From: Paracrocinitomix mangrovi
GTDB lineage: Bacteria > Bacteroidota > Bacteroidia > Flavobacteriales_D > Crocinitomicaceae
DNA length: 64,000 nucleotides
Direction: 5' to 3'
Assembly (NCBI RefSeq): GCF_019740355.2
Contig: NZ_CP091819.1
Span: 3,720,001-3,784,000 of the forward strand
Positions within the stretch are counted from its first letter, which is position 1. Each line of letters starts with the position of its first letter. The notes under the pieces were generated by a model. That model was given only the letters and a program-made list of their open reading frames with translations. It ran no database searches and was not told the origin of the DNA. Positions 1-64,000 of this stretch are shown here, one piece after another. The position numbers were made by a program, and so were the translations under genes.

Positions 1-1
1 T

Positions 2-1402
2 AAAAGAGTAGAGGCTACCGAAGAAAAAGGTGAAGCTGATTTGTTTAGTGGATCTACAGATGACAAACCAGCTGCAGAGAAATCTGAGGGAGGTGAGCAA
101 CATAAATCTCATCACAAAGATCAGGGTGCTAAAAGAAGACCGGAGAGAAATCAACGTAAAGAGCAGAATGATAGTAGTCAGGGGAATAATCAAGGAAGTA
201 ATCAAGGAAACAATCAGGGAAATAATCATCATCACAAAAAACAAAACAAAAGAAATCCTCAAGAAGAATTTTACGGATATAATTTTGATGGGTTAATTGT
301 TAGTGAAGGTGTGTTGGATATGATGCAGGATGGATATGGCTTCCTAAGATCATCAGATTATAACTATTTGCCTTCACCGGATGATATTTATGTATCTCAA
401 TCTCAAATCAAACTTTATGGGTTGAAAAAAGGAGATACTGTAAAAGGAGCAATACGTCCACCAAAAGAAGGAGAAAAATACTTCCCGCTTATTCAGGTTG
501 AAAGTGTAAATGGACGTGAGCCTAGTTATGTAAGAGATAGAGTTCCTTTTGAATATTTAACGCCTTTATTTGCACAAGAGAAATTCAAGCTTACCGGACA
601 CGATAAGGAGACAATGTCTACACGTGTTATGGATTTGTTTGCACCAATTGGAAAAGGGCAAAGGGGAATGATCGTTGCCCAACCTAAAACGGGTAAAACA
701 GTTTTGTTAAAGGATGTGGCTAATGCGATTGCCGCAAATCACCCTGAGGTATATTTAATTGTGTTGTTGATTGATGAAAGACCTGAAGAGGTAACAGATA
801 TGGCACGTTCAGTAAATGCAGAAGTTGTTGCTTCAACATTTGATGAGCCGGCAGAAAAGCACGTGAAATTGGCCAATATTGTTTTAGAGAAATCTAAAAG
901 GATGGTTGAATGTGGACATGATGTAGTTATCTTGTTAGATTCAATTACCAGATTGGCTAGAGCATATAATACGGTTCAACCAGCATCAGGTAAAGTATTG
1001 TCTGGAGGGGTTGATGCAAATGCATTACATAAACCAAAAAGATTCTTTGGTGCTGCTAGAAAAATTGAAAACGGTGGATCTTTAACCATATTAGCAACCG
1101 CTTTAACTGAAACTGGTTCTAAAATGGATGAGGTGATCTTTGAAGAATTTAAAGGTACCGGTAACATGGAGCTTCAGTTAGATAGAAAAATCTCTAACAG
1201 AAGAATTTATCCGGCTATTGATATACTTGCATCTGGTACCAGACGTGAAGATTTATTGATGTCAAAAGATGCCTTGACAAGAATTTGGGTGTTGCGTAAA
1301 TATCTTGCAGATATGAATCCTGTAGAAGCTATGGAATTCATTAAAGAAAGAATGGAGCAAACACAATCTAACGAGGAGTTTTTGATTTCAATGAATGGGT
1401 AA
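2..1402 (+). CDS. rho: Transcription termination factor Rho, 5' end outside window
   Basis: ATP-dependent RNA helicase that terminates transcription as a hexameric ring. The reading frame is open to the left edge, so the true start lies upstream; a TTG at 41 is only internal. Visible part: an acidic and then basic Asn/Gln/Gly/His-rich disordered segment (about the first 85 residues), a cold-shock-like RNA-binding domain ([20 protein letters not shown] region), Walker A (QPKTGKT) and Walker B ([16 protein letters not shown]), ending near [11 protein letters not shown]. Even truncated it is longer than E. coli Rho (419 aa); the extra length is the low-complexity N-terminal insertion, a known feature of Bacteroidota Rho. 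The stop codon abuts the crcB stop on the other strand with no space for a terminator. Identity is certain; only the start is missing. Confidence 0.97.
176..223 (+). repeat. 12-bp tandem repeat inside rho
   Basis: Four imperfect in-frame 12-bp units of the form AATCAAGGAAAT encode (S/N)QG(N/S) four times, followed by a His stretch. Slippage here would change the length of the disordered Rho linker by four residues without a frameshift. Confidence 0.75.
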
Positions 1403-1771
1403 TTACTTGGCTACGGCTAGTAAAATTCCAATTCCTAAGGCCAAACTTATCAGTATGTTTAAAATACCATACAGATAAAGTTGGTTTTTTATCAAAGCGA
1501 CAGTTTCAAAACTAAATGTGGAGAATGTAGAAAATCCTCCGCAGAATCCAATGATTACTAGGTATTTAATCCATAATTGTTGGCTCAATTTGTCTTTGTA
1601 AAAGTGAACTACTAATCCTAGTACTAAACAGGCTAAGAAGTTTGTAATAACAGTTCCAAAAGGAAATTCACTTTTAATCATTTTAAGCGATATTTCAGAA
1701 ATTCCAAACCTGGTTAGGCCGCCTAAACCGCTACCAATAAAAACTAATATGATCATTTGAAATACGCTCAT
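1403..1771 (-). CDS. crcB: Fluoride channel CrcB/Fluc
   Basis: Small dual-topology membrane protein that exports fluoride. It is 122 aa with four hydrophobic segments and the family signatures GSGLGGLTRF near the N-terminus, GTVITNFLACLVLG in TM2 and GFCGGFSTFSTFSFE in TM3, which carries the Phe-box and the central sodium-site region. It starts 8 bp after the stop of the PAP2-phosphatase gene, so the two are probably co-transcribed, and there is no room for a fluoride riboswitch directly in front. The stop codon is immediately adjacent to the rho stop. Confidence 0.92.
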   Translation of the reverse strand: MSVFQMIILVFIGSGLGGLTRFGISEISLKMIKSEFPFGTVITNFLACLVLGLVVHFYKDKLSQQLWIKYLVIIGFCGGFSTFSTFSFETVALIKNQLYLYGILNILISLALGIGILLAVAK

Positions 1772-1779
1772 GTTCTTAT

Positions 1780-2388
1780 TTACGCAGCTTTGGGTGAATT
1801 TGTTTTTAGTCTGATTCTTTTGCGAACACTTTTTGTGCTGTAGAAAAGTAGAAATGCAATAGATGTACCCAACAATGCTCCGCCCAAAATATCTGCAGGA
1901 TAGTGGACTCCTAAATAAATTCTACTATACATGATCAGTAATGCGTAAAATATCAACGTCCACCACCATTTGTTCATTTTTCTGAAGTTAAACAAGATAA
2001 AAGTGGTAATTGCAGAAACGTTTGCCGCGTGAGAAGAGACAAAACCATATGTACCTCCTCTATATTCTTTTCCGTCTGGTTTTATTACGGTTAAAACCTG
2101 GTCTGCAATTTCGAGATTATGGGTAGGTCTATATCTTAAAAAGACATACTTAAAGGCATGAACGGAAATTAAATCAGCTAGTGCAATACAAGTGACCGTT
2201 CCCAACAAAATGTATAACAAATATTTCCATCCTCCTTTGCTATATGAGTATATCAAAATAAAAGTATAAAGCGGAATCCACATCACAGTTGTACTTACGT
2301 ACCACATTACTGTGTCCATAAATGGTGAATGGTTTCCGTTTAACCATAGAAAAAGAGATCTGTCAATGGCTTCTAGTTGCTCAAGCAT
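1780..2388 (-). CDS. PAP2-family phosphatase, membrane-bound
   Basis: Phosphatidic-acid-phosphatase type 2 superfamily protein of 202 aa, probably dephosphorylating undecaprenyl diphosphate or a lipid phosphate at the periplasmic face. The three catalytic motifs are visible: KYVFLRYRP (K-x6-RP), SSHAANVSA (the PSGH-type motif) and SRIYLGVHYPADILGG (SRx5Hx3D). Five to six hydrophobic segments. It is followed closely by crcB, and a terminator hairpin separates it from the upstream secreted-protein gene. The exact substrate (UppP/BacA2-type or lipid A phosphatase) cannot be told from sequence. Confidence 0.88.
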   Translation of the reverse strand: MLEQLEAIDRSLFLWLNGNHSPFMDTVMWYVSTTVMWIPLYTFILIYSYSKGGWKYLLYILLGTVTCIALADLISVHAFKYVFLRYRPTHNLEIADQVLTVIKPDGKEYRGGTYGFVSSHAANVSAITTFILFNFRKMNKWWWTLIFYALLIMYSRIYLGVHYPADILGGALLGTSIAFLLFYSTKSVRKRIRLKTNSPKAA

Positions 2389-2433
2389 GCAGTAAAATTA
2401 GTAAATGATCTATCAGCTTTGAACTTATTAAAG

Positions 2434-2465
2434 AAAAAAGCCGATTCACAGGAACCGGCTTTTTT
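2434..2465 (-). terminator. Rho-independent terminator of the T9SS cargo gene
   Basis: Perfect 10-bp stem AAAAAAGCCG / CGGCTTTTTT with a 12-nt loop, A/T runs on both sides, starting 5 bp beyond the stop of the minus-strand secreted-protein gene. It is nearly symmetric and could work in both directions. Confidence 0.85.
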
Positions 2466-2469
2466 AATA

Positions 2470-3696
2470 TTAACGTGATATTATTATTCGTTTTTGCAGT
2501 GTCATTTCATTGATGAGCTTTACGTTTATCACATAAACTCCATTGCTTAAATCTCCAATATCTATCATAGTTTTATGACTTGGATCAACGAATATGTCTT
2601 TAACAACTTTTCCGCTCATATCAACTAATTTCAATTCATTGATGTCAATTTTTGCCTCAACTTTTAGCCAATCATTTGCAGGTATAGGGTAGACTATAAA
2701 GTCTGTTTGTTCTGTGTCATTAATTCCGGCAGGTTGATAGCAAGTTGAAAGGGTGTCCACATCTGCACAACTGGTAGTCCATCCTGTCAATGAATCTGAC
2801 AGAATGATGTTATATACTCCTGCTGCAAAGTAGTGAGTTGCTTCAAAAGCTGTATCAATAGGCGATCCATCTCCCCAGTCCCAATAACATTGTGTAGTAT
2901 CTCCATTTCCTTGGAATACGTCAACGTTGTAAAATCTATTGAATAATATAGGGCTGCTTAAGTTGGTGACAGTTTTATCACCGGCCAATAGCTCGCAATT
3001 TGGAGAAACAGAAAATTCGGCGTCAACATCATAGGAAACAATTGGATAAAAAAGCATGTCTGCGTCAAAAGGAGTACCGCCAACATTTACGTTGTATCCT
3101 CTTACCCAGTTAAATCCAATTTTTGCACTTCCTAAGTTCTCGCCCTGTCCATCTCCATTATTATAACTGCTAGAATACATTACTATGGAGTTAGGGGAGT
3201 TGTTGAATACTGCAATGATATAGGGTTGATCCAATGTAACAGCTGAGTCAAACATGGCTGTTTTTATCAAAGAGTCAATATTATACGCATAAATAATTGT
3301 ATCAACAGCAACGGTAGTTGAGGCAACTGGAGCTCCAAATGGTAAGGAGTCTGCATTGGCTTCATATACTGTAACAGTAACATCTATTGAATTTCCACTT
3401 ACATTATCTGATTTATATGCCACAAATTGTGCTCCATGAACCTGAATGGGTTGCGGGCAATCAAAATACTGGCAAAACCCAAATGCAGATGTTGAATTGT
3501 TTATTTGTATACCTTGAGTTGCGGTAGCTTTAGCAAGATTATATAGGATGGTGTCATTTCCGCAATCGGTGGATCTTTGTCCTGATGAATTTCCAAAAGG
3601 ACCATGTTTAATTGATGTTTCTTCTCCAACAGCTTGCAATTGACCAAAAGAGGTGAAAGCTGAGAGAATTAAACAAAGGAGTAGATTTTTTTTCAT
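2470..3696 (-). CDS. Secreted T9SS cargo protein with PKD-like domain
   Basis: 408 aa. An N-terminal signal peptide (MKKNLLLCLILSAFTSFGQ) directs Sec export. The middle holds Cys-containing beta-rich sequence and a PKD-like module (CYWDWGDGSPIDT...ATHYFAAGVYNIIL, about residues 270-305). The C-terminal 75 residues (starting IVYPIPANDWL, ending QKRIIISR, with GVYVINV) are a typical type A T9SS sorting domain, so the protein should cross the outer membrane by T9SS and be surface-anchored or released. No catalytic motif is recognised; an adhesin or envelope role is only a guess. Monocistronic, with its own terminator. Confidence 0.82.
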   Translation of the reverse strand: MKKNLLLCLILSAFTSFGQLQAVGEETSIKHGPFGNSSGQRSTDCGNDTILYNLAKATATQGIQINNSTSAFGFCQYFDCPQPIQVHGAQFVAYKSDNVSGNSIDVTVTVYEANADSLPFGAPVASTTVAVDTIIYAYNIDSLIKTAMFDSAVTLDQPYIIAVFNNSPNSIVMYSSSYNNGDGQGENLGSAKIGFNWVRGYNVNVGGTPFDADMLFYPIVSYDVDAEFSVSPNCELLAGDKTVTNLSSPILFNRFYNVDVFQGNGDTTQCYWDWGDGSPIDTAFEATHYFAAGVYNIILSDSLTGWTTSCADVDTLSTCYQPAGINDTEQTDFIVYPIPANDWLKVEAKIDINELKLVDMSGKVVKDIFVDPSHKTMIDIGDLSNGVYVINVKLINEMTLQKRIIISR

Positions 3697-3764
3697 AGGT
3701 GTTAATTATCGCTTTACGCAATTTAAGAAAAAATACAAACGATTAACTCCTAGTGAAATACAAA

Positions 3765-4208
3765 TTAGCTTTTCTCAGCTCCCTCTGCAAAAGATTTGAA
3801 ATCGTGCATATTTGCCAGAGACTGTTTTTTGAAGGCTTTAGGCATTAAAATAGAGACTACCCAAACCATACCTTTGAATTTAAAGACGTTGTTTTGGGTC
3901 CATCTGGTTTGATTGTCAGATATGATGTCAAAACGATTGTCATTCCAATTTTTTACACCTTTTGAGGTAAATACAAAATTAATGACATCCGGAAGTTCCA
4001 TTCTGGTAATCTCTTCTTCAATGGTCATTTCGCCTCTTTTTGATTTGAAAACCATTTTTGATTTAGCTCCTGTCTCGCCAGGGTTTCCGGATAGATGATC
4101 CCATTTGTCAAGACCTTTCATCCATTTAAAAGCATTTTCCTGATTATTGAAAAGCTCAACTACCTTTTCCCTGGGTAATTCAATTACAATTTCGTGCGAA
4201 TATTTCAT
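3765..4208 (-). CDS. SRPBCC/START-like domain protein
   Basis: 147 aa soluble protein. The N-terminal pattern (YSHEIVIELPREKVVELFNN, then WMKGLDKWDHLSGNPGETGA and MTIEEEITRMELP) is that of the polyketide-cyclase/SRPBCC superfamily, whose members bind hydrophobic ligands in a helix-grip pocket. No signal peptide. It stands alone between two T9SS cargo genes. Ligand and role are unknown. Confidence 0.72.
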   Translation of the reverse strand: MKYSHEIVIELPREKVVELFNNQENAFKWMKGLDKWDHLSGNPGETGAKSKMVFKSKRGEMTIEEEITRMELPDVINFVFTSKGVKNWNDNRFDIISDNQTRWTQNNVFKFKGMVWVVSILMPKAFKKQSLANMHDFKSFAEGAEKS

Positions 4209-4299
4209 GAGGTTGAAAACGTATCTCTAATAAAAGTAGAGATTTATTCAAAAAATCAAAACTTTGCTTAAGTTAAAATGTTGTTTTTCAAATAGATGA

Positions 4300-5313
4300 T
4301 TATTGTTTGACAAATTTTGAACTCACACTGTTTCCATCTGAACTAAACATTTGTAAAATGTAATTTCCAGTTGCTAAAGAATGAATATCTATTGATCCAT
4401 CCACTGTGTATCCAGCTAATATTTTTCTCCCGCTCAAATCAACAATAGAATAATTGAAGTTATTTTGATTGGTCTTGATAAAATCATTTGCAGGGTTTGG
4501 ATAAATGACGATTTCATTTGATTTGCCATCAAGTTCTTTTTCACCTACACCGCAAGAAGCTGTTCCAAACGTCACTCCCATACCAATAGTTCCGGTATTT
4601 AAATTAAATGAGCCAGATGGTGTGTTGATTGTTAAACTTCCTATCACATCACCTAAATTTGAACTGTTTCCATCTATATAAATGGTTCCACTTCCTCTTA
4701 AAGTATCTCCTCCACAGTTACTAAAATCGTTCATGATACACAAAATACCATTGTTGGTGTAAATGGCATCCATTGTTTGGATATTACAGTTAGTAGCATT
4801 GTTATTCACTGTCATCAAACCATTATTAATAAAATCCCCTTGATTGTTAAAGTCTTCATTCACGGTAATAGTTCCGGCATTAGTAAAGGTAGAACCTTCG
4901 TCATGTGCAAATGAAGAGGTTGTTAAGGAACCGGAATTTATGGTTGTTGATCTCGTAAATACACTATCCATAACGGCTGTGCCGTGATTTTCAATAAATC
5001 CTGCATCCATCAATAGATCGTCAATTTCCAGATATCCTTCGTTGATTAAAGAACCGCCATTGATATAAAATGATAGCATGTTAGCGCCATCAGATAATTG
5101 CCCATTAGCTGAAATCTTAATTTGCCCGCTGGTATATGCAATACCTGTAGATAATGAAAGGTTGTGGTTAATTACCAAAGAGTCTCCGTCAGCCGGTAAA
5201 CAAGTGCAATCCCAAACAAAAGGATTCCAAAACGCTCCATCCTGTGTAGTAGTTTTAACTTGAGCAAAACTCACTCCGGTAAACATACATAATGCAATTG
5301 CTAATCTTTTCAT
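4300..5313 (-). CDS. Secreted T9SS cargo protein, repetitive beta-structure
   Basis: 337 aa. Signal peptide MKRLAIALCMFTGVSFAQ. The body is full of short periodic turns rich in Asn, Gly and Ser (INNGLMTVNN, YINGGSLINEGY, GTITVNEDFNNQGDFI), which suggests a beta-helix or solenoid. The last ~70 residues (IVIYPNPANDFIKTNQ to the end, with SIVDLSGRKIL and GNYILQM) form a T9SS type A sorting domain. Cys pairs (WDCTCLP, SCGVG) may form disulfides after export. No enzymatic motif is visible; surface structure or adhesion is an inference. Confidence 0.8.
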   Translation of the reverse strand: MKRLAIALCMFTGVSFAQVKTTTQDGAFWNPFVWDCTCLPADGDSLVINHNLSLSTGIAYTSGQIKISANGQLSDGANMLSFYINGGSLINEGYLEIDDLLMDAGFIENHGTAVMDSVFTRSTTINSGSLTTSSFAHDEGSTFTNAGTITVNEDFNNQGDFINNGLMTVNNNATNCNIQTMDAIYTNNGILCIMNDFSNCGGDTLRGSGTIYIDGNSSNLGDVIGSLTINTPSGSFNLNTGTIGMGVTFGTASCGVGEKELDGKSNEIVIYPNPANDFIKTNQNNFNYSIVDLSGRKILAGYTVDGSIDIHSLATGNYILQMFSSDGNSVSSKFVKQ

Positions 5314-5368
5314 ACCATCTAGTTTATGCTAGATAATACGTGAGATAGATAAAAAGGTTAGATTGAGG

Positions 5369-6289
5369 TTATTTATATGATTCAAAAATCATCATTCTAA
5401 AAGCCTGAGGAGACATGCCTTCGCTCTTTTTAAATTGACGGGTGAAATATGCCGGATTGTTAAAGCCAGTTCTACCGGCAACTTGTGAAATACTCAATTT
5501 GTGGTCGTTCAACAATCTCTTGGCAAACTTAATTCGCTCCTGAAGAATAAATGAAACCGGAGATTCCCCAATGGTGTCTTTAAACACTCTATGAAAATGA
5601 GAAGCACTCATGTAGGCTTTATCTGCCAATCCTTCTACAGTTAATTTATCAGATAAATTTTGCTTAATGTATCGCACAATGTAAGCGATTCTGTTATTGT
5701 TATATAAATCGCTAGACGCTCTTAAAATAGTTGATCTAGCTTCTGTTTGTAGTAATCTAACAATCAGTTCCTTTAACATGTAATCCAACAACATGTCTCT
5801 TGAATTGTGCTGGTTGATAAAGGTCATTGTAATGCGATTCATCAAATGTTGAATATCATTTTGTGCATGAACCATTCCAGGCTTTTTGGCAATTTCCCAA
5901 CGTTTAAAATCGTCATTTTCAATTCTGACTTTTTCATTGAAATTGTTGATTGTTTCTCGTATCAATGAGGGATCTATGCCTAGCGCAAGACATTGAGTTG
6001 GATTTTGAAATGAGGCTTCAGGGAAATCTATGATCATTTCTTGTCCTACAGGCATTACTAATGTCTCACCGGGAAAAAAGTTAAACTGATCCATATCTTG
6101 TAAATGCATTACTTTTTTACCGCTAAGCATGCTCACAATTACTGGATAGTCAAAAGTTAAATCAACCCTTTCTGCCACCTTGTAAGTTTCAAACATGTTT
6201 AATTCTGAAGCATCTGCTTGGAAGACACTTTGATTCTCAACAAGAGTTTGAACCCTACTTTCAATTATTTGCCTATTCAAATCGCTCAT
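5369..6289 (-). CDS. AraC-family transcriptional regulator
   Basis: 306 aa. The C-terminal ~105 residues contain the two helix-turn-helix motifs of AraC/XylS proteins (LTVEGLADKAYMSASHFHRV and ISQVAGRTGFNNPAYFTRQF, then KKSEGMSPQAFR). The N-terminal ~180 residues look like the AraC_N ligand-binding region (cupin-like; FFPGETLVMPVGQEM). It is divergent from the aldB-type dehydrogenase, with a 143-bp intergenic region holding two palindromes and a repeated AAACGAT, so it most likely controls that gene in response to an aldehyde or alcohol signal (inference). Confidence 0.88.
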   Translation of the reverse strand: MSDLNRQIIESRVQTLVENQSVFQADASELNMFETYKVAERVDLTFDYPVIVSMLSGKKVMHLQDMDQFNFFPGETLVMPVGQEMIIDFPEASFQNPTQCLALGIDPSLIRETINNFNEKVRIENDDFKRWEIAKKPGMVHAQNDIQHLMNRITMTFINQHNSRDMLLDYMLKELIVRLLQTEARSTILRASSDLYNNNRIAYIVRYIKQNLSDKLTVEGLADKAYMSASHFHRVFKDTIGESPVSFILQERIKFAKRLLNDHKLSISQVAGRTGFNNPAYFTRQFKKSEGMSPQAFRMMIFESYK

Positions 6290-6327
6290 AAAAGTTGATA
6301 CAAGTTACTCAAAATCATCAAATCCTT

Positions 6328-6398
6328 AAACGATTCTATCACAATGATAGGATAGTGCAAACGATCGGTAGATTAATGCAAAAGTTTGAGATTCAAAC
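6328..6398. promoter_or_regulatory. Candidate operator region between araC-type gene and aldB
   Basis: The divergent intergenic region contains a repeated AAACGAT (6328-6334 and 6359-6365, 31 bp apart, about three helical turns) and two perfect 6-3-6 palindromes: CTATCA-caa-TGATAG (6336-6350) and GTTTGA-gat-TCAAAC (6384-6398). Paired direct half-sites on one DNA face are usual for AraC-family proteins. The sites are seen; that the regulator binds them is inferred. Confidence 0.5.
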
Positions 6399-6432
6399 TG
6401 TCTAGCTTCACATAAATCAAAAAACATGTGAT

Positions 6433-7932
6433 ATGAGTTATACAAAACCGACATTTAATGATGTATATAATAACTTCATTAACGGAAAATTTACTCCACC
6501 CGTAAATGGTGAGTATTTTGAAAACAGATCGCCTGTGGACAATACTTTGATTGCAAAGTATCCAAGATCAACAAAAGAAGATGTTGATTTAGCAGTTGAA
6601 GCAGCTAATGCTGCAAAAGAAGCCTGGGGAAAAACTTCAGCCACACAAAGAGCGGCTTTACTAAATAAAGTAGCTGACATCATAGAAGAAAATCTAGAAG
6701 AATTCGCTTTAGTTGAAACATGTGACAACGGAAAAGCGATAAGAGAAACTTTAAATGCAGATGTACCTTTGTCAGTTGATCACTGGCGTTATTTTGCTGC
6801 GGCTATCCGAATGGAAGAGGGCTCTGCAACAGAGTTAGATGAAAACACGGTGTCTTTAATTATTAAAGAACCAATCGGTGTAGTTGGTCAAATTATTCCG
6901 TGGAACTTTCCTTTGTTGATGTTGTCCTGGAAATTACCCCCTGCTTTGGCATCAGGTAACTGTGTAATTTTAAAACCAGCTGAGCAAACGCCGTCTTCTG
7001 CTACCTTATTAATGGAGAAGATTGCTGATGTATTTCCTCCGGGTGTAGTAAATGTTGTTCATGGCTTTGGTCCTGAAGCCGGAAAACCACTGGCATCTCA
7101 CGACGGGATTGACAAAGTGGCTTTTACCGGGGAAACAACAACCGGGCAGTTAATTATGCAATATGCTTCTAAAAATCTGAATCCGGTAACAATGGAATTA
7201 GGAGGTAAGTCACCTAATATATTCTTTAATAGTGTAATGGATGAGGATGATGCATTCTTGGATAAAGCTATTGAGGGAGCTGTGTTGTTTGCATTTAACC
7301 AGGGTGAGGTTTGTACTTGTCCTTCAAGAATTTTGGTTCAAGAGGATATATATGATGCTTTCATGGAGAGAGTTGTTGCAAGAACTAAAGCAATTGTTCA
7401 AGGAAATCCTTATGATGTCAATACTCAAGTGGGTGCACAAGCTTCAAGTGATCAAAAAGAAAAGATTCTTTCTTATTTAGAAATTGGAAAAGAAGAAGGA
7501 GCAAAAGTGTTAGCAGGTGGAGCTGCTTGCAATTTGGATGGAGATTTTGCGAATGGATTTTACATTCAGCCTACAATTTTAGAAGGGCATAATAAAATGC
7601 GTGTGTTCCAGGAAGAGATTTTTGGACCTGTTGTTTGTGTTACCAAATTCAAAGATGAAGCAGAGGCTTTAGAAATTGCCAATGACACTTTGTATGGGTT
7701 AGGTGCAGGCGTTTGGACAAGAGATGCGCATCAACTATATCAAATTCCAAGAGAAATAAAAGCGGGTAGAGTATGGGTGAATTGTTATCATGCTTATCCA
7801 GCACATGCTCCTTTTGGAGGATATAAAAAATCAGGATTCGGAAGAGAAACACATGTGATGATGATGAACCATTATCGTCAAACAAAAAACATGTTGATCT
7901 CTTATGATAAGAACAAATTAGGTTTTTTCTAG
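6433..7932 (+). CDS. aldB: NAD(P)+-dependent acetaldehyde dehydrogenase, AldB/ExaC type
   Basis: Oxidises acetaldehyde and related short aldehydes to acids. 499 aa, the full family length. Motifs: catalytic Cys294 in GEVCTCPSR, the two-cysteine variant typical of AldB/ThcA/ExaC; general base Glu255 in [11 protein letters not shown]; the NAD-binding loop [19 protein letters not shown] near residue 155; and C-terminal [19 protein letters not shown]. The start ATG at 6433 fits family alignments. Neighbours support the call: a divergent AraC regulator and a downstream DUF779 gene, a pairing common for this subfamily. The acetate formed could feed the acyl-CoA synthetases encoded 8-12 kb downstream. 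Confidence 0.92.
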
Positions 7933-7959
7933 GATGATTTAGTTTATCCGGTGAGCAAG

Positions 7960-7994
7960 GAGGGGGAGTAGATTTCGGCATTAGGCTCCCTCTC
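7960..7994 (+). other. Stem-loop between aldB and DUF779 gene
   Basis: GAGGGGGAG (7960-7968) pairs with CTCCCTCTC (7986-7994) over 9 bp with one G-U, 17-nt loop, followed by only a weak T-rich stretch. It could be a partial terminator or an mRNA-processing hairpin lowering expression of the second gene. Confidence 0.5.
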
Positions 7995-8019
7995 ATTTTG
8001 TTTTAAAATCAATCATAAA

Positions 8020-8352
8020 ATGGAAAGACTAGCAATAACAGAAGAAGCAGCAAAAGCTGTTGAACAATTGAAAGAAAAACATGGTGATTTGATATTTCAT
8101 CAAAGTGGTGGTTGCTGTGACGGTTCTGCTCCCATGATTTTTGAAGAGGGCGAAATGTATATAGATGATAATGATGTTAAGCTTGGAGAGATTTGTGGTG
8201 TTCCATTTTACATGAGTAAAGATCAGTTTGAATACTGGAAACATACTCATCTAACAATAGATGTTACCGAAGGAAGAGGTGCCAGTTTTTCATTGGAGAT
8301 ACCTTTGGGAGTACGTTTTATTGTTAAATCTAGACTACTTACGGCGGAATGA
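8020..8352 (+). CDS. DUF779 protein, aldehyde-dehydrogenase partner
   Basis: 110 aa, full length for DUF779. The conserved core is visible: FHQSGGCCDGSAPMIF (vicinal cysteines), GVPFYMSKDQFEYWKHT and a C-terminal EIPLGVRFIVKSR. The Cys pair and acidic residues hint at metal or redox chemistry, but no function is established to my knowledge. It lies 87 bp downstream of the AldB-type dehydrogenase and ends before a strong terminator, so the two form a unit. A role in maturing or protecting the dehydrogenase is inference from gene neighbourhood. Confidence 0.88.
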   Translation: MERLAITEEAAKAVEQLKEKHGDLIFHQSGGCCDGSAPMIFEEGEMYIDDNDVKLGEICGVPFYMSKDQFEYWKHTHLTIDVTEGRGASFSLEIPLGVRFIVKSRLLTAE

Positions 8353-8376
8353 AAAAGCCGAGCTAAATAGAGGTAG

Positions 8377-8402
8377 GGGGATGCGCTTGCATCCCCTTTT
8401 TT
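8377..8402 (+). terminator. Rho-independent terminator after aldB-DUF779
   Basis: 8-bp perfect stem GGGGATGC / GCATCCCC with a GCTT loop, followed by six T. It cleanly separates the aldehyde dehydrogenase unit from the acetate locus. Confidence 0.9.
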
Positions 8403-8461
8403 GTGCAATAAAATTCTTTCTAGGTGATGTTTTTAAGAGGTAGAAGAATAGTGCAATAAAA
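8403..8461 (+). repeat. Direct repeat GTGCAATAAAA
   Basis: Two exact 11-bp copies (8403-8413 and 8451-8461), 48 bp apart, upstream of the IS1-like gene. They may be regulatory or a remnant of insertion; no other copy was noticed nearby. Confidence 0.45.
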
Positions 8462-8478
8462 AAGCAGTATAATTATTG

Positions 8479-8505
8479 TGCTAAATAGATATACATTTGC
8501 TAAAT
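8479..8505 (+). promoter_or_regulatory. Two TGCTAAAT sites and -7 element before the IS1-like gene
   Basis: TGCTAAAT occurs at 8479-8486 and 8498-8505, each followed after about 3 nt by TATA. The second overlaps TACATTTG (8492-8499), which fits the Bacteroidota -7 consensus TAnnTTTG. Two further copies in inverted orientation lie just downstream of the gene. Likely binding sites of the encoded DNA-binding protein, or transposon-end remnants. Confidence 0.5.
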
Positions 8506-8513
8506 TAGTATAT

Positions 8514-8933
8514 ATGAATGAAAAAGCATGTCCTAATTGTGGAAGTGAGCACTATATAAAAAGTGGTGTTGTCAACCATAGGCAAAGGTATAAGTGTAAA
8601 GATTGCAGCTATTTCTTTACTGTATTTAAGGATGGTAAGAAGATTGATGATTATTATGTCAATAAGGCGCTCCAGTTATATCTTGAAGGGCTTACTTACA
8701 GGGAAATTGAACGAATTCTAGGTGTTTCTCATGTCAGTGTAATGAATTGGGTAAAGAAGTATCGGGTTAAACGTCCGGAAAATACTAATTATCATCCTTC
8801 GTATCGCATCTTTAGTGCTACAGAATTATCTACTTACTTCAGTAATCCTGAAAACCTTAGAGGAGCAGGGAATATAGTGACTGAACTGGGAGATAAATTC
8901 ATGCTTATTAAATGGGAAAGATTTAGAGAATAA
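8514..8933 (+). CDS. Orphan IS1-InsA-like zinc-ribbon/HTH protein, probably a domesticated regulator
   Basis: 139 aa from the ATG (a GTG 36 bp upstream is in frame but lies in the repeat region). Residues 6-31 are a four-Cys zinc ribbon, C-x2-C...C-x2-C, with QRYKCKDC, as in the InsA half of IS1 transposases. Residues ~50-85 form a helix-turn-helix (LTYREIERILGVSHVSVMNW). The remaining ~55 residues are unassigned. No InsB/DDE catalytic domain follows in any frame, so it cannot be a working transposase. It is flanked by repeated TGCTAAA(T/C) sites and placed at the head of the porin-symporter genes, so a role as transcription factor for acetate uptake is proposed (inference). Alternative: decaying IS remnant. 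Confidence 0.72.
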   Translation: MNEKACPNCGSEHYIKSGVVNHRQRYKCKDCSYFFTVFKDGKKIDDYYVNKALQLYLEGLTYREIERILGVSHVSVMNWVKKYRVKRPENTNYHPSYRIFSATELSTYFSNPENLRGAGNIVTELGDKFMLIKWERFRE

Positions 8934-8940
8934 CTATATT

Positions 8941-8969
8941 ATTTAGCAAATAAATATAGCTGTTTAGCA
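8941..8969 (-). promoter_or_regulatory. Two inverted copies of the TGCTAAA motif before the porin gene
   Basis: ATTTAGCA (8941-8948) and GTTTAGCA (8962-8969) are reverse complements of TGCTAAAT/TGCTAAAC, 21 bp apart, in the 106-bp gap between the IS1-like gene and the porin start. With the two upstream copies they bracket the gene in inverted orientation. Confidence 0.5.
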
Positions 8970-9039
8970 TTCATCCGTAGTTTGTTTGAATTTAGTTGGG
9001 CCGACAACCAGCTTTTTAGTAATTGAAATTCAAATAACT

Positions 9040-10287
9040 ATGAAGTTTATGTTTAAACATTTTTCTACATATTTAGCAAGTATTGTAATACTTACAGTAT
9101 CTGCTAATAATGTGAAAGCGCAAACCTCCCCCGATATATACAAAGGAGGTTTAAAAGTAAATTTAAATGATGATGGATCTAAGTACTTTAGATTGATCTC
9201 CTGGGCGCAAATTCAGGCCATCTATGCTGATGGGGCTGGTTCGGCCAATTCAAATGTTACCCTTAATTTGAGAAGAGCAAGGGTGCTGATGTACTCTCAA
9301 ATCAGTAAAAAATTCTTAATTCTAACTCATTTCGGTCTTAACAGTCTAAACAGAAACACATTGAGTCCAACCGGAACAGGTCCAGGATCACAGTTGTTTT
9401 TTCATGATGTTTGGGGGCAATATTCAATAGGTGAGAATCATGCAGTTGGAGCTGGTTTACATTATTTCAATGGGATTTCCAGGTTAAATAATCAATCAAC
9501 CTTGAACATGATGACATTGGATAATAACAGACAATCGTGGGCTACAATTGGATTATCTGATCAATTCGCAAGACACTTAGGGGTGTTCGGAAAAGGATCC
9601 ATTGGTAAATTGCAATATCGTTTGGCTATCAATGATGCATTAACTAATACACTGGATACAAGAGATCCTGTATATGGAGGTTCTGCTGTTTATGCCGGAA
9701 AAAAACTAATTGGTTCTAGAACTGCTGGGTTCACTTATGCCGGTTACTTTGAGTATCAATTTCTGGATAAAGAGTCAAACTTCTTGCCTTATAAGGTTGG
9801 AACCTATGTTGGTAAGAAGAAAGTGTTAAATCTAGGTGCCGGTTTCTTCTTGCATCCTAACGGATCAGTAATAATGACTGATACATTGGGAACACTTGCG
9901 GGTGAGAATGTTGGAATATTTGCCGGAGATGTATTCTTTGAGTATCCAATTGGATCCAATAATTCGGCAATCAGTGCATATGCTACTTTTCAATACAATA
10001 ATTACGGGAGAGATTATTTGTATAGCGCATACGGAACAGGAAACATGATTTATGGACATTTGGGATATGTAGTTCCCGGAAAAGCAGAAAAACCTCGCTT
10101 ACAACCTTATGTATCCTATGCCTTAAACTCATATGATGCATCACCTGATAATAGAACTGTGCTTGGTGTAGGAACCAACTTATATCTCACAGGTCATCAT
10201 TCAAAACTAACGTTGGAGTATCAAAGGCAACAATTTGGCACAACTGTGGGCAATGCTATGACACTTCAAGCTATGATTTACCTATAA
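9040..10287 (+). CDS. Outer-membrane porin of the acetate locus
   Basis: 415 aa from ATG 9040, chosen because a signal peptide (FSTYLASIVILTVSANNVKAQ) follows; a TTG 54 bp upstream would place hydrophilic residues before it. The mature protein is rich in alternating aromatic/polar beta-strands and ends in LTLEYQRQQF...TLQAMIYL, typical of a barrel closing strand. It resembles phosphate-selective-porin (OprO/P)-like proteins. Only 11 bp separate it from the symporter small subunit, so it probably admits short organic acids through the outer membrane (inference). Confidence 0.78.
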   Translation: MKFMFKHFSTYLASIVILTVSANNVKAQTSPDIYKGGLKVNLNDDGSKYFRLISWAQIQAIYADGAGSANSNVTLNLRRARVLMYSQISKKFLILTHFGLNSLNRNTLSPTGTGPGSQLFFHDVWGQYSIGENHAVGAGLHYFNGISRLNNQSTLNMMTLDNNRQSWATIGLSDQFARHLGVFGKGSIGKLQYRLAINDALTNTLDTRDPVYGGSAVYAGKKLIGSRTAGFTYAGYFEYQFLDKESNFLPYKVGTYVGKKKVLNLGAGFFLHPNGSVIMTDTLGTLAGENVGIFAGDVFFEYPIGSNNSAISAYATFQYNNYGRDYLYSAYGTGNMIYGHLGYVVPGKAEKPRLQPYVSYALNSYDASPDNRTVLGVGTNLYLTGHHSKLTLEYQRQQFGTTVGNAMTLQAMIYL

Positions 10288-10298
10288 AAACACTTAAT

Positions 10299-10562
10299 AT
10301 GTCTGAAGATAAAACAAAAGCAAAAGCATATTGGAAAGAGAATTTAAGATACTTAACAATATTGCTAGTTATCTGGTTCCTGGTTTCATGTGGAGCCGGT
10401 ATCCTATTCAAAGATTACTTAAACCAATTCAGTTTGGGCGGATTTAAACTTGGTTTTTGGTTTGCTCAGCAGGGATCAATCTACGTGTTTGTCATACTCA
10501 TTTTTGTCTATGTGTATTTGATGAACAAACTAGATAAAAAGTACGGTTACGAAGAAGAATAA
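10299..10562 (+). CDS. DUF4212 small subunit of sodium/solute symporter
   Basis: 87 aa with two transmembrane helices (TILLVIWFLVSCGAGILF and GSIYVFVILIFVYVYLMN) and charged ends. This is the DUF4212 family that always precedes SSS symporters of the VC_2705 type; the pair probably forms one transport complex in the inner membrane. The large subunit follows after 27 bp. Confidence 0.9.
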   Translation: MSEDKTKAKAYWKENLRYLTILLVIWFLVSCGAGILFKDYLNQFSLGGFKLGFWFAQQGSIYVFVILIFVYVYLMNKLDKKYGYEEE

Positions 10563-10589
10563 TTATAAAAGAAATTAAAGATATTTATT

Positions 10590-12368
10590 ATGTCAGTTGA
10601 ATTATGGACTTGGATATTGGTAGGCGTAACATTCGCGCTATATTTTGGAATAGCCATTTGGGCTAGAGCGGGATCTACCAAAGAATTTTATGTTGCAGGT
10701 GGGGGCGTTTCTCCACTTTCAAATGGTATGGCTACGGCTGCAGATTGGATGAGTGCAGCTTCGTTTATTTCAATGGCCGGAATTATTTCATTCAGTGGTT
10801 ATGATGGCTCTGTTTACTTAATGGGTTGGACAGGTGGATACGTCCTCTTGGCCTTGCTGTTAGCTCCATATTTAAGAAAGTTTGGAAAGTTTACAGTGCC
10901 TGATTTTATAGGGGATAGATATTACTCTAATACGGCAAGAACAGTAGCAGTAATATGTGCCTTGATAGTTTCATTTACTTACGTTGCAGGTCAAATGAGA
11001 GGTGTTGGAATCGTGTTTTCACAATTCCTCCAGGTAGATATTGTGGTCGGTGTCATCATAGGTATGGCGGTTGTATTGGTGTTCGCCTTCCTGGGTGGTA
11101 TGAAAGGAATTACCTATACACAGGTTGTACAGTATTGTGTATTGATTTTTGCTTTCATGGTGCCGGCCATTTTTATTTCTTTTCAAATGACTGGAAATCC
11201 AATTCCTCAAATGGGAATGGGAGGCAGTACCTCAGATGGCGTCTATATACTGGATAAGTTAGATGCACTTCACACTGATCTTGGATTTAAAGAATATACC
11301 AGTGGAACAAAATCTACATGGGATGTATTTGCAATCACAGTTGCCTTAATGGTTGGAACGGCAGGATTACCGCATGTAATTGTTAGGTTCTTTACCGTAC
11401 CAAAAGTAAGAGACGCTAGAAAATCTGCAGGTTTGGCTTTGTTGTTTATTGCTATTCTTTATACAACAGCTCCGGCAGTAGCGGTTTTTGCCAGAACTAA
11501 TATGATTGAAACAGTAAGTGAAAAATCATATTCTTCAATGCCTAACTGGTTTAAAAACTGGGAAGAAACAGGATTGATCGCCTGGTCTGATAAAAATGGT
11601 GATGGTAAAATCCAATATGTAGCAGGTAATGCACTTGATGGTAAAAAACCTGAATTTTTAGAAGGTAGAGGAGCGTTTGGTGAAAGATTAGTAGCCAATC
11701 CTAATATGGCCGAAATGAATGAGCTTTATGTAGATAGAGACATCATGGTATTAGCCAATCCTGAAATTGCCGAATTACCAAACTGGGTAATCGCATTGGT
11801 TGCTGCAGGTGGATTAGCGGCAGCACTTTCAACAGCAGCAGGATTACTACTTGTAATCTCTACTTCTGTTTCACATGACTTGATTAAAAAACAAATTAAA
11901 CCAAATATTTCTGACAAAGGTGAGCTAATGGCAGCACGAATCAGCATATTAGTTGCAGTAATAGTGGCTGGATTGTTCGGCATTTATCCTCCCGGATTCG
12001 TTGCTGCCGTTGTCGCCCTTGCTTTTGGATTAGCCGCGGCGTCCTTTTTCCCGGCTATCATTCTCGGAATCTTTGATAAGAGAATGAACAAGCAAGGAGC
12101 AATTACCGGAATGGTTGTGGGTACTTCCCTAATGCTGTTCTACATGATCAGATTTAAAACAGGTTTGGTTGGAGTAATGGATCCTTTACCTGCCGAAGAT
12201 TGGTGGTTTGGAACATCACCAGAAGGTTTTGGTACCGTTGCAATGGTTGTCAATTTTGTCGTCTCCTTTGTGGTGTCAAGATTGACTGCAGCTCCACCAA
12301 AAGAGGTGCAAGAAATTGTTGAGGATATTAGAATCCCTTCAGGAGCAGGAGAAGCAGCTCAACATTAA
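10590..12368 (+). CDS. Sodium:solute symporter, VC_2705/ActP-like (probable acetate permease)
   Basis: 592 aa SSS (SLC5) permease with about 13 hydrophobic segments. SSS landmarks: the N-terminal GAGSTKEFYVAGG-like stretch, ATAADWMSAASFISMAGIIS in TM1-2, GTAGLPHVIVRFFTVP mid-protein, and GLAAALSTAAGLLLVIS. Residues ~300-390 form a hydrophilic insertion with a Ca-binding-like loop (SDKNGDGKIQY), characteristic of the VC_2705 subfamily. Pairing with a DUF4212 subunit and proximity to two acyl-CoA synthetases points to acetate or propionate uptake. A strong terminator follows. Confidence 0.88.
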   Translation: MSVELWTWILVGVTFALYFGIAIWARAGSTKEFYVAGGGVSPLSNGMATAADWMSAASFISMAGIISFSGYDGSVYLMGWTGGYVLLALLLAPYLRKFGKFTVPDFIGDRYYSNTARTVAVICALIVSFTYVAGQMRGVGIVFSQFLQVDIVVGVIIGMAVVLVFAFLGGMKGITYTQVVQYCVLIFAFMVPAIFISFQMTGNPIPQMGMGGSTSDGVYILDKLDALHTDLGFKEYTSGTKSTWDVFAITVALMVGTAGLPHVIVRFFTVPKVRDARKSAGLALLFIAILYTTAPAVAVFARTNMIETVSEKSYSSMPNWFKNWEETGLIAWSDKNGDGKIQYVAGNALDGKKPEFLEGRGAFGERLVANPNMAEMNELYVDRDIMVLANPEIAELPNWVIALVAAGGLAAALSTAAGLLLVISTSVSHDLIKKQIKPNISDKGELMAARISILVAVIVAGLFGIYPPGFVAAVVALAFGLAAASFFPAIILGIFDKRMNKQGAITGMVVGTSLMLFYMIRFKTGLVGVMDPLPAEDWWFGTSPEGFGTVAMVVNFVVSFVVSRLTAAPPKEVQEIVEDIRIPSGAGEAAQH

Positions 12369-12375
12369 ATTAAAC

Positions 12376-12415
12376 GGGAAAGACAGCTCTTTTTAGAGTT
12401 GTTTTTCCCATTTTT
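12376..12415 (+). terminator. Rho-independent terminator after the symporter
   Basis: 15-bp stem GGGAAAGACAGCTCT / AGAGTTGTTTTTCCC (two G-U pairs, no mismatch) with a TTTT loop and a following ATTTTT tract. It divides porin-DUF4212-symporter from the kinase-synthetase operon. Confidence 0.88.
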
Positions 12416-12432
12416 ATATAGATAAAGTATCC

Positions 12433-12627
12433 ATGAAAAAAAGACATGAACAAAAATTAGTAGTACTGGCTTTGGCCCTTTTTATTGGGTTAAATGTGCC
12501 GTTCATTCTAATTTTTGATTTTCAAGGTCATGTTTTAGGAATTCCGGTACTTTATTTATACATCTTTTTTGTGTGGTTAGTGTCCATACTCATTGCTTAT
12601 CGAATTTTATCTAGATTTTATGAGTAG
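12433..12627 (+). CDS. Small membrane protein preceding SLC5-kinase (CbrX-like position)
   Basis: 64 aa, two hydrophobic helices (LVVLALALFIGLNVPFILIF and LYLYIFFVWLVSILIAYRIL) with a basic N-terminus. Its last 8 bp overlap the ATG of the histidine kinase, implying translational coupling. A small hydrophobic protein in the same position, CbrX, precedes CbrA kinases in pseudomonads; relationship by sequence is not demonstrated. Possible role: folding or membrane insertion of the kinase transporter domain. Confidence 0.7.
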   Translation: MKKRHEQKLVVLALALFIGLNVPFILIFDFQGHVLGIPVLYLYIFFVWLVSILIAYRILSRFYE

Positions 12628-15334
12628 TGTTGGATTGATCATAATTATTGTGCTGTATCTGGCACTGATTTTCTTTATAGCTTTTTGGGCTGAGAAAAGA
12701 AAAAACAGTAGATGGGTCAATAATCCATATATCTATACATTGTCTTTAGCAGTATACTGTACGGCTTGGACCTACTACGGGAGTGTTGGTAAAGCAGCAA
12801 CTTCGGGAATTGAATTCTTGACAATTTATTTGGGTCCAATTATAGCATTGCCTTTATGGATAGTGCTGATGCGAAAGATCATCCGAATTTCAAAGAATCA
12901 CAATGTGTCATCAATTGCGGATTTTATTTCATTGAGATATGGTAAAAACAGAACATTGGGTGCAGTTGTAACAATTGTAGCCTTATTGGCAACAATACCA
13001 TACATCTCATTACAGCTAAAAGCTATTTCAGATACATTCCACATCATGACTGCCGGAAGTATTGAAAGTGGCAATAACATCCTTTACGATTCTACCTTTT
13101 ACATTGCATTAATACTTGCAGTTTTTGCAACATTTTTTGGTACACAAGCTTCTGATGCAACAGAAAAGCATAGAGGATTAGTGGCTTCTGTGGCATTTGA
13201 GTCAATTTTAAAACTCGTATTCTTTTTAATTATTGGAGTGTATGTTTCATTTGTGATGTTTGATAGTCCTGCCGATATTTATAATCAGATTTCGAAAACA
13301 GAGAATTTTGAACAGTTAACTTCTTTTGGAGGTGTAGACAATGCTTTTAATTGGATGTTTTTAATCGTATTGTCATTCATGGCTATCTTTTTACTACCAA
13401 GACAATTTCAGGTTGCCGTGGTAGAAAATTCAAGGGAAAAACATCTTAAAAAGGCTATTTGGTTGTTCCCGCTTTACCTACTGCTGTTTAACGTTTTTGT
13501 AATCTATATTGCCTGGGGAGGGAACCTTATTTATGGAGATGCATCTAATGCAGAATATTATTCATTGTTGATTCCTTTAGAAAGTGGAAATTCATTCCTG
13601 GCTCTTTTAGTCTTTTTAGGTGGATTTTCAGCCGTGATTTCAATGGTAGTGGTTTCAACCTTGGCCTTGAGCACCATGGTGAGTAATAATCTTATCATTC
13701 CGTATGGATTCTTAGGAAAATTCATTCAAGGTCAAACAGATAGTAATACCAAGTCAATTAAAAATATCAGACGAATTTCAATCTTCTTGATAATTGCGTT
13801 GGCGTATTTGTTTTTTGTGAGCTTTTCAGTTCAAATTCCATTAATCTCTATAGGCTTGATGGCTTTTGTAATTGTTGCCCAATTGGCTCCTTCTTTCTTT
13901 ATTGGGCTATATTGGAACAGAGGATCTGCCAAAGCTTCAATTATTGGGATTATTATAGGCTTGTTAATCACGGTTTACACTTTTGTTTTACCTTTTGTCA
14001 TTGAAGCATTTACTGGTGATAATTCATTTACGTTATATGGCCCTTTTGGAATTGAAATTTTAAAACCTCAGGCACTTTTTGGTCTTGATTTTATGGGACC
14101 AACAGCACATGCTTTTTTCTGGAGTTTAACTTTTAATACCTTGACCTATTTTATTTTGTCTTTAACGGCAAAAGGAAATTATAGGGAACGAAATTTTGCT
14201 GAAATCTTTATCGACCCAAAAAACTATACAAATCTACAGGACAATGCACTTGTTTGGAAAGGTGAGGCTTATGTTGAGGATATCAAAAATGTATTGAAAA
14301 AATTTCTGGGTGAAGCTCAAACAAATAGAGCATTGGATCTATTTTTTAAAAAGTATGACTTGCCAGCAGATACGCAAATGGCAGATGCCAGATTAATTAA
14401 TTTTTCTGAAAAGTTGTTGGCCGGTAGTATTGGTGGTGCCTCAGCTCAAATTCTAATTTCTTCTGTTGTGAAAGAAGAAGAAATCAGCTTAATAGAAGTG
14501 CTTAAAATTCTAGAGGAATCTAAAAAGACAATTGATAGCAATAAGATATTAAAAGACAAGTCTGATGAATTACACAATTTGGCAGAGCAATTAAAAGCTG
14601 CCAATTCAGAGTTATTGGTCAAAGACAAACAAAAAGACGAGTTTTTAGATACAGTAGCTCATGAGTTAAAAACCCCAATAACCGGAATCAAAGCAAGTAC
14701 AGAGTTATTGATTGAAGATATTAATGAAATGCCTGAGGAGTTGAAAACTCAATTTCTTATCAATATTCTGAATGATTCAGATAGACTATCAAGGTTGATT
14801 AACAACATTCTGGATTATGAAAAACTATCTACAGGTAGAGAGGAGTTAGACTTAGAATACCAAAATATTAAAACAACCATTAATAAGGTTTATCAAAGTC
14901 TGCAAACTATTGCAACTAATGTAAATTGTGAAATCAAATTAAAAAGCGAAGCTGATTTCAAATTGTATTTTGATGAGGACAGAATTACTCAAGTATTGAC
15001 CAATCTATTGTCAAACGCAATTAAGTATGCAGATAAAGAAAATGGGATCATAGAAGTGGATTACCGTCAGGAGTTTGATAAACTCTATGTATCAGTTGCA
15101 GATAACGGAAGTGGTGTTCCTGATGAAGACGTAAAATACATTTTTGATAAATTTTTCCAATCGCATCATCAAAACACTATTAAGCCTAGTGGTAGTGGAT
15201 TTGGATTAGCAATCTGCAAGCAAATTATAGAAAAACACAACGGATCAATTTGGTACGAACCAAGCGCTTCCGGAGGTGCCAAAATAACATTTAATATACC
15301 TGTTACTAAACAAAGCCAAGAAACAAATGAGTAA
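12620..15334 (+). CDS. SLC5-domain sensor histidine kinase, CrbS/CbrA type
   Basis: 904 aa from ATG 12620; an upstream TTG is less likely because ATG gives the coupled start. Residues 1 to ~510 are a complete sodium/solute-symporter (SLC5) domain with about 13 helices. Then come a linker resembling the STAC region, a short coiled coil (ILKDKSDELHNLAEQLKAAN) and the kinase core: H-box FLDTVAHELKTPITG with phospho-acceptor His681, N-box VLTNLLSNAIKYAD, G1 DNGSGVPDEDVKYIFDKFF, G2 GSGFGLAICKQIIEKH. CrbS-type kinases sense acetate or related solutes and control acs/actP. It overlaps the response-regulator gene by 8 bp. Confidence 0.9.
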   Translation: MSSVGLIIIIVLYLALIFFIAFWAEKRKNSRWVNNPYIYTLSLAVYCTAWTYYGSVGKAATSGIEFLTIYLGPIIALPLWIVLMRKIIRISKNHNVSSIADFISLRYGKNRTLGAVVTIVALLATIPYISLQLKAISDTFHIMTAGSIESGNNILYDSTFYIALILAVFATFFGTQASDATEKHRGLVASVAFESILKLVFFLIIGVYVSFVMFDSPADIYNQISKTENFEQLTSFGGVDNAFNWMFLIVLSFMAIFLLPRQFQVAVVENSREKHLKKAIWLFPLYLLLFNVFVIYIAWGGNLIYGDASNAEYYSLLIPLESGNSFLALLVFLGGFSAVISMVVVSTLALSTMVSNNLIIPYGFLGKFIQGQTDSNTKSIKNIRRISIFLIIALAYLFFVSFSVQIPLISIGLMAFVIVAQLAPSFFIGLYWNRGSAKASIIGIIIGLLITVYTFVLPFVIEAFTGDNSFTLYGPFGIEILKPQALFGLDFMGPTAHAFFWSLTFNTLTYFILSLTAKGNYRERNFAEIFIDPKNYTNLQDNALVWKGEAYVEDIKNVLKKFLGEAQTNRALDLFFKKYDLPADTQMADARLINFSEKLLAGSIGGASAQILISSVVKEEEISLIEVLKILEESKKTIDSNKILKDKSDELHNLAEQLKAANSELLVKDKQKDEFLDTVAHELKTPITGIKASTELLIEDINEMPEELKTQFLINILNDSDRLSRLINNILDYEKLSTGREELDLEYQNIKTTINKVYQSLQTIATNVNCEIKLKSEADFKLYFDEDRITQVLTNLLSNAIKYADKENGIIEVDYRQEFDKLYVSVADNGSGVPDEDVKYIFDKFFQSHHQNTIKPSGSGFGLAICKQIIEKHNGSIWYEPSASGGAKITFNIPVTKQSQETNE

Positions 15335-15689
15335 AAAAATTGTGATAGTTGATGATGAGCCGAACATTGTTATGTCACTCGAATATGCCTTTAAGAAAAA
15401 AGGTCATCAGGTTTTTATTGCCAGAGATGGTTCTGAAGCCATAGAGATAATTAAGAAGGAATTGCCGGATGCTGTGGTGTTAGATGTTATGATGCCAAAA
15501 GTAGACGGTTTTAACACGCTCAAACAAATTAAGAACTCACCTGAATTAAAAAACTGTAGAGTAGTGTTCCTTTCTGCTAAAAACAAAGAAAGTGATATTC
15601 AAAAAGGATTGGATTTAGGAGCTGATAAGTACCTAACAAAGCCTTTTTCAGTGAAGAAAGTAATAACAGAAGTTGAAGAGCTTCTTTAA
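15327..15689 (+). CDS. Receiver-only response regulator (CheY-like)
   Basis: 120 aa, a single receiver domain: acidic pocket VDDEPN, phospho-acceptor Asp53 in VVLDVMMPKVDGF, Ser/Thr in VVFLSAK and Lys in KYLTKPFS. There is no HTH or enzymatic output domain, unlike CrbR or CbrB partners of similar kinases. The 8-bp overlap with the kinase gene makes it the likely cognate partner. The output must therefore run through another protein. Confidence 0.92.
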   Translation: MSKKIVIVDDEPNIVMSLEYAFKKKGHQVFIARDGSEAIEIIKKELPDAVVLDVMMPKVDGFNTLKQIKNSPELKNCRVVFLSAKNKESDIQKGLDLGADKYLTKPFSVKKVITEVEELL

Positions 15690-15700
15690 AATGATTGATT

Positions 15701-15916
15701 ATGAAGTTTAGTTTATCACCCTTGGTCTCTGACATAGTAATTTCGGTTTATGTCGTTTTAACCTTGGCATTGAGGTTTGTATTTGAATCAAGAACTAACC
15801 TAAGTCCGGGACTATCTATTGCACTGGGCGCTTGCTTCTTGGTAATTTTGTGGGTGTTGATCAAGGCAAAAGTCTTGAATCCAAATTGGTTCGGATTGTT
15901 TAATTCAAAAAAGTAA
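15701..15916 (+). CDS. Small two-helix membrane protein
   Basis: 71 aa from ATG 15701 (a TTG two codons earlier is possible). Two hydrophobic segments (ISVYVVLTLALRF and SIALGACFLVILWVLIKA) and a C-terminal LNPNWFGLF. Not recognised. It sits 11 bp after the response regulator and 4 bp before the first acyl-CoA synthetase, so it is co-transcribed with them. Confidence 0.6.
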   Translation: MKFSLSPLVSDIVISVYVVLTLALRFVFESRTNLSPGLSIALGACFLVILWVLIKAKVLNPNWFGLFNSKK

Positions 15917-15920
15917 GAAG

Positions 15921-17819
15921 GTGTATAAAAGTGAGTATAAATTAAGCATTGAGCAACCGGAGGAATTCTGGGGACGTGCAGCTAACGAAATAGGCTGGTA
16001 TAAAAAGCCAACAAATATTTTAAACAGAACATCTAATAGGTGGTTTGAAGATGGTGTGTTAAACCTTTCTTATTTATGTGTTGATAAGCATGTAATGGAC
16101 GGATTTGGAGAACAGATAGCAATAATATATGATTCACCAGTTTCGAATCAAAAACTGCATATCAGCTATAATGAACTTCAAAATGAAGTGAGCAAGTTGG
16201 CCGGTGGATTACATAAGTTAGGAGTTGAAAAAGGAGATACAGTAATTATTTATATGCCCATGATTCCGCAAGCTCTTTACGCTATGTTGGCTTGTGTTAG
16301 AATTGGAGCAATACACTCTGTTGTATTTGGTGGCTTTGCACCCCACGAATTGGCAATTAGAATTGACGACAGCAAACCAAAAGCTATTATTTGTGCAAGC
16401 AATGGAATTGAGGTTGATAAAATTATTCCATACAAACCTTTTGTTGATGAAGCCATTAATCTGGCAGATCATAAACCTGAAAAAGTGATCATTTACGATA
16501 GAAAGCAAAATGTTCCTTTTGAGAAGAAAGCTTATGATGTAGATTATACCAATTTAGTTGATTCATCTGATCCGGTAAATCCGGTTCCTGTAGAAGCTGA
16601 TCATCCTTCATATATTTTATATACTTCTGGAACAACTGGTAAACCAAAAGGTATTGTTAGAGATACGGGTGGATACGCAACAGCATTAAAATACACCATG
16701 AAAAATGTCTATGGTGTTGAGCAAGGAGACGTTTATTGGGCGGCAAGTGACGTGGGTTGGGTTGTTGGACATAGTTACATTGTATATGGTCCTTTAATCA
16801 ATAGAAACACTACCATATTGTTTGAAGGTAAACCTATTAAAACTCCTGATGCTTCAACTTTTTGGAGAGTAATTAGTGAACACAATGTACGTGTAATGTT
16901 TACTGCTCCAACTGCCATCAGAGCGATCAGAAAAGAGGATTCAGAAGGATCGTTTATTAAAAAGTTTGATTTATCTAATTTGAAATACTTGTTTTTGGCT
17001 GGTGAGCGTTGTGATGTAGCAACCTTAAGATGGGCTGAAAATCAATTAAAAGTACCTGTAATAGATCATTGGTGGCAAACAGAATCTGGCTGGCCAATGA
17101 TTGCAAATATGGCTGGGCTAGAGCTTTTTCCTGTTAAGCCTGGCTCAGCCACTTTTCCTGTTTGCGGATATGATGTGCAGATTTTGGGCGAAAATGGTGT
17201 TGTGCAAGGAGCTAATACAGAAGGATATGTAGCGGTTAAACTTCCTTTACCTCCAGGAAATTTATTGAGTTTGTGGAATGATGATGAAAGATTCCAAAAT
17301 GGATATTTAAAGAAATTCCCGGGCTATTATTTTTCAGGTGATGGTGGGTATAAAGATGCAGATGGATATGTATTTATTACCGGAAGAGTAGATGATATCA
17401 TCAATGTTGCAGGACATAGGTTGTCAACAGCTGAAATGGAAGAGGTAATCAGTATGCATCCTTTGGTGGCTGAATGTGCTGTTTTTGGTGTCCATTGTGA
17501 GTTAAAAGGACAAAAGCCTCTAGGGTTAGTGGTTGTTAAGCCTGGAATTAAAATAGATTTTAAAGATCTTCATAGTGATTTGGTACAAGCTGTGCGAAAG
17601 GAAATTGGACCTGTTGCTTCTTTTAAAGATGTAGTGGTAGTAAACAGATTACCAAAAACCAGATCAGGAAAAATCCTAAGAAAATTGTTACGTGATATAG
17701 CGGACAACAAAGAATATAAAATTCCTTCAACTATAGACGATATAGCTATTGTCAGTGAAATAGAAGAAGCGTACATAGAAAACAATATTGGTATTCATCA
17801 AAAAATGAATTATGAGTAA
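15921..17819 (+). CDS. Acetyl/propionyl-CoA synthetase, PrpE/ACSS3-like
   Basis: 632 aa AMP-forming acyl-CoA synthetase that activates a short-chain acid to acyl-CoA via an acyl-adenylate. Start is GTG 15921, 4 bp after the preceding stop. Motifs: P-loop YILYTSGTTGKPKGIV, core IDHWWQTESGWPM, FSGDGGYKDADGY, FITGRVDDIINVAGHRLS, and the C-terminal LPKTRSGKILRK with the acetylation-sensitive Lys. The motif HWWQTESGWP and the FGGFAPHEL segment are nearer PrpE/ACSS3 than canonical Acs, so propionate may be preferred. It overlaps the next gene by 8 bp. Confidence 0.85.
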   Translation: MYKSEYKLSIEQPEEFWGRAANEIGWYKKPTNILNRTSNRWFEDGVLNLSYLCVDKHVMDGFGEQIAIIYDSPVSNQKLHISYNELQNEVSKLAGGLHKLGVEKGDTVIIYMPMIPQALYAMLACVRIGAIHSVVFGGFAPHELAIRIDDSKPKAIICASNGIEVDKIIPYKPFVDEAINLADHKPEKVIIYDRKQNVPFEKKAYDVDYTNLVDSSDPVNPVPVEADHPSYILYTSGTTGKPKGIVRDTGGYATALKYTMKNVYGVEQGDVYWAASDVGWVVGHSYIVYGPLINRNTTILFEGKPIKTPDASTFWRVISEHNVRVMFTAPTAIRAIRKEDSEGSFIKKFDLSNLKYLFLAGERCDVATLRWAENQLKVPVIDHWWQTESGWPMIANMAGLELFPVKPGSATFPVCGYDVQILGENGVVQGANTEGYVAVKLPLPPGNLLSLWNDDERFQNGYLKKFPGYYFSGDGGYKDADGYVFITGRVDDIINVAGHRLSTAEMEEVISMHPLVAECAVFGVHCELKGQKPLGLVVVKPGIKIDFKDLHSDLVQAVRKEIGPVASFKDVVVVNRLPKTRSGKILRKLLRDIADNKEYKIPSTIDDIAIVSEIEEAYIENNIGIHQKMNYE

Positions 17820-19722
17820 TTATCACATTAAAAATTTAGAAGAGTATTTTAAAGTGTACAGAAAGTCTGTTCACAAACCTGAAGAATTTTGGGAAGAAAT
17901 AGCGGAAGAACATTTTGTTTGGCGTCAACGCTGGGACAATGTGATGAGTTTTGACTTTGAAAAACCAGAAATCAAATGGTTTGAAAACGCAAAGTTGAAT
18001 ATAACTGAAAACTGCATTGATAGGCACTTGCGTACAAGAGGAGATAAGACTGCTATATTATTTGAGCCAAATGATCCAAATGAAGAGGCGCAACACATCA
18101 CCTATAAAAGATTGGCAGAACGCGTCAATCAAATGGCAAATGTATTAAAGGATAATGGCGTGCAAAAGGGAGACAGAGTATGTATTTACTTACCTATGAT
18201 CCCTGAGTTGGCTTTTGCAGTTTTAGCCTGTGCAAGAATTGGAGCTATTCACTCGGTTGTTTTTGCAGGATTTTCATCATCTGCCTTGGCAACGAGAATT
18301 AATGACAGTGATTGTAAAATTGTGTTGACATCAGATGGATCTTATAGAGGTTCAAAATCAATAGATTTAAAAGGAATTGTAGATGAGGCATTAAAAACTT
18401 GCCCTAGTGTTAAAAGTGTATTGGTTGCTAAGCGAATCAACTCTGATATTCACATGGAAGAAGGAAGAGATAAATGGCTACAACCTTTGTTAGATGCAGC
18501 ATCAAAAGATTGCGAACCGGAAATAATGGATGCAGAAGATCCTTTGTTCATCTTGTATACATCAGGATCTACCGGAAAACCAAAAGGAATGGTTCATACA
18601 ACGGCAGGTTATATGGTTTATACTGCCTACACTTTTAAAAACGTCTTCCAGTATAGAGAGTCTGATATTTATTGGTGTACGGCAGATATTGGATGGATTA
18701 CCGGTCATAGTTATATCATATATGGTCCATTGGCAAATGGAGCTACAACTGTAATGTTTGAAGGTGTTCCGTCTTATCCTGATTTTGGAAGATTCTGGGA
18801 GATTGTAGAGAAACACAAAGTAACTCAGTTTTATACTGCTCCAACTGCTATTAGGGCGTTAGCTAAAGAAGATTTGGCTTATGTTGAAAAATATGATTTA
18901 TCAAGTTTAAAGGTATTAGGGTCAGTAGGGGAGCCAATTAATGAAGAAGCCTGGCACTGGTATGATGACAATGTAGGTAAAAAGAAAAGCCCAATTGTGG
19001 ATACCTGGTGGCAAACAGAAACCGGAGGGATTTTGATTTCTCCAATTCCTTATGTTACACCAACCATTCCAACATTTGCAACGCTTCCTTTACCAGGAAT
19101 TCAACCGGCCTTAATGGATGAAAACGGTGAAGAAATAAAAGGAAATTTGGTAGAGGGTAGATTGTGTATCAAGTTTCCATGGCCTTCAATTGCCAGAACC
19201 ATTTGGGGTAATCATGAAAGGTACAGAGATACGTATTTCTCAGCCTATAAAGGCAAGTATTTTACGGGTGATGGTGCAAGAAGAGATGCTGTAGGATATT
19301 ACAGAATTACGGGTAGGGTAGATGATGTGATCATTGTTTCAGGTCATAACCTTGGAACTGCGCCGATTGAAGATGCCATTAATGAGCACAATGCTGTAGC
19401 AGAATCTGCAATAGTTGGTTTTCCACATGATATTAAAGGAAATGCTTTGTATGGATTCATTACCCTGAAGGAAACTGGTGAATCGCGTAATCACGATAAT
19501 TTAAGAAAGGAAATTAATCAATTGATTACAGAGCAAATAGGGCCAATTGCCAAATTGGATAAGATTCAGTTTACAGTTGGATTGCCTAAAACTAGATCAG
19601 GAAAAATTATGCGCCGTATCCTTCGAAAGATAGCGTGTAATGAAGCGGAAAGTCTAGGTGATATTTCAACCTTATTAAACCCTGAAGTTGTTCAGCAGAT
19701 TTTAGAAGAAAGAATCGCATAA
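17812..19722 (+). CDS. acs: Acetyl-CoA synthetase
   Basis: 636 aa, close to the ~650 aa of canonical Acs. It makes acetyl-CoA from acetate, ATP and CoA. Motifs: FILYTSGSTGKPKGMVHT, VDTWWQTETGGILISPIP (Acs-type substrate pocket Trp), YFTGDGARRDAVGYYRITGR, DDVIIVSGHNLGTAPIE and the regulatory Lys in GLPKTRSGKIMRR. The ATG overlaps the stop of the first synthetase, so the two are translationally coupled. It completes an uptake-sensing-activation cluster for C2/C3 acids. Confidence 0.93.
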   Translation: MSNYHIKNLEEYFKVYRKSVHKPEEFWEEIAEEHFVWRQRWDNVMSFDFEKPEIKWFENAKLNITENCIDRHLRTRGDKTAILFEPNDPNEEAQHITYKRLAERVNQMANVLKDNGVQKGDRVCIYLPMIPELAFAVLACARIGAIHSVVFAGFSSSALATRINDSDCKIVLTSDGSYRGSKSIDLKGIVDEALKTCPSVKSVLVAKRINSDIHMEEGRDKWLQPLLDAASKDCEPEIMDAEDPLFILYTSGSTGKPKGMVHTTAGYMVYTAYTFKNVFQYRESDIYWCTADIGWITGHSYIIYGPLANGATTVMFEGVPSYPDFGRFWEIVEKHKVTQFYTAPTAIRALAKEDLAYVEKYDLSSLKVLGSVGEPINEEAWHWYDDNVGKKKSPIVDTWWQTETGGILISPIPYVTPTIPTFATLPLPGIQPALMDENGEEIKGNLVEGRLCIKFPWPSIARTIWGNHERYRDTYFSAYKGKYFTGDGARRDAVGYYRITGRVDDVIIVSGHNLGTAPIEDAINEHNAVAESAIVGFPHDIKGNALYGFITLKETGESRNHDNLRKEINQLITEQIGPIAKLDKIQFTVGLPKTRSGKIMRRILRKIACNEAESLGDISTLLNPEVVQQILEERIA

Positions 19723-19737
19723 TACCAAAGATAAAGT

Positions 19738-20619
19738 TTGGAAATTGCATTGTTATTTGGTCTTGTCGCCATTGGTTTTTTGGCGACAAGACTTAAATTT
19801 TTAAATCAAAATCGGATCCAGTTTGCTAATAAGTGGATCATTTTTGTGGCATTGCCTGCGGTTGCATTGGTGAATGTTCCCGGCTTGCAGGTTTCGCAGG
19901 ATTTGTTGGTTCCTGCCTTGTCTCCGATTATTGTGTTTTTTGGCGCATTTATTCTTTTTAGAATTGTATTGCGTAATAAACTGGAAACTGATCAGGGAAT
20001 TGCTCTTACTATTTTAGGAGGTCTTGGCAATACTTCATTTGTTGGTTTTCCTGTAATTACAGTATTATTTGGAGCGGAGTACTTGTCTTATGCATTGATT
20101 GCAGATCAGGTTAACTTTCTTTTACTGGCAACAGCCGCACAATTTATTATCTCAGCTCATAGTGGAGGTTTTAATATCAAAAAAGCACTTAAAAAAGTTG
20201 CTTTGTTCCCTCCATTTATTGCTTTGATTGTTGCCTTGTTTATTCCGTTTAAAATTGAGCATGACTTAGTAAGTCCTGTTTTGGAAGCTTTGGCTTATAC
20301 CGTGAGTCCGGTTGCTATGTTGGTAGTAGGTTATCAAATTGCGAAATATGTAGACTTTAAGTTTACATCCAACATCATTTTAGGAATCTCATATAAATTG
20401 GTCCTTGCTCCAATTTTGGTCTATCTCGCTTTTATAATGATGGATACTGAAAAGGTAATATTTGACGTATCTGTGATGGAATCTGCAATGGGGCCAATGG
20501 TTAGTGGTGCTATATTATTGATGGATGAAGAAATACAACCTAAACTAACTGCTCAAGTTTTATGCTGGGGTATCATTCTTTCATCATTCACACTATTTGT
20601 GTGGTCATTGCTTTTGTAA
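19738..20619 (+). CDS. AEC-family (auxin efflux carrier) transporter
   Basis: 293 aa with about ten hydrophobic helices and the family features FANKWIIFVALPAVALVNVP, GGLGNTSFVGFPVI and a C-terminal MGPMVSGAILLMDEE. AEC proteins move organic anions such as malate or auxin-like acids. The only good start is TTG 19738, 15 bp after acs, so it belongs to the same operon and may export or exchange a carboxylate (inference). Confidence 0.82.
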   Translation: MEIALLFGLVAIGFLATRLKFLNQNRIQFANKWIIFVALPAVALVNVPGLQVSQDLLVPALSPIIVFFGAFILFRIVLRNKLETDQGIALTILGGLGNTSFVGFPVITVLFGAEYLSYALIADQVNFLLLATAAQFIISAHSGGFNIKKALKKVALFPPFIALIVALFIPFKIEHDLVSPVLEALAYTVSPVAMLVVGYQIAKYVDFKFTSNIILGISYKLVLAPILVYLAFIMMDTEKVIFDVSVMESAMGPMVSGAILLMDEEIQPKLTAQVLCWGIILSSFTLFVWSLLL

Positions 20620-20629
20620 AAAGAGCTAA

Positions 20630-21874
20630 TTAAGCTTTATATTTCTTAAAAATAGAGCAGGCAATATGTCCTCCAAACCCAAAAGTGTTACTCAAGGCAT
20701 AGTTCACAGTTCTTTTTTGCGCTTTACCCAAAGTGAAATTAAAGTTTGGATTGAATTTTTCATCAATTTGTGAAGTGTTGATGGTAGGTGGAACAATATC
20801 ATTAACTACTGCTTGCACACAAGCTATGGCTTCAATAGCTCCTGCACCACCTAACAAATGTCCTGTCATGGATTTAGTGGCACTGATATTGGCTTTTGTG
20901 TCAGCTCCAAAAACTGTTTCCACAGCCTTTATTTCGCTTTCATCTCCAACAGGTGTAGATGTTGCATGAACGTTGATGTAATCTATTTCGTCTGGGCTAA
21001 TTCCAGCATCCTCCAAAGCCAATCTCATTCCTCTAACGGCACCTTCACCTTCAGGATGAGTGGCAGTTAAGTGATATGCATCTGCCGCCATTGCGCCTGA
21101 GGCAACTTCAGCAATTATGTTGGCACCTCTTGCTAAGGCGTGATCCAGACTTTCTAAAACTAATGCTCCTGCTCCTTCTCCCAATACAAATCCGTCTCTG
21201 GTTTGATCAAATGGTCTTGAGGCAGTTTTAGGGTCGTCATTTCTCGTGCTCAAAGCTTTAGACGCGTTAAATCCTCCAATTGAAGTTACAGATACAGATC
21301 CTTCAGATCCACCTGTGATCATCATGTCTGCTTTACCCCATTGGATGTAATTAAATGCATCAATTATTGCTGTGTTACTGGCTGAACAAGCAGATGAGGT
21401 GGAGTAGTTAACTCCCTTTAAACCATGTCTAATTGAAATGACACCAGAAGCCATATTGATAATTCGTTTAGGAACAAAATATGGATTAAAACGAGGTTGT
21501 CCGTCTCCCTGATACCAGGCTTGCATTTGATCTTCAAAAGTGTCAACACCTCCGTCTCCAGAACCCCAAATTACGCCAATTCTATTTCTGTCTAATTTGT
21601 CAAAATTTATCTTGGCTTGAGCTATTGCTTCATCTGCGGCAGCTACCGCATATTGTACAAAGATGTCATACTTTCTGGCTTCGTTGCGCTCAAAATATTG
21701 TTGTGGGTCAAACCCTTTTACTTCACAAGCAAACTGAGTTTTGAAATTAGATGCATCAAATTTAGTTATTGGACCTGCTCCCGATTCTCCATTGATAAGG
21801 GCGTTCCAATAATCATTTAAATTATTTCCGATTGGAGTGAGTGCTCCCATTCCTGTAATGACAACTCTTTTCAT
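20630..21874 (-). CDS. fabF: Beta-ketoacyl-ACP synthase II (FabF family)
   Basis: 414 aa from ATG (a TTG two codons upstream is less likely; MKRVVITGMGALTPIG is the standard N-terminus). It condenses malonyl-ACP with acyl-ACP in fatty-acid elongation. The Cys-His-His triad is visible: Cys163 in TSSACSASNTAI, His303 in NVHATSTPVGD, His339 in KSMTGHLLGGAGA, plus Lys334. The nucleophile loop ACSASN differs from the ACATG of classical FabF and marks a paralogue subgroup. No acpP or other fab gene adjoins it, so a role in a special acyl chain is possible. Confidence 0.88.
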   Translation of the reverse strand: MKRVVITGMGALTPIGNNLNDYWNALINGESGAGPITKFDASNFKTQFACEVKGFDPQQYFERNEARKYDIFVQYAVAAADEAIAQAKINFDKLDRNRIGVIWGSGDGGVDTFEDQMQAWYQGDGQPRFNPYFVPKRIINMASGVISIRHGLKGVNYSTSSACSASNTAIIDAFNYIQWGKADMMITGGSEGSVSVTSIGGFNASKALSTRNDDPKTASRPFDQTRDGFVLGEGAGALVLESLDHALARGANIIAEVASGAMAADAYHLTATHPEGEGAVRGMRLALEDAGISPDEIDYINVHATSTPVGDESEIKAVETVFGADTKANISATKSMTGHLLGGAGAIEAIACVQAVVNDIVPPTINTSQIDEKFNPNFNFTLGKAQKRTVNYALSNTFGFGGHIACSIFKKYKA

Positions 21875-21920
21875 ATTCAATAAGGTTTCGTACTAAGACG
21901 TAGTAGGAGTTTTGAGATTA

Positions 21921-21928
21921 CAAAATTA
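21921..21928 (-). promoter_or_regulatory. Candidate -7 element for fabF
   Basis: TAATTTTG on the minus strand matches TAnnTTTG, about 47 bp before the start codon. A TTTG lies only 13 bp upstream, short for a -33 box. A TACTA-5-TAGTA inverted repeat (21891-21905) lies in the predicted leader. Confidence 0.4.
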
Positions 21929-21964
21929 ACAGAAATGAATGCAAAAGAGATCATTTGCTTAGAC

Positions 21965-21996
21965 AAAAAAAGCCTTCCGAATTTCGAAAGGCTTTT
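21965..21996 (-). terminator. Terminator of the nqr operon
   Basis: On the minus strand, AAAAGCCTT / AAGGCTTTT with a stem that extends inward past one mismatch, followed by seven T. It lies 22 bp downstream of the nqrF stop. Confidence 0.85.
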
Positions 21997-22018
21997 ATAA
22001 TTTATTGTGATTAGAGGA

Positions 22019-23320
22019 TTATCCTCCAAAGTCATCAAATCTAACATTCTCAGGCGGTACTCCCCAATCATCACACATTTTCTCAACCGCTTTGTTCATC
22101 ATTGGAGGTCCACAGAAGTAGAACTCAATATCTTCTGGAGCGTCATGCTTAGATAAATATTGATCAATTACCGCCTGGTGAACAAAGCCAATGAAACCAT
22201 CTCCTTCTTCATCATAGATATCTTTTTTCTCTACCCAGTTATCTTCTGGCAAAGCATCTGATAATACCATGTAAAATTTGAAGTTAGGGAAGTCTCTTTC
22301 CAACTCTCTGAAATAGTGGATATAGAACAATTCTGCTCTTGAACGTCCTCCGTACCAGTAAGATACTTTTCTATCAGTCTTCATTGTTTTGAATAACTCA
22401 TACAAGTGAGAACGCATTGGTGCCATTCCGGCTCCTCCACCTACATAAAGCATTTCAGCATCTGATTCATTGATGAAGAATTCTCCATAAGGTCCAGAGA
22501 TAATTGCTGGATCACCTTCTTTTAAGTTAAAGATGTATGAAGACGCTATACCTGGATTTACATTCATCCAAGTGTTAGTTTTTCTATCAAATGGCGGAGC
22601 TGCAACCCTTACATTCAACATAATCTTTCTTCCTTCTGCAGGATAAGAAGCCATTGAATATGCACGAACTACTTCTTCGTCATTCTTCATTACTAAGTGA
22701 CGCATTGCAAATGGTCCTTCTGCCCAATCTTTCTCAAATTTATCTGGTTGTCCAGGGTGATCTTGAGGGTGAGCAGTAACATCCATATCAGCGAATTTTA
22801 CTTCACACGGTGGAATCTTAATTTGAATATATCCACCTGCTTTGTAATCCATGTCTTCAGGAATCTCAACAATGAATTCTTTGATGTAAGTTGCCACGTT
22901 GTAGTTTGATACAACTTTAGCTTCCCACTCTTTAATCCCCATGATTTCTTCCTCAACATGAATTTCCATGTCTTCTTTAACTTTCACCTGACATCCTAAA
23001 CGCCAGTTATCAGCAATTTGCTTTCTTGAAAAGTGAGGCTCCTCTGTTGGAAGGATGTTTCCTCCACCTGAAAGTACCTGACATGTACATTGGATACATG
23101 TACCTCCACCACCACAAGCGGATGGTAAAAAGATTCCATTAGATCCTAATGTGCTCAACAAAGTTCCACCACCGTCAACTTCTAAAACGTGATCTCCATT
23201 AATGGTGATTTTAATTTTTCCAGAAGGTGAAATTTTTGCTTTTACAAATAATAGCAAGCTCACCAATAGTAAGATAACTATTGTAAAAACTATAACTGTA
23301 ATAATTAATACTTGTCCCAT
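22019..23320 (-). CDS. nqrF: Na+-translocating NADH:quinone reductase subunit F
   Basis: 433 aa NADH-oxidising subunit that passes electrons from FAD to a [2Fe-2S] centre. N-terminal membrane anchor (residues 2-26); ferredoxin domain with Cys69, Cys75, Cys78 (ACGGGGTCIQCTC) and Cys110; FAD-binding RAYSMASYP; NADH-binding YVGGGAGMAPMRSH; C-terminus RFDDFGG, typical for NqrF. Last gene of nqrABCDEF. Confidence 0.97.
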   Translation of the reverse strand: MGQVLIITVIVFTIVILLLVSLLLFVKAKISPSGKIKITINGDHVLEVDGGGTLLSTLGSNGIFLPSACGGGGTCIQCTCQVLSGGGNILPTEEPHFSRKQIADNWRLGCQVKVKEDMEIHVEEEIMGIKEWEAKVVSNYNVATYIKEFIVEIPEDMDYKAGGYIQIKIPPCEVKFADMDVTAHPQDHPGQPDKFEKDWAEGPFAMRHLVMKNDEEVVRAYSMASYPAEGRKIMLNVRVAAPPFDRKTNTWMNVNPGIASSYIFNLKEGDPAIISGPYGEFFINESDAEMLYVGGGAGMAPMRSHLYELFKTMKTDRKVSYWYGGRSRAELFYIHYFRELERDFPNFKFYMVLSDALPEDNWVEKKDIYDEEGDGFIGFVHQAVIDQYLSKHDAPEDIEFYFCGPPMMNKAVEKMCDDWGVPPENVRFDDFGG

Positions 23321-23332
23321 TTCTGTGTTGTT

Positions 23333-24031
23333 TTAGTCGTTTTGATCTGTATCAGCATCAATTACGTTAGTAACCTGATCAGTTTTAACATCTGTGTCTT
23401 CATCTTCACCTCCTCCAAGGTTGATTCCTGAGAAACTCATAAATGCGATTCCCATCAAACCTGTGATAACGAAAGTGATACCTAAACCTCTCATTGGAGC
23501 AGGTACTTTAGAGTATTTGATTTTTTCTCTAATGGCTGCAATTGCAACAATCGCTAAGAACCATCCAATACCTGAACCGATTCCGAAAGTTGTTGCTTCA
23601 CCAATAGTTGAATATTGTCTTTCTTGCATGAAAAGGGCTCCCCCTAAGATTGAACAGTTTACAGCGATCAATGGCAAGAAGATTCCCAATGCACCATAAA
23701 GTGCAGGAGCAAATTTCTCAACTAACATCTCCACTAACTGTACAATAGATGCAATTACGGCAATAAACATGATGAAAGACAAGAAGCTTAAATCAACTTC
23801 AGCATACTCAGCTCCTAACCAAGATAATGCTCCTTCTTTCAAAACATAATTTTCTAACAACCAGTTTACAGGCACTGTTACTCCCAATACGAAGATAACT
23901 GCTGCACCTAATCCTGCTGCGGTTTTTACAGTTTTAGAAACCGCCAAATAAGAACACATACCTAAGAAATAGGCAAAGATCATGTTCTCAATAAAGACTC
24001 CTTTTAAAAGTATATTTATATAATCTACCAT
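23333..24031 (-). CDS. nqrE: Na+-NQR subunit E
   Basis: 232 aa, with six membrane helices and conserved sequences near the N-terminus ([18 protein letters not shown]), including the Cys shared with NqrD that coordinates the intramembrane iron centre, and GGALFMQER. The usual length is ~200 aa; the surplus is an acidic C-terminal tail ([14 protein letters not shown] onward) rich in Asp, Thr and Asn. Confidence 0.95.
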
Positions 24032-24042
24032 GATTTCTTAGT

Positions 24043-24717
24043 TTAATGATCCTCAATTAATGCTTTGTTTCTAGCTCTTTGAACCCATATAATGATTCCT
24101 ACTGCAAACAAGGCAAAAGGAGCCAAAATAATAAAGTTGTTATCCAGGTAACCGATTTTATACAATCCTGTTTTTTCGATTCTGTCTCCAAACAAAGGAA
24201 TATCGAATATTTTACCAGCTCCGAATATCTCTCTGATGATTGATACCAAAACCAATACAATACCGTATCCTAATGTGTTTCCGATAGCATCAAGGAATGA
24301 AGGCCAAGGCTTGTTAGCCATTGCAAATGCCTCAAATCTACCCATGATAATACAGTTGGTGATGATCAATCCAACGAAAACTGATAACTGCTCTGCCATA
24401 TCAGGTAAGAATGCTTTCAATATTTCGTTTACGATAATTACCAAAGAGGCAACAACCACTAACTGAACAATAATTCTGATTCTTGACGGAATCAAATTTC
24501 TCATCATTGAAATAATAACATTACCAAGTGCTAATACAAAAAACACAGAAGCTGTCATTACCAAGGCTTGCTTCACTGATACTGTGATAGCCAAAGCCGA
24601 ACAGATACCTAATACTTGAATTGTAACAGGGTTGTTATCATCAAGAGGCTCTGTAATCAACCTTTTATTCTTCTTTGAGAATAGAGGTTCTCTAGGCGCT
24701 TTTACTTTTTCGCTCAT
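24043..24717 (-). CDS. nqrD: Na+-NQR subunit D
   Basis: 224 aa integral membrane subunit with six helices, homologous to NqrE in inverted topology. Visible signatures: LGICSALAITVSVKQAL with the conserved Cys, FVGLIITNCIIMGRFEAFA with the second Cys, and SFLDAIGNTLGYG. Five bp separate it from nqrC. Confidence 0.96.
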   Translation of the reverse strand: MSEKVKAPREPLFSKKNKRLITEPLDDNNPVTIQVLGICSALAITVSVKQALVMTASVFFVLALGNVIISMMRNLIPSRIRIIVQLVVVASLVIIVNEILKAFLPDMAEQLSVFVGLIITNCIIMGRFEAFAMANKPWPSFLDAIGNTLGYGIVLVLVSIIREIFGAGKIFDIPLFGDRIEKTGLYKIGYLDNNFIILAPFALFAVGIIIWVQRARNKALIEDH

Positions 24718-24722
24718 AACTC

Positions 24723-25421
24723 TTAGTTGTTATTAAAGTATTTTACATAAACCGAAAGCGTTCTGTTCACCATTTCTTCAACTCCTTTTGAAGTAATAGT
24801 TCCTCCAGTAATACCGTCAACTTTTCCGTTAACGCCTGCTCCGGTTCCGTCTTTTACACTCTTGATATCACCAGTGATTTTTTCACCTTCATATTGAGAG
24901 TAATAGAACTTTTGTTTAATCTCAGCTCCTAATCCCGGAGTTTCTCCCTGATGGTCAAACTTGGCTCCGAAAATGGTTTGCTTGTCAGAATCTACTGAAA
25001 AGTATCCCCAAATTGGTCCCCATAGTCCTGATCCCACAACCGGAATCACGTACTTAGTTTCACCATCCAAATCAGCCACATAAAGTGGGTAATCTCTGTC
25101 CTTTGGATTAAGGTTTTTGTCTTTATATTGTTTTTTGATGTCGATATTAAATGCTACCAAACCATCTTTAACTTGTCCTTCTGAACCAATAACAACACAC
25201 TCATCAGTTAAGATGTGTTTGTCGTATAATTCAGTTGCATTTTGACGTGTGCTTTCAATATTCAAAGCACCTAGAATGTCCATCTTTTTCTTGATTTCAA
25301 CATTCTTATCCTGCATTGGCTTTAATCCCATTGATACGGCAGCCAATCCTGCTCCAACTATCACTACAAGAGCGATAGCAAAAACAAATGTGTATCCGTT
25401 ACTATCTTTATTAATTGCCAT
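24723..25421 (-). CDS. nqrC: Na+-NQR subunit C (covalent FMN)
   Basis: 232 aa with one N-terminal transmembrane helix and a periplasmic FMN-binding domain. The flavinylation motif, normally SGATxT, appears as TGGTIT with acceptor Thr208 (DGITGGTITSKG). The conserved GPIWGYFSVD and GETPGLGAEI segments are present. A flavin transferase (ApbE) is needed but not in this window. Confidence 0.95.
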   Translation of the reverse strand: MAINKDSNGYTFVFAIALVVIVGAGLAAVSMGLKPMQDKNVEIKKKMDILGALNIESTRQNATELYDKHILTDECVVIGSEGQVKDGLVAFNIDIKKQYKDKNLNPKDRDYPLYVADLDGETKYVIPVVGSGLWGPIWGYFSVDSDKQTIFGAKFDHQGETPGLGAEIKQKFYYSQYEGEKITGDIKSVKDGTGAGVNGKVDGITGGTITSKGVEEMVNRTLSVYVKYFNNN

Positions 25422-25423
25422 GA

Positions 25424-26614
25424 TTATGCAGCTTTAGTTTTAAGTCTTTTTTGTCTTCTCTTGATATTGGCACCAACTACGTAGTGATCAATCAATGGAG
25501 CCATTACGTTCATGAATAAGATCGCCATCATTACCCCTTCTGGGTAAGCTCCGTTGAAAACTCTAATCGTAATCGAAAGCGCACCTCCTAAAAATCCGTA
25601 AATAAATTTTCCGGTATTAGTTTGGGAGGCGGTGACAGGATCCGTAATCATAAATACTGCTCCAAATGCAAATCCACCAATAACTAGGTGATGTACAGGA
25701 GGCAACATCATGTATTCGTTAACAGCAAATTGATTTGCTAATAATCCAACAACAAATCCACCAGCAATAAATGACAACATGATTCTCCATGAAGCAATTC
25801 CGGTATAAAGTAACAATGCAGCTCCTAATAAAATAGCAACTGTAGAAGTTTCTCCAACTGATCCAGGAATCATTCCAATGAATGCATCAAGGGTAGAGTG
25901 TGATTGCATAAATCCATCTATTGAACCAAAAGCCCAGTCAGCTTTAGCTCCGGTAAAAGATGCTAATTCACCCAATTGTGTTGGTCCTGAAAATCCATCA
26001 GGAGCACCAGACATCCAAACTCTATCTCCAGACATCATTGTAGGATATCCAAAGAATAAGAATGCTCTAGCAGTTAAGGCAATGTTGACAATGTTCATTC
26101 CTGTACCACCAAAGACCTCTTTACCTAGTACGACTGCAAAAATGATTGCAATAGTTAACATCCAAAGTGGAATGTCAGCAGGAACAATTAAAGGAATCAA
26201 CATCCCCGTTACCAGGTATCCTTCCTGAATAGCGTGTTGATTTTTGATACAGAACATAAACTCAACACCTAATCCTACTGCATATGCAACAATAACAAGC
26301 GGTAATACTTTCAATAATCCATAAACAAGTTTGTCTCCAAACATGTGCATGAATTCAGTTGATTCTCCGTTTGCCACATAGTGCCAGTGACCAGTGTTGT
26401 AGATACCAAACAACAAGCAAGGAATCAAGGCAGTAACCACCATGAACATAGTTCTTTTTAGGTCAATACCATCTCTGATGTGAGCTCCTTTAACTGTCGT
26501 TTCTCCAGGCGTAAATAGGAAAGTATAGAAACCGTCCCATACCGGATGGAATTTTGCCCATTTACCATCATGGTCGGGCTCCATCTTACGCATTAATTTT
26601 TCTATCGACTTCAA
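25424..26614 (-). CDS. nqrB: Na+-NQR subunit B
   Basis: 396 aa, about ten helices; it carries a covalent FMN and a riboflavin site and is part of the sodium channel. The FMN-attachment motif reads DGFSGPTQL with acceptor Thr212, a Pro replacing the Ala of the usual SGAT. Other family sequences: GKEVFGGTGMNIVNIALTAR and FMITDPVTASQTNTGK. Confidence 0.96.
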   Translation of the reverse strand: MKSIEKLMRKMEPDHDGKWAKFHPVWDGFYTFLFTPGETTVKGAHIRDGIDLKRTMFMVVTALIPCLLFGIYNTGHWHYVANGESTEFMHMFGDKLVYGLLKVLPLVIVAYAVGLGVEFMFCIKNQHAIQEGYLVTGMLIPLIVPADIPLWMLTIAIIFAVVLGKEVFGGTGMNIVNIALTARAFLFFGYPTMMSGDRVWMSGAPDGFSGPTQLGELASFTGAKADWAFGSIDGFMQSHSTLDAFIGMIPGSVGETSTVAILLGAALLLYTGIASWRIMLSFIAGGFVVGLLANQFAVNEYMMLPPVHHLVIGGFAFGAVFMITDPVTASQTNTGKFIYGFLGGALSITIRVFNGAYPEGVMMAILFMNVMAPLIDHYVVGANIKRRQKRLKTKAA

Positions 26615-26645
26615 TTTTTTAGGTTTTAGTTAGATGAAAATATCA

Positions 26646-28007
26646 TTACATGCATTCTTCCTGGATTACATCTAATCCATCACGAATGACACTTTGAATG
26701 TTAATTTTTGATGTACACACAAATTCACACAATGCAAAGTCTTCAGGAGCTACTTCGTAGATTCCTAAATTTTCCATCAAATCAATGTCATTGTACATAA
26801 CTGATTTGATCAACTGCATTGGATAAATATCAAATGGAAATACTTTTTCCATTTCTCCTGTCACAACAAATGCTCTGATTTCTCCATTTAAGTTAGTATC
26901 CAAAACACGTTTTTTGTTTGGAGTCAACCATGAGAAATAAGATCTATTGATTGAGAATTTGTTAAATCCAGGACTCATCCAACCTTGGGTGATCATGAAT
27001 TTAGGCTCATCTCCTTCAGGAATAACTGTGATTTGTGAATGATAGAAACCTAAGTACCCATCTGCGTCAACTTTGTCACCGGTTAAAACATTTCCTGAGA
27101 TGTAACGCACATTGCCTTCTTTGATATTGTCAGCAATGATATTGTCAATCTTAGTACCGATAGTAGTTTTGATGTATTTAGGGTTCTTTACTTCAGATCC
27201 GGTAATAGCAATCACTTTAGAAGCGTCGAATTGTCCAGATGACATAACACGACCAATAAGGGCCACGTCTTGTGCATTGACTGTCCAAACAACCTCACCT
27301 TTATTGACAGGATCAATATGGTGAATTTGAGTACCTACGTTTCCAATTGGATGTTTACCACTAATTTTATTGATTTGAACACCCTGTGCTTTTGTGAACG
27401 TGTCATCAGCAACAGAGCCTCCTCTTAAAGTCAAGTGAATTTTTCCGTCTGTTAACTTTGATAAAGCATACAAACCTCTTTGGAACAACTCATTCTCCCC
27501 ATGCAAAATGAAATCATAATCAGGTGCAAGTGGTGAAGAATCAAATCCTGAGATAAAAATTGCTTTTGGCTTATCTTCCGGTCTGGCAATAACATCCAAT
27601 GGACGCATCTTGATAAAAGGCCATAAACCGTTTTTAAGCATGTACGCTTTAACTTCTTCTCCAGACATGTTAGCTGTATCAACAGCTCCAAGGTCTTCAA
27701 AAGAATTTTCAGCATCCGCCTTGATACGAATTTCTAAAATTCTTCTTTTAGCACCTCTAACAACGTCTTCTATCTCTCCTGCAACAGGCGATACAAAGTT
27801 TACATCAGGGTTGTATTTGTCCTCGAAAATTGGAGTTCCGGCCTTAACCTTATCTCCAACCTTAACCAACATCTTCGGAACTAGTCCGTGAAAATCGGGC
27901 GGCTTGATAGCAAAAGAGTCGCTTCTTTCAACAGTTGCTTTAACTTTGTCAGCTTCCCCTACTAGTTTGATATCCAAGCCCTTCCTTAATTTGATAGTCT
28001 TTGACAT
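26646..28007 (-). CDS. nqrA: Na+-NQR subunit A
   Basis: 453 aa cytoplasmic quinone-associated subunit; first gene of the nqr operon. Family sequences: IKLRKGLDIKLVGEA at the N-terminus, DFHGLVPKMLVKVGDKVKAG, VSPVAGEIEDVVRGAKRRIL and GKHPIGNVGTQIHHIDPVNK. A well-formed promoter lies 29 bp upstream and a Fur-type palindrome further up. The complex couples NADH oxidation and (mena)quinone reduction to Na+ export. Confidence 0.96.
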   Translation of the reverse strand: MSKTIKLRKGLDIKLVGEADKVKATVERSDSFAIKPPDFHGLVPKMLVKVGDKVKAGTPIFEDKYNPDVNFVSPVAGEIEDVVRGAKRRILEIRIKADAENSFEDLGAVDTANMSGEEVKAYMLKNGLWPFIKMRPLDVIARPEDKPKAIFISGFDSSPLAPDYDFILHGENELFQRGLYALSKLTDGKIHLTLRGGSVADDTFTKAQGVQINKISGKHPIGNVGTQIHHIDPVNKGEVVWTVNAQDVALIGRVMSSGQFDASKVIAITGSEVKNPKYIKTTIGTKIDNIIADNIKEGNVRYISGNVLTGDKVDADGYLGFYHSQITVIPEGDEPKFMITQGWMSPGFNKFSINRSYFSWLTPNKKRVLDTNLNGEIRAFVVTGEMEKVFPFDIYPMQLIKSVMYNDIDLMENLGIYEVAPEDFALCEFVCTSKINIQSVIRDGLDVIQEECM

Positions 28008-28035
28008 ATCGACTTTTGGAATTTAGATTAAGCGA

Positions 28036-28065
28036 CAAATTTAATTATCTGGAATTATTGGCAAA
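28036..28065 (-). promoter_or_regulatory. nqr operon promoter
   Basis: On the minus strand: TTTG (28065-28062), 18-bp spacer, TAAATTTG (28043-28036). This fits the Bacteroidota -33 TTTG / -7 TAnnTTTG pattern and lies 29 bp before the nqrA start. Confidence 0.7.
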
Positions 28066-28090
28066 CTCATTTTCGACCAATCTGATGTAG

Positions 28091-28107
28091 TTTAGAATGA
28101 TTCTAAA
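28091..28107. promoter_or_regulatory. Fur/PerR-type 7-1-7 palindrome upstream of nqr
   Basis: Perfect 8-1-8 palindrome TTTAGAAT-g-ATTCTAAA, 25 bp upstream of the nqr -33 box. Its core TTAGAATnATTCTAA has the 7-1-7 form of Fur-family boxes. It is not followed by a T tract in either direction, so it is a poor terminator for the preceding gene. Binding by an iron- or peroxide-responsive regulator is inferred. Confidence 0.5.
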
Positions 28108-28132
28108 TAAGAAGATAGTGATTATGTAATTC

Positions 28133-28825
28133 CTACAACAGCGATTTTAGCTCTAACAAGCTGTTAATCACCTTTGAGTGCTTATGTTTTCCTTCATTCT
28201 TAGGGTCAAAGAAAATAGTTTGCATTCCTACTTTTTTCGCTCCTAGTATATCAGCTTCATAATTGTCTCCAATCATCAATGCATCAAATGGGTCAACTTT
28301 TGCCATTTCAAGAGCTTTTTCAAAGACCAAACGGTGAGGTTTTTGTTTACCAACTTCCTCTGAGCACAGGATTATATCGAAATATTGAGAAAGATTGCTA
28401 CCGCTCAGTTTAATGAATTGAACTTCTTTAAAACCGTTGGTAATGATGTGTAAAGGGTACTTTTCTTTTAAGTAAGATAAGGTTTCGTGAGTATGTGGAA
28501 AGAGGTTTGTTTTATGAGGTCCTCTTCTCACATATTCGTCTCCTATTTGCCTGCCAATTACATCCGGGTCTTTAACATTGAAGCGATCCAGCGTATCTCT
28601 AAATCTACCAAAACGCACGGTGTCCTTGTCAATTTTTCCGTTTCTGTATTTCTTCCAATAAATACCATTTACCGATTGATAGGTAGCTAAAAACTTTTCT
28701 TTGTTATCAATTTTATCTGCCAATCCAAATTCATCAAACAACTCACTCAAAGTCTCAGATGAGTTTTTTTCAAAGTCCCACAATGTGTGGTCCAGGTCAA
28801 AGAATATGTGCTTGATGTTTGTCAT
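28133..28825 (-). CDS. YjjG-family pyrimidine nucleotidase (HAD)
   Basis: 230 aa from ATG 28825, which overlaps the preceding stop as ATGA; an upstream in-frame TTG-type start is rejected. HAD motif I HIFFDLDHTLWDF, motif II HIITNGFK, motif III KQKPHRLVFEKAL, motif IV MIGDNYEADILGA. The sequence fits the YjjG family, which dephosphorylates non-canonical pyrimidine nucleotides. Upp two genes upstream gives a shared pyrimidine theme. Confidence 0.87.
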   Translation of the reverse strand: MTNIKHIFFDLDHTLWDFEKNSSETLSELFDEFGLADKIDNKEKFLATYQSVNGIYWKKYRNGKIDKDTVRFGRFRDTLDRFNVKDPDVIGRQIGDEYVRRGPHKTNLFPHTHETLSYLKEKYPLHIITNGFKEVQFIKLSGSNLSQYFDIILCSEEVGKQKPHRLVFEKALEMAKVDPFDALMIGDNYEADILGAKKVGMQTIFFDPKNEGKHKHSKVINSLLELKSLL

Positions 28826-29316
28826 GCAATGGTAGAATATATCCAAAGACAGATCAAGGCGCTATAGGAAGCTGTGAAAATCATCATCAGAGGAAAAGTC
28901 CTTCTTTTTTTACCGTAAAACTTTGCGCAAACAATAGATCCAATTGGAATAGATAAGAACAAAGGGGCCAAAAAGGTAACTCCGTAAATTCCAATTTTTC
29001 GCTTCACCCACACAATAAACTTGTTCATCTTGGTGAATTTCTTCTTCTCTTTAAAAGGAATACCTTTGTCAATGGCGTCTTGTCTGGCTTTTTTGCGTTT
29101 TTTATGAGCTCTGATCATCAATAATTCACTCAAAAAGTAGAATATGGTCATTGAAAACCATGCGCCAATAGTAACAGAGATAAAAATTTGCAAAACACCA
29201 ATTTCAACATTTTCGTTGATGTATTCATGAAATGGAGTATAGGTAAGCCATTGCGCAAAAAGGAACTTAAAAGTGCCTAAGCCAAAACCGGTAAATAAAA
29301 GTCCCCAATTCATCAT
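28822..29316 (-). CDS. Membrane protein, possible small-multidrug-export family
   Basis: 164 aa with an N-terminal hydrophobic helix, a second helix (LQIFISVTIGAWFSMTIFYF), a strongly basic cytoplasmic loop (HKKRKKARQDAIDKG...KEKKKF), and KRKIGIYGVTFLAPLFLSIPIGS resembling the conserved helix of Sm_multidrug_ex (COG2426) proteins. Function unknown. Its start overlaps the upp stop (TAATG) and its stop overlaps the yjjG-like start. Confidence 0.6.
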   Translation of the reverse strand: MMNWGLLFTGFGLGTFKFLFAQWLTYTPFHEYINENVEIGVLQIFISVTIGAWFSMTIFYFLSELLMIRAHKKRKKARQDAIDKGIPFKEKKKFTKMNKFIVWVKRKIGIYGVTFLAPLFLSIPIGSIVCAKFYGKKRRTFPLMMIFTASYSALICLWIYSTIA

Positions 29317-29969
29317 TATAATTTTACCCCAAAGGCTAAATCTCCTGCATCTCCAAGACCGGGAACGATATAAGCTTTGCTATTTAATTTTTCATCAACG
29401 TCCGCTAGCCATATTTCTGCATTATCAGGCAATTCGGCTTGTAATTTATCAACTGCAGGTTGACTCGCTATAGCACACATTACGTGAATTTTTTTTGGAT
29501 TTCCGTTTTTTCTAATGGCATCTAATGTCAAAAGCAAAGAAGTTCCTGTAGCTAACATTGGGTCAACAATAACCAATGTTTTACATGTTAGATCCGGCGA
29601 AGCTAAATATTCAACATGAACTTTTATGTCTTGTCCACCCTCTTCATTTTCTTCTCTATAAGCAGATATAAATGCATTTTCTGCATGATCAAAATAATTC
29701 AAAACTCCATTGTGCATAGTTAATCCCGCTCTCAGTATAGAGGCAACTACGATTGGTTCATCAATTCGGTGAACCTCTTTTTTTCCTAATGGAGTTGTGA
29801 CTTCATCTACTTTGTAATGCAGACTTTTACTCATTTCATAAGCCATGACTTCGCTTATACGCTCCATGTTTTTTCTGAAACGCATAGCGTCCATCTGCAC
29901 ATTCACATCTCTAATCTCAGCCAAAAAGTGCTGTAAAACTGAATTTTCTTTGCTTAAGATATGTACCAT
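29316..29969 (-). CDS. upp: Uracil phosphoribosyltransferase
   Basis: 217 aa salvage enzyme: uracil + PRPP to UMP. PRPP-binding loop VIVDPMLATGTS, ILRAGLTMHNGV, and the uracil-binding C-terminus AYIVPGLGDAGDLAFG are present. Part of a tightly packed minus-strand operon. Confidence 0.94.
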   Translation of the reverse strand: MVHILSKENSVLQHFLAEIRDVNVQMDAMRFRKNMERISEVMAYEMSKSLHYKVDEVTTPLGKKEVHRIDEPIVVASILRAGLTMHNGVLNYFDHAENAFISAYREENEEGGQDIKVHVEYLASPDLTCKTLVIVDPMLATGTSLLLTLDAIRKNGNPKKIHVMCAIASQPAVDKLQAELPDNAEIWLADVDEKLNSKAYIVPGLGDAGDLAFGVKL

Positions 29970-29972
29970 ATT

Positions 29973-30680
29973 TTAAGAGTAAAGTCCGCCGTTTAAATTT
30001 AATGTTTGACCAGTAAGATAAGTTGCTTTGTCTGAAATAATGTAATCCATTAATGCAGCTAATTCACTAGGGTCTCCCAGTTTACTTACCGGGATTTTAT
30101 CAATCAATTCTTCCTGCATTTCATCAGGTACATCATTGATCATTCCTGCATTGAAATAACCAAGGGCAATTGAATTGACGGTAATATTTTTATTTGAAAT
30201 TTCTTTGGCCAACGATTTTGTTAATCCTATTAAGCCTGCTTTTGATGCTCCGTATGCAGCAGCTCCCACAAATCCTGTTTGCGCGACTATTGACGACATA
30301 AAAATAATGCGGCCAAATTGCTTGTCTCGCATATATGGCAAAGCATGTTTAGTAGCTAAGAAGGGGCCTGTTAAATTTACAGCAATAGTATCATTCCAGT
30401 TTTCAGCTGAAGTTTTCCAGCTAATTTCACTTTTACTGATGCCTGCATTGTTTATCAGGATATCAATACTTCCAAAATCCTTCACCACTTGCTGTATCAT
30501 ATTTTCAATTTCATCTTCTTTTTTGATGTCAGCTTTATAGGTTTTTGCGTTGGCAGGAATTTCTGAAGGAGGATTATCTAAATAATGAAGAGCAAGGTTG
30601 TATTCTTGCATCCCAAAATGTTTGGTTAAGGCAGTGCCTAATCCGCCTGAACTTCCTATTAATAGTATGGTTTTCTTCAT
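29973..30680 (-). CDS. Short-chain dehydrogenase, FabG-like
   Basis: 235 aa NAD(P)H-dependent SDR. Cofactor loop GSSGGLG, NNAG (LINNAGISKSE), catalytic Ser in MSSIVAQTG, Tyr-x3-Lys in YGASKAG, and C-terminal TGQTLNLNGG. Closest in pattern to 3-oxoacyl-ACP reductases, but it lies with a FemAB-like transferase and a deacetylase-like protein rather than fab genes, so the substrate is uncertain. It overlaps the upstream gene by 4 bp. Confidence 0.82.
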   Translation of the reverse strand: MKKTILLIGSSGGLGTALTKHFGMQEYNLALHYLDNPPSEIPANAKTYKADIKKEDEIENMIQQVVKDFGSIDILINNAGISKSEISWKTSAENWNDTIAVNLTGPFLATKHALPYMRDKQFGRIIFMSSIVAQTGFVGAAAYGASKAGLIGLTKSLAKEISNKNITVNSIALGYFNAGMINDVPDEMQEELIDKIPVSKLGDPSELAALMDYIISDKATYLTGQTLNLNGGLYS

Positions 30681-31555
30681 CCTTTAATTTTTTTCAAGGT
30701 TTTGTACCAAACCGGAAGATTGTCAATTTCACAATTGTAATAAGTCCTGTCTGTAGCGCCAAATTTTTTATAAAAATTGGCAACTCCTTCTATTTCTGAT
30801 CCTCCAAAATCAAAGATATTATAATCCTCTTTGTATTGCTCAATAGCGAAATTAATTAGGCCAAACATAGCGCCATTTTTCTTAGCTTCTTCTGATGCAA
30901 CGCCTTTTAGATAAGTTATCCTTCCCTTATCTTTAAAAAAGAAACCAGCTCCTACAAAGGTGTCCTGCTCATAGCAAGCGATTAAATCTCCTTTATTATT
31001 GTTGATGGCTACTTTCATTAGTTGTTCTAAAGATATCAGGTCCTTGGCTTTAAGTGTTTCAATTTTTTGAAAAGCAGTTGCTTTAAATAGTTCAATCAGT
31101 TGATTTGGATCAGTATCCTTTTTATAATTGAAAATTTGATCTGCTTTTTTGATAAGACGTTTGGCGTTGGTGCTATATTTTAAGCCCGTATCTTTTAATT
31201 CAATAAATTGATGTTTTCTTTCAGATAGCCCGTCAATTTGCAGACTGTGTTGTGTTCTAAAGTGAATTGCCTTAAAATCTTTGGCAAGATATTCCAGTAC
31301 TTCAGTCCAATTAAATGAATTACCAAAAATGTCTATTTCTCTTGTGAAAGACGGTTGATACATCTGTTTAACTCCAAGCAGTGTAGTATAAGGAATGGGC
31401 ACAATGGTATTGTAATCACCTTCTATTAATGCACCCCAATTTTTAGCGGTATTGTCCAAATACCATGAATAACAGAAAATATTCTCAATGTCATCATCTG
31501 CAATTCGCTGATCCCATTTATTTGTGTCAATATTTTCTCTTTGGAAAAACTGCAT
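30677..31555 (-). CDS. FemAB/GNAT-like acyltransferase
   Basis: 292 aa. The C-terminal half has the GNAT-type fold seen in FemAB/BioF2-like proteins: ACYEQDTFVGAGFFFKDKG, TYLKGVASEEAKKNGAMFGL (acyl-donor site region) and IFDFGGSEIEGVANFYKKFG. The N-terminus (ENIFCYSWYLDN) also fits. It probably transfers an acyl or aminoacyl group to a cell-envelope substrate; no specific substrate can be named. Coupled to the SDR gene downstream. Confidence 0.65.
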   Translation of the reverse strand: MQFFQRENIDTNKWDQRIADDDIENIFCYSWYLDNTAKNWGALIEGDYNTIVPIPYTTLLGVKQMYQPSFTREIDIFGNSFNWTEVLEYLAKDFKAIHFRTQHSLQIDGLSERKHQFIELKDTGLKYSTNAKRLIKKADQIFNYKKDTDPNQLIELFKATAFQKIETLKAKDLISLEQLMKVAINNNKGDLIACYEQDTFVGAGFFFKDKGRITYLKGVASEEAKKNGAMFGLINFAIEQYKEDYNIFDFGGSEIEGVANFYKKFGATDRTYYNCEIDNLPVWYKTLKKIKG

Positions 31556-31559
31556 TTTA

Positions 31560-32546
31560 TTACAGGTTTAAGTCCGCGAACGTAATAAATTGATGTTTAT
31601 TCTTGTTTTGATCAATAAATCGCTCCAACTTTTTCAATGAATACAATGTGGCCGCTTTTGGATGACCAATTACCACCATTTCAGTAAAGCCTTTGGTTTG
31701 ATTTTGTTTCAAAACTTTGTTGAGTTTAGTTACAAAATATCCATCTACTGAGGCACTTAAATTCATTCCTTTAGACAGCATTTTTTTTCTCATACCGGGT
31801 GAAGGCATGGGATATCCATCTCCAATTGGTTTATGATTCCTGGCATTTAGTCTACCTAGGATAAATAATCTCCAAAAAAACAAAGGGGAGTAATTATAAT
31901 TGGAAATAGGAAATTCAGAAAATGGACCATTTTCATCTTCCTTTGTCAGATCATTTGAAAATTTCCAGGTGCTTTTGTTTGGGATATTTGTAAAATCGTA
32001 ATAATAATTTCCGGCAGTATTTTTACCTCCTCTGAAAACAGTTGAATCTAATTTGATTCCGGCTTTTAAAAAGCTTTTTTCAATTTTTGAAAATGGCTGT
32101 AGACACCATCCGCCGGCGCGATAGGTTGTTACTGATTTACCGGTATGATTGGCGAGAATTGCTTGATATTCTAGTACAATACGCTCAATATCTTCATCAC
32201 TGAAATCGCTAAGTTTATACCTGTCAGTATTCATGATCCATTCTTTGCCATCATGAACACAATCTTCCCAATGTGGGTGAATGTGTAATTGGCAATCATG
32301 TCCTTCATTTACCAGATCCTTAATTTGTTGGGCTACCTTTTGATATTCTGAAGCAACATTAGGGAACTGATCTTTGAATTCGATTAGTTTTTTAAGGTAT
32401 CCGGTATCAATGAAGAATACCATTTTTGCTCCTGTACGAGAAGCTATTTCTCTTATTTTATTAGTTGGCTCTATGATACATTTATCTACTGTTCCGGTTG
32501 GATTGCCGAAAAACAGTTCGTAATCATAGGTAAGAAAAATCTGCAT
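31560..32546 (-). CDS. Polysaccharide-deacetylase-like (WalW-like) protein
   Basis: 328 aa, NodB/carbohydrate-esterase-4-like fold by its motifs: an early acidic LTYDYELFF, the metal-binding QLHIHPHWE (H-x-H), the YRAGGWCLQPF segment and a late MVVIGHPKA. It resembles proteins called WalW in polysaccharide gene clusters. No signal peptide, so it would act in the cytoplasm on a precursor. Start ATG abuts the stop of the lipoprotein gene. Confidence 0.7.
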   Translation of the reverse strand: MQIFLTYDYELFFGNPTGTVDKCIIEPTNKIREIASRTGAKMVFFIDTGYLKKLIEFKDQFPNVASEYQKVAQQIKDLVNEGHDCQLHIHPHWEDCVHDGKEWIMNTDRYKLSDFSDEDIERIVLEYQAILANHTGKSVTTYRAGGWCLQPFSKIEKSFLKAGIKLDSTVFRGGKNTAGNYYYDFTNIPNKSTWKFSNDLTKEDENGPFSEFPISNYNYSPLFFWRLFILGRLNARNHKPIGDGYPMPSPGMRKKMLSKGMNLSASVDGYFVTKLNKVLKQNQTKGFTEMVVIGHPKAATLYSLKKLERFIDQNKNKHQFITFADLNL

Positions 32547-33128
32547 TTATTGCACTTCCGGCTCGATAGGCTCAATTTTTCCATTGGCCATCATGTCGGT
32601 ATATTCGTTAATGTCGTATTGAATATACTTAATGCGATATGCTGCATCAAGGGCAAAATTTGTACCCGGATATTCATTTTTAAATTCAGTCCAAGCTTGT
32701 TTAGCACGAGCTGTGTCTCTTAAATCCCAATCCAAATAAGTGCAACGCGTATACTTTACATTCATCATGTCAAAGTATCCAGGATATTCATTAATGATAC
32801 GATCCAAAATTTTAATAGCCTTTTCAGGTCGTCCGGTTCTGTGAGAAAGATCTGAAGCTTTTTTCAGATATGTTGGTGATAGTGAATCTTCAGGAAAAAA
32901 ACCTGCATAATCTTGAAATTTTGTCATGGCTTCTTCCATCAATACTTCGTCTTCTGGATTCACCATTAACTTACTGTCTAAATCTGCCATTTCCTGTTTG
33001 TAGGTTTCGTAATCTACTTTTACAACAGGGTCCAACATCTTTTCGTCATAAACGGTATCATCTTCATTACTGCCGCAAGACGAAGCAATTATCAAAATAA
33101 CAAGCGGTAAAAATTTTAAGGTTCTCAT
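32547..33128 (-). CDS. Lipoprotein with TPR-like repeats
   Basis: 193 aa with a lipoprotein signal (LVILIIASSCGSNED; lipid-Cys19). Residues ~85-170 contain helical TPR-like pairs (YLKKASDLSHRTGRPEKAIK, TARAKQAWTEFKNEYPGT). Probably a periplasmic-face scaffold protein. It directly follows def with zero spacing. Confidence 0.68.
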   Translation of the reverse strand: MRTLKFLPLVILIIASSCGSNEDDTVYDEKMLDPVVKVDYETYKQEMADLDSKLMVNPEDEVLMEEAMTKFQDYAGFFPEDSLSPTYLKKASDLSHRTGRPEKAIKILDRIINEYPGYFDMMNVKYTRCTYLDWDLRDTARAKQAWTEFKNEYPGTNFALDAAYRIKYIQYDINEYTDMMANGKIEPIEPEVQ

Positions 33129-33725
33129 TTATCTTTTTCCTTTTTTGTTAGGGAATTTCATTTTATAAGCTACTTCAACATCACCTTTAGCGATATTGGT
33201 AAGTTTCTTTTTAAGAAGTCTCTTTTTAAGAGGGCTTAAGCGATCAGTAAAAAGTACACCGTCAACATGATCGTACTCATGTTGAATAATTCTGGCTGCA
33301 TAACCTTCGTATTCTTCTTCATGGAATTCCCAATTTTCATCATAATAAGAAATTTTGATTTTAGGTTTTCTCATTACTTCTTCTCTGATGTTAGGAATAC
33401 TCAAGCATCCTTCAGCAAAAGGCCATTCTTCACCTTCTTCTTCCTCTATGATTGGATTGATGAATACTTTTTTGAAATCTTCTAAACCTTCAGCCATTGG
33501 GTCTGGTTCTTCACCTTCTTCAATTTCAGCAAAAGGAGAAGCGTCAACTACAAAAATTCGCAATGACTTATCTATTTGAGGAGCTGCCAAGCCCACGCCA
33601 TTTGCAGCATACATGGTTTCAAACATGCTGTCAATTAGATCATTCAAATCTTCAAAATCTTCCTCTATTTCATCTCCTTCTCTTTTTAGAATTGGAGATC
33701 CGTATGCAACTATTGGTAAAATCAT
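33129..33725 (-). CDS. def: Peptide deformylase
   Basis: 198 aa Fe/Zn hydrolase removing formyl from nascent N-termini. The three motifs: GVGLAAPQ (residues 43-50), EGCLSIP with metal ligand Cys107, and QHEYDHVDG with His149, Glu150, His153. An acidic insertion (FAEIEEGEEPDPMAEGLED region) lies between motifs 1 and 2. First gene of an eight-gene minus-strand run. Confidence 0.96.
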   Translation of the reverse strand: MILPIVAYGSPILKREGDEIEEDFEDLNDLIDSMFETMYAANGVGLAAPQIDKSLRIFVVDASPFAEIEEGEEPDPMAEGLEDFKKVFINPIIEEEEGEEWPFAEGCLSIPNIREEVMRKPKIKISYYDENWEFHEEEYEGYAARIIQHEYDHVDGVLFTDRLSPLKKRLLKKKLTNIAKGDVEVAYKMKFPNKKGKR

Positions 33726-33741
33726 CTCTTAATAATTAATG

Positions 33742-33749
33742 CAAAATTA
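33742..33749 (-). promoter_or_regulatory. Candidate -7 element for the def operon
   Basis: TAATTTTG (followed by CA) on the minus strand, 16 bp before the def ATG; the same TAATTTTGCA sequence recurs before truA and before the arginine decarboxylase gene. Confidence 0.4.
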
Positions 33750-33820
33750 ATTGAATTGATACAATTAAAGACGAATTAAACCTGAAAGTATTGATTTTTA
33801 TATTGATTAGCTATAATAGT

Positions 33821-34609
33821 CTAGTTATATAGCCTCTTATGAAATTCTCTGCAAACGTCAATTGTTTCGTTATTCTGTTCATAAGAATAACAAGCCTCAC
33901 AGCTTAAATGAACCCATTCCCATTTTAAATTGGCCGGTATGTCGATTATTACGTTGGGTGAGGTTTGAGAGACACTGTCTTTATGTCTTAAATATCTGCT
34001 TTCTGCAAATTCTGCCACCACTGAAACTGAAGAAGAGTTTTCAAGTTTACCACTGAATAAAAGGCTGATGTATTTTTCTTCTTGATTTGTTAAAATGTCT
34101 GCATAGATATAAGCACTTTCTTCATCATTGACATAGCCACTCTCTCTGTAGATCAGGTATTCTTCCAAAATTGGTTCGTCACCATCCATATAATAGGAAC
34201 GTTCTTCAATTAATTTGCCACTGGTATCAAAATACTCGTAATACCCAAAAACAGTTCCGTCTTTGAATTCCCACTGTTCCTTTAAGATATCATTGGTTGT
34301 ATATTTTCTACCATAATCCGTCCATTCTCCGTGATCCATAAATTGAACAATTATCACACTATCTCCAATGGTATCAAGATATTCTCTTAATCCGGGTTTA
34401 ATTTCCTTCCTGTAATCAATCCATATGTCAAGAGGCATTTTTACTTCACCCTTTCCATACTCCATTTCTCTTTCGTATTGGCTCTGGAATCTTTCTATTT
34501 CATGATCAATTTCATATTCCCATCCGGTCAAATTTTCTTTTTGTTCTGAATTGTTACCGCAAGAGGATAGAAAAAGAATAGTTATAATGACTAAGGTCAA
34601 ATATTTCAT
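33821..34609 (-). CDS. Lipoprotein of unknown function
   Basis: 262 aa, lipoprotein signal LVIITILFLSSCGNNSEQ. The body alternates acidic and aromatic residues with DGTVFGYYEYFDTSGKLIEE and RSYYMDGDEPILEEY, reminiscent of MORN/YwqK-like beta-hairpin repeats. Its ATG overlaps the truA stop by 4 bp, so it is in the truA operon. No specific function. Confidence 0.65.
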   Translation of the reverse strand: MKYLTLVIITILFLSSCGNNSEQKENLTGWEYEIDHEIERFQSQYEREMEYGKGEVKMPLDIWIDYRKEIKPGLREYLDTIGDSVIIVQFMDHGEWTDYGRKYTTNDILKEQWEFKDGTVFGYYEYFDTSGKLIEERSYYMDGDEPILEEYLIYRESGYVNDEESAYIYADILTNQEEKYISLLFSGKLENSSSVSVVAEFAESRYLRHKDSVSQTSPNVIIDIPANLKWEWVHLSCEACYSYEQNNETIDVCREFHKRLYN

Positions 34610-35346
34610 AAGTATGGGTATTCAATTTTAGCTAAAAATAAGCCTTTAGCCGGAACAGATTGACCAGCTTCTGATCTGTTTCTTGAATCCAATACAATTT
34701 GAAACTCTTCCAAACTCATTCTACCTTCGCCAATTTCAATCATGGTTCCTACTATTGCCCGAACCATATTTCTCAAAAAACGATTAGCTGTAATTGAAAA
34801 GATGTACCCTTTTTCAGATTTAATCCAAATAGCATTTTTTATATCGCAAAGGAAATTGGTAACATCCGTTTTTACTTTTGAAAAACACTCAAAATCTTTG
34901 TGCTGGACAAGCATCAAACATGCTTTGTTCATGCTTTCAATATCTAAATCTGGTTTTCTGTACCAGGATATTTCATCAATAAATGGATCTTTAGATTGAT
35001 GGATGAAATAGTGATAAGTTCTGTTAGTAGCATCAAACCTTGCATGTGCTTCTGCTTCAACCTCTAAAATGTCTTGAATAACAATATCCATTGGAAGCAT
35101 GCTGTTCAATTTATAGATCAATTGATCTTTCTCCATTTCAAAAGGCAAGTCACAATGCGCGTAGTATTCAGAAGAGTGAACACCGGTGTCTGTTCTGCCA
35201 CACCCCGTTATTTTAACTTCTTTACCGCCGTTCAGTTTGCCTAAAACACTTTCTATTTCACTTTGTACAGAAGGATGATTTGGTTGAATTTGCCAACCAA
35301 AAAAATTCGTTCCTTTGTATGCAAGCTTTATAAAAATGCGGTTCAT
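34606..35346 (-). CDS. truA: tRNA pseudouridine(38-40) synthase TruA
   Basis: 246 aa. Converts uridines 38-40 of tRNA anticodon stems. Catalytic Asp53 in GCGRTDTGVHS; conserved FDATNRTYHYFI and FLRNMVRAIVGTMIEIG. Divergent from the phosphoesterase gene with 33 bp between starts. Confidence 0.95.
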   Translation of the reverse strand: MNRIFIKLAYKGTNFFGWQIQPNHPSVQSEIESVLGKLNGGKEVKITGCGRTDTGVHSSEYYAHCDLPFEMEKDQLIYKLNSMLPMDIVIQDILEVEAEAHARFDATNRTYHYFIHQSKDPFIDEISWYRKPDLDIESMNKACLMLVQHKDFECFSKVKTDVTNFLCDIKNAIWIKSEKGYIFSITANRFLRNMVRAIVGTMIEIGEGRMSLEEFQIVLDSRNRSEAGQSVPAKGLFLAKIEYPYL

Positions 35347-35353
35347 CTTGCTG

Positions 35354-35361
35354 CAAAATTA
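35354..35361 (-). promoter_or_regulatory. Candidate -7 element for truA
   Basis: TAATTTTG followed by CA on the minus strand, 7 bp before the truA start codon. A TTTG 23 bp further upstream, inside the divergent gene, could be the -33 element. Confidence 0.38.
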
Positions 35362-35379
35362 AAACTTACACTTCGATAA

Positions 35380-35913
35380 ATGCGCAAAATTGGATTATTA
35401 TCAGATACTCATGGATTTTTAGATCCTCGCATCTTTGAATATTTCAAGGATGTGGATGAAATTTGGCATGCCGGAGATGTAGGTAGTATGGAGGTGATTG
35501 AGAAGTTAGAAGCATTTAAGCCGGTTAAAGGGGTTTATGGTAATATTGATGGACATGAGGTAAGAGCGGCCTGGCCCAAAACAAGAAGGTTTTTATGTGA
35601 GAAAATGCATGTTATAATTACCCACATTGGAGGAAAGCCATACGTTTATAGTAAGGATGCTTATGCAGAATTTATTAGAAACAAGCCAGATGTATTTGTG
35701 TGTGGACATTCGCATATTTTATTAGTTCAGTTTGACAAAAAAATCAATGCAATGTGGATAAATCCGGGTGCTTGCGGGTACAAAGGATTTCATAAAGTGA
35801 AAACAATTTTAAGATTTGAGGTCCACGGCAGAGATCTTAAAAATATGGAAGCGATAGAGTTGGGGCCAAGGGTGAAAGGAGATGAAATTATACCCGACGA
35901 ATTTTTTAAATAA
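35380..35913 (+). CDS. YfcE/MJ0936-type metallophosphoesterase
   Basis: 177 aa calcineurin-like phosphoesterase. Metal ligands are visible as LLSDTHG, WHAGDVG, GNIDGHE, ITHIGG and VCGHSH, with NPGACG near the end. Such proteins hydrolyse phosphodiesters in vitro; the physiological substrate is generally unclear. The C-terminal ~40 residues (RFEVHGRDLKN onward) add a short extension. Confidence 0.87.
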   Translation: MRKIGLLSDTHGFLDPRIFEYFKDVDEIWHAGDVGSMEVIEKLEAFKPVKGVYGNIDGHEVRAAWPKTRRFLCEKMHVIITHIGGKPYVYSKDAYAEFIRNKPDVFVCGHSHILLVQFDKKINAMWINPGACGYKGFHKVKTILRFEVHGRDLKNMEAIELGPRVKGDEIIPDEFFK

Positions 35914-35946
35914 TAAACGATATACATTTCCGTTATTGTAGGAGCC

Positions 35947-37011
35947 ATGAAAAAAATAACCTTCTTCATAATGCTGATTTCATCTGTTGCTTTTGGTCAA
36001 CAAGGCGGTTTGTATAGTTATCAGTTTTTAGATCTGGATTTTAATGCCAGGGCAATGGCTTTAGGTGGAGATTTTATTGGTGTAAAAGATGGTGATATTG
36101 ATTTGGCAGTTGCAAATCCTTCTGTGATTTCAGATGATATGCATAATCATCTTTCTTTGAATCACTTTTTTTATCCATCCGGAATAAATTATGGTCAGTT
36201 TGCTTATGGAAGAACCTTTGAAAAGGTGGGGACTTTTGTGGGGCACTTGAGATATGTGGCATACGGAAGTTTTGATAGAATGGATGAACTGGGGATAAAT
36301 CAAGGAACGTTTACTGCTGGTGATTATGCTTTAGGAGTGGGTTATGGAAGAGATTTGAATAAGTACTTTTCAATTGGGGCGAATATGAATTTTATTTTTT
36401 CTCATATGGAGACTTATACCTCTTTTGGTATGGCGGCAGATATTTCTTCAACATTTTATCATCCAGAGGCGAATTTGACAGTTTCTTTGGTAGCCAAAAA
36501 TGTAGGTTATCAGTTTAAAGGATATACCACAAAAAATCACGAACCATTGCCAATTCAGGTATTGGCTGGGGTTTCATATAAATTTCATCACGCACCTTTT
36601 AGGTTGAGTTTGGTTGGTACTGATTTGACTAATTGGGATCTTACTTATAATGATCCTACTTTACAACCAACAATTGATCAATTGACCGGTGATACTATTC
36701 CGGTTCCTAAAGCCAGCTTTGCTCAAAAGGTAGCTTATCACACCAATTTTGGATTAGAGATTGTACCCAAAAGTGAACGTTTCTATTTTAGATTAGGATT
36801 TAACTTTGGTAGAAGAAATGGGCTAGGAGTGGAAAACAGACGTGGAATTGGAGGGTTTAGTACCGGATTTGGAATTAGACTCAAGAAGTTTGCTTTTAAC
36901 TATGGCCTTTCATTTTACTCAGTGGCCGGAGTATCTAATTCTTTTGGTATTACCACTAATATTAATGAGTGGAAAAAGTCCAAGAAGAAAGTCCAATCCA
37001 CAGATAATTGA
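35947..37011 (+). CDS. porQ: Type IX secretion protein PorQ
   Basis: 354 aa outer-membrane beta-barrel of the PorQ family (PorV-like). Signal peptide MKKITFFIMLISSVAFGQQGG, then the family hallmark FLDLDFNARAMALGGDFIGV and ANPSVISDDMHNHLSLNH. PorQ works with the T9SS attachment complex that finishes cargo carrying the sorting domains seen elsewhere in this window. Start ATG is followed directly by the signal sequence. Confidence 0.85.
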   Translation: MKKITFFIMLISSVAFGQQGGLYSYQFLDLDFNARAMALGGDFIGVKDGDIDLAVANPSVISDDMHNHLSLNHFFYPSGINYGQFAYGRTFEKVGTFVGHLRYVAYGSFDRMDELGINQGTFTAGDYALGVGYGRDLNKYFSIGANMNFIFSHMETYTSFGMAADISSTFYHPEANLTVSLVAKNVGYQFKGYTTKNHEPLPIQVLAGVSYKFHHAPFRLSLVGTDLTNWDLTYNDPTLQPTIDQLTGDTIPVPKASFAQKVAYHTNFGLEIVPKSERFYFRLGFNFGRRNGLGVENRRGIGGFSTGFGIRLKKFAFNYGLSFYSVAGVSNSFGITTNINEWKKSKKKVQSTDN

Positions 37012-37084
37012 TGTAACTTAATGATGCCAAAACAGGTAAAATGTATCGTTGATTTTCGGTACAATACTTGATTATTAAGTTTCT

Positions 37085-37954
37085 GTGAGATATCTATTAT
37101 TACATACTATCTTGTTTTTAACAACTGTATCTTTTAGTCAAAGACATAGTTTAGAAGGTGTTTGGCAAGGTTTGTCAGCCACTCAAATGCAATCAAACAA
37201 GCAGGGAACTGCCACCTGGATGGAGTTTAATATTGATTATAAATCTGGTGATTTTACCGGTTTTTCTAGATATGAGATTCCTTACAAGGAGTACTATGCA
37301 TTCAAAAAATTAAAAGGTACAGCAACCAGTGATTCAACGCTAAAGTTTGAGGAGTACGTAGTAGAAAAGAAAGAAGAATCCAGTTTTTATGTTTGGTGTC
37401 TTAACAAAGGGGAGTTGAAGTATAATGCGCAGAATGGTTATCTAGAAGGGACTTATGAATCCACTGATTGCAGACAAAGAGGAAGGTTTATTCTGTATCG
37501 TTCCAGATATGAAATAAGCAAAACTGATACTAATACCCTGTATCATTCCTGGTTTGATAATTTTATTGGTGATTTAAAAAGAGGATGGAAGGCTTATTAT
37601 GTAAGAGATGCGGAAATGCGCAACTTTGAAATGTTGCCGGTATTGTTTGATCATGACAAAGACAGTTTAAAACCGGAGTTCCATTCCTATTTAGATCAAA
37701 TGGTGAAAATTGTGAAATCACATTCAGATTTACGTATTAAAATTATTGGCCACACTGATTCAAACGGAACAGATGAATATAATGTTGACCTCTCGCAAAG
37801 AAGAGCAGATACTGTAAAAGCATATTTAGTAGCTGCAGGCTTAAAACCTGATAGAGTTGTAATAGAATTCAGAGGTGAAAGTGATCCTAGAACATCTAAT
37901 GCCACTGCTTACGGTAAAAGTTTGAATAGAAGAGTAGATTTTGAATTTATTTAG
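37085..37954 (+). CDS. OmpA-family protein
   Basis: 289 aa, GTG start followed by a signal peptide (RYLLLHTILFLTTVSFSQ). Residues ~22-160 form an unassigned beta-rich domain with two Cys (WCLNKGEL, STDCRQRGRF). Residues ~185-289 are an OmpA-like peptidoglycan-binding domain (IKIIGHTDSNGTDEYNVDL, SQRRADTVKAYLVAAG, SLNRRVDFEF). The stop overlaps the convergent menF stop. Envelope anchoring is the likely role. Confidence 0.82.
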   Translation: MRYLLLHTILFLTTVSFSQRHSLEGVWQGLSATQMQSNKQGTATWMEFNIDYKSGDFTGFSRYEIPYKEYYAFKKLKGTATSDSTLKFEEYVVEKKEESSFYVWCLNKGELKYNAQNGYLEGTYESTDCRQRGRFILYRSRYEISKTDTNTLYHSWFDNFIGDLKRGWKAYYVRDAEMRNFEMLPVLFDHDKDSLKPEFHSYLDQMVKIVKSHSDLRIKIIGHTDSNGTDEYNVDLSQRRADTVKAYLVAAGLKPDRVVIEFRGESDPRTSNATAYGKSLNRRVDFEFI

Positions 37955-38922
37955 GAGATAAATCTTTCCAACGTACTAGCTTTTCTTTCTGTTTCATCCC
38001 ACTCACGGTTAATATCACTATCCTTAGTCATGCCGCCTCCAACATATAAAGTTGCTTGGTTTTTGTGCAGTTGCATGCATCTGAGATTTACAAAACATTT
38101 TTTGAACTCATCTGTAAACACCCCAATGTATCCCGTATACAGAAATCTCTTGTAAGCTTCTACTTCTTGAATTAATTCCATACTTTTTTTGGTTGGAATT
38201 CCGCAAATTGCAGGAGTAGGATGTAAGGATTCAATCATTTTACGCCAGGATTCTCTTGACATCATTTCTGCAGAAATCTCAGATTTTAAATGTTCAATTG
38301 GGCCTGCTGAAATATTTTTCGGTCCTTCAATATTGATGTTTCTGCAGTGCATTTCTCTGAACTTATCTTCAATATATCTGGTAACATAAAGCTGTTCCTG
38401 AATTTCTTTATTTGTCCACTTTTCTTCTGCTTTTTTTGTTCCGGCTAGTGAAACTGCTTTGATGTTATTGTCTTCTATTTCACAAAGTAGTTCAGGACTA
38501 GCGCCCATCCAAACCCCTGTTTCCTCAGAAGATAAAATGTAATTGAAAGTGTTGAGATAAGCTTTGCAAATTGATTTATATGTTTCTATAATATCAATTT
38601 TTGTGTCTACTACTTTTGTTTTGCTGTAAACCACCTTGTCAAACCTTCCAGATTTAAGCTCTGCCAGCAATTTATTAAAACCTATTTCATAGTTTTCAAA
38701 AGTTAATGTTTTATCATGAGGATCTTTAAAGTAAAATTCAAATTCTTTCTCACTGCAAGGTTCAATGTTTTCAATTTGATAGATGTTTTCACTTCTGAAA
38801 TCACTAATCACAATTCCCCTTCCTAATACATCAACAATAGACGATCTTTTAGTGATGGTTCCTTTTAAGAAGTGAATATCACTTTCGTGAGGCAGTCGAT
38901 ATGCAAAATAGGTATAGCTCAT
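37951..38922 (-). CDS. menF: Isochorismate synthase MenF
   Basis: 323 aa from ATG 38922, which overlaps the menI stop (TAATG). Converts chorismate to isochorismate, the entry to menaquinone synthesis. Chorismate-binding motifs: KVVYSKTKVV, AVSLAGTKK, HPTPAICGIP, YTGYIGVF, LRCMQL and YVGGGMTKDSD. Shorter than E. coli MenF (431 aa) through a reduced N-terminal half, as in other Bacteroidota. Grouping with MenI supports menaquinone rather than siderophore use. Confidence 0.88.
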   Translation of the reverse strand: MSYTYFAYRLPHESDIHFLKGTITKRSSIVDVLGRGIVISDFRSENIYQIENIEPCSEKEFEFYFKDPHDKTLTFENYEIGFNKLLAELKSGRFDKVVYSKTKVVDTKIDIIETYKSICKAYLNTFNYILSSEETGVWMGASPELLCEIEDNNIKAVSLAGTKKAEEKWTNKEIQEQLYVTRYIEDKFREMHCRNINIEGPKNISAGPIEHLKSEISAEMMSRESWRKMIESLHPTPAICGIPTKKSMELIQEVEAYKRFLYTGYIGVFTDEFKKCFVNLRCMQLHKNQATLYVGGGMTKDSDINREWDETERKASTLERFIS

Positions 38923-39341
38923 TATGCCAAAGGAGTAACCATTACGGTTAACCTTCCGGTACAAATTAATTTGTCTTCTTCATCCTTTATATCACATTGC
39001 CAGACGTGTGTTTTTCTGCCGCAATGAATGATCTTAGCATAACCGGTAACTATGCCATCTCTTTTTGCTCTTAAATGATTGGCATTTATTTCAAGGCCAA
39101 CTACACCATATTTACTTTTGTCAACGATTAAATAGGAACCAAATGATCCTAATGATTCAATAAGTGCAGCTGATGCACCTCCGTGCAAAAGACCTGCCGG
39201 TTGGTGAGTTCTATTGTTTACAGGCATTGTTGCGATAATATAATCACTGCCTAGTTCAGTAATTCGCATCCCAAGCCATTCCATCATGGTGTTTTTGCTT
39301 GCTGCATTAACCTTGTCTAAGGGTAAATTTGGATCTATCAT
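38922..39341 (-). CDS. menI: Hotdog thioesterase, probable DHNA-CoA hydrolase MenI
   Basis: 139 aa hotdog-fold thioesterase closely resembling E. coli MenI/YdiI: MPVNNRTHQPAGLLHGGASA, catalytic Glu in LIESLGSFGSY, and VVGLEINANHLRAKRDGIV. Hydrolyses 1,4-dihydroxy-2-naphthoyl-CoA in menaquinone synthesis. The call rests on these motifs plus coupling to menF; a generic PaaI-type thioesterase is the alternative. Confidence 0.85.
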   Translation of the reverse strand: MIDPNLPLDKVNAASKNTMMEWLGMRITELGSDYIIATMPVNNRTHQPAGLLHGGASAALIESLGSFGSYLIVDKSKYGVVGLEINANHLRAKRDGIVTGYAKIIHCGRKTHVWQCDIKDEEDKLICTGRLTVMVTPLA

Positions 39342-39343
39342 TT

Positions 39344-40420
39344 TTATTTAGGTGCTATTCGGTACATTATTATTGCTGCAATACCAAACAGAATATTGGG
39401 GATCCAAACGGCTAAAAAAGGAGTGAATCCTACTTTTATTGCAGCTACTGTTGTCAATTGCATGCTGAATATATATGCTACGGCAAATGCAAAGCCAATA
39501 GCAATATTTACTCCTAATCCTCCCCGTGGTTTTCTGCTTGATACAGATACGCCTATTAAGGTAAGAATAAATATGGCAAATGGATTGGACCAACGCTTGT
39601 ACTTTTCTATCAAATAATAAGGTACTTTTTCAGAACCCTTGGCTTGTTCTCTTTCAATGAATTCTTCTAATTCAGTATAATTCATTGATTCTATCACATT
39701 TGATTTAAATACTACATCTCCAATACTGAATTCTAAAACAGTATCAACGTTGAATCCATATGAAATGTCGTCATGAAAATTGCTAAACCTCCTCAATTCA
39801 AATTTGTCAAAATGCCAGTCGTTGGTTAAACTGTCACCAAATGCCAAAGGTGATTTCATGGTGTATTCTAAAGAGTCTCCATTGAATTTATCTAACCTAA
39901 AGTTTCTAATTTCTTCAGTAGTTGCATTGTACAAGCCAAAATAGAGAATTTGATCTTTAGTTACTTGAGAGCGAACATTGAGGCGGGCGCTAAAGTCTCT
40001 GTAGTACATTGTTTCAAAACGCAAGCGTTTTTCATTGGATCCGGGTAAAACAAAATTGGTCATCAAGATGGTGAAAACTACCAAAATTGCCGAGGATATA
40101 AAGTAGGGTCTTAAAAACCTATTGAAGCTAATCCCTGCACTTAAAATGGGTACAATTTCAGAGTTGTTTGTCATTTTTGAAGTGAACCAAATGACTGAAA
40201 TGAAGTTGATCAGATATATAAACTGAAAACCGTAAAAAATAAAAAAGTTGGAGTAGTAGGTAAAAATTATTTCGTTCCAAGGAGCTCCGGCTGCGATAAA
40301 GTCGTTTAACTTTTCAGATAAATCAAAAACCATACTGATTGACATCAGTAAGATCATAATGAAAATGAAAGTTCCAAGAAACTTTCCAATAATGTATTTA
40401 TCCAGTTTTGTTATTATCAC
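39344..40420 (-). CDS. LptF/LptG-family LPS export permease
   Basis: 358 aa YjgP/YjgQ family. GTG start overlaps the tgt stop (GTGA). Three N-terminal helices (GTFIFIMILLMSISMVF, FFIFYGFQFIYLINFIS, ILVVFTILMTNFVLP), a periplasmic beta-jellyroll, then three C-terminal helices. The protein forms the membrane part of the LptBFG transporter extracting lipopolysaccharide. F versus G cannot be settled from one gene; the partner is elsewhere. Confidence 0.87.
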   Translation of the reverse strand: MIITKLDKYIIGKFLGTFIFIMILLMSISMVFDLSEKLNDFIAAGAPWNEIIFTYYSNFFIFYGFQFIYLINFISVIWFTSKMTNNSEIVPILSAGISFNRFLRPYFISSAILVVFTILMTNFVLPGSNEKRLRFETMYYRDFSARLNVRSQVTKDQILYFGLYNATTEEIRNFRLDKFNGDSLEYTMKSPLAFGDSLTNDWHFDKFELRRFSNFHDDISYGFNVDTVLEFSIGDVVFKSNVIESMNYTELEEFIEREQAKGSEKVPYYLIEKYKRWSNPFAIFILTLIGVSVSSRKPRGGLGVNIAIGFAFAVAYIFSMQLTTVAAIKVGFTPFLAVWIPNILFGIAAIIMYRIAPK

Positions 40421-41547
40421 AACTTGCTTCCTAATTTCGGAACCATTTCATCTTTCCACGCTCTAAACGTACCATTTTCAATTTGATTGCGTGCCTCATC
40501 AACTAACCATAAGTAAAAAGCTAAATTGTGAATACTTGCTATTTGCATTCCCAAGGCTTCCTTGGAATGGAAAAGATGGCGTACATAGGCTTTTGAGTAG
40601 AAGCTGTCTACATAAGAAGTTCCGTCCGGGTCGAGTGGAGAAAAATCTTTTTTCCATTTAGCATTTTTAATGTTGATGATCCCATTTTTGGTAAACAACA
40701 TTCCATGACGGGCATTTCTTGTTGGCATCACACAATCAAACATATCAACACCTAAAGCGATACATTCTAATATATTAACCGGGGTTCCAACACCCATTAA
40801 GTATCTTGGTTTGTCTTCCGGTAATATGCTACACACCAGCTCAGTCATTGCATAAAGATCTTCGTCCGGTTCACCAACTGATAATCCACCTATGGCATTT
40901 CCTTCTGCCCCGGCTGCAGCAATTGTTTCAGCACTTTCAATTCTTAAATCTTTATAGGTACTTCCTTGTACAATTGGGAATAATGTCTGGTTGTATCCGT
41001 ATAACCCTTCGGTTTCATTCATTCTTTTTATACAACGATCCAGCCAGCGGTGGGTCATGCGCATTGATTCTTTTGCATAATTGTATTCGCACGGAAAAGG
41101 TGTGCATTCATCAAATGCCATAATGATATCTGCACCAATTACTCTTTGAATGTCAATGGCTTTTTCTGGAGAGAAAAAGTGCATGCTTCCATCAATGTGT
41201 GATCTAAAGTTTACTCCTTCTTCTTCAATCTTATTAGTGTTAGATAATGAATAAACCTGATAACCTCCAGAGTCAGTTAAAATAGGTTTGTCCCAGCCGT
41301 TAAATTTATGTAAACCACCTGCCGCTTCTATTACTTCAAGCCCGGGACGTAAATACAGATGATAGGTGTTTCCAAGGATTATTTGTGCTTTAATATCTTC
41401 TTTCAATTCATGTTGATGAACAGCTTTAACAGTTCCAGCTGTTCCTACAGGCATAAAAATCGGAGTTTTAATTTCGCCGTGATCCGTTGTTATTACTCCG
41501 GTTCGGGCTTTAGTATGTGTGTCTTTATGTGATAGAATAAAATCCAT
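40417..41547 (-). CDS. tgt: Queuine tRNA-ribosyltransferase without zinc cysteines
   Basis: 376 aa from ATG 41547 (MDFILSHKDTHTKARTG); a longer open frame exists upstream but reads into the divergent gene. Exchanges guanine-34 of GUN anticodon tRNAs for a queuosine precursor. Active-site motifs ILTDSGGYQVYS and MFDCVMPTRNARHGM are intact. The usual zinc site CxCxxC...H is not: the segment reads DPDGTSYVDSFYSKAY, retaining only the His (ASIHN). I recall the same replacement in other Bacteroidota Tgt proteins. First gene of tgt-lptF-menI-menF. Confidence 0.93.
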   Translation of the reverse strand: MDFILSHKDTHTKARTGVITTDHGEIKTPIFMPVGTAGTVKAVHQHELKEDIKAQIILGNTYHLYLRPGLEVIEAAGGLHKFNGWDKPILTDSGGYQVYSLSNTNKIEEEGVNFRSHIDGSMHFFSPEKAIDIQRVIGADIIMAFDECTPFPCEYNYAKESMRMTHRWLDRCIKRMNETEGLYGYNQTLFPIVQGSTYKDLRIESAETIAAAGAEGNAIGGLSVGEPDEDLYAMTELVCSILPEDKPRYLMGVGTPVNILECIALGVDMFDCVMPTRNARHGMLFTKNGIINIKNAKWKKDFSPLDPDGTSYVDSFYSKAYVRHLFHSKEALGMQIASIHNLAFYLWLVDEARNQIENGTFRAWKDEMVPKLGSKL

Positions 41548-41616
41548 TTTGTTGATAAAAATCGAGTGGACAAATATAGTGCTTATGAATACTTCTGAAA
41601 TTAGCGAAAAGGTTAA

Positions 41617-42744
41617 ATGAACTACTTTCCTGAAATAAAGTTTGATACAATCGGAATTATATTCCTGATTTTCTGCTTGTCCGTTCTTGTACAACTGGTC
41701 TACTTGATCGTGTATAATCTGCGTTTGTTGATACATAAGCCTGCAGAAAAACCGGTTAATCATCCTGGTGTAAGTATTATTATTTGCTCACGAAATGAAG
41801 AAGAAAATTTATATAAGAATCTTCCAAAAATCCTGAATCAAGATTATCCAAAGTTTGAGGTGATTGTCGTAATTGATCAAACAGTTGATGATTCAAAGCA
41901 TATAATAAATGCTTACAGTAAAGAATTTCCTCAGCTCAGATATATTGAAATGGAGCGCAATCAGCATAGGAAGTTTGGTAAAAAAATTCCTTTAACTGTA
42001 GGGATAAAAGGTGCAAAGTACGAGCATGTGCTGTTGACGGATGCCGATTGTTTTCCTGCGACGGATCAATGGATAAAGTTGATGATGTCTAATTACACTG
42101 AGGAAAAAGATATTGTAATAGGTTACGGTCCGTACGAAAGAAAAAAAGGATTACTCAATAAATTTATTCGATTTGATACTACTCAAATTGCTGCTACTTA
42201 TTTAGGTTTTGCCAAAAACAGGAGACCTTATATGGCTGTCGGCAGAAATATGAGTTATAAAGTTGAAAAATGGAGAGAAGTAGATGGGTTTAAAAGCCAT
42301 TATCACGTCCAATCAGGAGATGATGATTTATTTATGCAGGATGCGGCTAAACGAAAAAATACGGCCATTGAAATTGATAAGAAAAGTTGGGTTTATTCAC
42401 ATCCTAAAACCAGCTGGAAAGACTGGGTAGCGCAAAAGCAAAGACATTATACGACTGCATCAAAATACAGGTTTATTAACAAAGTGTTTTTAGGAATATT
42501 CCCTTTCTCCATGATTTTGATGTTTGTTTCTTTAGTTCTTTTACTAATTAATTACGAGTGGTGGTTATTTGTTTTGTCGCTATTTGCGTTGAGGTTAATA
42601 ACCTATTGGATTATAAGTGGTCTGTTATTTAGAAAGTTGGGGCAAAAAGACTTAAGTTGGCTGTTCCCGATTTTTGAAATAGGACACTTTATCATTATAC
42701 CATTCATTTATTATTCAACCGATAGACGACCGGATAAATGGTGA
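41617..42744 (+). CDS. Membrane glycosyltransferase, family 2
   Basis: 375 aa. N-terminal helix (IGIIFLIFCLSVLVQLVYLI), GT-A domain with HPGVSIIICSRNEEENL, the DxD-type LLTDADCFPA and a GDDDLFMQDAA substrate motif, QKQRHYTTA (QxxRW-like), then two or three C-terminal helices. It probably builds an envelope or extracellular glycan; acceptor unknown. The stop overlaps the sigma-factor start. Confidence 0.86.
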   Translation: MNYFPEIKFDTIGIIFLIFCLSVLVQLVYLIVYNLRLLIHKPAEKPVNHPGVSIIICSRNEEENLYKNLPKILNQDYPKFEVIVVIDQTVDDSKHIINAYSKEFPQLRYIEMERNQHRKFGKKIPLTVGIKGAKYEHVLLTDADCFPATDQWIKLMMSNYTEEKDIVIGYGPYERKKGLLNKFIRFDTTQIAATYLGFAKNRRPYMAVGRNMSYKVEKWREVDGFKSHYHVQSGDDDLFMQDAAKRKNTAIEIDKKSWVYSHPKTSWKDWVAQKQRHYTTASKYRFINKVFLGIFPFSMILMFVSLVLLLINYEWWLFVLSLFALRLITYWIISGLLFRKLGQKDLSWLFPIFEIGHFIIIPFIYYSTDRRPDKW

Positions 42745-43352
42745 CAGACTCAAACGGAAATAACTTATCAGACAAAGGGAAGCGTGATTTGGCCCTGGTA
42801 CAAAAAGCCTTAAATGGTGATCAATTGGCTTATGCTGATTTGATGGAAATGTACAGAGAGTCAATTTACTTTATGATGCTTAAAATGGTGCGAACTGAAG
42901 ATGACGCCGAAGATTTAACAATTGAGGCTTTTGGTAAAGCATTTAATAGACTTCATCAATATTCCCCTTCATTTGCTTTTTCTACCTGGTTATTTAAGAT
43001 TGCCTCTAATAATGCAATTGATCACATCCGTAAAAAACGAATTAAGGTCACTTCTATGGATTCTGCCTATACCAATGATGAAGGTGAAAGCATGGGAATT
43101 GATGTGAAAAGTGGAGAGAAAAATCCTGCTGAGGAAACCATTCATACTCAAAAGGTGGAGGTGATGAGAGAGATAGTTAAGAAGTTGAAACCGCGTTACC
43201 GTGATTTGATTGAGAAAAGATATTTTCAAGAGTTGTCTTACGAAGAAATAGCTGAAGAGATGAACTTGCCTTTAGGAACAGTTAAAGCACAATTGTTTAG
43301 AGCAAGAGCATTTTTGGCTGATATGATGAAGAATACAAAGGACATCATCTAA
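42738..43352 (+). CDS. ECF-type sigma-70 factor
   Basis: 204 aa. Region 2 (LMEMYRESIYFMMLKMVRTE, DLTIEAFGKAF, STWLFKIASNNAIDHIRKKR) and region 4 (LKPRYRDLIEKRYFQELSYE, EIAEEMNLPLGTVKAQLFRA) are complete. It begins 7 bp inside the glycosyltransferase gene. No anti-sigma gene adjoins, so it is probably controlled by expression or by an unlinked factor. Confidence 0.9.
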   Translation: MVTDSNGNNLSDKGKRDLALVQKALNGDQLAYADLMEMYRESIYFMMLKMVRTEDDAEDLTIEAFGKAFNRLHQYSPSFAFSTWLFKIASNNAIDHIRKKRIKVTSMDSAYTNDEGESMGIDVKSGEKNPAEETIHTQKVEVMREIVKKLKPRYRDLIEKRYFQELSYEEIAEEMNLPLGTVKAQLFRARAFLADMMKNTKDII

Positions 43353-43383
43353 TTCTTACAGTTTATATCATTTGATTTATTGA

Positions 43384-43391
43384 TACCTTTG
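43384..43391 (+). promoter_or_regulatory. Candidate -7 element for rsmG
   Basis: TACCTTTG matches TAnnTTTG and ends 33 bp before the chosen rsmG ATG. No clear -33 TTTG at standard spacing. Confidence 0.35.
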
Positions 43392-43424
43392 CTCGCGTAC
43401 AATCGCAAGTTATTTTTGTTACCT

Positions 43425-44060
43425 ATGGTTACAGTAGATATTATCTATAAGTACTTTCCCAATTTAAGTCCAATTCAAAAAAAGCAATTTGCTTTGCTTT
43501 ATGATGTTTATAAAGATTGGAATGAGCAAATTAATGTTGTAAGTAGAAAAGACTTTGATAATTTTTACGAAAGACATGTTTTGCATTCTTTGGGAATAGC
43601 CAAGATTATAAATTTCCAGGATGGATCTGAGATTTTGGATGTTGGAACCGGTGGTGGTTTTCCTGGGATTCCATTAGCAATTATGTTTCCTGAGTGTGAT
43701 TTTTATCTGGTAGATTCTATTGGTAAAAAAATCAAAGTGGTAAATGAAGTGAAGGAAGAGCTAGGGTTGGATAATGTTTTTGCAGCTCAAGTTAGAGCCG
43801 AACAATTAAAACAAAAATTTGACTTTGTAGTGAGTCGCGCGGTTACTCAAATGCCAAAATTTATTCCTTGGGTACAAAATAAGATTAAGAAAGAAGGTCA
43901 GAATGGATATCCAAACGGAATCTTTTATTTAAAAGGAGGAGATTTAAAAGAAGAGTTGAAACCTATTAAAAGATACAAAGAGGTGATAGATTTATCTGAT
44001 TACTTTGAAGAAGAATTTTTTGACACTAAAAAGGTTGTATACGTCCAAGTTTCAGATTAA
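43425..44060 (+). CDS. rsmG: 16S rRNA (guanine-527-N7)-methyltransferase
   Basis: 211 aa from ATG 43425; an earlier TTG would add 15 residues absent from the family. SAM-binding motif ILDVGTGGGFPGIPLAI, then VRAEQL, VVSRAVTQM and FYLKGGDL. Methylates G527 of 16S rRNA in the 530 loop, a streptomycin-sensitivity determinant. Confidence 0.95.
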   Translation: MVTVDIIYKYFPNLSPIQKKQFALLYDVYKDWNEQINVVSRKDFDNFYERHVLHSLGIAKIINFQDGSEILDVGTGGGFPGIPLAIMFPECDFYLVDSIGKKIKVVNEVKEELGLDNVFAAQVRAEQLKQKFDFVVSRAVTQMPKFIPWVQNKIKKEGQNGYPNGIFYLKGGDLKEELKPIKRYKEVIDLSDYFEEEFFDTKKVVYVQVSD

Positions 44061-44083
44061 ATTCTTTTTTCTAATTTTATTTC

Positions 44084-44578
44084 GTGCAGAAAATAAATGA
44101 CCATACCGATATTCTGGTTGGATTAAGAAAAATCATTCGTTCTATACATCTGGAAAGTAAAATGATTCAAAAGCAATACGGGGTAAGTATTCCCCAGTTA
44201 TTGTGTTTGAAGTATTTAAAGAATCAAGAAGAGTTTAAAGCTACTGCCAAAGATTTGAGAAACTACATGAATCTCAATGCATCCACAATAACAGGGATTA
44301 TCGGGCGACTTGAAAAAAAAGGTTACGTTGCAAAAATGCCTAAAGGAGCAGACAAAAGAATGTCCGTTGTAGCTTTAACCGCATTGGGATCTTCAGTTGT
44401 AGATAAGGTTCCACCTTTATTGCACAGCAAATTAACACTTAAATTGAAGGAATTACCAAAAGGTAAACTCAAGGAAATTCAAGACGCAATTGACTTGCTG
44501 ATTGAATTTATGGGTACTGAACAATTAGATGCTTCACCTGTTATTATGATACAGGATCCGTCTGAAAATGACAATTGA
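44084..44578 (+). CDS. MarR-family transcriptional regulator
   Basis: 164 aa, GTG start (no better in-frame ATG before the conserved region). Winged helix: QYGVSIPQLLCLKYL, LNASTITGIIGRLEKKGYV and the wing KMPKGADKRMSVVALTALG. The C-terminal helix mediates dimerisation. It lies 92 bp upstream of the five-gene racemase operon and may control it. Confidence 0.88.
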   Translation: MQKINDHTDILVGLRKIIRSIHLESKMIQKQYGVSIPQLLCLKYLKNQEEFKATAKDLRNYMNLNASTITGIIGRLEKKGYVAKMPKGADKRMSVVALTALGSSVVDKVPPLLHSKLTLKLKELPKGKLKEIQDAIDLLIEFMGTEQLDASPVIMIQDPSENDN

Positions 44579-44606
44579 TCAATAGATTTTAACATTTTGT
44601 AAGAAA

Positions 44607-44626
44607 GCCTTAATAGGCCATTTTTT
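44607..44626 (+). terminator. Weak terminator after the MarR gene
   Basis: Short stem GCCT-TAAT-AGGC followed two bases later by six T. The stem is only 4 bp, so efficiency is doubtful. Confidence 0.35.
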
Positions 44627-44635
44627 GATTTTTCT

Positions 44636-44643
44636 TAACTTTG
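44636..44643 (+). promoter_or_regulatory. Candidate -7 element for the racemase operon
   Basis: TAACTTTG matches TAnnTTTG and lies 27 bp before the ATG of the first gene, downstream of the weak terminator. No convincing -33 box. Confidence 0.42.
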
Positions 44644-44670
44644 TTTCTACAGAAAACAAATTTGTATAAA

Positions 44671-45027
44671 ATGAATAAAGACATACTAACTAACATTATT
44701 TCCAATTTAAAGAAAAAAGGGGCTAAAGAAATCCGTTCAGGTTCTGGTAATTCCAAAAAGCCCAACGCATTAACTTTTAACGGTACCCGTAAAACATTTA
44801 CGCCTGACGTGGTAGCCTTGTATGAGGACAAACGAGATATATTTTCTATAGAAAATAAAATCGTTAAAGCCAATATTTCAGACTTAATCGCCAAGTGGAT
44901 CTTATTTGGTTTAGAGGCTAGAAAACACAACGGTAGTTTTTACCTGGTAGTTTCCAAAGAAAATTCTGCTAAATGCCAGGATATTATAGATTCTAAAAAA
45001 CTTAGCGCTGAACTTATAACATACTAA
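44671..45027 (+). CDS. Small protein with PD-(D/E)XK nuclease-like motif
   Basis: 118 aa from ATG 44671. Not recognised as a named family. The sequence FTPDVVALYEDKRDIFSIENK contains Pro45-Asp46 ... Glu61-Asn62-Lys63, the spacing and hydrophobic pattern of a PD-(D/E)XK catalytic strand pair, with Glu20 as a candidate helix residue (GAKEIRSGSGN). It could be a small nuclease-fold protein or a non-catalytic relative. It is the first gene of an operon with spacings of 2, 2, -8 and 1 bp, which is odd for a nuclease next to amino-acid enzymes. Confidence 0.5.
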   Translation: MNKDILTNIISNLKKKGAKEIRSGSGNSKKPNALTFNGTRKTFTPDVVALYEDKRDIFSIENKIVKANISDLIAKWILFGLEARKHNGSFYLVVSKENSAKCQDIIDSKKLSAELITY

Positions 45028-45029
45028 TT

Positions 45030-45470
45030 ATGCAATTTTCATTTGTGAGTCATAGTTCAGGACTTCACCCCATTTTTACAAATCAAAAAATTGCAGATTT
45101 CCTTTTTGAACATCTAGATCAATATGGTGATCAACATGAAGACATTATGCGCTGTCTTGATTATGCCGTGAATGATCAATCAGAAGGTAAAGGTTTTGTG
45201 ATGGTAGGACATGAAGGTGAAGACATAGTTGCATGTACGGTTATTAACGAAACAGGTATGAGTGGATACATTCCTGAAAATATATTGGTGTATATTGCTG
45301 TCCATAAAAAGCACCGCGGAAAAGGTCTTGGTAAGCAGTTAATGGAACATGCAATTAAGCTCTGTAAAGGAGATGTTGCATTGCACGTTGAAAAAGAAAA
45401 TCCAGCCAGGTTTTTGTATGAAAAACTTGGTTTTACCAATCCTTATCTTGAGATGCGACTCAAAAGATAA
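45030..45470 (+). CDS. GNAT-family N-acetyltransferase
   Basis: 146 aa. Acetyl-CoA-binding motif A is clear: ILVYIAVHKKHRGKGLGKQL, followed by LHVEKENPARFLYEKLGF. Substrate unknown; placement directly before an M20 amidohydrolase suggests an amino-acid or small-amine substrate. Confidence 0.85.
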   Translation: MQFSFVSHSSGLHPIFTNQKIADFLFEHLDQYGDQHEDIMRCLDYAVNDQSEGKGFVMVGHEGEDIVACTVINETGMSGYIPENILVYIAVHKKHRGKGLGKQLMEHAIKLCKGDVALHVEKENPARFLYEKLGFTNPYLEMRLKR

Positions 45471-45472
45471 GT

Positions 45473-46606
45473 ATGGCAGAAAAAGATTTTAAAGCAATCA
45501 GAAGGTATCTTCATCAGCATCCTGAAGTATCTGAAAATGAATACAAAACTTCCCAATTTATTCAGGCTAAAATAGGTGAAATTTGGCCTAAAGCGGAGAT
45601 TGAGAAAGTAGGTGAATGTGGATTAGTGGTGAGTCAGGGTAAGGGAATTCATATTGGTATTAGATGTGAGTTGGATGCTTTACCTATCAATGAAATAAAT
45701 GATTTTGAGTATAAATCCGTTGAAGCCGGAGTTGGACATAAATGCGGACATGATGGTCATATGACAATTGTGCTTCGTCTAGCACATTTACTTAAGCCAA
45801 TAATGAATAAAAAGTCTGTAAAAGTAAGTTTGCTTTTTCAGGCAGCTGAGGAAAATGGTGTAGGGGCAAGAGAAATGATTAAAAAATCAAAAACACTCAA
45901 AGAATATCCTCTTGATTATGTTTTTGCTTTACACAATGTGCCTTCTTATGAATTGAATCAAATTGTTATTAAAAACAATGAATTCACGCCTTCTGTTATA
46001 AGTGTGCGAACCTTTATTGAAGGAAAAACTTCTCATGCAGCTGAACCTTGGAATGGAATAAATCCAATATATGCGGTGAACCAGATTGTAGAATCCTTTA
46101 AAGAATATGGGAATTCAGAAGAAGCCAGGTTGATGAGATTGGTTTGGACCACCGTTTATTGTGAAGTAGGTTCTGAATCTTATGGTACCTCTGCAGGTGA
46201 AGGTTTGTTGGGTTTGACTTTCAGAACGGCTCAGCATCATGACCTTCAAAAAGTAATAAGATGGTATCAAAATAAAGTGGATGAAATTGCAGCAAAGCTC
46301 AATGTAAAAATAACATTGGAATGGTTTGAAGAGTTTCCGTCCATAGTTAATCATGATAATGCATGTGAAACTATAAGAAATGCCGCCAAAAGTTTGGGGT
46401 TGTCTGTTTTAGAGAAGGAAGAGCAATTTAGCTGGGGAGAAGATTTTGGCTTTTTTACTCAATTGGCAAAAGGAGCCATGTTTGGTTTAGGAGCCGGTAA
46501 AGATACTCCTGCATTACACAATCCTGATTATGACTTCCCGGATGAATTGATAGATACCGGAAGTGACATGTTTTACAAAATAATAGAATCTGTTTTAGAT
46601 GATTGA
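45473..46606 (+). CDS. M20-family amidohydrolase (N-acyl amino acid hydrolase type)
   Basis: 377 aa metal-dependent amidohydrolase of the M20D group. Metal ligands: HKCGHDGHM, AAEENGVGA and the His in FALHNVPS; lid-domain SHAAEPWNGINP; C-terminal SWGEDFGFFTQ. Such enzymes remove N-acyl groups from amino acids or diaminopimelate. Ends 8 bp inside the alanine racemase gene. Confidence 0.86.
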   Translation: MAEKDFKAIRRYLHQHPEVSENEYKTSQFIQAKIGEIWPKAEIEKVGECGLVVSQGKGIHIGIRCELDALPINEINDFEYKSVEAGVGHKCGHDGHMTIVLRLAHLLKPIMNKKSVKVSLLFQAAEENGVGAREMIKKSKTLKEYPLDYVFALHNVPSYELNQIVIKNNEFTPSVISVRTFIEGKTSHAAEPWNGINPIYAVNQIVESFKEYGNSEEARLMRLVWTTVYCEVGSESYGTSAGEGLLGLTFRTAQHHDLQKVIRWYQNKVDEIAAKLNVKITLEWFEEFPSIVNHDNACETIRNAAKSLGLSVLEKEEQFSWGEDFGFFTQLAKGAMFGLGAGKDTPALHNPDYDFPDELIDTGSDMFYKIIESVLDD

Positions 46607-47750
46607 AAATTCCTACATAGAGATCAATAAAAAGGCACTTAAAAATAATTATGAATTTATTCGAAATCTAATTGGAGCCAATTGTGAATTGACCTCTGTG
46701 GTAAAGGGAAACGCTTACGGTCATGGAATCAAAAACTTTGTTCCAACCGCGCATGAATGCGGCGTAAAGTCATTTGCTGTTTTTTCAGCAACAGAAGCCA
46801 AAGAGATTTTAGATACAGGACTCGATTTTTCGCGGATCATGATAATGGGAAATATTGATAATGATCAATTGTCATGGGCCGTAGAAAATGATATTGAAGT
46901 TTATGTTTTTGATCAACTCAGATTATCAAATATTGCTCTTCAAGCTGCAAAACAAGGCAAAAAAGCCAAAGTTCACATTGAGGTAGAAACAGGACTTAAT
47001 AGAACAGGGTTTAATCGTAAAGACTTGACTAAAACACTTGAATTTATTAGAAACAATAAAGACAGTGTTGAAATTTCAGGTATGTGTAGTCATTTGGCCG
47101 GAGCTGAGAATATCGCCAATTACTATCGAATCAATAAACAAATAAAGCGTTTTGATAATCTTGAAAAGGTTTTTCAGGAACAAGAGGTGACGGCAGGCAA
47201 AAATCATTTGGCATGTTCAGCTGCCATGTTGAATTATCCAAAAACAGTAAAAGATCTTGTGCGAATTGGGATTTTGCAATATGGATTGTGGCCAAGTAAG
47301 GAAGTCAAAATGGCTTATATGGTTAAGAATAAGGTTATGGAGGATCCGCTAATTCCCGTTTTGTCCTGGAAGTCAAAAGTAATGTCTACAAAAATTGTCA
47401 AAATGGGTGAGTATGTCGGTTATGGGAACTCGCTATTGGCAGAGACGGATATGCGAATAGCAACTATCCCTGTTGGTTATTCAGATGGTTTTGCAAGGTC
47501 TCTTAGCAACCAAGGAAAAGTGATAATAGCCGGACATAGGTTGGATGTAGTGGGAATCGTTAACATGAATCTATGCATTGTGGATGTTACCAACGCAGAA
47601 GAAGTGAAAATTGGGGATGAGGTAGTGATGATTGGTGAGCAGAATGGAACAAACATTTCTGTGGCATCCTTTAGTGATTTTAGTAATCAATTGAATTATG
47701 AATTATTAACCAGACTACCAAACGACATTCCCAGAATTATTACTAAATAG
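46599..47750 (+). CDS. alr: Alanine racemase
   Basis: 383 aa fold-III PLP enzyme supplying D-alanine for peptidoglycan. PLP Lys36 in VVKGNAYGHG, the second catalytic Tyr in GEYVGYGNSL, and TIPVGYSDGFARS plus MNLCIVDVT. Full length. Not adjacent to ddl or murF; it sits instead between an amidohydrolase and a second racemase. Confidence 0.92.
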   Translation: MIENSYIEINKKALKNNYEFIRNLIGANCELTSVVKGNAYGHGIKNFVPTAHECGVKSFAVFSATEAKEILDTGLDFSRIMIMGNIDNDQLSWAVENDIEVYVFDQLRLSNIALQAAKQGKKAKVHIEVETGLNRTGFNRKDLTKTLEFIRNNKDSVEISGMCSHLAGAENIANYYRINKQIKRFDNLEKVFQEQEVTAGKNHLACSAAMLNYPKTVKDLVRIGILQYGLWPSKEVKMAYMVKNKVMEDPLIPVLSWKSKVMSTKIVKMGEYVGYGNSLLAETDMRIATIPVGYSDGFARSLSNQGKVIIAGHRLDVVGIVNMNLCIVDVTNAEEVKIGDEVVMIGEQNGTNISVASFSDFSNQLNYELLTRLPNDIPRIITK

Positions 47751-47751
47751 T

Positions 47752-48831
47752 ATGGCATATATTGAATTACATAAAGATAAACTAAAGCAAAACTTCAACT
47801 ATTTAGATAGGCTTTTCAAAGAGGAGGGGAGAGATTGGGCAGTTGTTTCCAAAATTCTATGCGGAAATGAAAAGTATCTAAAAGAACTTATTGATTTGGG
47901 TGTCAATGAAATTTGTGATGCAAGAATTAGCAATCTTAAAATGATCAAAGAATTGAATCCTGATATAGACACTGTTTATATCAAGCCTCCAGCTAAAGAT
48001 CATATTGAAGATGTTGTGAAATATGCGGACGCTAGTTTTAATACAGAGCTAGAGACTATTAAATGGATTTCAGAAGAAGCTGTTAAACAAGGAAAACTTC
48101 ATAAAATCATCATCATGATTGAATTGGGTGATTTGCGTGAAGGTGTAATGGGGGGTGAATTAATTGATTTTTATGAATCGATATTTAAGTTGCCCGGTAT
48201 CAAAGTGACAGGGATTGGAACCAATCTTAATTGTGTAAGTGGCGTATATCCTTCGCAAGATAAATTAGTACAACTATGCTTGTATGAACAATTAATAGAA
48301 GCCAAATTTGGCAGGAAAATTCCCTGGGTAACTGGAGGAACTTCAGTGGTATTACCTTTATTGTTTAAAAAACAGGTTCCTAAAGGGGTGAATCATTTTA
48401 GGGTGGGCGAGTCATTGTTTTTTGGCAATGACTTATGGACCGAAGAGACGATTGAAGGAATGGGGGGATCAGTTTTTAAGCTATTTACTCAAATAATTGA
48501 AATTAATGAGAAACCTAAGGTTCCGGTGGGTTATTTAGGTCAAAATCCTTCGGGTGAAACAGTAGAATTTACTAATGAAGATTATGGAGTAAAATCATAT
48601 AGAGCATTATTAGATTTAGGTGTGCTGGATGTTTCTAACACAGATTTTCTGGTACCTCAAGATAAAAGACTGGAATTAATAGGAGGAAGTTCGGATATGT
48701 TGGTACTAGATTTAGGAGATGCTGAAGACGATTACAAGGTAGGAGATTTTGTGACGTTTGACCTTAAATATATGGGCGCATTAAGGCTTTTAAATTCAGA
48801 TTATATTGACAAGAAAATCGTGACACATTAA
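47752..48831 (+). CDS. Alanine/ornithine-racemase-family PLP enzyme
   Basis: 359 aa, of the Ala_racemase_N superfamily but distinct from Alr; resembles ornithine racemase (Orr/YhfX-like). PLP Lys34 in VVSKILCGN, conserved IELGDLREGV, TGIGTNLNCVSGVYPS, WVTGGTSVVLPLL and RVGESLFFG. Racemises a basic or neutral amino acid; the arginine/polyamine genes immediately downstream favour a basic substrate (inference). One bp after alr. Confidence 0.8.
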   Translation: MAYIELHKDKLKQNFNYLDRLFKEEGRDWAVVSKILCGNEKYLKELIDLGVNEICDARISNLKMIKELNPDIDTVYIKPPAKDHIEDVVKYADASFNTELETIKWISEEAVKQGKLHKIIIMIELGDLREGVMGGELIDFYESIFKLPGIKVTGIGTNLNCVSGVYPSQDKLVQLCLYEQLIEAKFGRKIPWVTGGTSVVLPLLFKKQVPKGVNHFRVGESLFFGNDLWTEETIEGMGGSVFKLFTQIIEINEKPKVPVGYLGQNPSGETVEFTNEDYGVKSYRALLDLGVLDVSNTDFLVPQDKRLELIGGSSDMLVLDLGDAEDDYKVGDFVTFDLKYMGALRLLNSDYIDKKIVTH

Positions 48832-48972
48832 AAAATAGTACTTTTTTCTTTTTCCACCGATTAATACATGAGTATATAGTGAAAATCACTTTTAATCTTT
48901 AACAATCATATAATATTTACTTAATTTACCCCTAATCACATAAAAAATTAACTTTTGTTTTTTGTGATAACA

Positions 48973-48980
48973 TAATTTTG
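48973..48980 (+). promoter_or_regulatory. Candidate -7 element for the polyamine operon
   Basis: TAATTTTG followed by CA fits TAnnTTTG; 65 bp leader to the ATG. TTTG at 48954-48957 is a possible -33 (spacer 15, short). The 213-bp gap before the operon is otherwise AT-rich with no recognisable riboswitch. Confidence 0.48.
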
Positions 48981-49044
48981 CACTGTCCAAATAAAAAATA
49001 ACGGACAACAATAGTGTTTAATATATTGAAATACAAATAGATAG

Positions 49045-50424
49045 ATGCGAAATCGCTACATAGATCTGATTGATCAGACATTTGATTTTCCTCAAGAGGA
49101 GTTTACTTTGAATGATGACAAGCTTTTATTTCATGGTTTAGATATCATGAAATTGATTGAAGAATATGGAACGCCATTTAAATTTACTTACTTACCTCAA
49201 ATTGGACACAATATTCAACGTGCTAAAAAATGGTTTGGGGATGCTATCAAAAAACATGATTACAAAGGAGTTTATAATTACTGTTATTGTACAAAATCGT
49301 CACATTTTTCATACGTAATTGAAGAGGCTTTAAAAAATGATATACATATTGAAACCTCATCTTCATATGATGTAAATATAATTGAGAGATTGATCAATAA
49401 AGGGTTGATTACTAAAGACAATTATATTCTTGTAAATGGATATAAAGACGAGCGTTATCTTGATAACATTGCGGGCTTAATCAACCGTGGGTTTGATAAA
49501 ACTACTGTAATTATCGATAATGATTCTGAGCTTGAAAGGTTAATAAGTAAAACAAATAGACCTGTAAGTATTGGAATCAGGATTGCTTCAGAAGAAGATC
49601 CAAAATTCCCTTTTTATACAAGCCGTTTGGGTATTGGATATAAATCAATTGTTAAGTTTTATAAAGAACAAATTGAAAATAATCCAATGTGCGAGTTAAA
49701 ACTACTTCACTTTTTTATCAATACAGGAATTACAGATTCAGCTTATTACTGGAACGAATTAAACAAATGTTTAAGGGTGTACTGCGAATTGAAAAAAGTG
49801 TGTCCTAATTTGGAAGGACTAGATATTGGAGGTGGTTTCCCAATTAAAAATTCATTGGCTTTTGATTTTGACTATGAATACATGGTGGATGAAATCATTA
49901 ACCAGATTAAAATGACATGTGAACAACATGGGGTTGACCAACCGGATATTTTTACTGAGTTTGGATCATTCACAGTTGGTGAATCAGGAGGGATTATATA
50001 TGAAGTTTTATCTCAGAAAAAGCAAAATGATAGAGAGAAATGGAATATGATCAACTCATCTTTCATTACAACTTTACCTGATTCATGGGCGATAAATAAA
50101 AGATTTATAATGCTTCCAATTAATCGTTGGAAAGATAGATATGAGCGTGTGTTGTTGGGGGGTATTACCTGTGATAGTGATGATTATTACAATTCTGAAC
50201 AGCACGTCAATGCTATTTACTTACCACAGTTTCATAAAGACAAGCCTCTTTATTTAGGGTTCTTTAATGTTGGTGCGTATCAAGATAGTATTGGTGGATA
50301 TGGTGGAATTCATCACTGTTTAATCCCGCAACCAAAACATCTTATAATTGATGAAAATCAAAACGTAAGAGTATTCAGCGAAGAGCAAGCTGCAGATCAA
50401 ATGCTCTCTTTATTAGGTTATTAA
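49045..50424 (+). CDS. speA: Arginine decarboxylase, fold III
   Basis: 459 aa PLP enzyme making agmatine from arginine, the short Bacteroidota type (E. coli SpeA is ~658 aa). PLP-binding Lys84 in YCYCTKSSHFSY, LDIGGGFPIKNS, FTEFGSFTVGESG and the second-subunit catalytic loop GGITCDSDDYY. Substrate is assigned from the following agmatinase; diaminopimelate or ornithine decarboxylase is less likely. Confidence 0.88.
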   Translation: MRNRYIDLIDQTFDFPQEEFTLNDDKLLFHGLDIMKLIEEYGTPFKFTYLPQIGHNIQRAKKWFGDAIKKHDYKGVYNYCYCTKSSHFSYVIEEALKNDIHIETSSSYDVNIIERLINKGLITKDNYILVNGYKDERYLDNIAGLINRGFDKTTVIIDNDSELERLISKTNRPVSIGIRIASEEDPKFPFYTSRLGIGYKSIVKFYKEQIENNPMCELKLLHFFINTGITDSAYYWNELNKCLRVYCELKKVCPNLEGLDIGGGFPIKNSLAFDFDYEYMVDEIINQIKMTCEQHGVDQPDIFTEFGSFTVGESGGIIYEVLSQKKQNDREKWNMINSSFITTLPDSWAINKRFIMLPINRWKDRYERVLLGGITCDSDDYYNSEQHVNAIYLPQFHKDKPLYLGFFNVGAYQDSIGGYGGIHHCLIPQPKHLIIDENQNVRVFSEEQAADQMLSLLGY

Positions 50425-50432
50425 TTACGAAA

Positions 50433-51284
50433 ATGAAAAGAAATTACGCGGGTATTCCAGATAAATATGCTGAGTACTCAAACGCAAAAGTGGTATTGAT
50501 CCCTGTTCCTTATGACGGAACAAGTACCTGGCAAAAAGGAGCTGACAAAGGTCCTGATGCTTTTTTGGATGCTTCTGAAAACATGGAGCTATATGATATT
50601 GAAACCAATCAAAACACTTATAAAATTGGTGTCAATTTGCAAGATCCGGTAACTGAAAATAGTAGCCCGGAAGCAATGGTGGAAGCTGTTCATGCTAAAG
50701 TGAAAGAACAAATCGAAAATAAAAAATTTGTTACCACTTTTGGAGGAGAGCATTCAATTTCTATTGGAACTATTCGTGCTCATTATGAGAAGTATCCAAA
50801 TCTTACTGTTTTGCAGTTAGATGCACATGCAGATTTGCGTCCTGAATATGAAGAGTCAAAATGTAATCACGCTTGTGCTGTTCATGAAGCGAGTAAAAAC
50901 ACTAATCTAATTCAGGTAGGAATCCGTTCAATGGACGATTCAGAGTTAGTACACATGAACAAGGAGCAAACTTATTTTGCACATAAAATGTTTGATAATA
51001 CTGATTGGATTGAAAAGTCTTTAAGTCAAATGACCAAAGATGTGTATATTACTATAGATTTAGATGTTTTTGATCCATCAGAGTGTCCATCAACAGGAAC
51101 ACCTGAACCTGGAGGTATGCGTTTTTATGAGGTGACATCTTACTTGAAAAAAGTATTTGCTACCAAGAACGTGGTGGGGTTTGATATTGTGGAGTTGTGT
51201 CCTAATCAAGTGAGTAAAGCATCTGACTTTTTAGCTGCAAAGCTATATTACAAGATGTTGAGCTACAAATTCAAAAATGCTTGA
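50433..51284 (+). CDS. speB: Agmatinase (arginase family)
   Basis: 283 aa Mn2+ ureohydrolase converting agmatine to putrescine and urea. Metal-binding motifs FGGEHSISIG, LDAHADLRPEY and TIDLDVFDPSECP, and GMRFYEV are intact. Its last 8 bp overlap the next gene. Confidence 0.92.
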   Translation: MKRNYAGIPDKYAEYSNAKVVLIPVPYDGTSTWQKGADKGPDAFLDASENMELYDIETNQNTYKIGVNLQDPVTENSSPEAMVEAVHAKVKEQIENKKFVTTFGGEHSISIGTIRAHYEKYPNLTVLQLDAHADLRPEYEESKCNHACAVHEASKNTNLIQVGIRSMDDSELVHMNKEQTYFAHKMFDNTDWIEKSLSQMTKDVYITIDLDVFDPSECPSTGTPEPGGMRFYEVTSYLKKVFATKNVVGFDIVELCPNQVSKASDFLAAKLYYKMLSYKFKNA

Positions 51285-52056
51285 GTTAAAATCAACCGCA
51301 TATCACTTAGGAGAGCATATTTCTATTGTATCGGCAATAAAGGAATTGGATTATACAGTTTCTAAAACCGAGAATGAATTTGCGCTTTTTGAAGTGAGTG
51401 AGAGTTCATGGATTTACTTGAAAAACTACGGAAGCATTGTCTTTATTAATGTTGATGATGCCGTAAGAAAGAAAACCATGAAGCTGTTTTTGGACAATGT
51501 GAACGAAATGGAGGGTTTACCTTCTGATGATTTCGTGGTAATAGTAACTCCGGAGGTTTTACCTAGAGCTGACTTTGGAAAGATATATGTGCCAAACATC
51601 TCTATTGACGTAGCGCATGTAATTGCCTTAAATATGGCTCAAACAGTTGCATTGGATGACTTTCAGTATGCTATTGAGTCATTGCTGGAACAGACAAGAG
51701 ATTTTTCCATAAAACTAAAAAAGGAAGGAAAAATCAATTTGTCCAGAAGAGAGGTGAGGCAAATGATAGGTCAAACCCTTGTATTGAAAAACCGCATTGC
51801 TGAAAATTTGTACATCTTTGATTCGCCGGATGTGATCTGGGATGATAAAATGTTGACTGAATTAGACAGTCAAATGCATGCAGATTTGGAATTTGTAAGA
51901 AGACATGAAGGTCTTCAATTGAATTTAACAACTATAAAAGAAAATTTAGATGCTTTTCAAAGCATCTTACAACACAAACACAGTAGTCTTTTGGAATGGA
52001 TCATAATCATTTTGATTCTTGCTGAAGTGCTACAAATAATTTTAGAAAAGCTATGA
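51277..52056 (+). CDS. DUF155 (RMND1/Sif2/YagE-family) membrane protein
   Basis: 259 aa. The C-terminal half has the DUF155 hallmark: LYIFDSPDVIWDDKMLTELD, then a helical linker and LQHKHSSLLEWIIIILILAE forming the single C-terminal membrane helix. Eukaryotic relatives (RMND1, Sif2/Sif3) are mitochondrial proteins needed for organellar translation or stress response; bacterial function is unknown. Overlaps speB by 8 bp and the deoxyhypusine-synthase-like gene by 4 bp, so all four are tightly coupled. Confidence 0.8.
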   Translation: MLELKSTAYHLGEHISIVSAIKELDYTVSKTENEFALFEVSESSWIYLKNYGSIVFINVDDAVRKKTMKLFLDNVNEMEGLPSDDFVVIVTPEVLPRADFGKIYVPNISIDVAHVIALNMAQTVALDDFQYAIESLLEQTRDFSIKLKKEGKINLSRREVRQMIGQTLVLKNRIAENLYIFDSPDVIWDDKMLTELDSQMHADLEFVRRHEGLQLNLTTIKENLDAFQSILQHKHSSLLEWIIIILILAEVLQIILEKL

Positions 52057-53024
52057 CAAAAGGAAGCATTTCTTCATTTATTGAGAAGTACTATTTACAC
52101 TTTAATGCTGCAACAGTTGTTGATGCAGCAAAAGCTTATGAAGAGCAATTGAACAATGGAGCCAAAATGATGGTAACCTTGGCAGGTGCTATGAGTACAG
52201 CTGAATTGGGTAAAATCTTTGCTGAGATGATTCGCAAGGATAAGGTTCAAATCATCTCTTGTACAGGTGCCAACCTTGAGGAGGATATTATGAACCTGGT
52301 TGCTCATGATTATTACAAACGTGTTCCCAATTACAGAGATTTAACTCCTCAAGATGAGTGGGCTTTGTTAGAAAAAGGATTGAATCGTGTAACAGATACA
52401 TGTATTCCGGAAGAAGAAGCATTTAGAAGGTTGCAAAAACACATTTATAAGATTTGGAAAGATGCAGAAGATAGTGGAGAAAGATTTTTTCCGCATGAAT
52501 TCATGTATAAAATGTTGTTGAGTGGTGTATTGGAAGAGTATTATCAAATTGATATTAAAGATAGCTGGATGTATGCCGCGGCTGAAAAGAATCTGCCTAT
52601 CGTTGTTCCGGGATGGGAAGACAGTACAATGGGTAACATCTTTGCATCTTATGTAATGAAAGGTGAGTTGAAAGCTTCTACCATGAAATCAGGAATTGAA
52701 TACATGGCTTATTTGGCGGATTATTACATTAAAAATAGTGGAAACGGAATTGGTTTCTTCCAGATCGGTGGAGGAATTGCTGGTGATTTTCCTATTTGCG
52801 TAGTGCCAATGCTATATCAAGATATGGAGATGGAAGAAATTCCTTTCTGGTCATATTTCTGTCAGATTTCTGATTCAACCACAAGTTATGGTTCTTATTC
52901 AGGAGCTGTTCCTAATGAGAAGATAACTTGGGGTAAATTGGATATTGATACACCAAAATTTATCATTGAATCAGATGCTACAATAGTGGCACCTTTGATC
53001 TTTGCTTATCTATTAGACATGTAA
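52053..53024 (+). CDS. Deoxyhypusine-synthase-like protein
   Basis: 323 aa. NAD-binding and spermidine-site segments of DHS are recognisable (VTLAGAMSTAELGKIFAEMI, QIISCTGANLEEDIMNL, IGFFQIGGGIAGDFPICVVP), and the catalytic Lys is conserved as Lys295 in ITWGKLDI. Bacteria lack eIF5A, so it more likely transfers an aminobutyl group to a small amine (homospermidine-type chemistry) or to an unknown protein. Last gene of the polyamine operon; 3' end overlaps the lrp gene by 19 bp on the other strand. Confidence 0.85.
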   Translation: MTKGSISSFIEKYYLHFNAATVVDAAKAYEEQLNNGAKMMVTLAGAMSTAELGKIFAEMIRKDKVQIISCTGANLEEDIMNLVAHDYYKRVPNYRDLTPQDEWALLEKGLNRVTDTCIPEEEAFRRLQKHIYKIWKDAEDSGERFFPHEFMYKMLLSGVLEEYYQIDIKDSWMYAAAEKNLPIVVPGWEDSTMGNIFASYVMKGELKASTMKSGIEYMAYLADYYIKNSGNGIGFFQIGGGIAGDFPICVVPMLYQDMEMEEIPFWSYFCQISDSTTSYGSYSGAVPNEKITWGKLDIDTPKFIIESDATIVAPLIFAYLLDM

Positions 53025-53485
53025 TCAGTTAAATTGACTTCTGTGGTGTATTTGATTTCATCTAACACTATCTGCGAGTCAATGTCTGCAATATTTTCTA
53101 TAGGGGCTATCTTGTTAACCAGGAAGTCCCTATATTTTTTTATGTTGTCAAAACGAACCTTGGCCATGAAATCATATGTCCCTGAGGTGTGATATAGCTC
53201 AACTACTTCTTCAAGTCCCAACACTTTCTCAAGAAACCTTGCACGCTTAGATTGTTGATGCTCCTTGATGGTGATATTGATAAAAACCATCAATTGCTTG
53301 TCTAGTTTTTCAGGGTCTAACAAAGCGACATATTTTTTGATTATCCCATTTTTTTCAAGTTTTTTAATCCGCTCATATATGGGAGTGCTTGATAATGAAA
53401 GCTTAGCCGATAGTTCTTTTGCAGTAAGGTTGGCATCTTTCTGGAGAAAATCTAGGATTCTTAGGTCAGTTTCATCTATTTTCAT
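53006..53485 (-). CDS. Lrp/AsnC-family regulator
   Basis: 159 aa from ATG (MKIDETDLRILDFLQ); an upstream start would add seven residues not typical of the family. N-terminal winged HTH (LTAKELSAKLSLSSTPIYER), C-terminal RAM/ActD ligand domain (YHTSGTYDFMAKVRFDNI). Convergent with the polyamine operon, and so possibly responsive to arginine, ornithine or lysine (inference). Confidence 0.9.
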   Translation of the reverse strand: MKIDETDLRILDFLQKDANLTAKELSAKLSLSSTPIYERIKKLEKNGIIKKYVALLDPEKLDKQLMVFINITIKEHQQSKRARFLEKVLGLEEVVELYHTSGTYDFMAKVRFDNIKKYRDFLVNKIAPIENIADIDSQIVLDEIKYTTEVNLTDYMSNR

Positions 53486-53615
53486 ATAAAAACACTGTTT
53501 AAGCATTTAAATATAGTAAATAATACTTAATAAATAGATAAAAGGCATTAAAAACTTTTATAATAAATCAATTGGCAGTAAATTTCGTTTATATAAATAA
53601 CAAACTTTAAAGAAA

Positions 53616-53867
53616 ATGACTAACACAATTATTTCATATGCGAATCTTTCAGAGGATTTGAAAACCGCTTTTAAGAATTGGTTGACCAGAAATGCTCCTG
53701 ATTTAGTGTCGTTTCCTTTTAAAGGTAAACACATGAAGGGATACATTTTCAATCATCAAGAGAAAAAATATTTGGTAGTGATGAAATTGGCTACCGGTAA
53801 TGGTGAAGAAATATTAAATGCCAATGTTGATCTGGGAGAAGTTGATCAGATCAATGAAGATTTTTAG
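53616..53867 (+). CDS. Hypothetical small protein
   Basis: 83 aa, no signal peptide or membrane segment, mixed alpha/beta with LPPFKGKHMKGYIF-type basic centre (residues ~35-45) and an acidic C-terminus (DLGEVDQINEDF). Not recognised. Codon usage and composition resemble neighbours. Confidence 0.5.
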   Translation: MTNTIISYANLSEDLKTAFKNWLTRNAPDLVSFPFKGKHMKGYIFNHQEKKYLVVMKLATGNGEEILNANVDLGEVDQINEDF

Positions 53868-53906
53868 AATAAAAGCAAGCGGTACACTTTTTGTTTACCC
53901 TTGTTT

Positions 53907-54182
53907 ATGAAGAAACTAAACAAGCTTACCATGGACTACATTTTGTTAAGTTTAAATCCCAGGAAATCATTTTCGTTGATAGAATTAGAGCGAGTAAAGA
54001 CTTTCATCAATAAACTACTTGTTTGTGAATATGTTGATGATAAATCGATTTTCTGGGATGAAAACGGAGATTTGATCTTCCATCCGCCGGTAAATAAAAA
54101 AGATAAGAATTACTGGATAAACGTATTAAATTCTCAATTAGATATTGATAAATGGGAATTTAGAACTGGGAAAATACTTTAA
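53907..54182 (+). CDS. Hypothetical small protein
   Basis: 91 aa from ATG 53907 (TTG 53901 also in frame). Helical first half (LNPRKSFSLIELERVKTFIN), aromatic second half (IFWDENGDLIFHPPVNKKDK). No known family. Followed by a good terminator, so it is probably expressed, perhaps with the 83-aa gene 39 bp upstream. Confidence 0.5.
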   Translation: MKKLNKLTMDYILLSLNPRKSFSLIELERVKTFINKLLVCEYVDDKSIFWDENGDLIFHPPVNKKDKNYWINVLNSQLDIDKWEFRTGKIL

Positions 54183-54205
54183 CGATTAACTGAAATTCCT
54201 AAGTT

Positions 54206-54239
54206 AAGCCGAATTGATAGTATCTGTTCGGCTTTTTTT
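54206..54239 (+). terminator. Rho-independent terminator after the small-protein pair
   Basis: AAGCCGAA / TTCGGCTT perfect 8-bp stem, 13-nt loop, then a seven-T tract that touches the stop of the convergent gene. Confidence 0.82.
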
Positions 54240-54990
54240 ATTTGCTGTGTTGAGCTTTCCAAATGGCCATCTTTTCATCCACTTGTTTTCCTTCCATCAG
54301 CTTTCCTTCCCAATACATTTTAGTCCCTACTAGTTGACCACTTTCATTATAAAATGCCCAAGGTCCATGTTTTACGGCATATTTATAATTACATGTTTTC
54401 ATGATTTTACCATTTGAATAGTAGTAAACTATGGCACCATGCAGGTTGCCGTCTTTGTACTGACCTTTCGCTTTTATTTGCATATTTTGATGAAATTCCT
54501 TGAATTCACCATCCAAAACACCGTCTTTGTAATACTCGTATCTAGAAACAGGGTACTGTCCATCTTTAGGAGCATAGAAATATACTTTTTGACCATTTAG
54601 CTTATCATTTTTATAAGTTTCCTGATAAGAGATTCTTCCTTTGTCATCAAAATAAACCCAAATACTGTCTTTTTGCTCATTTACATACTTTCCTAATGCC
54701 ATCAAATAGCCTGATTCATGGTACATTTTGCTCCTTGTAGTTTTACCATTGTCAGAGAATACAATTTTAGCTTGAACTTCACCTGATTCATAGTAATAAG
54801 TGAATTCACCAACAGGAATATCATTTTTAAACTGACCTACATATCTAAATACTTGTGTATTATCATATGCTTTTTTCCAAACGCCTTGCTTGCGCCCTTG
54901 AGCATCTGTTTGATTGTATTTTTGTTGAGGTTGCTGTGCAAATCCAACTGTTGTTATTAATATTGATATTAGGATTAATAATCTCCCCAT
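54238..54990 (-). CDS. Secreted MORN/YwqK-like repeat protein
   Basis: 250 aa with a signal peptide (MGRLLILISILITTVGFAQ). At least six hairpin repeats of the form G.YKDGNLHGAIVYYYSNGK, as in MORN and YwqK-family proteins. Automatic annotation sometimes calls these antitoxins, but no toxin partner lies nearby and an exported envelope role is more likely. 14 bp downstream of the HAD phosphatase. Confidence 0.72.
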   Translation of the reverse strand: MGRLLILISILITTVGFAQQPQQKYNQTDAQGRKQGVWKKAYDNTQVFRYVGQFKNDIPVGEFTYYYESGEVQAKIVFSDNGKTTRSKMYHESGYLMALGKYVNEQKDSIWVYFDDKGRISYQETYKNDKLNGQKVYFYAPKDGQYPVSRYEYYKDGVLDGEFKEFHQNMQIKAKGQYKDGNLHGAIVYYYSNGKIMKTCNYKYAVKHGPWAFYNESGQLVGTKMYWEGKLMEGKQVDEKMAIWKAQHSK

Positions 54991-55004
54991 GTGCTTCTTA
55001 TTGT

Positions 55005-55553
55005 TTAATTTTTTAGTGTTTTAGCTACGCTATGCAAAGTATCAAAAATATAATCGGCCTTTGTAGAAATGTTACGGACTTTTGTCAACAATATAGTTTT
55101 CATTCCCAATTTCATACCAAATTCAATGTCAGATTCATTGTCACCTATCATTATTGATTTAGAAAAGTCTATTTGGGGATAATCTTTTTGAGCGTGAAGT
55201 CCCATACCTGTTCCCGGTTTTCTGTAATCAGATCCTTCTTTTGCCAGTTGAGGCGCAAAGTAAAATTTGTCAATTTTACCCCCTTTGTTTTCAAATACAT
55301 TGTTCATATAACCATGTATCAATTCAAGGTCAGATTCATCCATCATGCCCTTGCCAATACCTTGCTGATTTGTCACTACCACGGTAACGCCAAATAGCTC
55401 ATTAAATAGCGCAATGGCTTCAGGAACACCATCCAAAATTCTCAGTTCATTAATTTGTTTGACATAGTCATCAATTAAACGCTCATTTATAACGCCATCT
55501 CTATCTAGAAACAGTGTCCAGCTTTTGTCAATTTTTAGATCGTTTAATTCCAT
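55005..55553 (-). CDS. HAD-IIIA phosphatase, GmhB/HisB-N-like
   Basis: 182 aa. Motif I TLFLDRDGVINE, motif II VVVTNQQGIGKG, DYRKPGTGMGLHA and motif IV MIGDNESDIEFGMKLGMKT place it with D-glycero-D-manno-heptose 1,7-bisphosphate phosphatase/histidinol phosphatase proteins. The Cys/His zinc loop of GmhB is missing (APQLAKEGSDYRKPG has no Cys), so substrate assignment is tentative. Confidence 0.78.
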   Translation of the reverse strand: MELNDLKIDKSWTLFLDRDGVINERLIDDYVKQINELRILDGVPEAIALFNELFGVTVVVTNQQGIGKGMMDESDLELIHGYMNNVFENKGGKIDKFYFAPQLAKEGSDYRKPGTGMGLHAQKDYPQIDFSKSIMIGDNESDIEFGMKLGMKTILLTKVRNISTKADYIFDTLHSVAKTLKN

Positions 55554-55573
55554 TTATTTGGTTGATTTTACCC

Positions 55574-55581
55574 CAAATTTA
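55574..55581 (-). promoter_or_regulatory. Candidate -7 element for the HAD phosphatase gene
   Basis: TAAATTTG on the minus strand, 20 bp before the ATG; no matching -33 box. Confidence 0.38.
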
Positions 55582-55695
55582 ACAAGATTGTTGGTCTACA
55601 GTATTTCTGAATTAGTCGAAAATCACTCTTAAGCCCTTGATTTGCCTGTCATATTGTCGTAACTTATAAGGAGTTCTTTGTAAATACTTACCCCT

Positions 55696-57183
55696 ATGAA
55701 AGCATCAATCACATACTTAATCGTATCTGTAATTATTGGTACGACAACTTACGCACAAAACTTTCAGACAATCAATTCAAGTAGCATCAACTACTACATT
55801 TCTTCCAGCCAGGAGTACGTTTTGGCTTCAAGAATAGATAGTGTTGAGCTGCAAGGAAGTGATTCTGTATTCTACTCTTTCAAGACAATGCGAGATAACC
55901 CAGCATTGTCGCAAAATGATCCTTGTAAATTTTATCTTGGAGATTCTTGGTTAGGTCCTAAAATTGAAATTAAATCAAACGGACAGAATATCTTTTATAA
56001 TAAAGATATGGAACCCATTGTTATTGAAACACAGGCAGCTGTGGATGATACATTTTTGGTGTACCATAACACATTGGGTGATTCAATTTGGGGAACCGTT
56101 TCTAATGAGGTTTTGCTAAATGTCTTTGGAGAAACTGATGTAGTTAGAATCATTGATCTTTTTGCCAATTATAATTTACCATTTGCAAATCCACGTATAG
56201 TTATTTCAGAAAGCAATGGTTTTATTGAAATGTATCCACCATACAGTTTTCCAAATATATATGGCGGGGCTTCATCTGTCACCTATGATAATGATTATCC
56301 CGAAGGATTTGATGGGAATTACCATTTGGTAGGAATCAATGATCAAGGTTTAACTAAGCCTCGAGTAATGGATGTGTACAATCATGAAATTGGTGATTTG
56401 TACCAATTTTACAGTTCGCATACCTATCCGGATGGCTCATTTGAAGAGACATTTTTTGAGAGAAAAATTATAAATAAGTTCTTTTGGCAGCCAGATTCAA
56501 TGATTTATTTTGTTCAGGATAACTCAGAAACAACCTTCTATCCTGCAAATAATGGACAAAGTGTTGTTACATCAACTGGTGGTTCTATTACACAAGTGGG
56601 GTATTACAATGTTGATGAATGGCATAGACCGGGATTACCTGAAGAGTTTGACGGTATTAATGGATGGAATACTTTATTTGTGAATGAGTGTGGAGATATC
56701 CAGGAAACGCACAGACAACAACCTATCACAGTTAGTTCTACAGATGGATGCGCAAGTATAGATAATGCATTACCATCTTACTTAACCTCAAATATTAATG
56801 GTATAGGAGAGTTGGATACTGTAGGTGAGGCTCAAATGGGTACTGAGTTTTTTGCAGCTGAGGTCTCATTTTACAACAAAAACAACGGTATTTACACTTG
56901 TGGAAGTCAGCAGTTTTTGCAAATAGAAAATACAGTTGAAAAAGAATTTGAATTTGGTGTTTTTCCTAACCCTACTTCAGGAGATGTTTATTTTGATTTA
57001 GAAGATGAAATCAATAATGCTGAAGTTACAGTGGTAGATGATATTGGAAGAATAGTTAAAAGCTTGAATATGAAAATGCAGAATAAACAATACCTGGATC
57101 TAAATGACGTGGACGCAGGTTTATACACTATTATCGTGCGTAGTGATGATGGTGTGTTTCAGCAAAGATTACTCAAGCATTAA
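55696..57183 (+). CDS. Secreted T9SS cargo protein
   Basis: 495 aa. Signal peptide KASITYLIVSVIIGTTTYAQ. The body is beta- and Asn-rich with no known domain. The C-terminus (FGVFPNPTSGDVYFDLED ... GLYTIIVRSDDGVFQQRLLK) is a T9SS type A sorting domain. Monocistronic with its own terminator. Confidence 0.82.
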   Translation: MKASITYLIVSVIIGTTTYAQNFQTINSSSINYYISSSQEYVLASRIDSVELQGSDSVFYSFKTMRDNPALSQNDPCKFYLGDSWLGPKIEIKSNGQNIFYNKDMEPIVIETQAAVDDTFLVYHNTLGDSIWGTVSNEVLLNVFGETDVVRIIDLFANYNLPFANPRIVISESNGFIEMYPPYSFPNIYGGASSVTYDNDYPEGFDGNYHLVGINDQGLTKPRVMDVYNHEIGDLYQFYSSHTYPDGSFEETFFERKIINKFFWQPDSMIYFVQDNSETTFYPANNGQSVVTSTGGSITQVGYYNVDEWHRPGLPEEFDGINGWNTLFVNECGDIQETHRQQPITVSSTDGCASIDNALPSYLTSNINGIGELDTVGEAQMGTEFFAAEVSFYNKNNGIYTCGSQQFLQIENTVEKEFEFGVFPNPTSGDVYFDLEDEINNAEVTVVDDIGRIVKSLNMKMQNKQYLDLNDVDAGLYTIIVRSDDGVFQQRLLKH

Positions 57184-57201
57184 TTTTTACATAACTAGTT
57201 T

Positions 57202-57229
57202 AAAGCCATCTTTTAAGGGTGGCTTTTTT
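57202..57229 (+). terminator. Rho-independent terminator after the T9SS cargo gene
   Basis: AAAGCCATC / GGTGGCTTT 9-bp stem (one G-U), followed by six T reaching the stop of the convergent glycosyltransferase. Confidence 0.82.
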
Positions 57230-58362
57230 CATGTTATGTTCATGATGGTTTTAGTGAGTTTGTCCCAGCTATATTTTTCTTTTTCTACTTTCAGATTTTC
57301 TTTAAAAGCTATTGCTTTGTTTGATGTGAAGAAATCAGTAAGTGCACTGGCAATTTCATCTGTATCTTTGGATGTTACATATCCAACAATCCCGTCCGGA
57401 ACCATTTCTGGTAATCCGCCAACATTTGTGACTAGCATGGGGATTTCAAAGTGATAGGCAATTTGAGTTACTCCACTTTGGGTGGCTGATTTGTAAGGTT
57501 GTGCAACAATATCAGCTGCACAAAAATACTTACCGACATCACTGTCTTTAATATATTCGCTTACAACTTTTATGTCATTGCTAATGCCTAAGTCCGCTAT
57601 TTGCTTTCGGTATTTCTCTTCATCCGAATAATATTCTCCAGCAATTAATAGCTTCACATTTAGTTCTTGATGATTCATTTTGGCAAAGGCATCCAACAAT
57701 AAGTCAAGCCCTTTGTAGTCTCTGATAATACCAAAAAATAGGATGTATTTCGTGTTTTGATCCAAGCCAAGAGCGGTTTTTGCAGCTTCCTGACTCATAC
57801 CGTCTCCAAAATTGTCATACAATGGGTGAGGATTAAAAGCACGTGGTTTTGAACTGTCAAATTTGGCTAAATCATCAGATACGCTTTTGGCCATTGAAAT
57901 AAATGCATCTACCGGTTTCATGAAGTACTTGGTAAATTGTACATCTCCAGGCCTTTTTTCATGCGGTACAACGTTGTGCATGATACCTACAATCTTGGTA
58001 TGATTGTTTTTCTTTACTTCTCTCGCTATGTTTCCAAAACAAGGTCCCATAAACGGGAGCCAGTAATTAAATAGAAGTAAATCAGGCTGCTGTTTTCTAA
58101 TACGTTTTCCTACTTTTTTCCAGTTTAACGGATTAACTGAATTAATTAATCTCTCAATTTGTAAATCTTTAGGAGCAATGTCTTCTGAATACTGAGTTTT
58201 TCCCGGGAAAAGAAAATTTGGGTATTGCAAGGTGAAAGTAAAAATCTCTACTTCATTTCCTTCATCTCTCAATTGTAATGCAAGACGTTCACTGTAAGAT
58301 GCAATTCCTCCTCTGTAGGGGTATGCAGGTCCAATGATGACGATCTTTTTACCTGAGCTCAT
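57229..58362 (-). CDS. Glycosyltransferase, family 4
   Basis: 377 aa from ATG 58362, overlapping the upstream stop by one base (TGATG). GT-B fold: N-terminal GPAYPYRGGIASYSERLAL, central FFGIIRDYKGLDLLLDAF and the nucleotide-sugar site SATQSGVTQIAYHFEIPMLV with GGLPEMV. Probably adds a sugar to a lipid-linked or cell-surface glycan; works with the upstream GT2. Confidence 0.85.
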   Translation of the reverse strand: MSSGKKIVIIGPAYPYRGGIASYSERLALQLRDEGNEVEIFTFTLQYPNFLFPGKTQYSEDIAPKDLQIERLINSVNPLNWKKVGKRIRKQQPDLLLFNYWLPFMGPCFGNIAREVKKNNHTKIVGIMHNVVPHEKRPGDVQFTKYFMKPVDAFISMAKSVSDDLAKFDSSKPRAFNPHPLYDNFGDGMSQEAAKTALGLDQNTKYILFFGIIRDYKGLDLLLDAFAKMNHQELNVKLLIAGEYYSDEEKYRKQIADLGISNDIKVVSEYIKDSDVGKYFCAADIVAQPYKSATQSGVTQIAYHFEIPMLVTNVGGLPEMVPDGIVGYVTSKDTDEIASALTDFFTSNKAIAFKENLKVEKEKYSWDKLTKTIMNIT

Positions 58363-59318
58363 CAAATTTCTTTTTCAATCAAATATTGATTTCTGGTAGG
58401 AGAATTTCTACCTATTAATTCTGCAATAAATCCGGCTAAGAAAAGCTGACTTCCAATTATCATTGAAGTTAAAGCTAAATAGAATTCAGGTCTTTGTGTT
58501 ATGAGTCTTCCACTGGTGTTGATGAAAAGTTTATCTATTCCTAACCAAAAGGCAAACATAAATCCAAGAATGAAAAACAATGTACCTATCAATCCAAAAA
58601 AGTGCATTGGTTTTTTGCCAAATCTGGTAATAAAAGTAATAGTAAACATGTCCAAAAATCCGTTGATGAACCTGTTCATTCCAAACTTGGTTTTACCATA
58701 TTTTCTTTCCTGATGTTGTACCACTTTTTCACCAATTTTCGGGAAACCGGCTGCTTTAGCGATTACAGGAATGTATCTGTGCATTTCACCAAAAATCTCA
58801 ACTGATTTTACCACTTCCTTACGGTAGGCTTTTAAGCCGCAATTCATGTCGTGAAGTTTGATGCCTGACATCATTCTGTTTACACCGTTGTAAATTTTAG
58901 TAGGTATCGTTTTGCTCAATGGATCGTATCTTTTCTTTTTCCATCCCGAAACAAGGTCGTATCCTTCTTCTGTAATCATTTTATACAATTCAGGAATCTC
59001 ATCAGGGCTGTCTTGAAGGTCGGCATCCATAGTAATTACTACATTACCCTTGGTTGCTTCAAATCCTACATGAAGCGCAGCAGATTTCCCGTAATTGCGT
59101 TGAAATTTGATGCCTCTAACGTTATCATCTTTTGATTTCAAATCTTGAATGACATTCCAGGAGTTATCTGTACTACCGTCATTGATAAAAATGATTTCGT
59201 AAGTGTAGTTGTTTTCAGACATTACCCTTACAATCCAATCATGCAATTCCGGTAAAGATTCATCCTCGTTGTATAAAGGGACAACGATACTTATTTGTAT
59301 TTGAGCGTCATTTTCCAT
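58362..59318 (-). CDS. Glycosyltransferase family 2, DPM1/GtrB-like
   Basis: 318 aa from ATG 59318 (a TTG four codons earlier is possible). QISIVVPLYNEDESLPEL, FINDGSTDNSW, VITMDADLQDSPDEIP (DxD), QHQERKYGKTKFGM, and two C-terminal membrane helices. This architecture makes polyprenyl-phosphate-linked sugars (dolichol-P-mannose synthase / GtrB type). Confidence 0.88.
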   Translation of the reverse strand: MENDAQIQISIVVPLYNEDESLPELHDWIVRVMSENNYTYEIIFINDGSTDNSWNVIQDLKSKDDNVRGIKFQRNYGKSAALHVGFEATKGNVVITMDADLQDSPDEIPELYKMITEEGYDLVSGWKKKRYDPLSKTIPTKIYNGVNRMMSGIKLHDMNCGLKAYRKEVVKSVEIFGEMHRYIPVIAKAAGFPKIGEKVVQHQERKYGKTKFGMNRFINGFLDMFTITFITRFGKKPMHFFGLIGTLFFILGFMFAFWLGIDKLFINTSGRLITQRPEFYLALTSMIIGSQLFLAGFIAELIGRNSPTRNQYLIEKEI

Positions 59319-59476
59319 TGAGCGGGTCAAAGATAGTACATTACTGCTAAGTGCTTATACCTTGAATTGTTAAATAAAGTTGCCCATATCAATAAAGATT
59401 ATTGATTGCATACAGTTTATCATTCATGATTATGAATAATCTTGTTCCGGAAAAATAAAATTAACAGTAATGTTTA

Positions 59477-60157
59477 CTAAAATTCAGTAACGTTTGAAGT
59501 TTCTGTCTTAAGGTCCATCAATACACTAAATGCGTGACTGACCTTAGAAGTATCAACCACAATAGTGAACTCATTGGTAGTTGAAATCACCTCTGCAAGA
59601 TTAATGCCTTCCCAGGCAATTTTCTTCAACAAATAGTAGTAAACTCCTGATATTTCAGTATTGATCTCCGGTAATTTCATGGTGATTGAAGATAGATTGT
59701 CAAGATTTGAAAGCATGGCTTCGTTCTTGAACATACTTTTTAACTTGTCTTCAAACTGCGCATTTGTAATAATTGTCGTCTCTGAAATGCCTCTGGAAAC
59801 TGTATAAAAGTTGTCAGAAATATCTTTAATGTTTGACAAAAATTTGGCTTGATCTTGTGAAATTCCAACGTAATTGTTGAAAGTAACTTTAATCAGATTT
59901 GAGCGCACAACCAGGTCACCTAATTGACTCATGAAGTTTTTAATCTTCATTTCAATTTTTTGATTTGGCCCCGGAGGCATTCTCTTTATCGCCATGATGA
60001 TAGCAGAATCAGAAACTTCCTTCCCAGTGATTTTCTGAATTTCAGGGTTCAATTTTCTAGCCAGGGAACTAATGTTGATCAATCCTTCTGCAATGGCCTC
60101 TTGTATGAAGGGAGACTGGTTGATCAGTTTTTCAATAACCTTACTGAGTCTATCCAT
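59477..60157 (-). CDS. Putative regulator with N-terminal HTH-like region and C-terminal ACT-like domains
   Basis: 226 aa cytoplasmic protein. The N-terminal ~75 residues are helical (INISSLARKLNPEIQKITGK, EVSDSAIIMAIKRM) and could form a winged-helix DNA-binding unit. The C-terminal part (ITMKLPEINTEISGVYYYLL, GINLAEVISTTNEFTIVVDT, SHAFSVLMDL) follows the beta-alpha-beta pattern of the tandem ACT domains of aspartate kinases, without any kinase domain. Divergent from lysA, with inverted repeats between the genes, so a lysine-sensing repressor is proposed; not an established family to my knowledge. Confidence 0.62.
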   Translation of the reverse strand: MDRLSKVIEKLINQSPFIQEAIAEGLINISSLARKLNPEIQKITGKEVSDSAIIMAIKRMPPGPNQKIEMKIKNFMSQLGDLVVRSNLIKVTFNNYVGISQDQAKFLSNIKDISDNFYTVSRGISETTIITNAQFEDKLKSMFKNEAMLSNLDNLSSITMKLPEINTEISGVYYYLLKKIAWEGINLAEVISTTNEFTIVVDTSKVSHAFSVLMDLKTETSNVTEF

Positions 60158-60215
60158 GTTAATAAAATAACGTTTTGTTAAAATTCGATTACAAATATAA
60201 TCATGTTAACAAAAC
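60158..60215. promoter_or_regulatory. Inverted-repeat operator between ACT-like regulator and lysA
   Basis: GTTTTGTTAA (60172-60181) and its perfect complement TTAACAAAAC (60206-60215) are 24 bp apart; a third, imperfect copy GTTAATAAAAT (60158-60168) touches the regulator start codon. The right arm lies inside the regulator's -33/-7 spacer and just upstream of the lysA -7, so binding could shut both promoters. Confidence 0.6.
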
Positions 60216-60223
60216 AATCAATA
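60192..60223 (-). promoter_or_regulatory. Promoter of the ACT-like regulator
   Basis: Minus strand: TTG within TATTG (60223-60219), 19-bp spacer, TATATTTG (60199-60192). It matches the -33/-7 pattern and lies 34 bp before the start codon. Confidence 0.55.
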
Positions 60224-60230
60224 TTTGAGA

Positions 60231-60238
60231 TAAATTTG
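60231..60238 (+). promoter_or_regulatory. Candidate -7 element for lysA
   Basis: TAAATTTG matches TAnnTTTG, 18 bp before the lysA ATG. The expected -33 position falls on the TTAACAAAAC operator arm rather than a TTTG. Confidence 0.45.
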
Positions 60239-60256
60239 TTGAAAAATAAGAAAAAA

Positions 60257-61408
60257 ATGACACAAACACCCTATTATTTTTACGATTTGGACCTCCTTAA
60301 TGAAACCTTATCTTGTTTAGAATCAAACATAAAAGGTACTAACTTCAAGGTGCACTATGCTGTCAAGGCCAATAATAATAGGGATATACTAGAAACAATC
60401 TCTAAAAAAGGTTTAGGTGCAGATTGTGTTTCCGGCGGAGAAATAAGATGGTCCCTAGAGTCAGGTTTTTCACCTTCAGAGATTGTTTTTGCCGGAGTAG
60501 GTAAAACTGATGAAGAGATTTTATATGCTTTGGAAAATGAAGTTGGAATGATTCATTGTGAAAGCCTACAAGAAATTTTGGTGATTAATGAATTGGCGGA
60601 GCGTCTTAATACTTATGCTACAATAGCTTTAAGATTAAATCCAAATGTTAATCCCCTTACACATGAGAAAATTTCTACCGGATTAAAAGAGAATAAATTT
60701 GGTTTAACTAGCCTTGAATTTGAGGAACTAATTCAATTGTATCCAAGTCTGAATAATGTGCGAATAGTGGGCTTGCATTTTCATATAGGCTCGCAAATTC
60801 ACGATATGTCAGTATATGTTGAATTGTGTGATAGAATTAATGAATTGGTTCCACTTTTCGAGGAACATATTGGTGAATTTACTTACTTGAATGTTGGTGG
60901 AGGATTAGGGATAGATTACTTTGAGCCGGATGAAAATCCAATACCTGAATTCAAAGAATATTTTGAAGTTTTTAAAGAAGCATTAACAATAGACCCTAGT
61001 ATTCCTGTCCATTTTGAATTAGGAAGATCAATTGTTGGGCAGTGTGGAAGTTTGCACACAAAAGTGCTTTATGTTAAAAGATCTGAAGAAAAAAACTTTG
61101 CTGTATTAGACGCAGGAATGACAGAACTTTTGCGCCCGGCCTTGTACAATGCTTACCATAAAATTGAAAGACTCGATAATGTTACTTCAGGAGAAGAATT
61201 ACATTATGATATTGTCGGTCCTATTTGTGAATCAAGTGACTGTTTTGGAAGAGACATTTTGCTACCGGAACTTAAAAGAGGTGATATAATCACTATAAGA
61301 AGTTGTGGAGCTTATGCTGAATCCATGTCACTTAATTACAATGGACGTGACAAAGTGCCAAGTTATGTGCACAGCAGTTCGGAACTAGTAATGCGGGAAA
61401 AATGCTAG
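60257..61408 (+). CDS. lysA: Diaminopimelate decarboxylase
   Basis: 383 aa fold-III PLP enzyme catalysing the last step of lysine synthesis. ATG 60257 is chosen (TQTPYYFYDLDLL is the typical N-terminus); an earlier in-frame ATG lies in the operator. PLP Lys37 in HYAVKANNN, GLHFHIGSQI, NVGGGLGIDY, and the catalytic CESSDCFGRD. A related carboxynorspermidine decarboxylase is less likely. Confidence 0.88.
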   Translation: MTQTPYYFYDLDLLNETLSCLESNIKGTNFKVHYAVKANNNRDILETISKKGLGADCVSGGEIRWSLESGFSPSEIVFAGVGKTDEEILYALENEVGMIHCESLQEILVINELAERLNTYATIALRLNPNVNPLTHEKISTGLKENKFGLTSLEFEELIQLYPSLNNVRIVGLHFHIGSQIHDMSVYVELCDRINELVPLFEEHIGEFTYLNVGGGLGIDYFEPDENPIPEFKEYFEVFKEALTIDPSIPVHFELGRSIVGQCGSLHTKVLYVKRSEEKNFAVLDAGMTELLRPALYNAYHKIERLDNVTSGEELHYDIVGPICESSDCFGRDILLPELKRGDIITIRSCGAYAESMSLNYNGRDKVPSYVHSSSELVMREKC

Positions 61409-61428
61409 TTTGAGTTAATTTTCTTTGT

Positions 61429-61458
61429 AAAACTCCCTTTGGCAAAAGGGAGTTTTTT
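61429..61458. terminator. Bidirectional terminator between lysA and HEAT-repeat gene
   Basis: Perfect 12-bp stem AAAACTCCCTTT / AAAGGGAGTTTT with a 4-nt loop and a T tract to 61458. It serves the convergent genes on both strands. Confidence 0.92.
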
Positions 61459-61981
61459 AATGCGCTAAATTTCGGAGTATTTTCAGTTCTTTTTCTCCTC
61501 TGTTAACAATTCCGGCTGAGGCTTTTTGTTCAACTAAAATCTCAATTCTCGGAATTAATTCAGCCGCCAATTCGGGATATTTTTGGCAGATGCGCCTTGC
61601 AACAGTCATTCCGAAAGCTTTGATAGCAATTGCTTCATCAGGAGATTTTAAAGCGTTAATGACAAATTCAAATAACTCACCTTCATAATCTTCATCCAAA
61701 TAAGCAGTTTGAAAAACTCTCATAGTTGCCCTTTTTACTGCATCATGCGGATTTTGTAATAGTTGCTCAACAATCTGATTCAGATAGGGCTTAAGTACAT
61801 TTGTGTCATAATCCACTATTTTACCTAAAACAGCACCTGCATTTTGTTGGATTCTTACTTCCTCATCCATGCAAAAGTTCACAATGTCTTGAATTGATTC
61901 GGGATGTTTGATACAGTATTTGGCTATTTCTTCCCAGTTCCATTTAAGGTTTCTATCAAGGAGGTGTTGTTTTAAATTCAT
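61457..61981 (-). CDS. HEAT-repeat protein
   Basis: 174 aa from ATG 61981. An alpha-helical repeat protein: units such as DEEVRIQQNAGAVLGKIVDY, PHDAVKRATMRVFQTAYLDE and PDEAIAIKAFGMTVARRICQ fit HEAT/armadillo helices. Probably a protein-binding scaffold; it has no catalytic residues of DNA-alkylation-repair HEAT proteins that I can see. Confidence 0.68.
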   Translation of the reverse strand: MNLKQHLLDRNLKWNWEEIAKYCIKHPESIQDIVNFCMDEEVRIQQNAGAVLGKIVDYDTNVLKPYLNQIVEQLLQNPHDAVKRATMRVFQTAYLDEDYEGELFEFVINALKSPDEAIAIKAFGMTVARRICQKYPELAAELIPRIEILVEQKASAGIVNRGEKELKILRNLAH

Positions 61982-62032
61982 GAAGTTTACAATATTGCTG
62001 TCTATCAATCGTACCAAAATGCAAGGAATTCC

Positions 62033-62040
62033 TATCTTTG
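62033..62040 (+). promoter_or_regulatory. Candidate -7 element for ffh
   Basis: TATCTTTG followed by CA matches TAnnTTTG, 58 bp before the ffh ATG. Confidence 0.45.
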
Positions 62041-62098
62041 CAAGTTCAGCAGCATTAAAGCTGTGGATAGTGAATCAACCTGATTTAAAGTTAATAAG

Positions 62099-63445
62099 AT
62101 GTTTGAAAATTTAACGGAGAAATTTGATAGAGCCTTTAAAGTATTAAAAGGACACGGACAAATTACTGAAATCAACGTAGCAGAAACCTTAAAAGAGGTT
62201 AGAAGAGCGTTGTTAGATGCGGATGTTAACTACAAAACAGCCAAAGATTTTACACAAACAGTAAAAGACAAGGCAATTGGTAGAAATGTATTGACATCAA
62301 TATCTCCGGGACAATTATTAACTAAAATCTGCCACGAAGAATTGGTAGAATTGATGGGTGGTGAGCAAGAAGACATCAACTATCAAGGGAATCCGGGAGT
62401 GATATTAATGTCCGGATTACAAGGGTCTGGTAAAACTACCATGTCCGGAAAGTTGGCCAACTATCTTAAAAATAAAAAAGGTAAAAAACCATTGTTAGTT
62501 GCCTGTGACGTTTATCGTCCTGCTGCGATTGATCAATTACATGTTTTAGGGGAGCAATTAGGTGTTGAAGTTTATTCAAACAAAGAGGAAAAAAATCCTG
62601 TAAAAATTGCTGAAGACGCTATTAAACATGCCAAATCAAATGGATTTAATGTAGTGATTGTCGATACAGCCGGTCGTTTAGCGGTTGATGAGGCAATGAT
62701 GATTGAAATTGAAAATGTTAAAAAAGCTATTAATCCTACAGAGACATTGTTTGTTGTTGATTCAATGACAGGTCAGGATGCAGTGAATACGGCTAAAACA
62801 TTTAATGATAGAATTGATTTTGATGGAGTAGTATTGACAAAATTAGATGGTGATACCAGAGGTGGTGCTGCCTTATCTATCAAAACAGTTGTCAATAAAC
62901 CAATCAAATTTGTCGGAACCGGAGAAAAAATGGATGCACTTGATGTGTTTTATCCAAATCGTATGGCCGACAGGATTTTGGGAATGGGAGACGTTGTTTC
63001 CCTTGTTGAAAAAGCGCAAGAGCAATTTGACGAGAAAGAAGCCCAAAAACTTCAAAAGAAAATCGCCCAAAATAAGTTTGACTTCAATGACTTTTATGGT
63101 CAGCTGCAGCAAATCAAAAAAATGGGTAATGTAAAAGACCTAATGGGGATGATTCCTGGAATGGGTAAAGCCATGAAGAATGTTGATATAGATGATGATG
63201 CTTTCAAAGGAATTGAGGCTATAATTCAGTCAATGACACCTAAGGAAAAAGAGGAGCCTGAAATCATTAATGGTCAGAGAAAAAAGAGAATTGCAGCTGG
63301 TTCAGGAACTTCTGTTCAGGAGGTTAATAAATTATTGAAGCAATTCAACGAAACTAAAAAGGTGATGCACATGATGTCCAACAAAAAGAACATGGCTAAA
63401 ATGATGCGTCAAATGAAAGGCATGAACGGAATGCCGGGAATGTAG
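62099..63445 (+). CDS. ffh: Signal recognition particle protein Ffh
   Basis: 448 aa SRP54 GTPase that delivers membrane proteins to FtsY and SecYEG. N domain (LLDADVNYKTAK), G domain with GLQGSGKTT (G1), DTAGRLAVDE (G3), TKLDGDTRGG (G4), and the Met-rich M domain from GMIPGMGKAMKN to the end (MMRQMKGMNGMPGM). Length is normal. Confidence 0.97.
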   Translation: MFENLTEKFDRAFKVLKGHGQITEINVAETLKEVRRALLDADVNYKTAKDFTQTVKDKAIGRNVLTSISPGQLLTKICHEELVELMGGEQEDINYQGNPGVILMSGLQGSGKTTMSGKLANYLKNKKGKKPLLVACDVYRPAAIDQLHVLGEQLGVEVYSNKEEKNPVKIAEDAIKHAKSNGFNVVIVDTAGRLAVDEAMMIEIENVKKAINPTETLFVVDSMTGQDAVNTAKTFNDRIDFDGVVLTKLDGDTRGGAALSIKTVVNKPIKFVGTGEKMDALDVFYPNRMADRILGMGDVVSLVEKAQEQFDEKEAQKLQKKIAQNKFDFNDFYGQLQQIKKMGNVKDLMGMIPGMGKAMKNVDIDDDAFKGIEAIIQSMTPKEKEEPEIINGQRKKRIAAGSGTSVQEVNKLLKQFNETKKVMHMMSNKKNMAKMMRQMKGMNGMPGM

Positions 63446-63493
63446 TTTGATTCTGTAGAGAAAAGTTATTTTAGTAGTCCAAAATTATTACAA

Positions 63494-64000
63494 ATGAAAA
63501 CCTTTTACTTTTCTCTTTTTTCATTGAGTTTTTTACTAATTACTGCTTGTGGCGGGAATTCAGGTGAAACTGAAAACGCTAATCAATCTGATATTCACAA
63601 TGAAGTGGATCAAGCTGATACAGTAACTGTTGATTCAGTTGTTGTAGAATCAATGACATTTGATGAATATATAGCATATACAAGTGAATTAAAGAAAGAA
63701 CTATCAAGTTTAGATTCCATTTTTACAAAATTTGAGACTTTTCAAGTGCAATTTTCACAAGAAGAAAGAGATTCAGTTTACTTCATTTATGTTGATTTTA
63801 TGGAGAAGTTGGTAGGTAAATTCGGTGATATTGAGTGCTGGGATGGGGGAGAAGAAAAAGCAGATCCATATTTACCATACGGTTTTAATTTATTTGGAGG
63901 AGAGGGTTATTGCTGGTTACATGTCAATACCGTGGTTCCGGGTAATAAATTCAAACCTTATATCTCTGATGATGTTTACAAATTTGCAAAGCTGGGAGAA
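63494..64000 (+). CDS. Lipoprotein, 3' end outside window
   Basis: 169 codons without a stop up to the right edge. Starts MKTFYFSLFSLSFLL then lipobox ITACGG (lipid-Cys19), followed by an acidic Ser/Thr/Asp-rich linker and a domain with EEMEKLVGKFGDIE-like helix and FGGEGYCWLHVNTVVPG. Not recognised; probably an outer-membrane lipoprotein. It begins 48 bp after ffh. Confidence 0.72.
   Translation, partial: MKTFYFSLFSLSFLLITACGGNSGETENANQSDIHNEVDQADTVTVDSVVVESMTFDEYIAYTSELKKELSSLDSIFTKFETFQVQFSQEERDSVYFIYVDFMEKLVGKFGDIECWDGGEEKADPYLPYGFNLFGGEGYCWLHVNTVVPGNKFKPYISDDVYKFAKLGE

Follow-up and report, generated by a model that had tools for sequence, protein, structure and literature searches.

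The window, that is, the whole 64,000-nucleotide stretch of Paracrocinitomix mangrovi DNA analysed here, carries the gene cluster listed in Table 1. A short ORF for a protein resembling the InsA part of IS1 transposases lies at its head. Genes for a porin-like protein, a transporter, an SSS-domain histidine kinase (SSS-kinase), a lone receiver protein (REC) and two ligases follow on the same strand. This position between a terminator and the porin-symporter genes stands as originally predicted, with the hairpin upstream and the porin-like, DUF4212 and SSS genes downstream. The prediction was also right that the response regulator of the locus has no DNA-binding domain, REC being a single receiver domain. 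The tandem site at 8479-8512, which is conserved, and the inverted counterpart at 8934-8969 had gone unremarked.

Directly upstream of these features (5369-8352) lie genes for an AraC-type regulator, an ExaC-like acetaldehyde dehydrogenase and a DUF779 protein. The same trio precedes the InsA-like gene in 13 of the best 80 loci (out of at least 555 relatives), which suggests an aldehyde-to-acetate branch. The acs genes adjoin the SSS-kinase and REC genes in the window. From the AcsA match, the VC_2705-family symporter and the CrbS-like kinase, the substrate appears to be acetate; it may instead be propionate or another carboxylate. Another terminator-like hairpin (8994-9013) lies between the downstream sites and the porin start and is possibly an attenuator. 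A sigma-70 promoter scan of the window was uninformative for Bacteroidota.

Table 1. Features of the InsA-like locus and the downstream cluster, in window coordinates
Feature	Position	Strand	Basis or remark
Terminator-like hairpin, 3′ of the ALDH-DUF779 genes	8375-8398	+	Pattern match only
Candidate operator site 1, TGCTAAATAGATATA	8479-8493	+	15-bp matrix
-7-like box TACATTTG, between the operator sites	8492-8499	+	Sequence; promoter role inferred
Candidate operator site 2, TGCTAAATTAGTATA	8498-8512	+	Ends one base before ATG
IS1 InsA-derived DNA-binding protein (predicted)	8514-8933	+	ORF, 139 aa plus stop; domain matches
Inverted downstream site TGCTAAATAATATAG	8934-8948	-	Immediately 3′ of the stop codon
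Second inverted downstream site TGCTAAACAGCTATA	8955-8969	-	15-bp matrix
Porin-like outer-membrane protein	9040-10287	+	Weak ExtI-type match, 60 bits (cut-off 150); ORF listed from 8986
DUF4212 small subunit	10299-10562	+	PF13937, 1.4e-34
SSS symporter, VC_2705 family	10590-12368	+	TIGR03648, 862 bits
SSS-domain histidine kinase, CrbS-like layout	12593-15334	+	SSF, HisKA, HATPase_c
Lone receiver-domain response regulator (REC), without output domain	15327-15689	+	Single receiver domain
Propionate/acetate--CoA ligase-like protein	15921-17819	+	PRK10524, 718 bits (below cut-off); PRK00174, 672 bits (above cut-off)
Acetate--CoA ligase AcsA	17812-19722	+	TIGR02188, 960 bits

The InsA-like protein and its IS1 relatives

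The 139-residue protein (P0001) matches the NCBIfam model of IS1 transposases, NF033558, with E 1.6e-21 and 77 bits, the model cut-off being 100. The match joins residues 6-117 to positions 1-115 of the 199 in the model. Thus, the DDE half is absent from the protein. No InsB-like ORF was seen 3′ of the gene in the list of ORFs of at least 80 aa. Pfam found HTH_23 (3.6e-6) and HTH_28 (7.4e-6), both at residues 51-88, and a weak IS1595-type zinc ribbon, whose cysteines (C6, C9, C28 and C31) are invariant in the alignments of 33 and 22 homologues. The InsA-type four-cysteine ribbon with an HTH and the lack of an InsB/DDE partner, both claimed in the original prediction, are borne out by these matches.

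The protein can be divided into a zinc ribbon (about residues 1-38), an HTH (46-82) and a C-terminal strand-helix-strand-strand part (93-136). An AlphaFold2 model made from the 33-row alignment (mean pLDDT 80, pTM 0.55) has the zinc ribbon, a three-helix HTH, a strand at 93-100, a helix at 102-110, and strands at 120-125 and 128-136. A fold search against the PDB gave no match at E ≤ 0.001, and the VIA-align rows fall mainly on the HTH and the zinc ribbon, with a best Z of 6.8. The modelled HTH resembles GcrA (Z 6.8; rmsd 2.5 over 47 residues) as well as many further HTH proteins and is, as modelled, a common fold. KCTD5 gave a Z of 5.1 on residues 91-139; a fold assignment for the C-terminal part was dropped, since the structural matches cover mainly the other two parts. 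There is a conserved C-terminal block, TELGDKFMLIKWERF, and F137 is invariant in both alignments of homologues. In the genomes G430 and G561, the C-terminal ends read WEGPSGKKS and WNKQRPK, and F137 is gone in both.

By hhalign, the family of the 139-residue protein was matched with five Bacteroidota IS1 transposases with a probability of 97.8 over columns 6-112. Four IS1 transposases from a same-family sample score 131-148 bits over the whole NF033558 model. The closest true IS1 element found is a 750-bp element at 9535-10284 of the locus L132, in the genome G311, whose match (115 bits) had first been taken as an orthologue. In a tree of 41 N-terminal halves (91 columns, midpoint-rooted, with long-branch warnings elsewhere), 18 regulators form one group with support 99/99, and the regulators, the L132 IS1 and three solo genes are grouped with support 99/93.

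The ends of the L132 IS1 are 21-nt inverted repeats (GGTATTGCTAATTTAGTATAG and CTATACTTTTTTAGCAATACC, 86% complementary). An 8-bp target duplication, GATAGTAT, can be read from the sequence on both sides, and a GGT tip is present as well; by eye, neither was seen at the regulator locus. A 0-frame ORF (model 1-114) and a -1-frame ORF (model 110-199) meet at an A8 run (9915-9922). That the L132 ORF is an IS1 relic was rejected, as this is the ordinary two-frame IS1 layout. The candidate operator site is found in the inner part of both L132 terminal repeats with scores of 19.4 and 17.8; in the background of 2,489,323 positions, 6 reach 19 and 8 reach 16. L132 is the only IS1 element scored that carries the site. 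Nothing above 1.5 was found upstream of the other Bacteroidota IS1 elements, neither in L025, L026, L027, L029 and L030 nor in L239-L242, L244, L245 and L247; the IS1 loci L235-L238, L243, L246 and L248 gave no ORF and lie outside this comparison.

Over 130 columns (residues 4-133), P0001 shares 42% identity with the L132 0-frame product. For 17 of the 18 regulators, the tail aligns with a better score to the 0-frame tail of L132 than to its -1-frame tail; L139 fits the other frame better. This tail homology is weak, with z values of 0.8-5.4 over the 18 regulators and at least 2.5 in 16 of them. Since the tails mostly match the 0 frame, the regulator family is likely the 0-frame InsA product, tail included. 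Among 13 solo tails, ten fit better in the 0 frame and three (L208, L224 and L232) in the other. Taken together, these alignments and the tree show that the InsA-like gene originated from the InsA portion of an element of the IS1 type, without InsB.

Conserved placement and candidate operator sites

The protein has one match at E ≤ 1 in its own genome of 4,365,762 bases (4.37 Mb). At E ≤ 1e-3, at least 555 relatives were found, IS1 transposases included, and the best 80 were kept; close relatives are therefore over-represented among these loci, which belong mostly to Flavobacteriia genera. The window genes were placed by tblastn in the best 80 and in further loci. A set of 121 loci consists of matches above 50% identity, leaving out L132 (an IS1) and the loci below L031. 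L129 and L130 duplicate L037 and L064; they were dropped only for a count of 119 distinct loci and are still included in the figures for 121 loci, 109 loci, porin/MFS gaps, the SSSHK, ACS1 and ACS2 regions, and 106 REC genes.

In the 121 loci, the next same-strand gene within 700 bp encodes a porin (103 loci), an MFS transporter (10), a ligase (1) or the SSS-kinase (1), and six have no query gene there. A porin or MFS transporter thus follows the InsA-like gene directly in 113. For 110 loci, at least 7.5 kb of downstream sequence was available. Within 10 kb, the SSS-kinase is found in 104 of them, REC in 105, an acyl-CoA ligase in 106 and a porin in 102, while the transporter is of the SSS type in 76, of the MFS type in 32 and neither in 2. 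The genome G072 is an exception to the single copy and has two. Its second orthologue (L127, 1397-1810) lies directly before the SSSHK-RR-ACS2 genes, with no porin or transporter between.

The dN/dS ratio w is 0.009-0.053 in six of ten close pairs, those computable with dN above 0; of the remaining pairs, one has no amino-acid change and three are saturated at silent sites. These values and the genome search show that the InsA-like gene is a single-copy gene under strong purifying selection. Only the IS1-like N-terminal half is present, as might be expected of a recently degraded, functionless IS1 remnant. This reading is next to impossible, since the conservation already refutes it: w is low in the six computed pairs, and the neighbours are conserved over the 121 loci. 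A plain IS1 insertion or remnant was likewise excluded by the single copy, w below 0.06 where computed, and the conserved place. The gene has the marks of a domesticated regulator (single copy, purifying selection, conserved host neighbourhood, loss of the catalytic part), and with one copy and a fixed neighbourhood it lacks those of a mobile IS1 element. Domestication, as originally proposed, is strongly supported by the IS1 origin, the single copy and the conserved placement: the genome has no near-identical second copy, and the homologues are not scattered, given the 113 loci with a porin or MFS gene next.

The gene is preceded by a 34-bp tandem block (8479-8512), in which TGCTAAATTnnTATA occurs twice at a 19-bp pitch just 5′ of the start codon. 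The sequence TACATTTG between the sites fits TAnnTTTG, the Bacteroidota -7 box. A 15-bp matrix was built from the upstream sequence of the gene. Because it was trained on the loci where the sites were counted, the independent tests come from three sources: shuffled sequences as controls, DUF4212 loci that lack the gene, and the IS1 ends. A same-strand pair at exactly 19 bp was found in 107 of the 121 loci (105 of the 119 distinct loci) and in none of the Markov-1 controls; the script missed it in 14 of the 119, in some through the start-codon cut. Single forward sites occur in 117 of the 121 loci, against 5.6 in controls. In 17 DUF4212 loci without the gene, the pair was never found (0/17), and single sites lie before DUF4212 in two, L158 (17.7) and L159 (11.4). 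A scan of the genome that contains the window for TGCTAAATNNNTATA, with up to one mismatch, gave 63 places, against 36 for the reversed control; the sole pair at the 19-bp pitch is the one upstream of the InsA-like gene.

Downstream, 49 of 103 porin gaps contain an opposite-strand site above the threshold, compared with 1.8 in the control, and 0 of 10 MFS gaps do. The aligned downstream consensus has two TATA-type boxes, inverted and weaker than those upstream; the two downstream copies in the window are both good. The region before SSSHK has no site (0/108 loci). Before the ligase genes ACS1 (n=68) and ACS2 (n=102), only opposite-strand pairs were found, in 2 and 4 loci, which would be expected for ligase genes divergent from the insA-like gene. 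The ORF is flanked by copies, in inverted orientation, of the inner part of the IS1 repeat, with no GGT tip or duplication seen by eye. The comparison with the L132 ends shows that the gene sits between inverted versions of a site that is likewise the inner part of an IS1 terminal repeat.

Could the tandem block be only a strong promoter or RNA leader, and not an operator of the InsA-like protein? In 106 of 109 loci, there is a -7-like box between the sites (TAnnTTTG or TAnnTTTA, with the exact TAnnTTTG in 12), and in 70 of 109 a single base separates the second site from the ATG. However, the block recurs as the inner part of an IS1 inverted repeat, an inverted copy follows the stop codon, the site precedes the solo genes L208 and L224, and the pitch is near two turns; a promoter or leader role alone is thus unlikely. 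Since the IS1 promoter is described as overlapping the left inverted repeat, IRL (PMC12428005), the promoter and operator roles are compatible.

I consider it probable that the InsA-like gene is a domesticated IS1 insA with the end sites as its operator, serving as an output beside the two-component system. IS1 InsA is described as binding the inverted repeats, repressing the promoter in IRL and competing at both ends (PMC12428005). The InsA-like protein would bind the tandem site over its own promoter and repress itself, as IS1 InsA does at IRL, and the inverted downstream sites would let it control the porin-transporter-kinase-ligase unit. Sites over the promoter, the gene, and inverted sites make up the layout of an IS1 without insB, from which autorepression and control of the porin and transporter would be expected. 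Autoregulation at the tandem site is likely on the strength of the sequences.

Co-occurrence with the sensor kinase

The genes were searched for in 346 genomes of the same class, at least 95% complete and chosen independently of the query; the kinase query was the N-terminal 578 aa of the SSS-kinase. The InsA-like protein was found in 34 genomes, the SSS-kinase in 33 and DUF4212 in 34. The InsA-like gene and the kinase are shared in 31, with three genomes having the gene only and two the kinase only (Fisher p 2e-38, relatedness ignored, and with G311 entered as having the gene though L132 is really an IS1). In comparison, the InsA-like gene and DUF4212 are shared in 10 (Fisher p 6e-4, relatedness ignored). 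The 31 genomes span 16 families, related genomes being non-independent. Thus, the DUF4212 transporter is a weak partner (10 shared of 34 and 34) and the kinase a better one. Of the originally predicted placement by porin/DUF4212/SSS genes, the neighbouring porin (or MFS) gene holds, while the presence of the InsA-like gene follows that of the sensor kinase more closely than that of the DUF4212/SSS transporter.

In G383, G428 and G378, the gene and the kinase are both present on different contigs, the kinase match in G378 being partial and with a stop. The three genomes with the gene and no kinase, G311 (IS1), G430 and G561, have the three lowest scores; G430 retains the gene, the MFS transporter and the ligase. 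The kinase was also not found in the genomes of L065 and L108 (MAGs of unstated completeness), which have the InsA-like gene. In all, six genomes, G137 and G372 among them, gave no match in this search, with the same query that detects the kinase in the 346-genome set. Of 150 genomes in a same-family sample, 24 have the InsA-like protein at E < 1e-40; all 9 genomes with DUF4212 above the cut-off have it.

The converse case is found in G351 and G445, which have an SSS-kinase, a lone REC and a symporter. They have no orthologue of the InsA-like protein (best E 0.03 and 0.43), and the operator-type site is absent from their loci. Thus, REC can do without the InsA-like protein there. The 17 control loci were taken from the 24 DUF4212 genomes without the gene, G351 being added separately. 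No SSS-kinase with a cognate REC lies within about 10 kb in 16 of the 17; L165 (G445) has both, and L160 has only a 36% REC fragment. Among 106 REC genes within 500 bp of the kinase (L064 and L130 being one record), 105 encode 106-145 aa and one encodes 199 aa with the receiver end at the C-terminus. At these lengths, none of the 106 has space for an output domain. The original proposal that the InsA-like protein may supply the missing transcriptional output gains strong comparative support from the 31 genomes that share the gene and the kinase, with G351 and G445, which have the kinase and a lone REC but not the gene, as exceptions.

In the proposed mechanism, the SSS-kinase would sense a carboxylate (acetate) and then phosphorylate the lone receiver protein. 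The receiver would switch the InsA-like protein via the C-terminal block TELGDKFMLIKWERF, and the two together would act as a split response regulator. I infer that REC acting on the InsA-like protein is the best use of the co-occurrence, though contact between the two proteins is less sure than autoregulation. More tentatively, and perhaps not quite evenly balanced, a split response regulator may have arisen from a transposon: the site-insA-inverted site unit would have been captured whole as the DNA-binding half for the lone receiver in Bacteroidota acetate/carboxylate sensing, with solo InsA captured repeatedly at other operon heads.

Alternatively, the InsA-like protein may regulate the cluster alone, through autorepression and the porin promoter and perhaps by sensing zinc or a metabolite, with no contact with the kinase or REC; the co-occurrence would then come from the shared operon. 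The gene adjoins the porin or transporter, not the kinase or REC, in 113 of 121 loci, and the gene and the kinase-REC pair are each retained without the other, in G430 and in G351 and G445, respectively. However, the gene tracks the kinase far better than DUF4212, even where they are unlinked (G383, G428 and G378), and 16 of the 17 DUF4212 loci without the gene are also without the kinase and REC. The loss of the otherwise invariant F137 in G430 and G561, which have no kinase, is a hint only in the same direction. Regulation by the InsA-like protein alone is conceivable but somewhat doubtful.

A domesticated IS silencer, which binds IS1 ends and suppresses incoming IS1, may also be considered, the position in the acetate cluster being an old chance insertion. 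IS1 InsA is described as occupying both inverted repeats and blocking transposition (PMC12428005), and the candidate site matches a real IS1 end (L132). Nevertheless, a silencer would not be expected to accompany one sensor kinase through 31 genomes from 16 families, with the transporter around the gene swapped, which makes this highly improbable.

Solo InsA-like genes and known systems

InsA-like genes without the cluster exist elsewhere in Bacteroidota (L206, L208, L224 and the G319 set). Like the regulator, they are stand-alone genes for 126-149 aa with the IS1 N-terminal half. Unlike the regulator, they adjoin a peptidase-ABC exporter, large proteins, or a kinase/regulator-like pair, and their tree branches are separate. 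In 13 solo genes examined, the site lies about 40 bases upstream in L208 (17.3) and L224 (13.8), and a weaker one lies at -106 in L234 (11.9). At L250 (5214-5630) and L251 (5769-6173), a solo gene heads a peptidase-domain ABC exporter (domain search for L250) with a HlyD-like gene next by eye, and an operator-like site of 17.3 and 13.8 bits, respectively, lies about 40 bases upstream. At L249 (6093-6503), in G298, a solo gene has, by eye, a response regulator-like gene and a kinase-like gene as neighbours; G298 has DUF4212 and no orthologue of the window protein, and L249 has no operator-like site. G319 has 11 matches to solo genes (L252, L254, L256, L258 and further paralogues among L220 and L226-L234). 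In the four G319 loci read, the solo gene lies directly upstream of a gene for a large protein (at least about 1,600 aa, truncated by the end of the locus) that carries GPxxPEF[SD]xFESV close to its N-terminus. The L252 large protein has no NCBIfam match at 1e-20.

If the proposed reading is true, the locus is a clear bacterial case in which a host has taken over both the repressor of a mobile element and its terminal repeats, as regulator and operator, and a related IS1 element survives to compare them with. It would also suggest, in a form open to test, how two-component systems with a lone receiver reach DNA in Bacteroidota, and further regulators derived from IS1 would be expected as a class in the phylum. 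In the open-licence PMC literature, no report was found of a captured IS1 InsA whose operator comes from its own end sequences and which replaces the DNA-binding domain of a response regulator.

The regulator shares the zinc ribbon and HTH with IS1 InsA (NF033558), and the related L132 element has the same site in its ends. Unlike IS1, the regulator has no InsB/DDE part, no -1-frame partner and no GGT seen beside the sites, and it is a single-copy gene in a fixed place with a doubled site at a 19-bp pitch. The window also resembles CrbS/CrbR (MxtR/ErdR) as described, in which an SSS-domain histidine kinase lies beside acetate-type symporter and acetyl-CoA synthetase genes. CrbR is described as a LuxR-family activator with its own inverted-repeat motif (PMC5715377). 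In contrast, the receiver in the window has no LuxR-type or other output domain, and a separate IS1-derived protein is linked to it.

Domesticated transposon proteins are already known. TldR proteins are derived from TnpB. They are described as transposon-derived RNA-guided regulators (PMC13418256), and the InsA-like protein is likewise a transposon-derived protein predicted to be a regulator. Unlike TldR, it comes from a different transposon protein and is not of the RNA-guided kind, and its operator also looks derived from the ends of the element.
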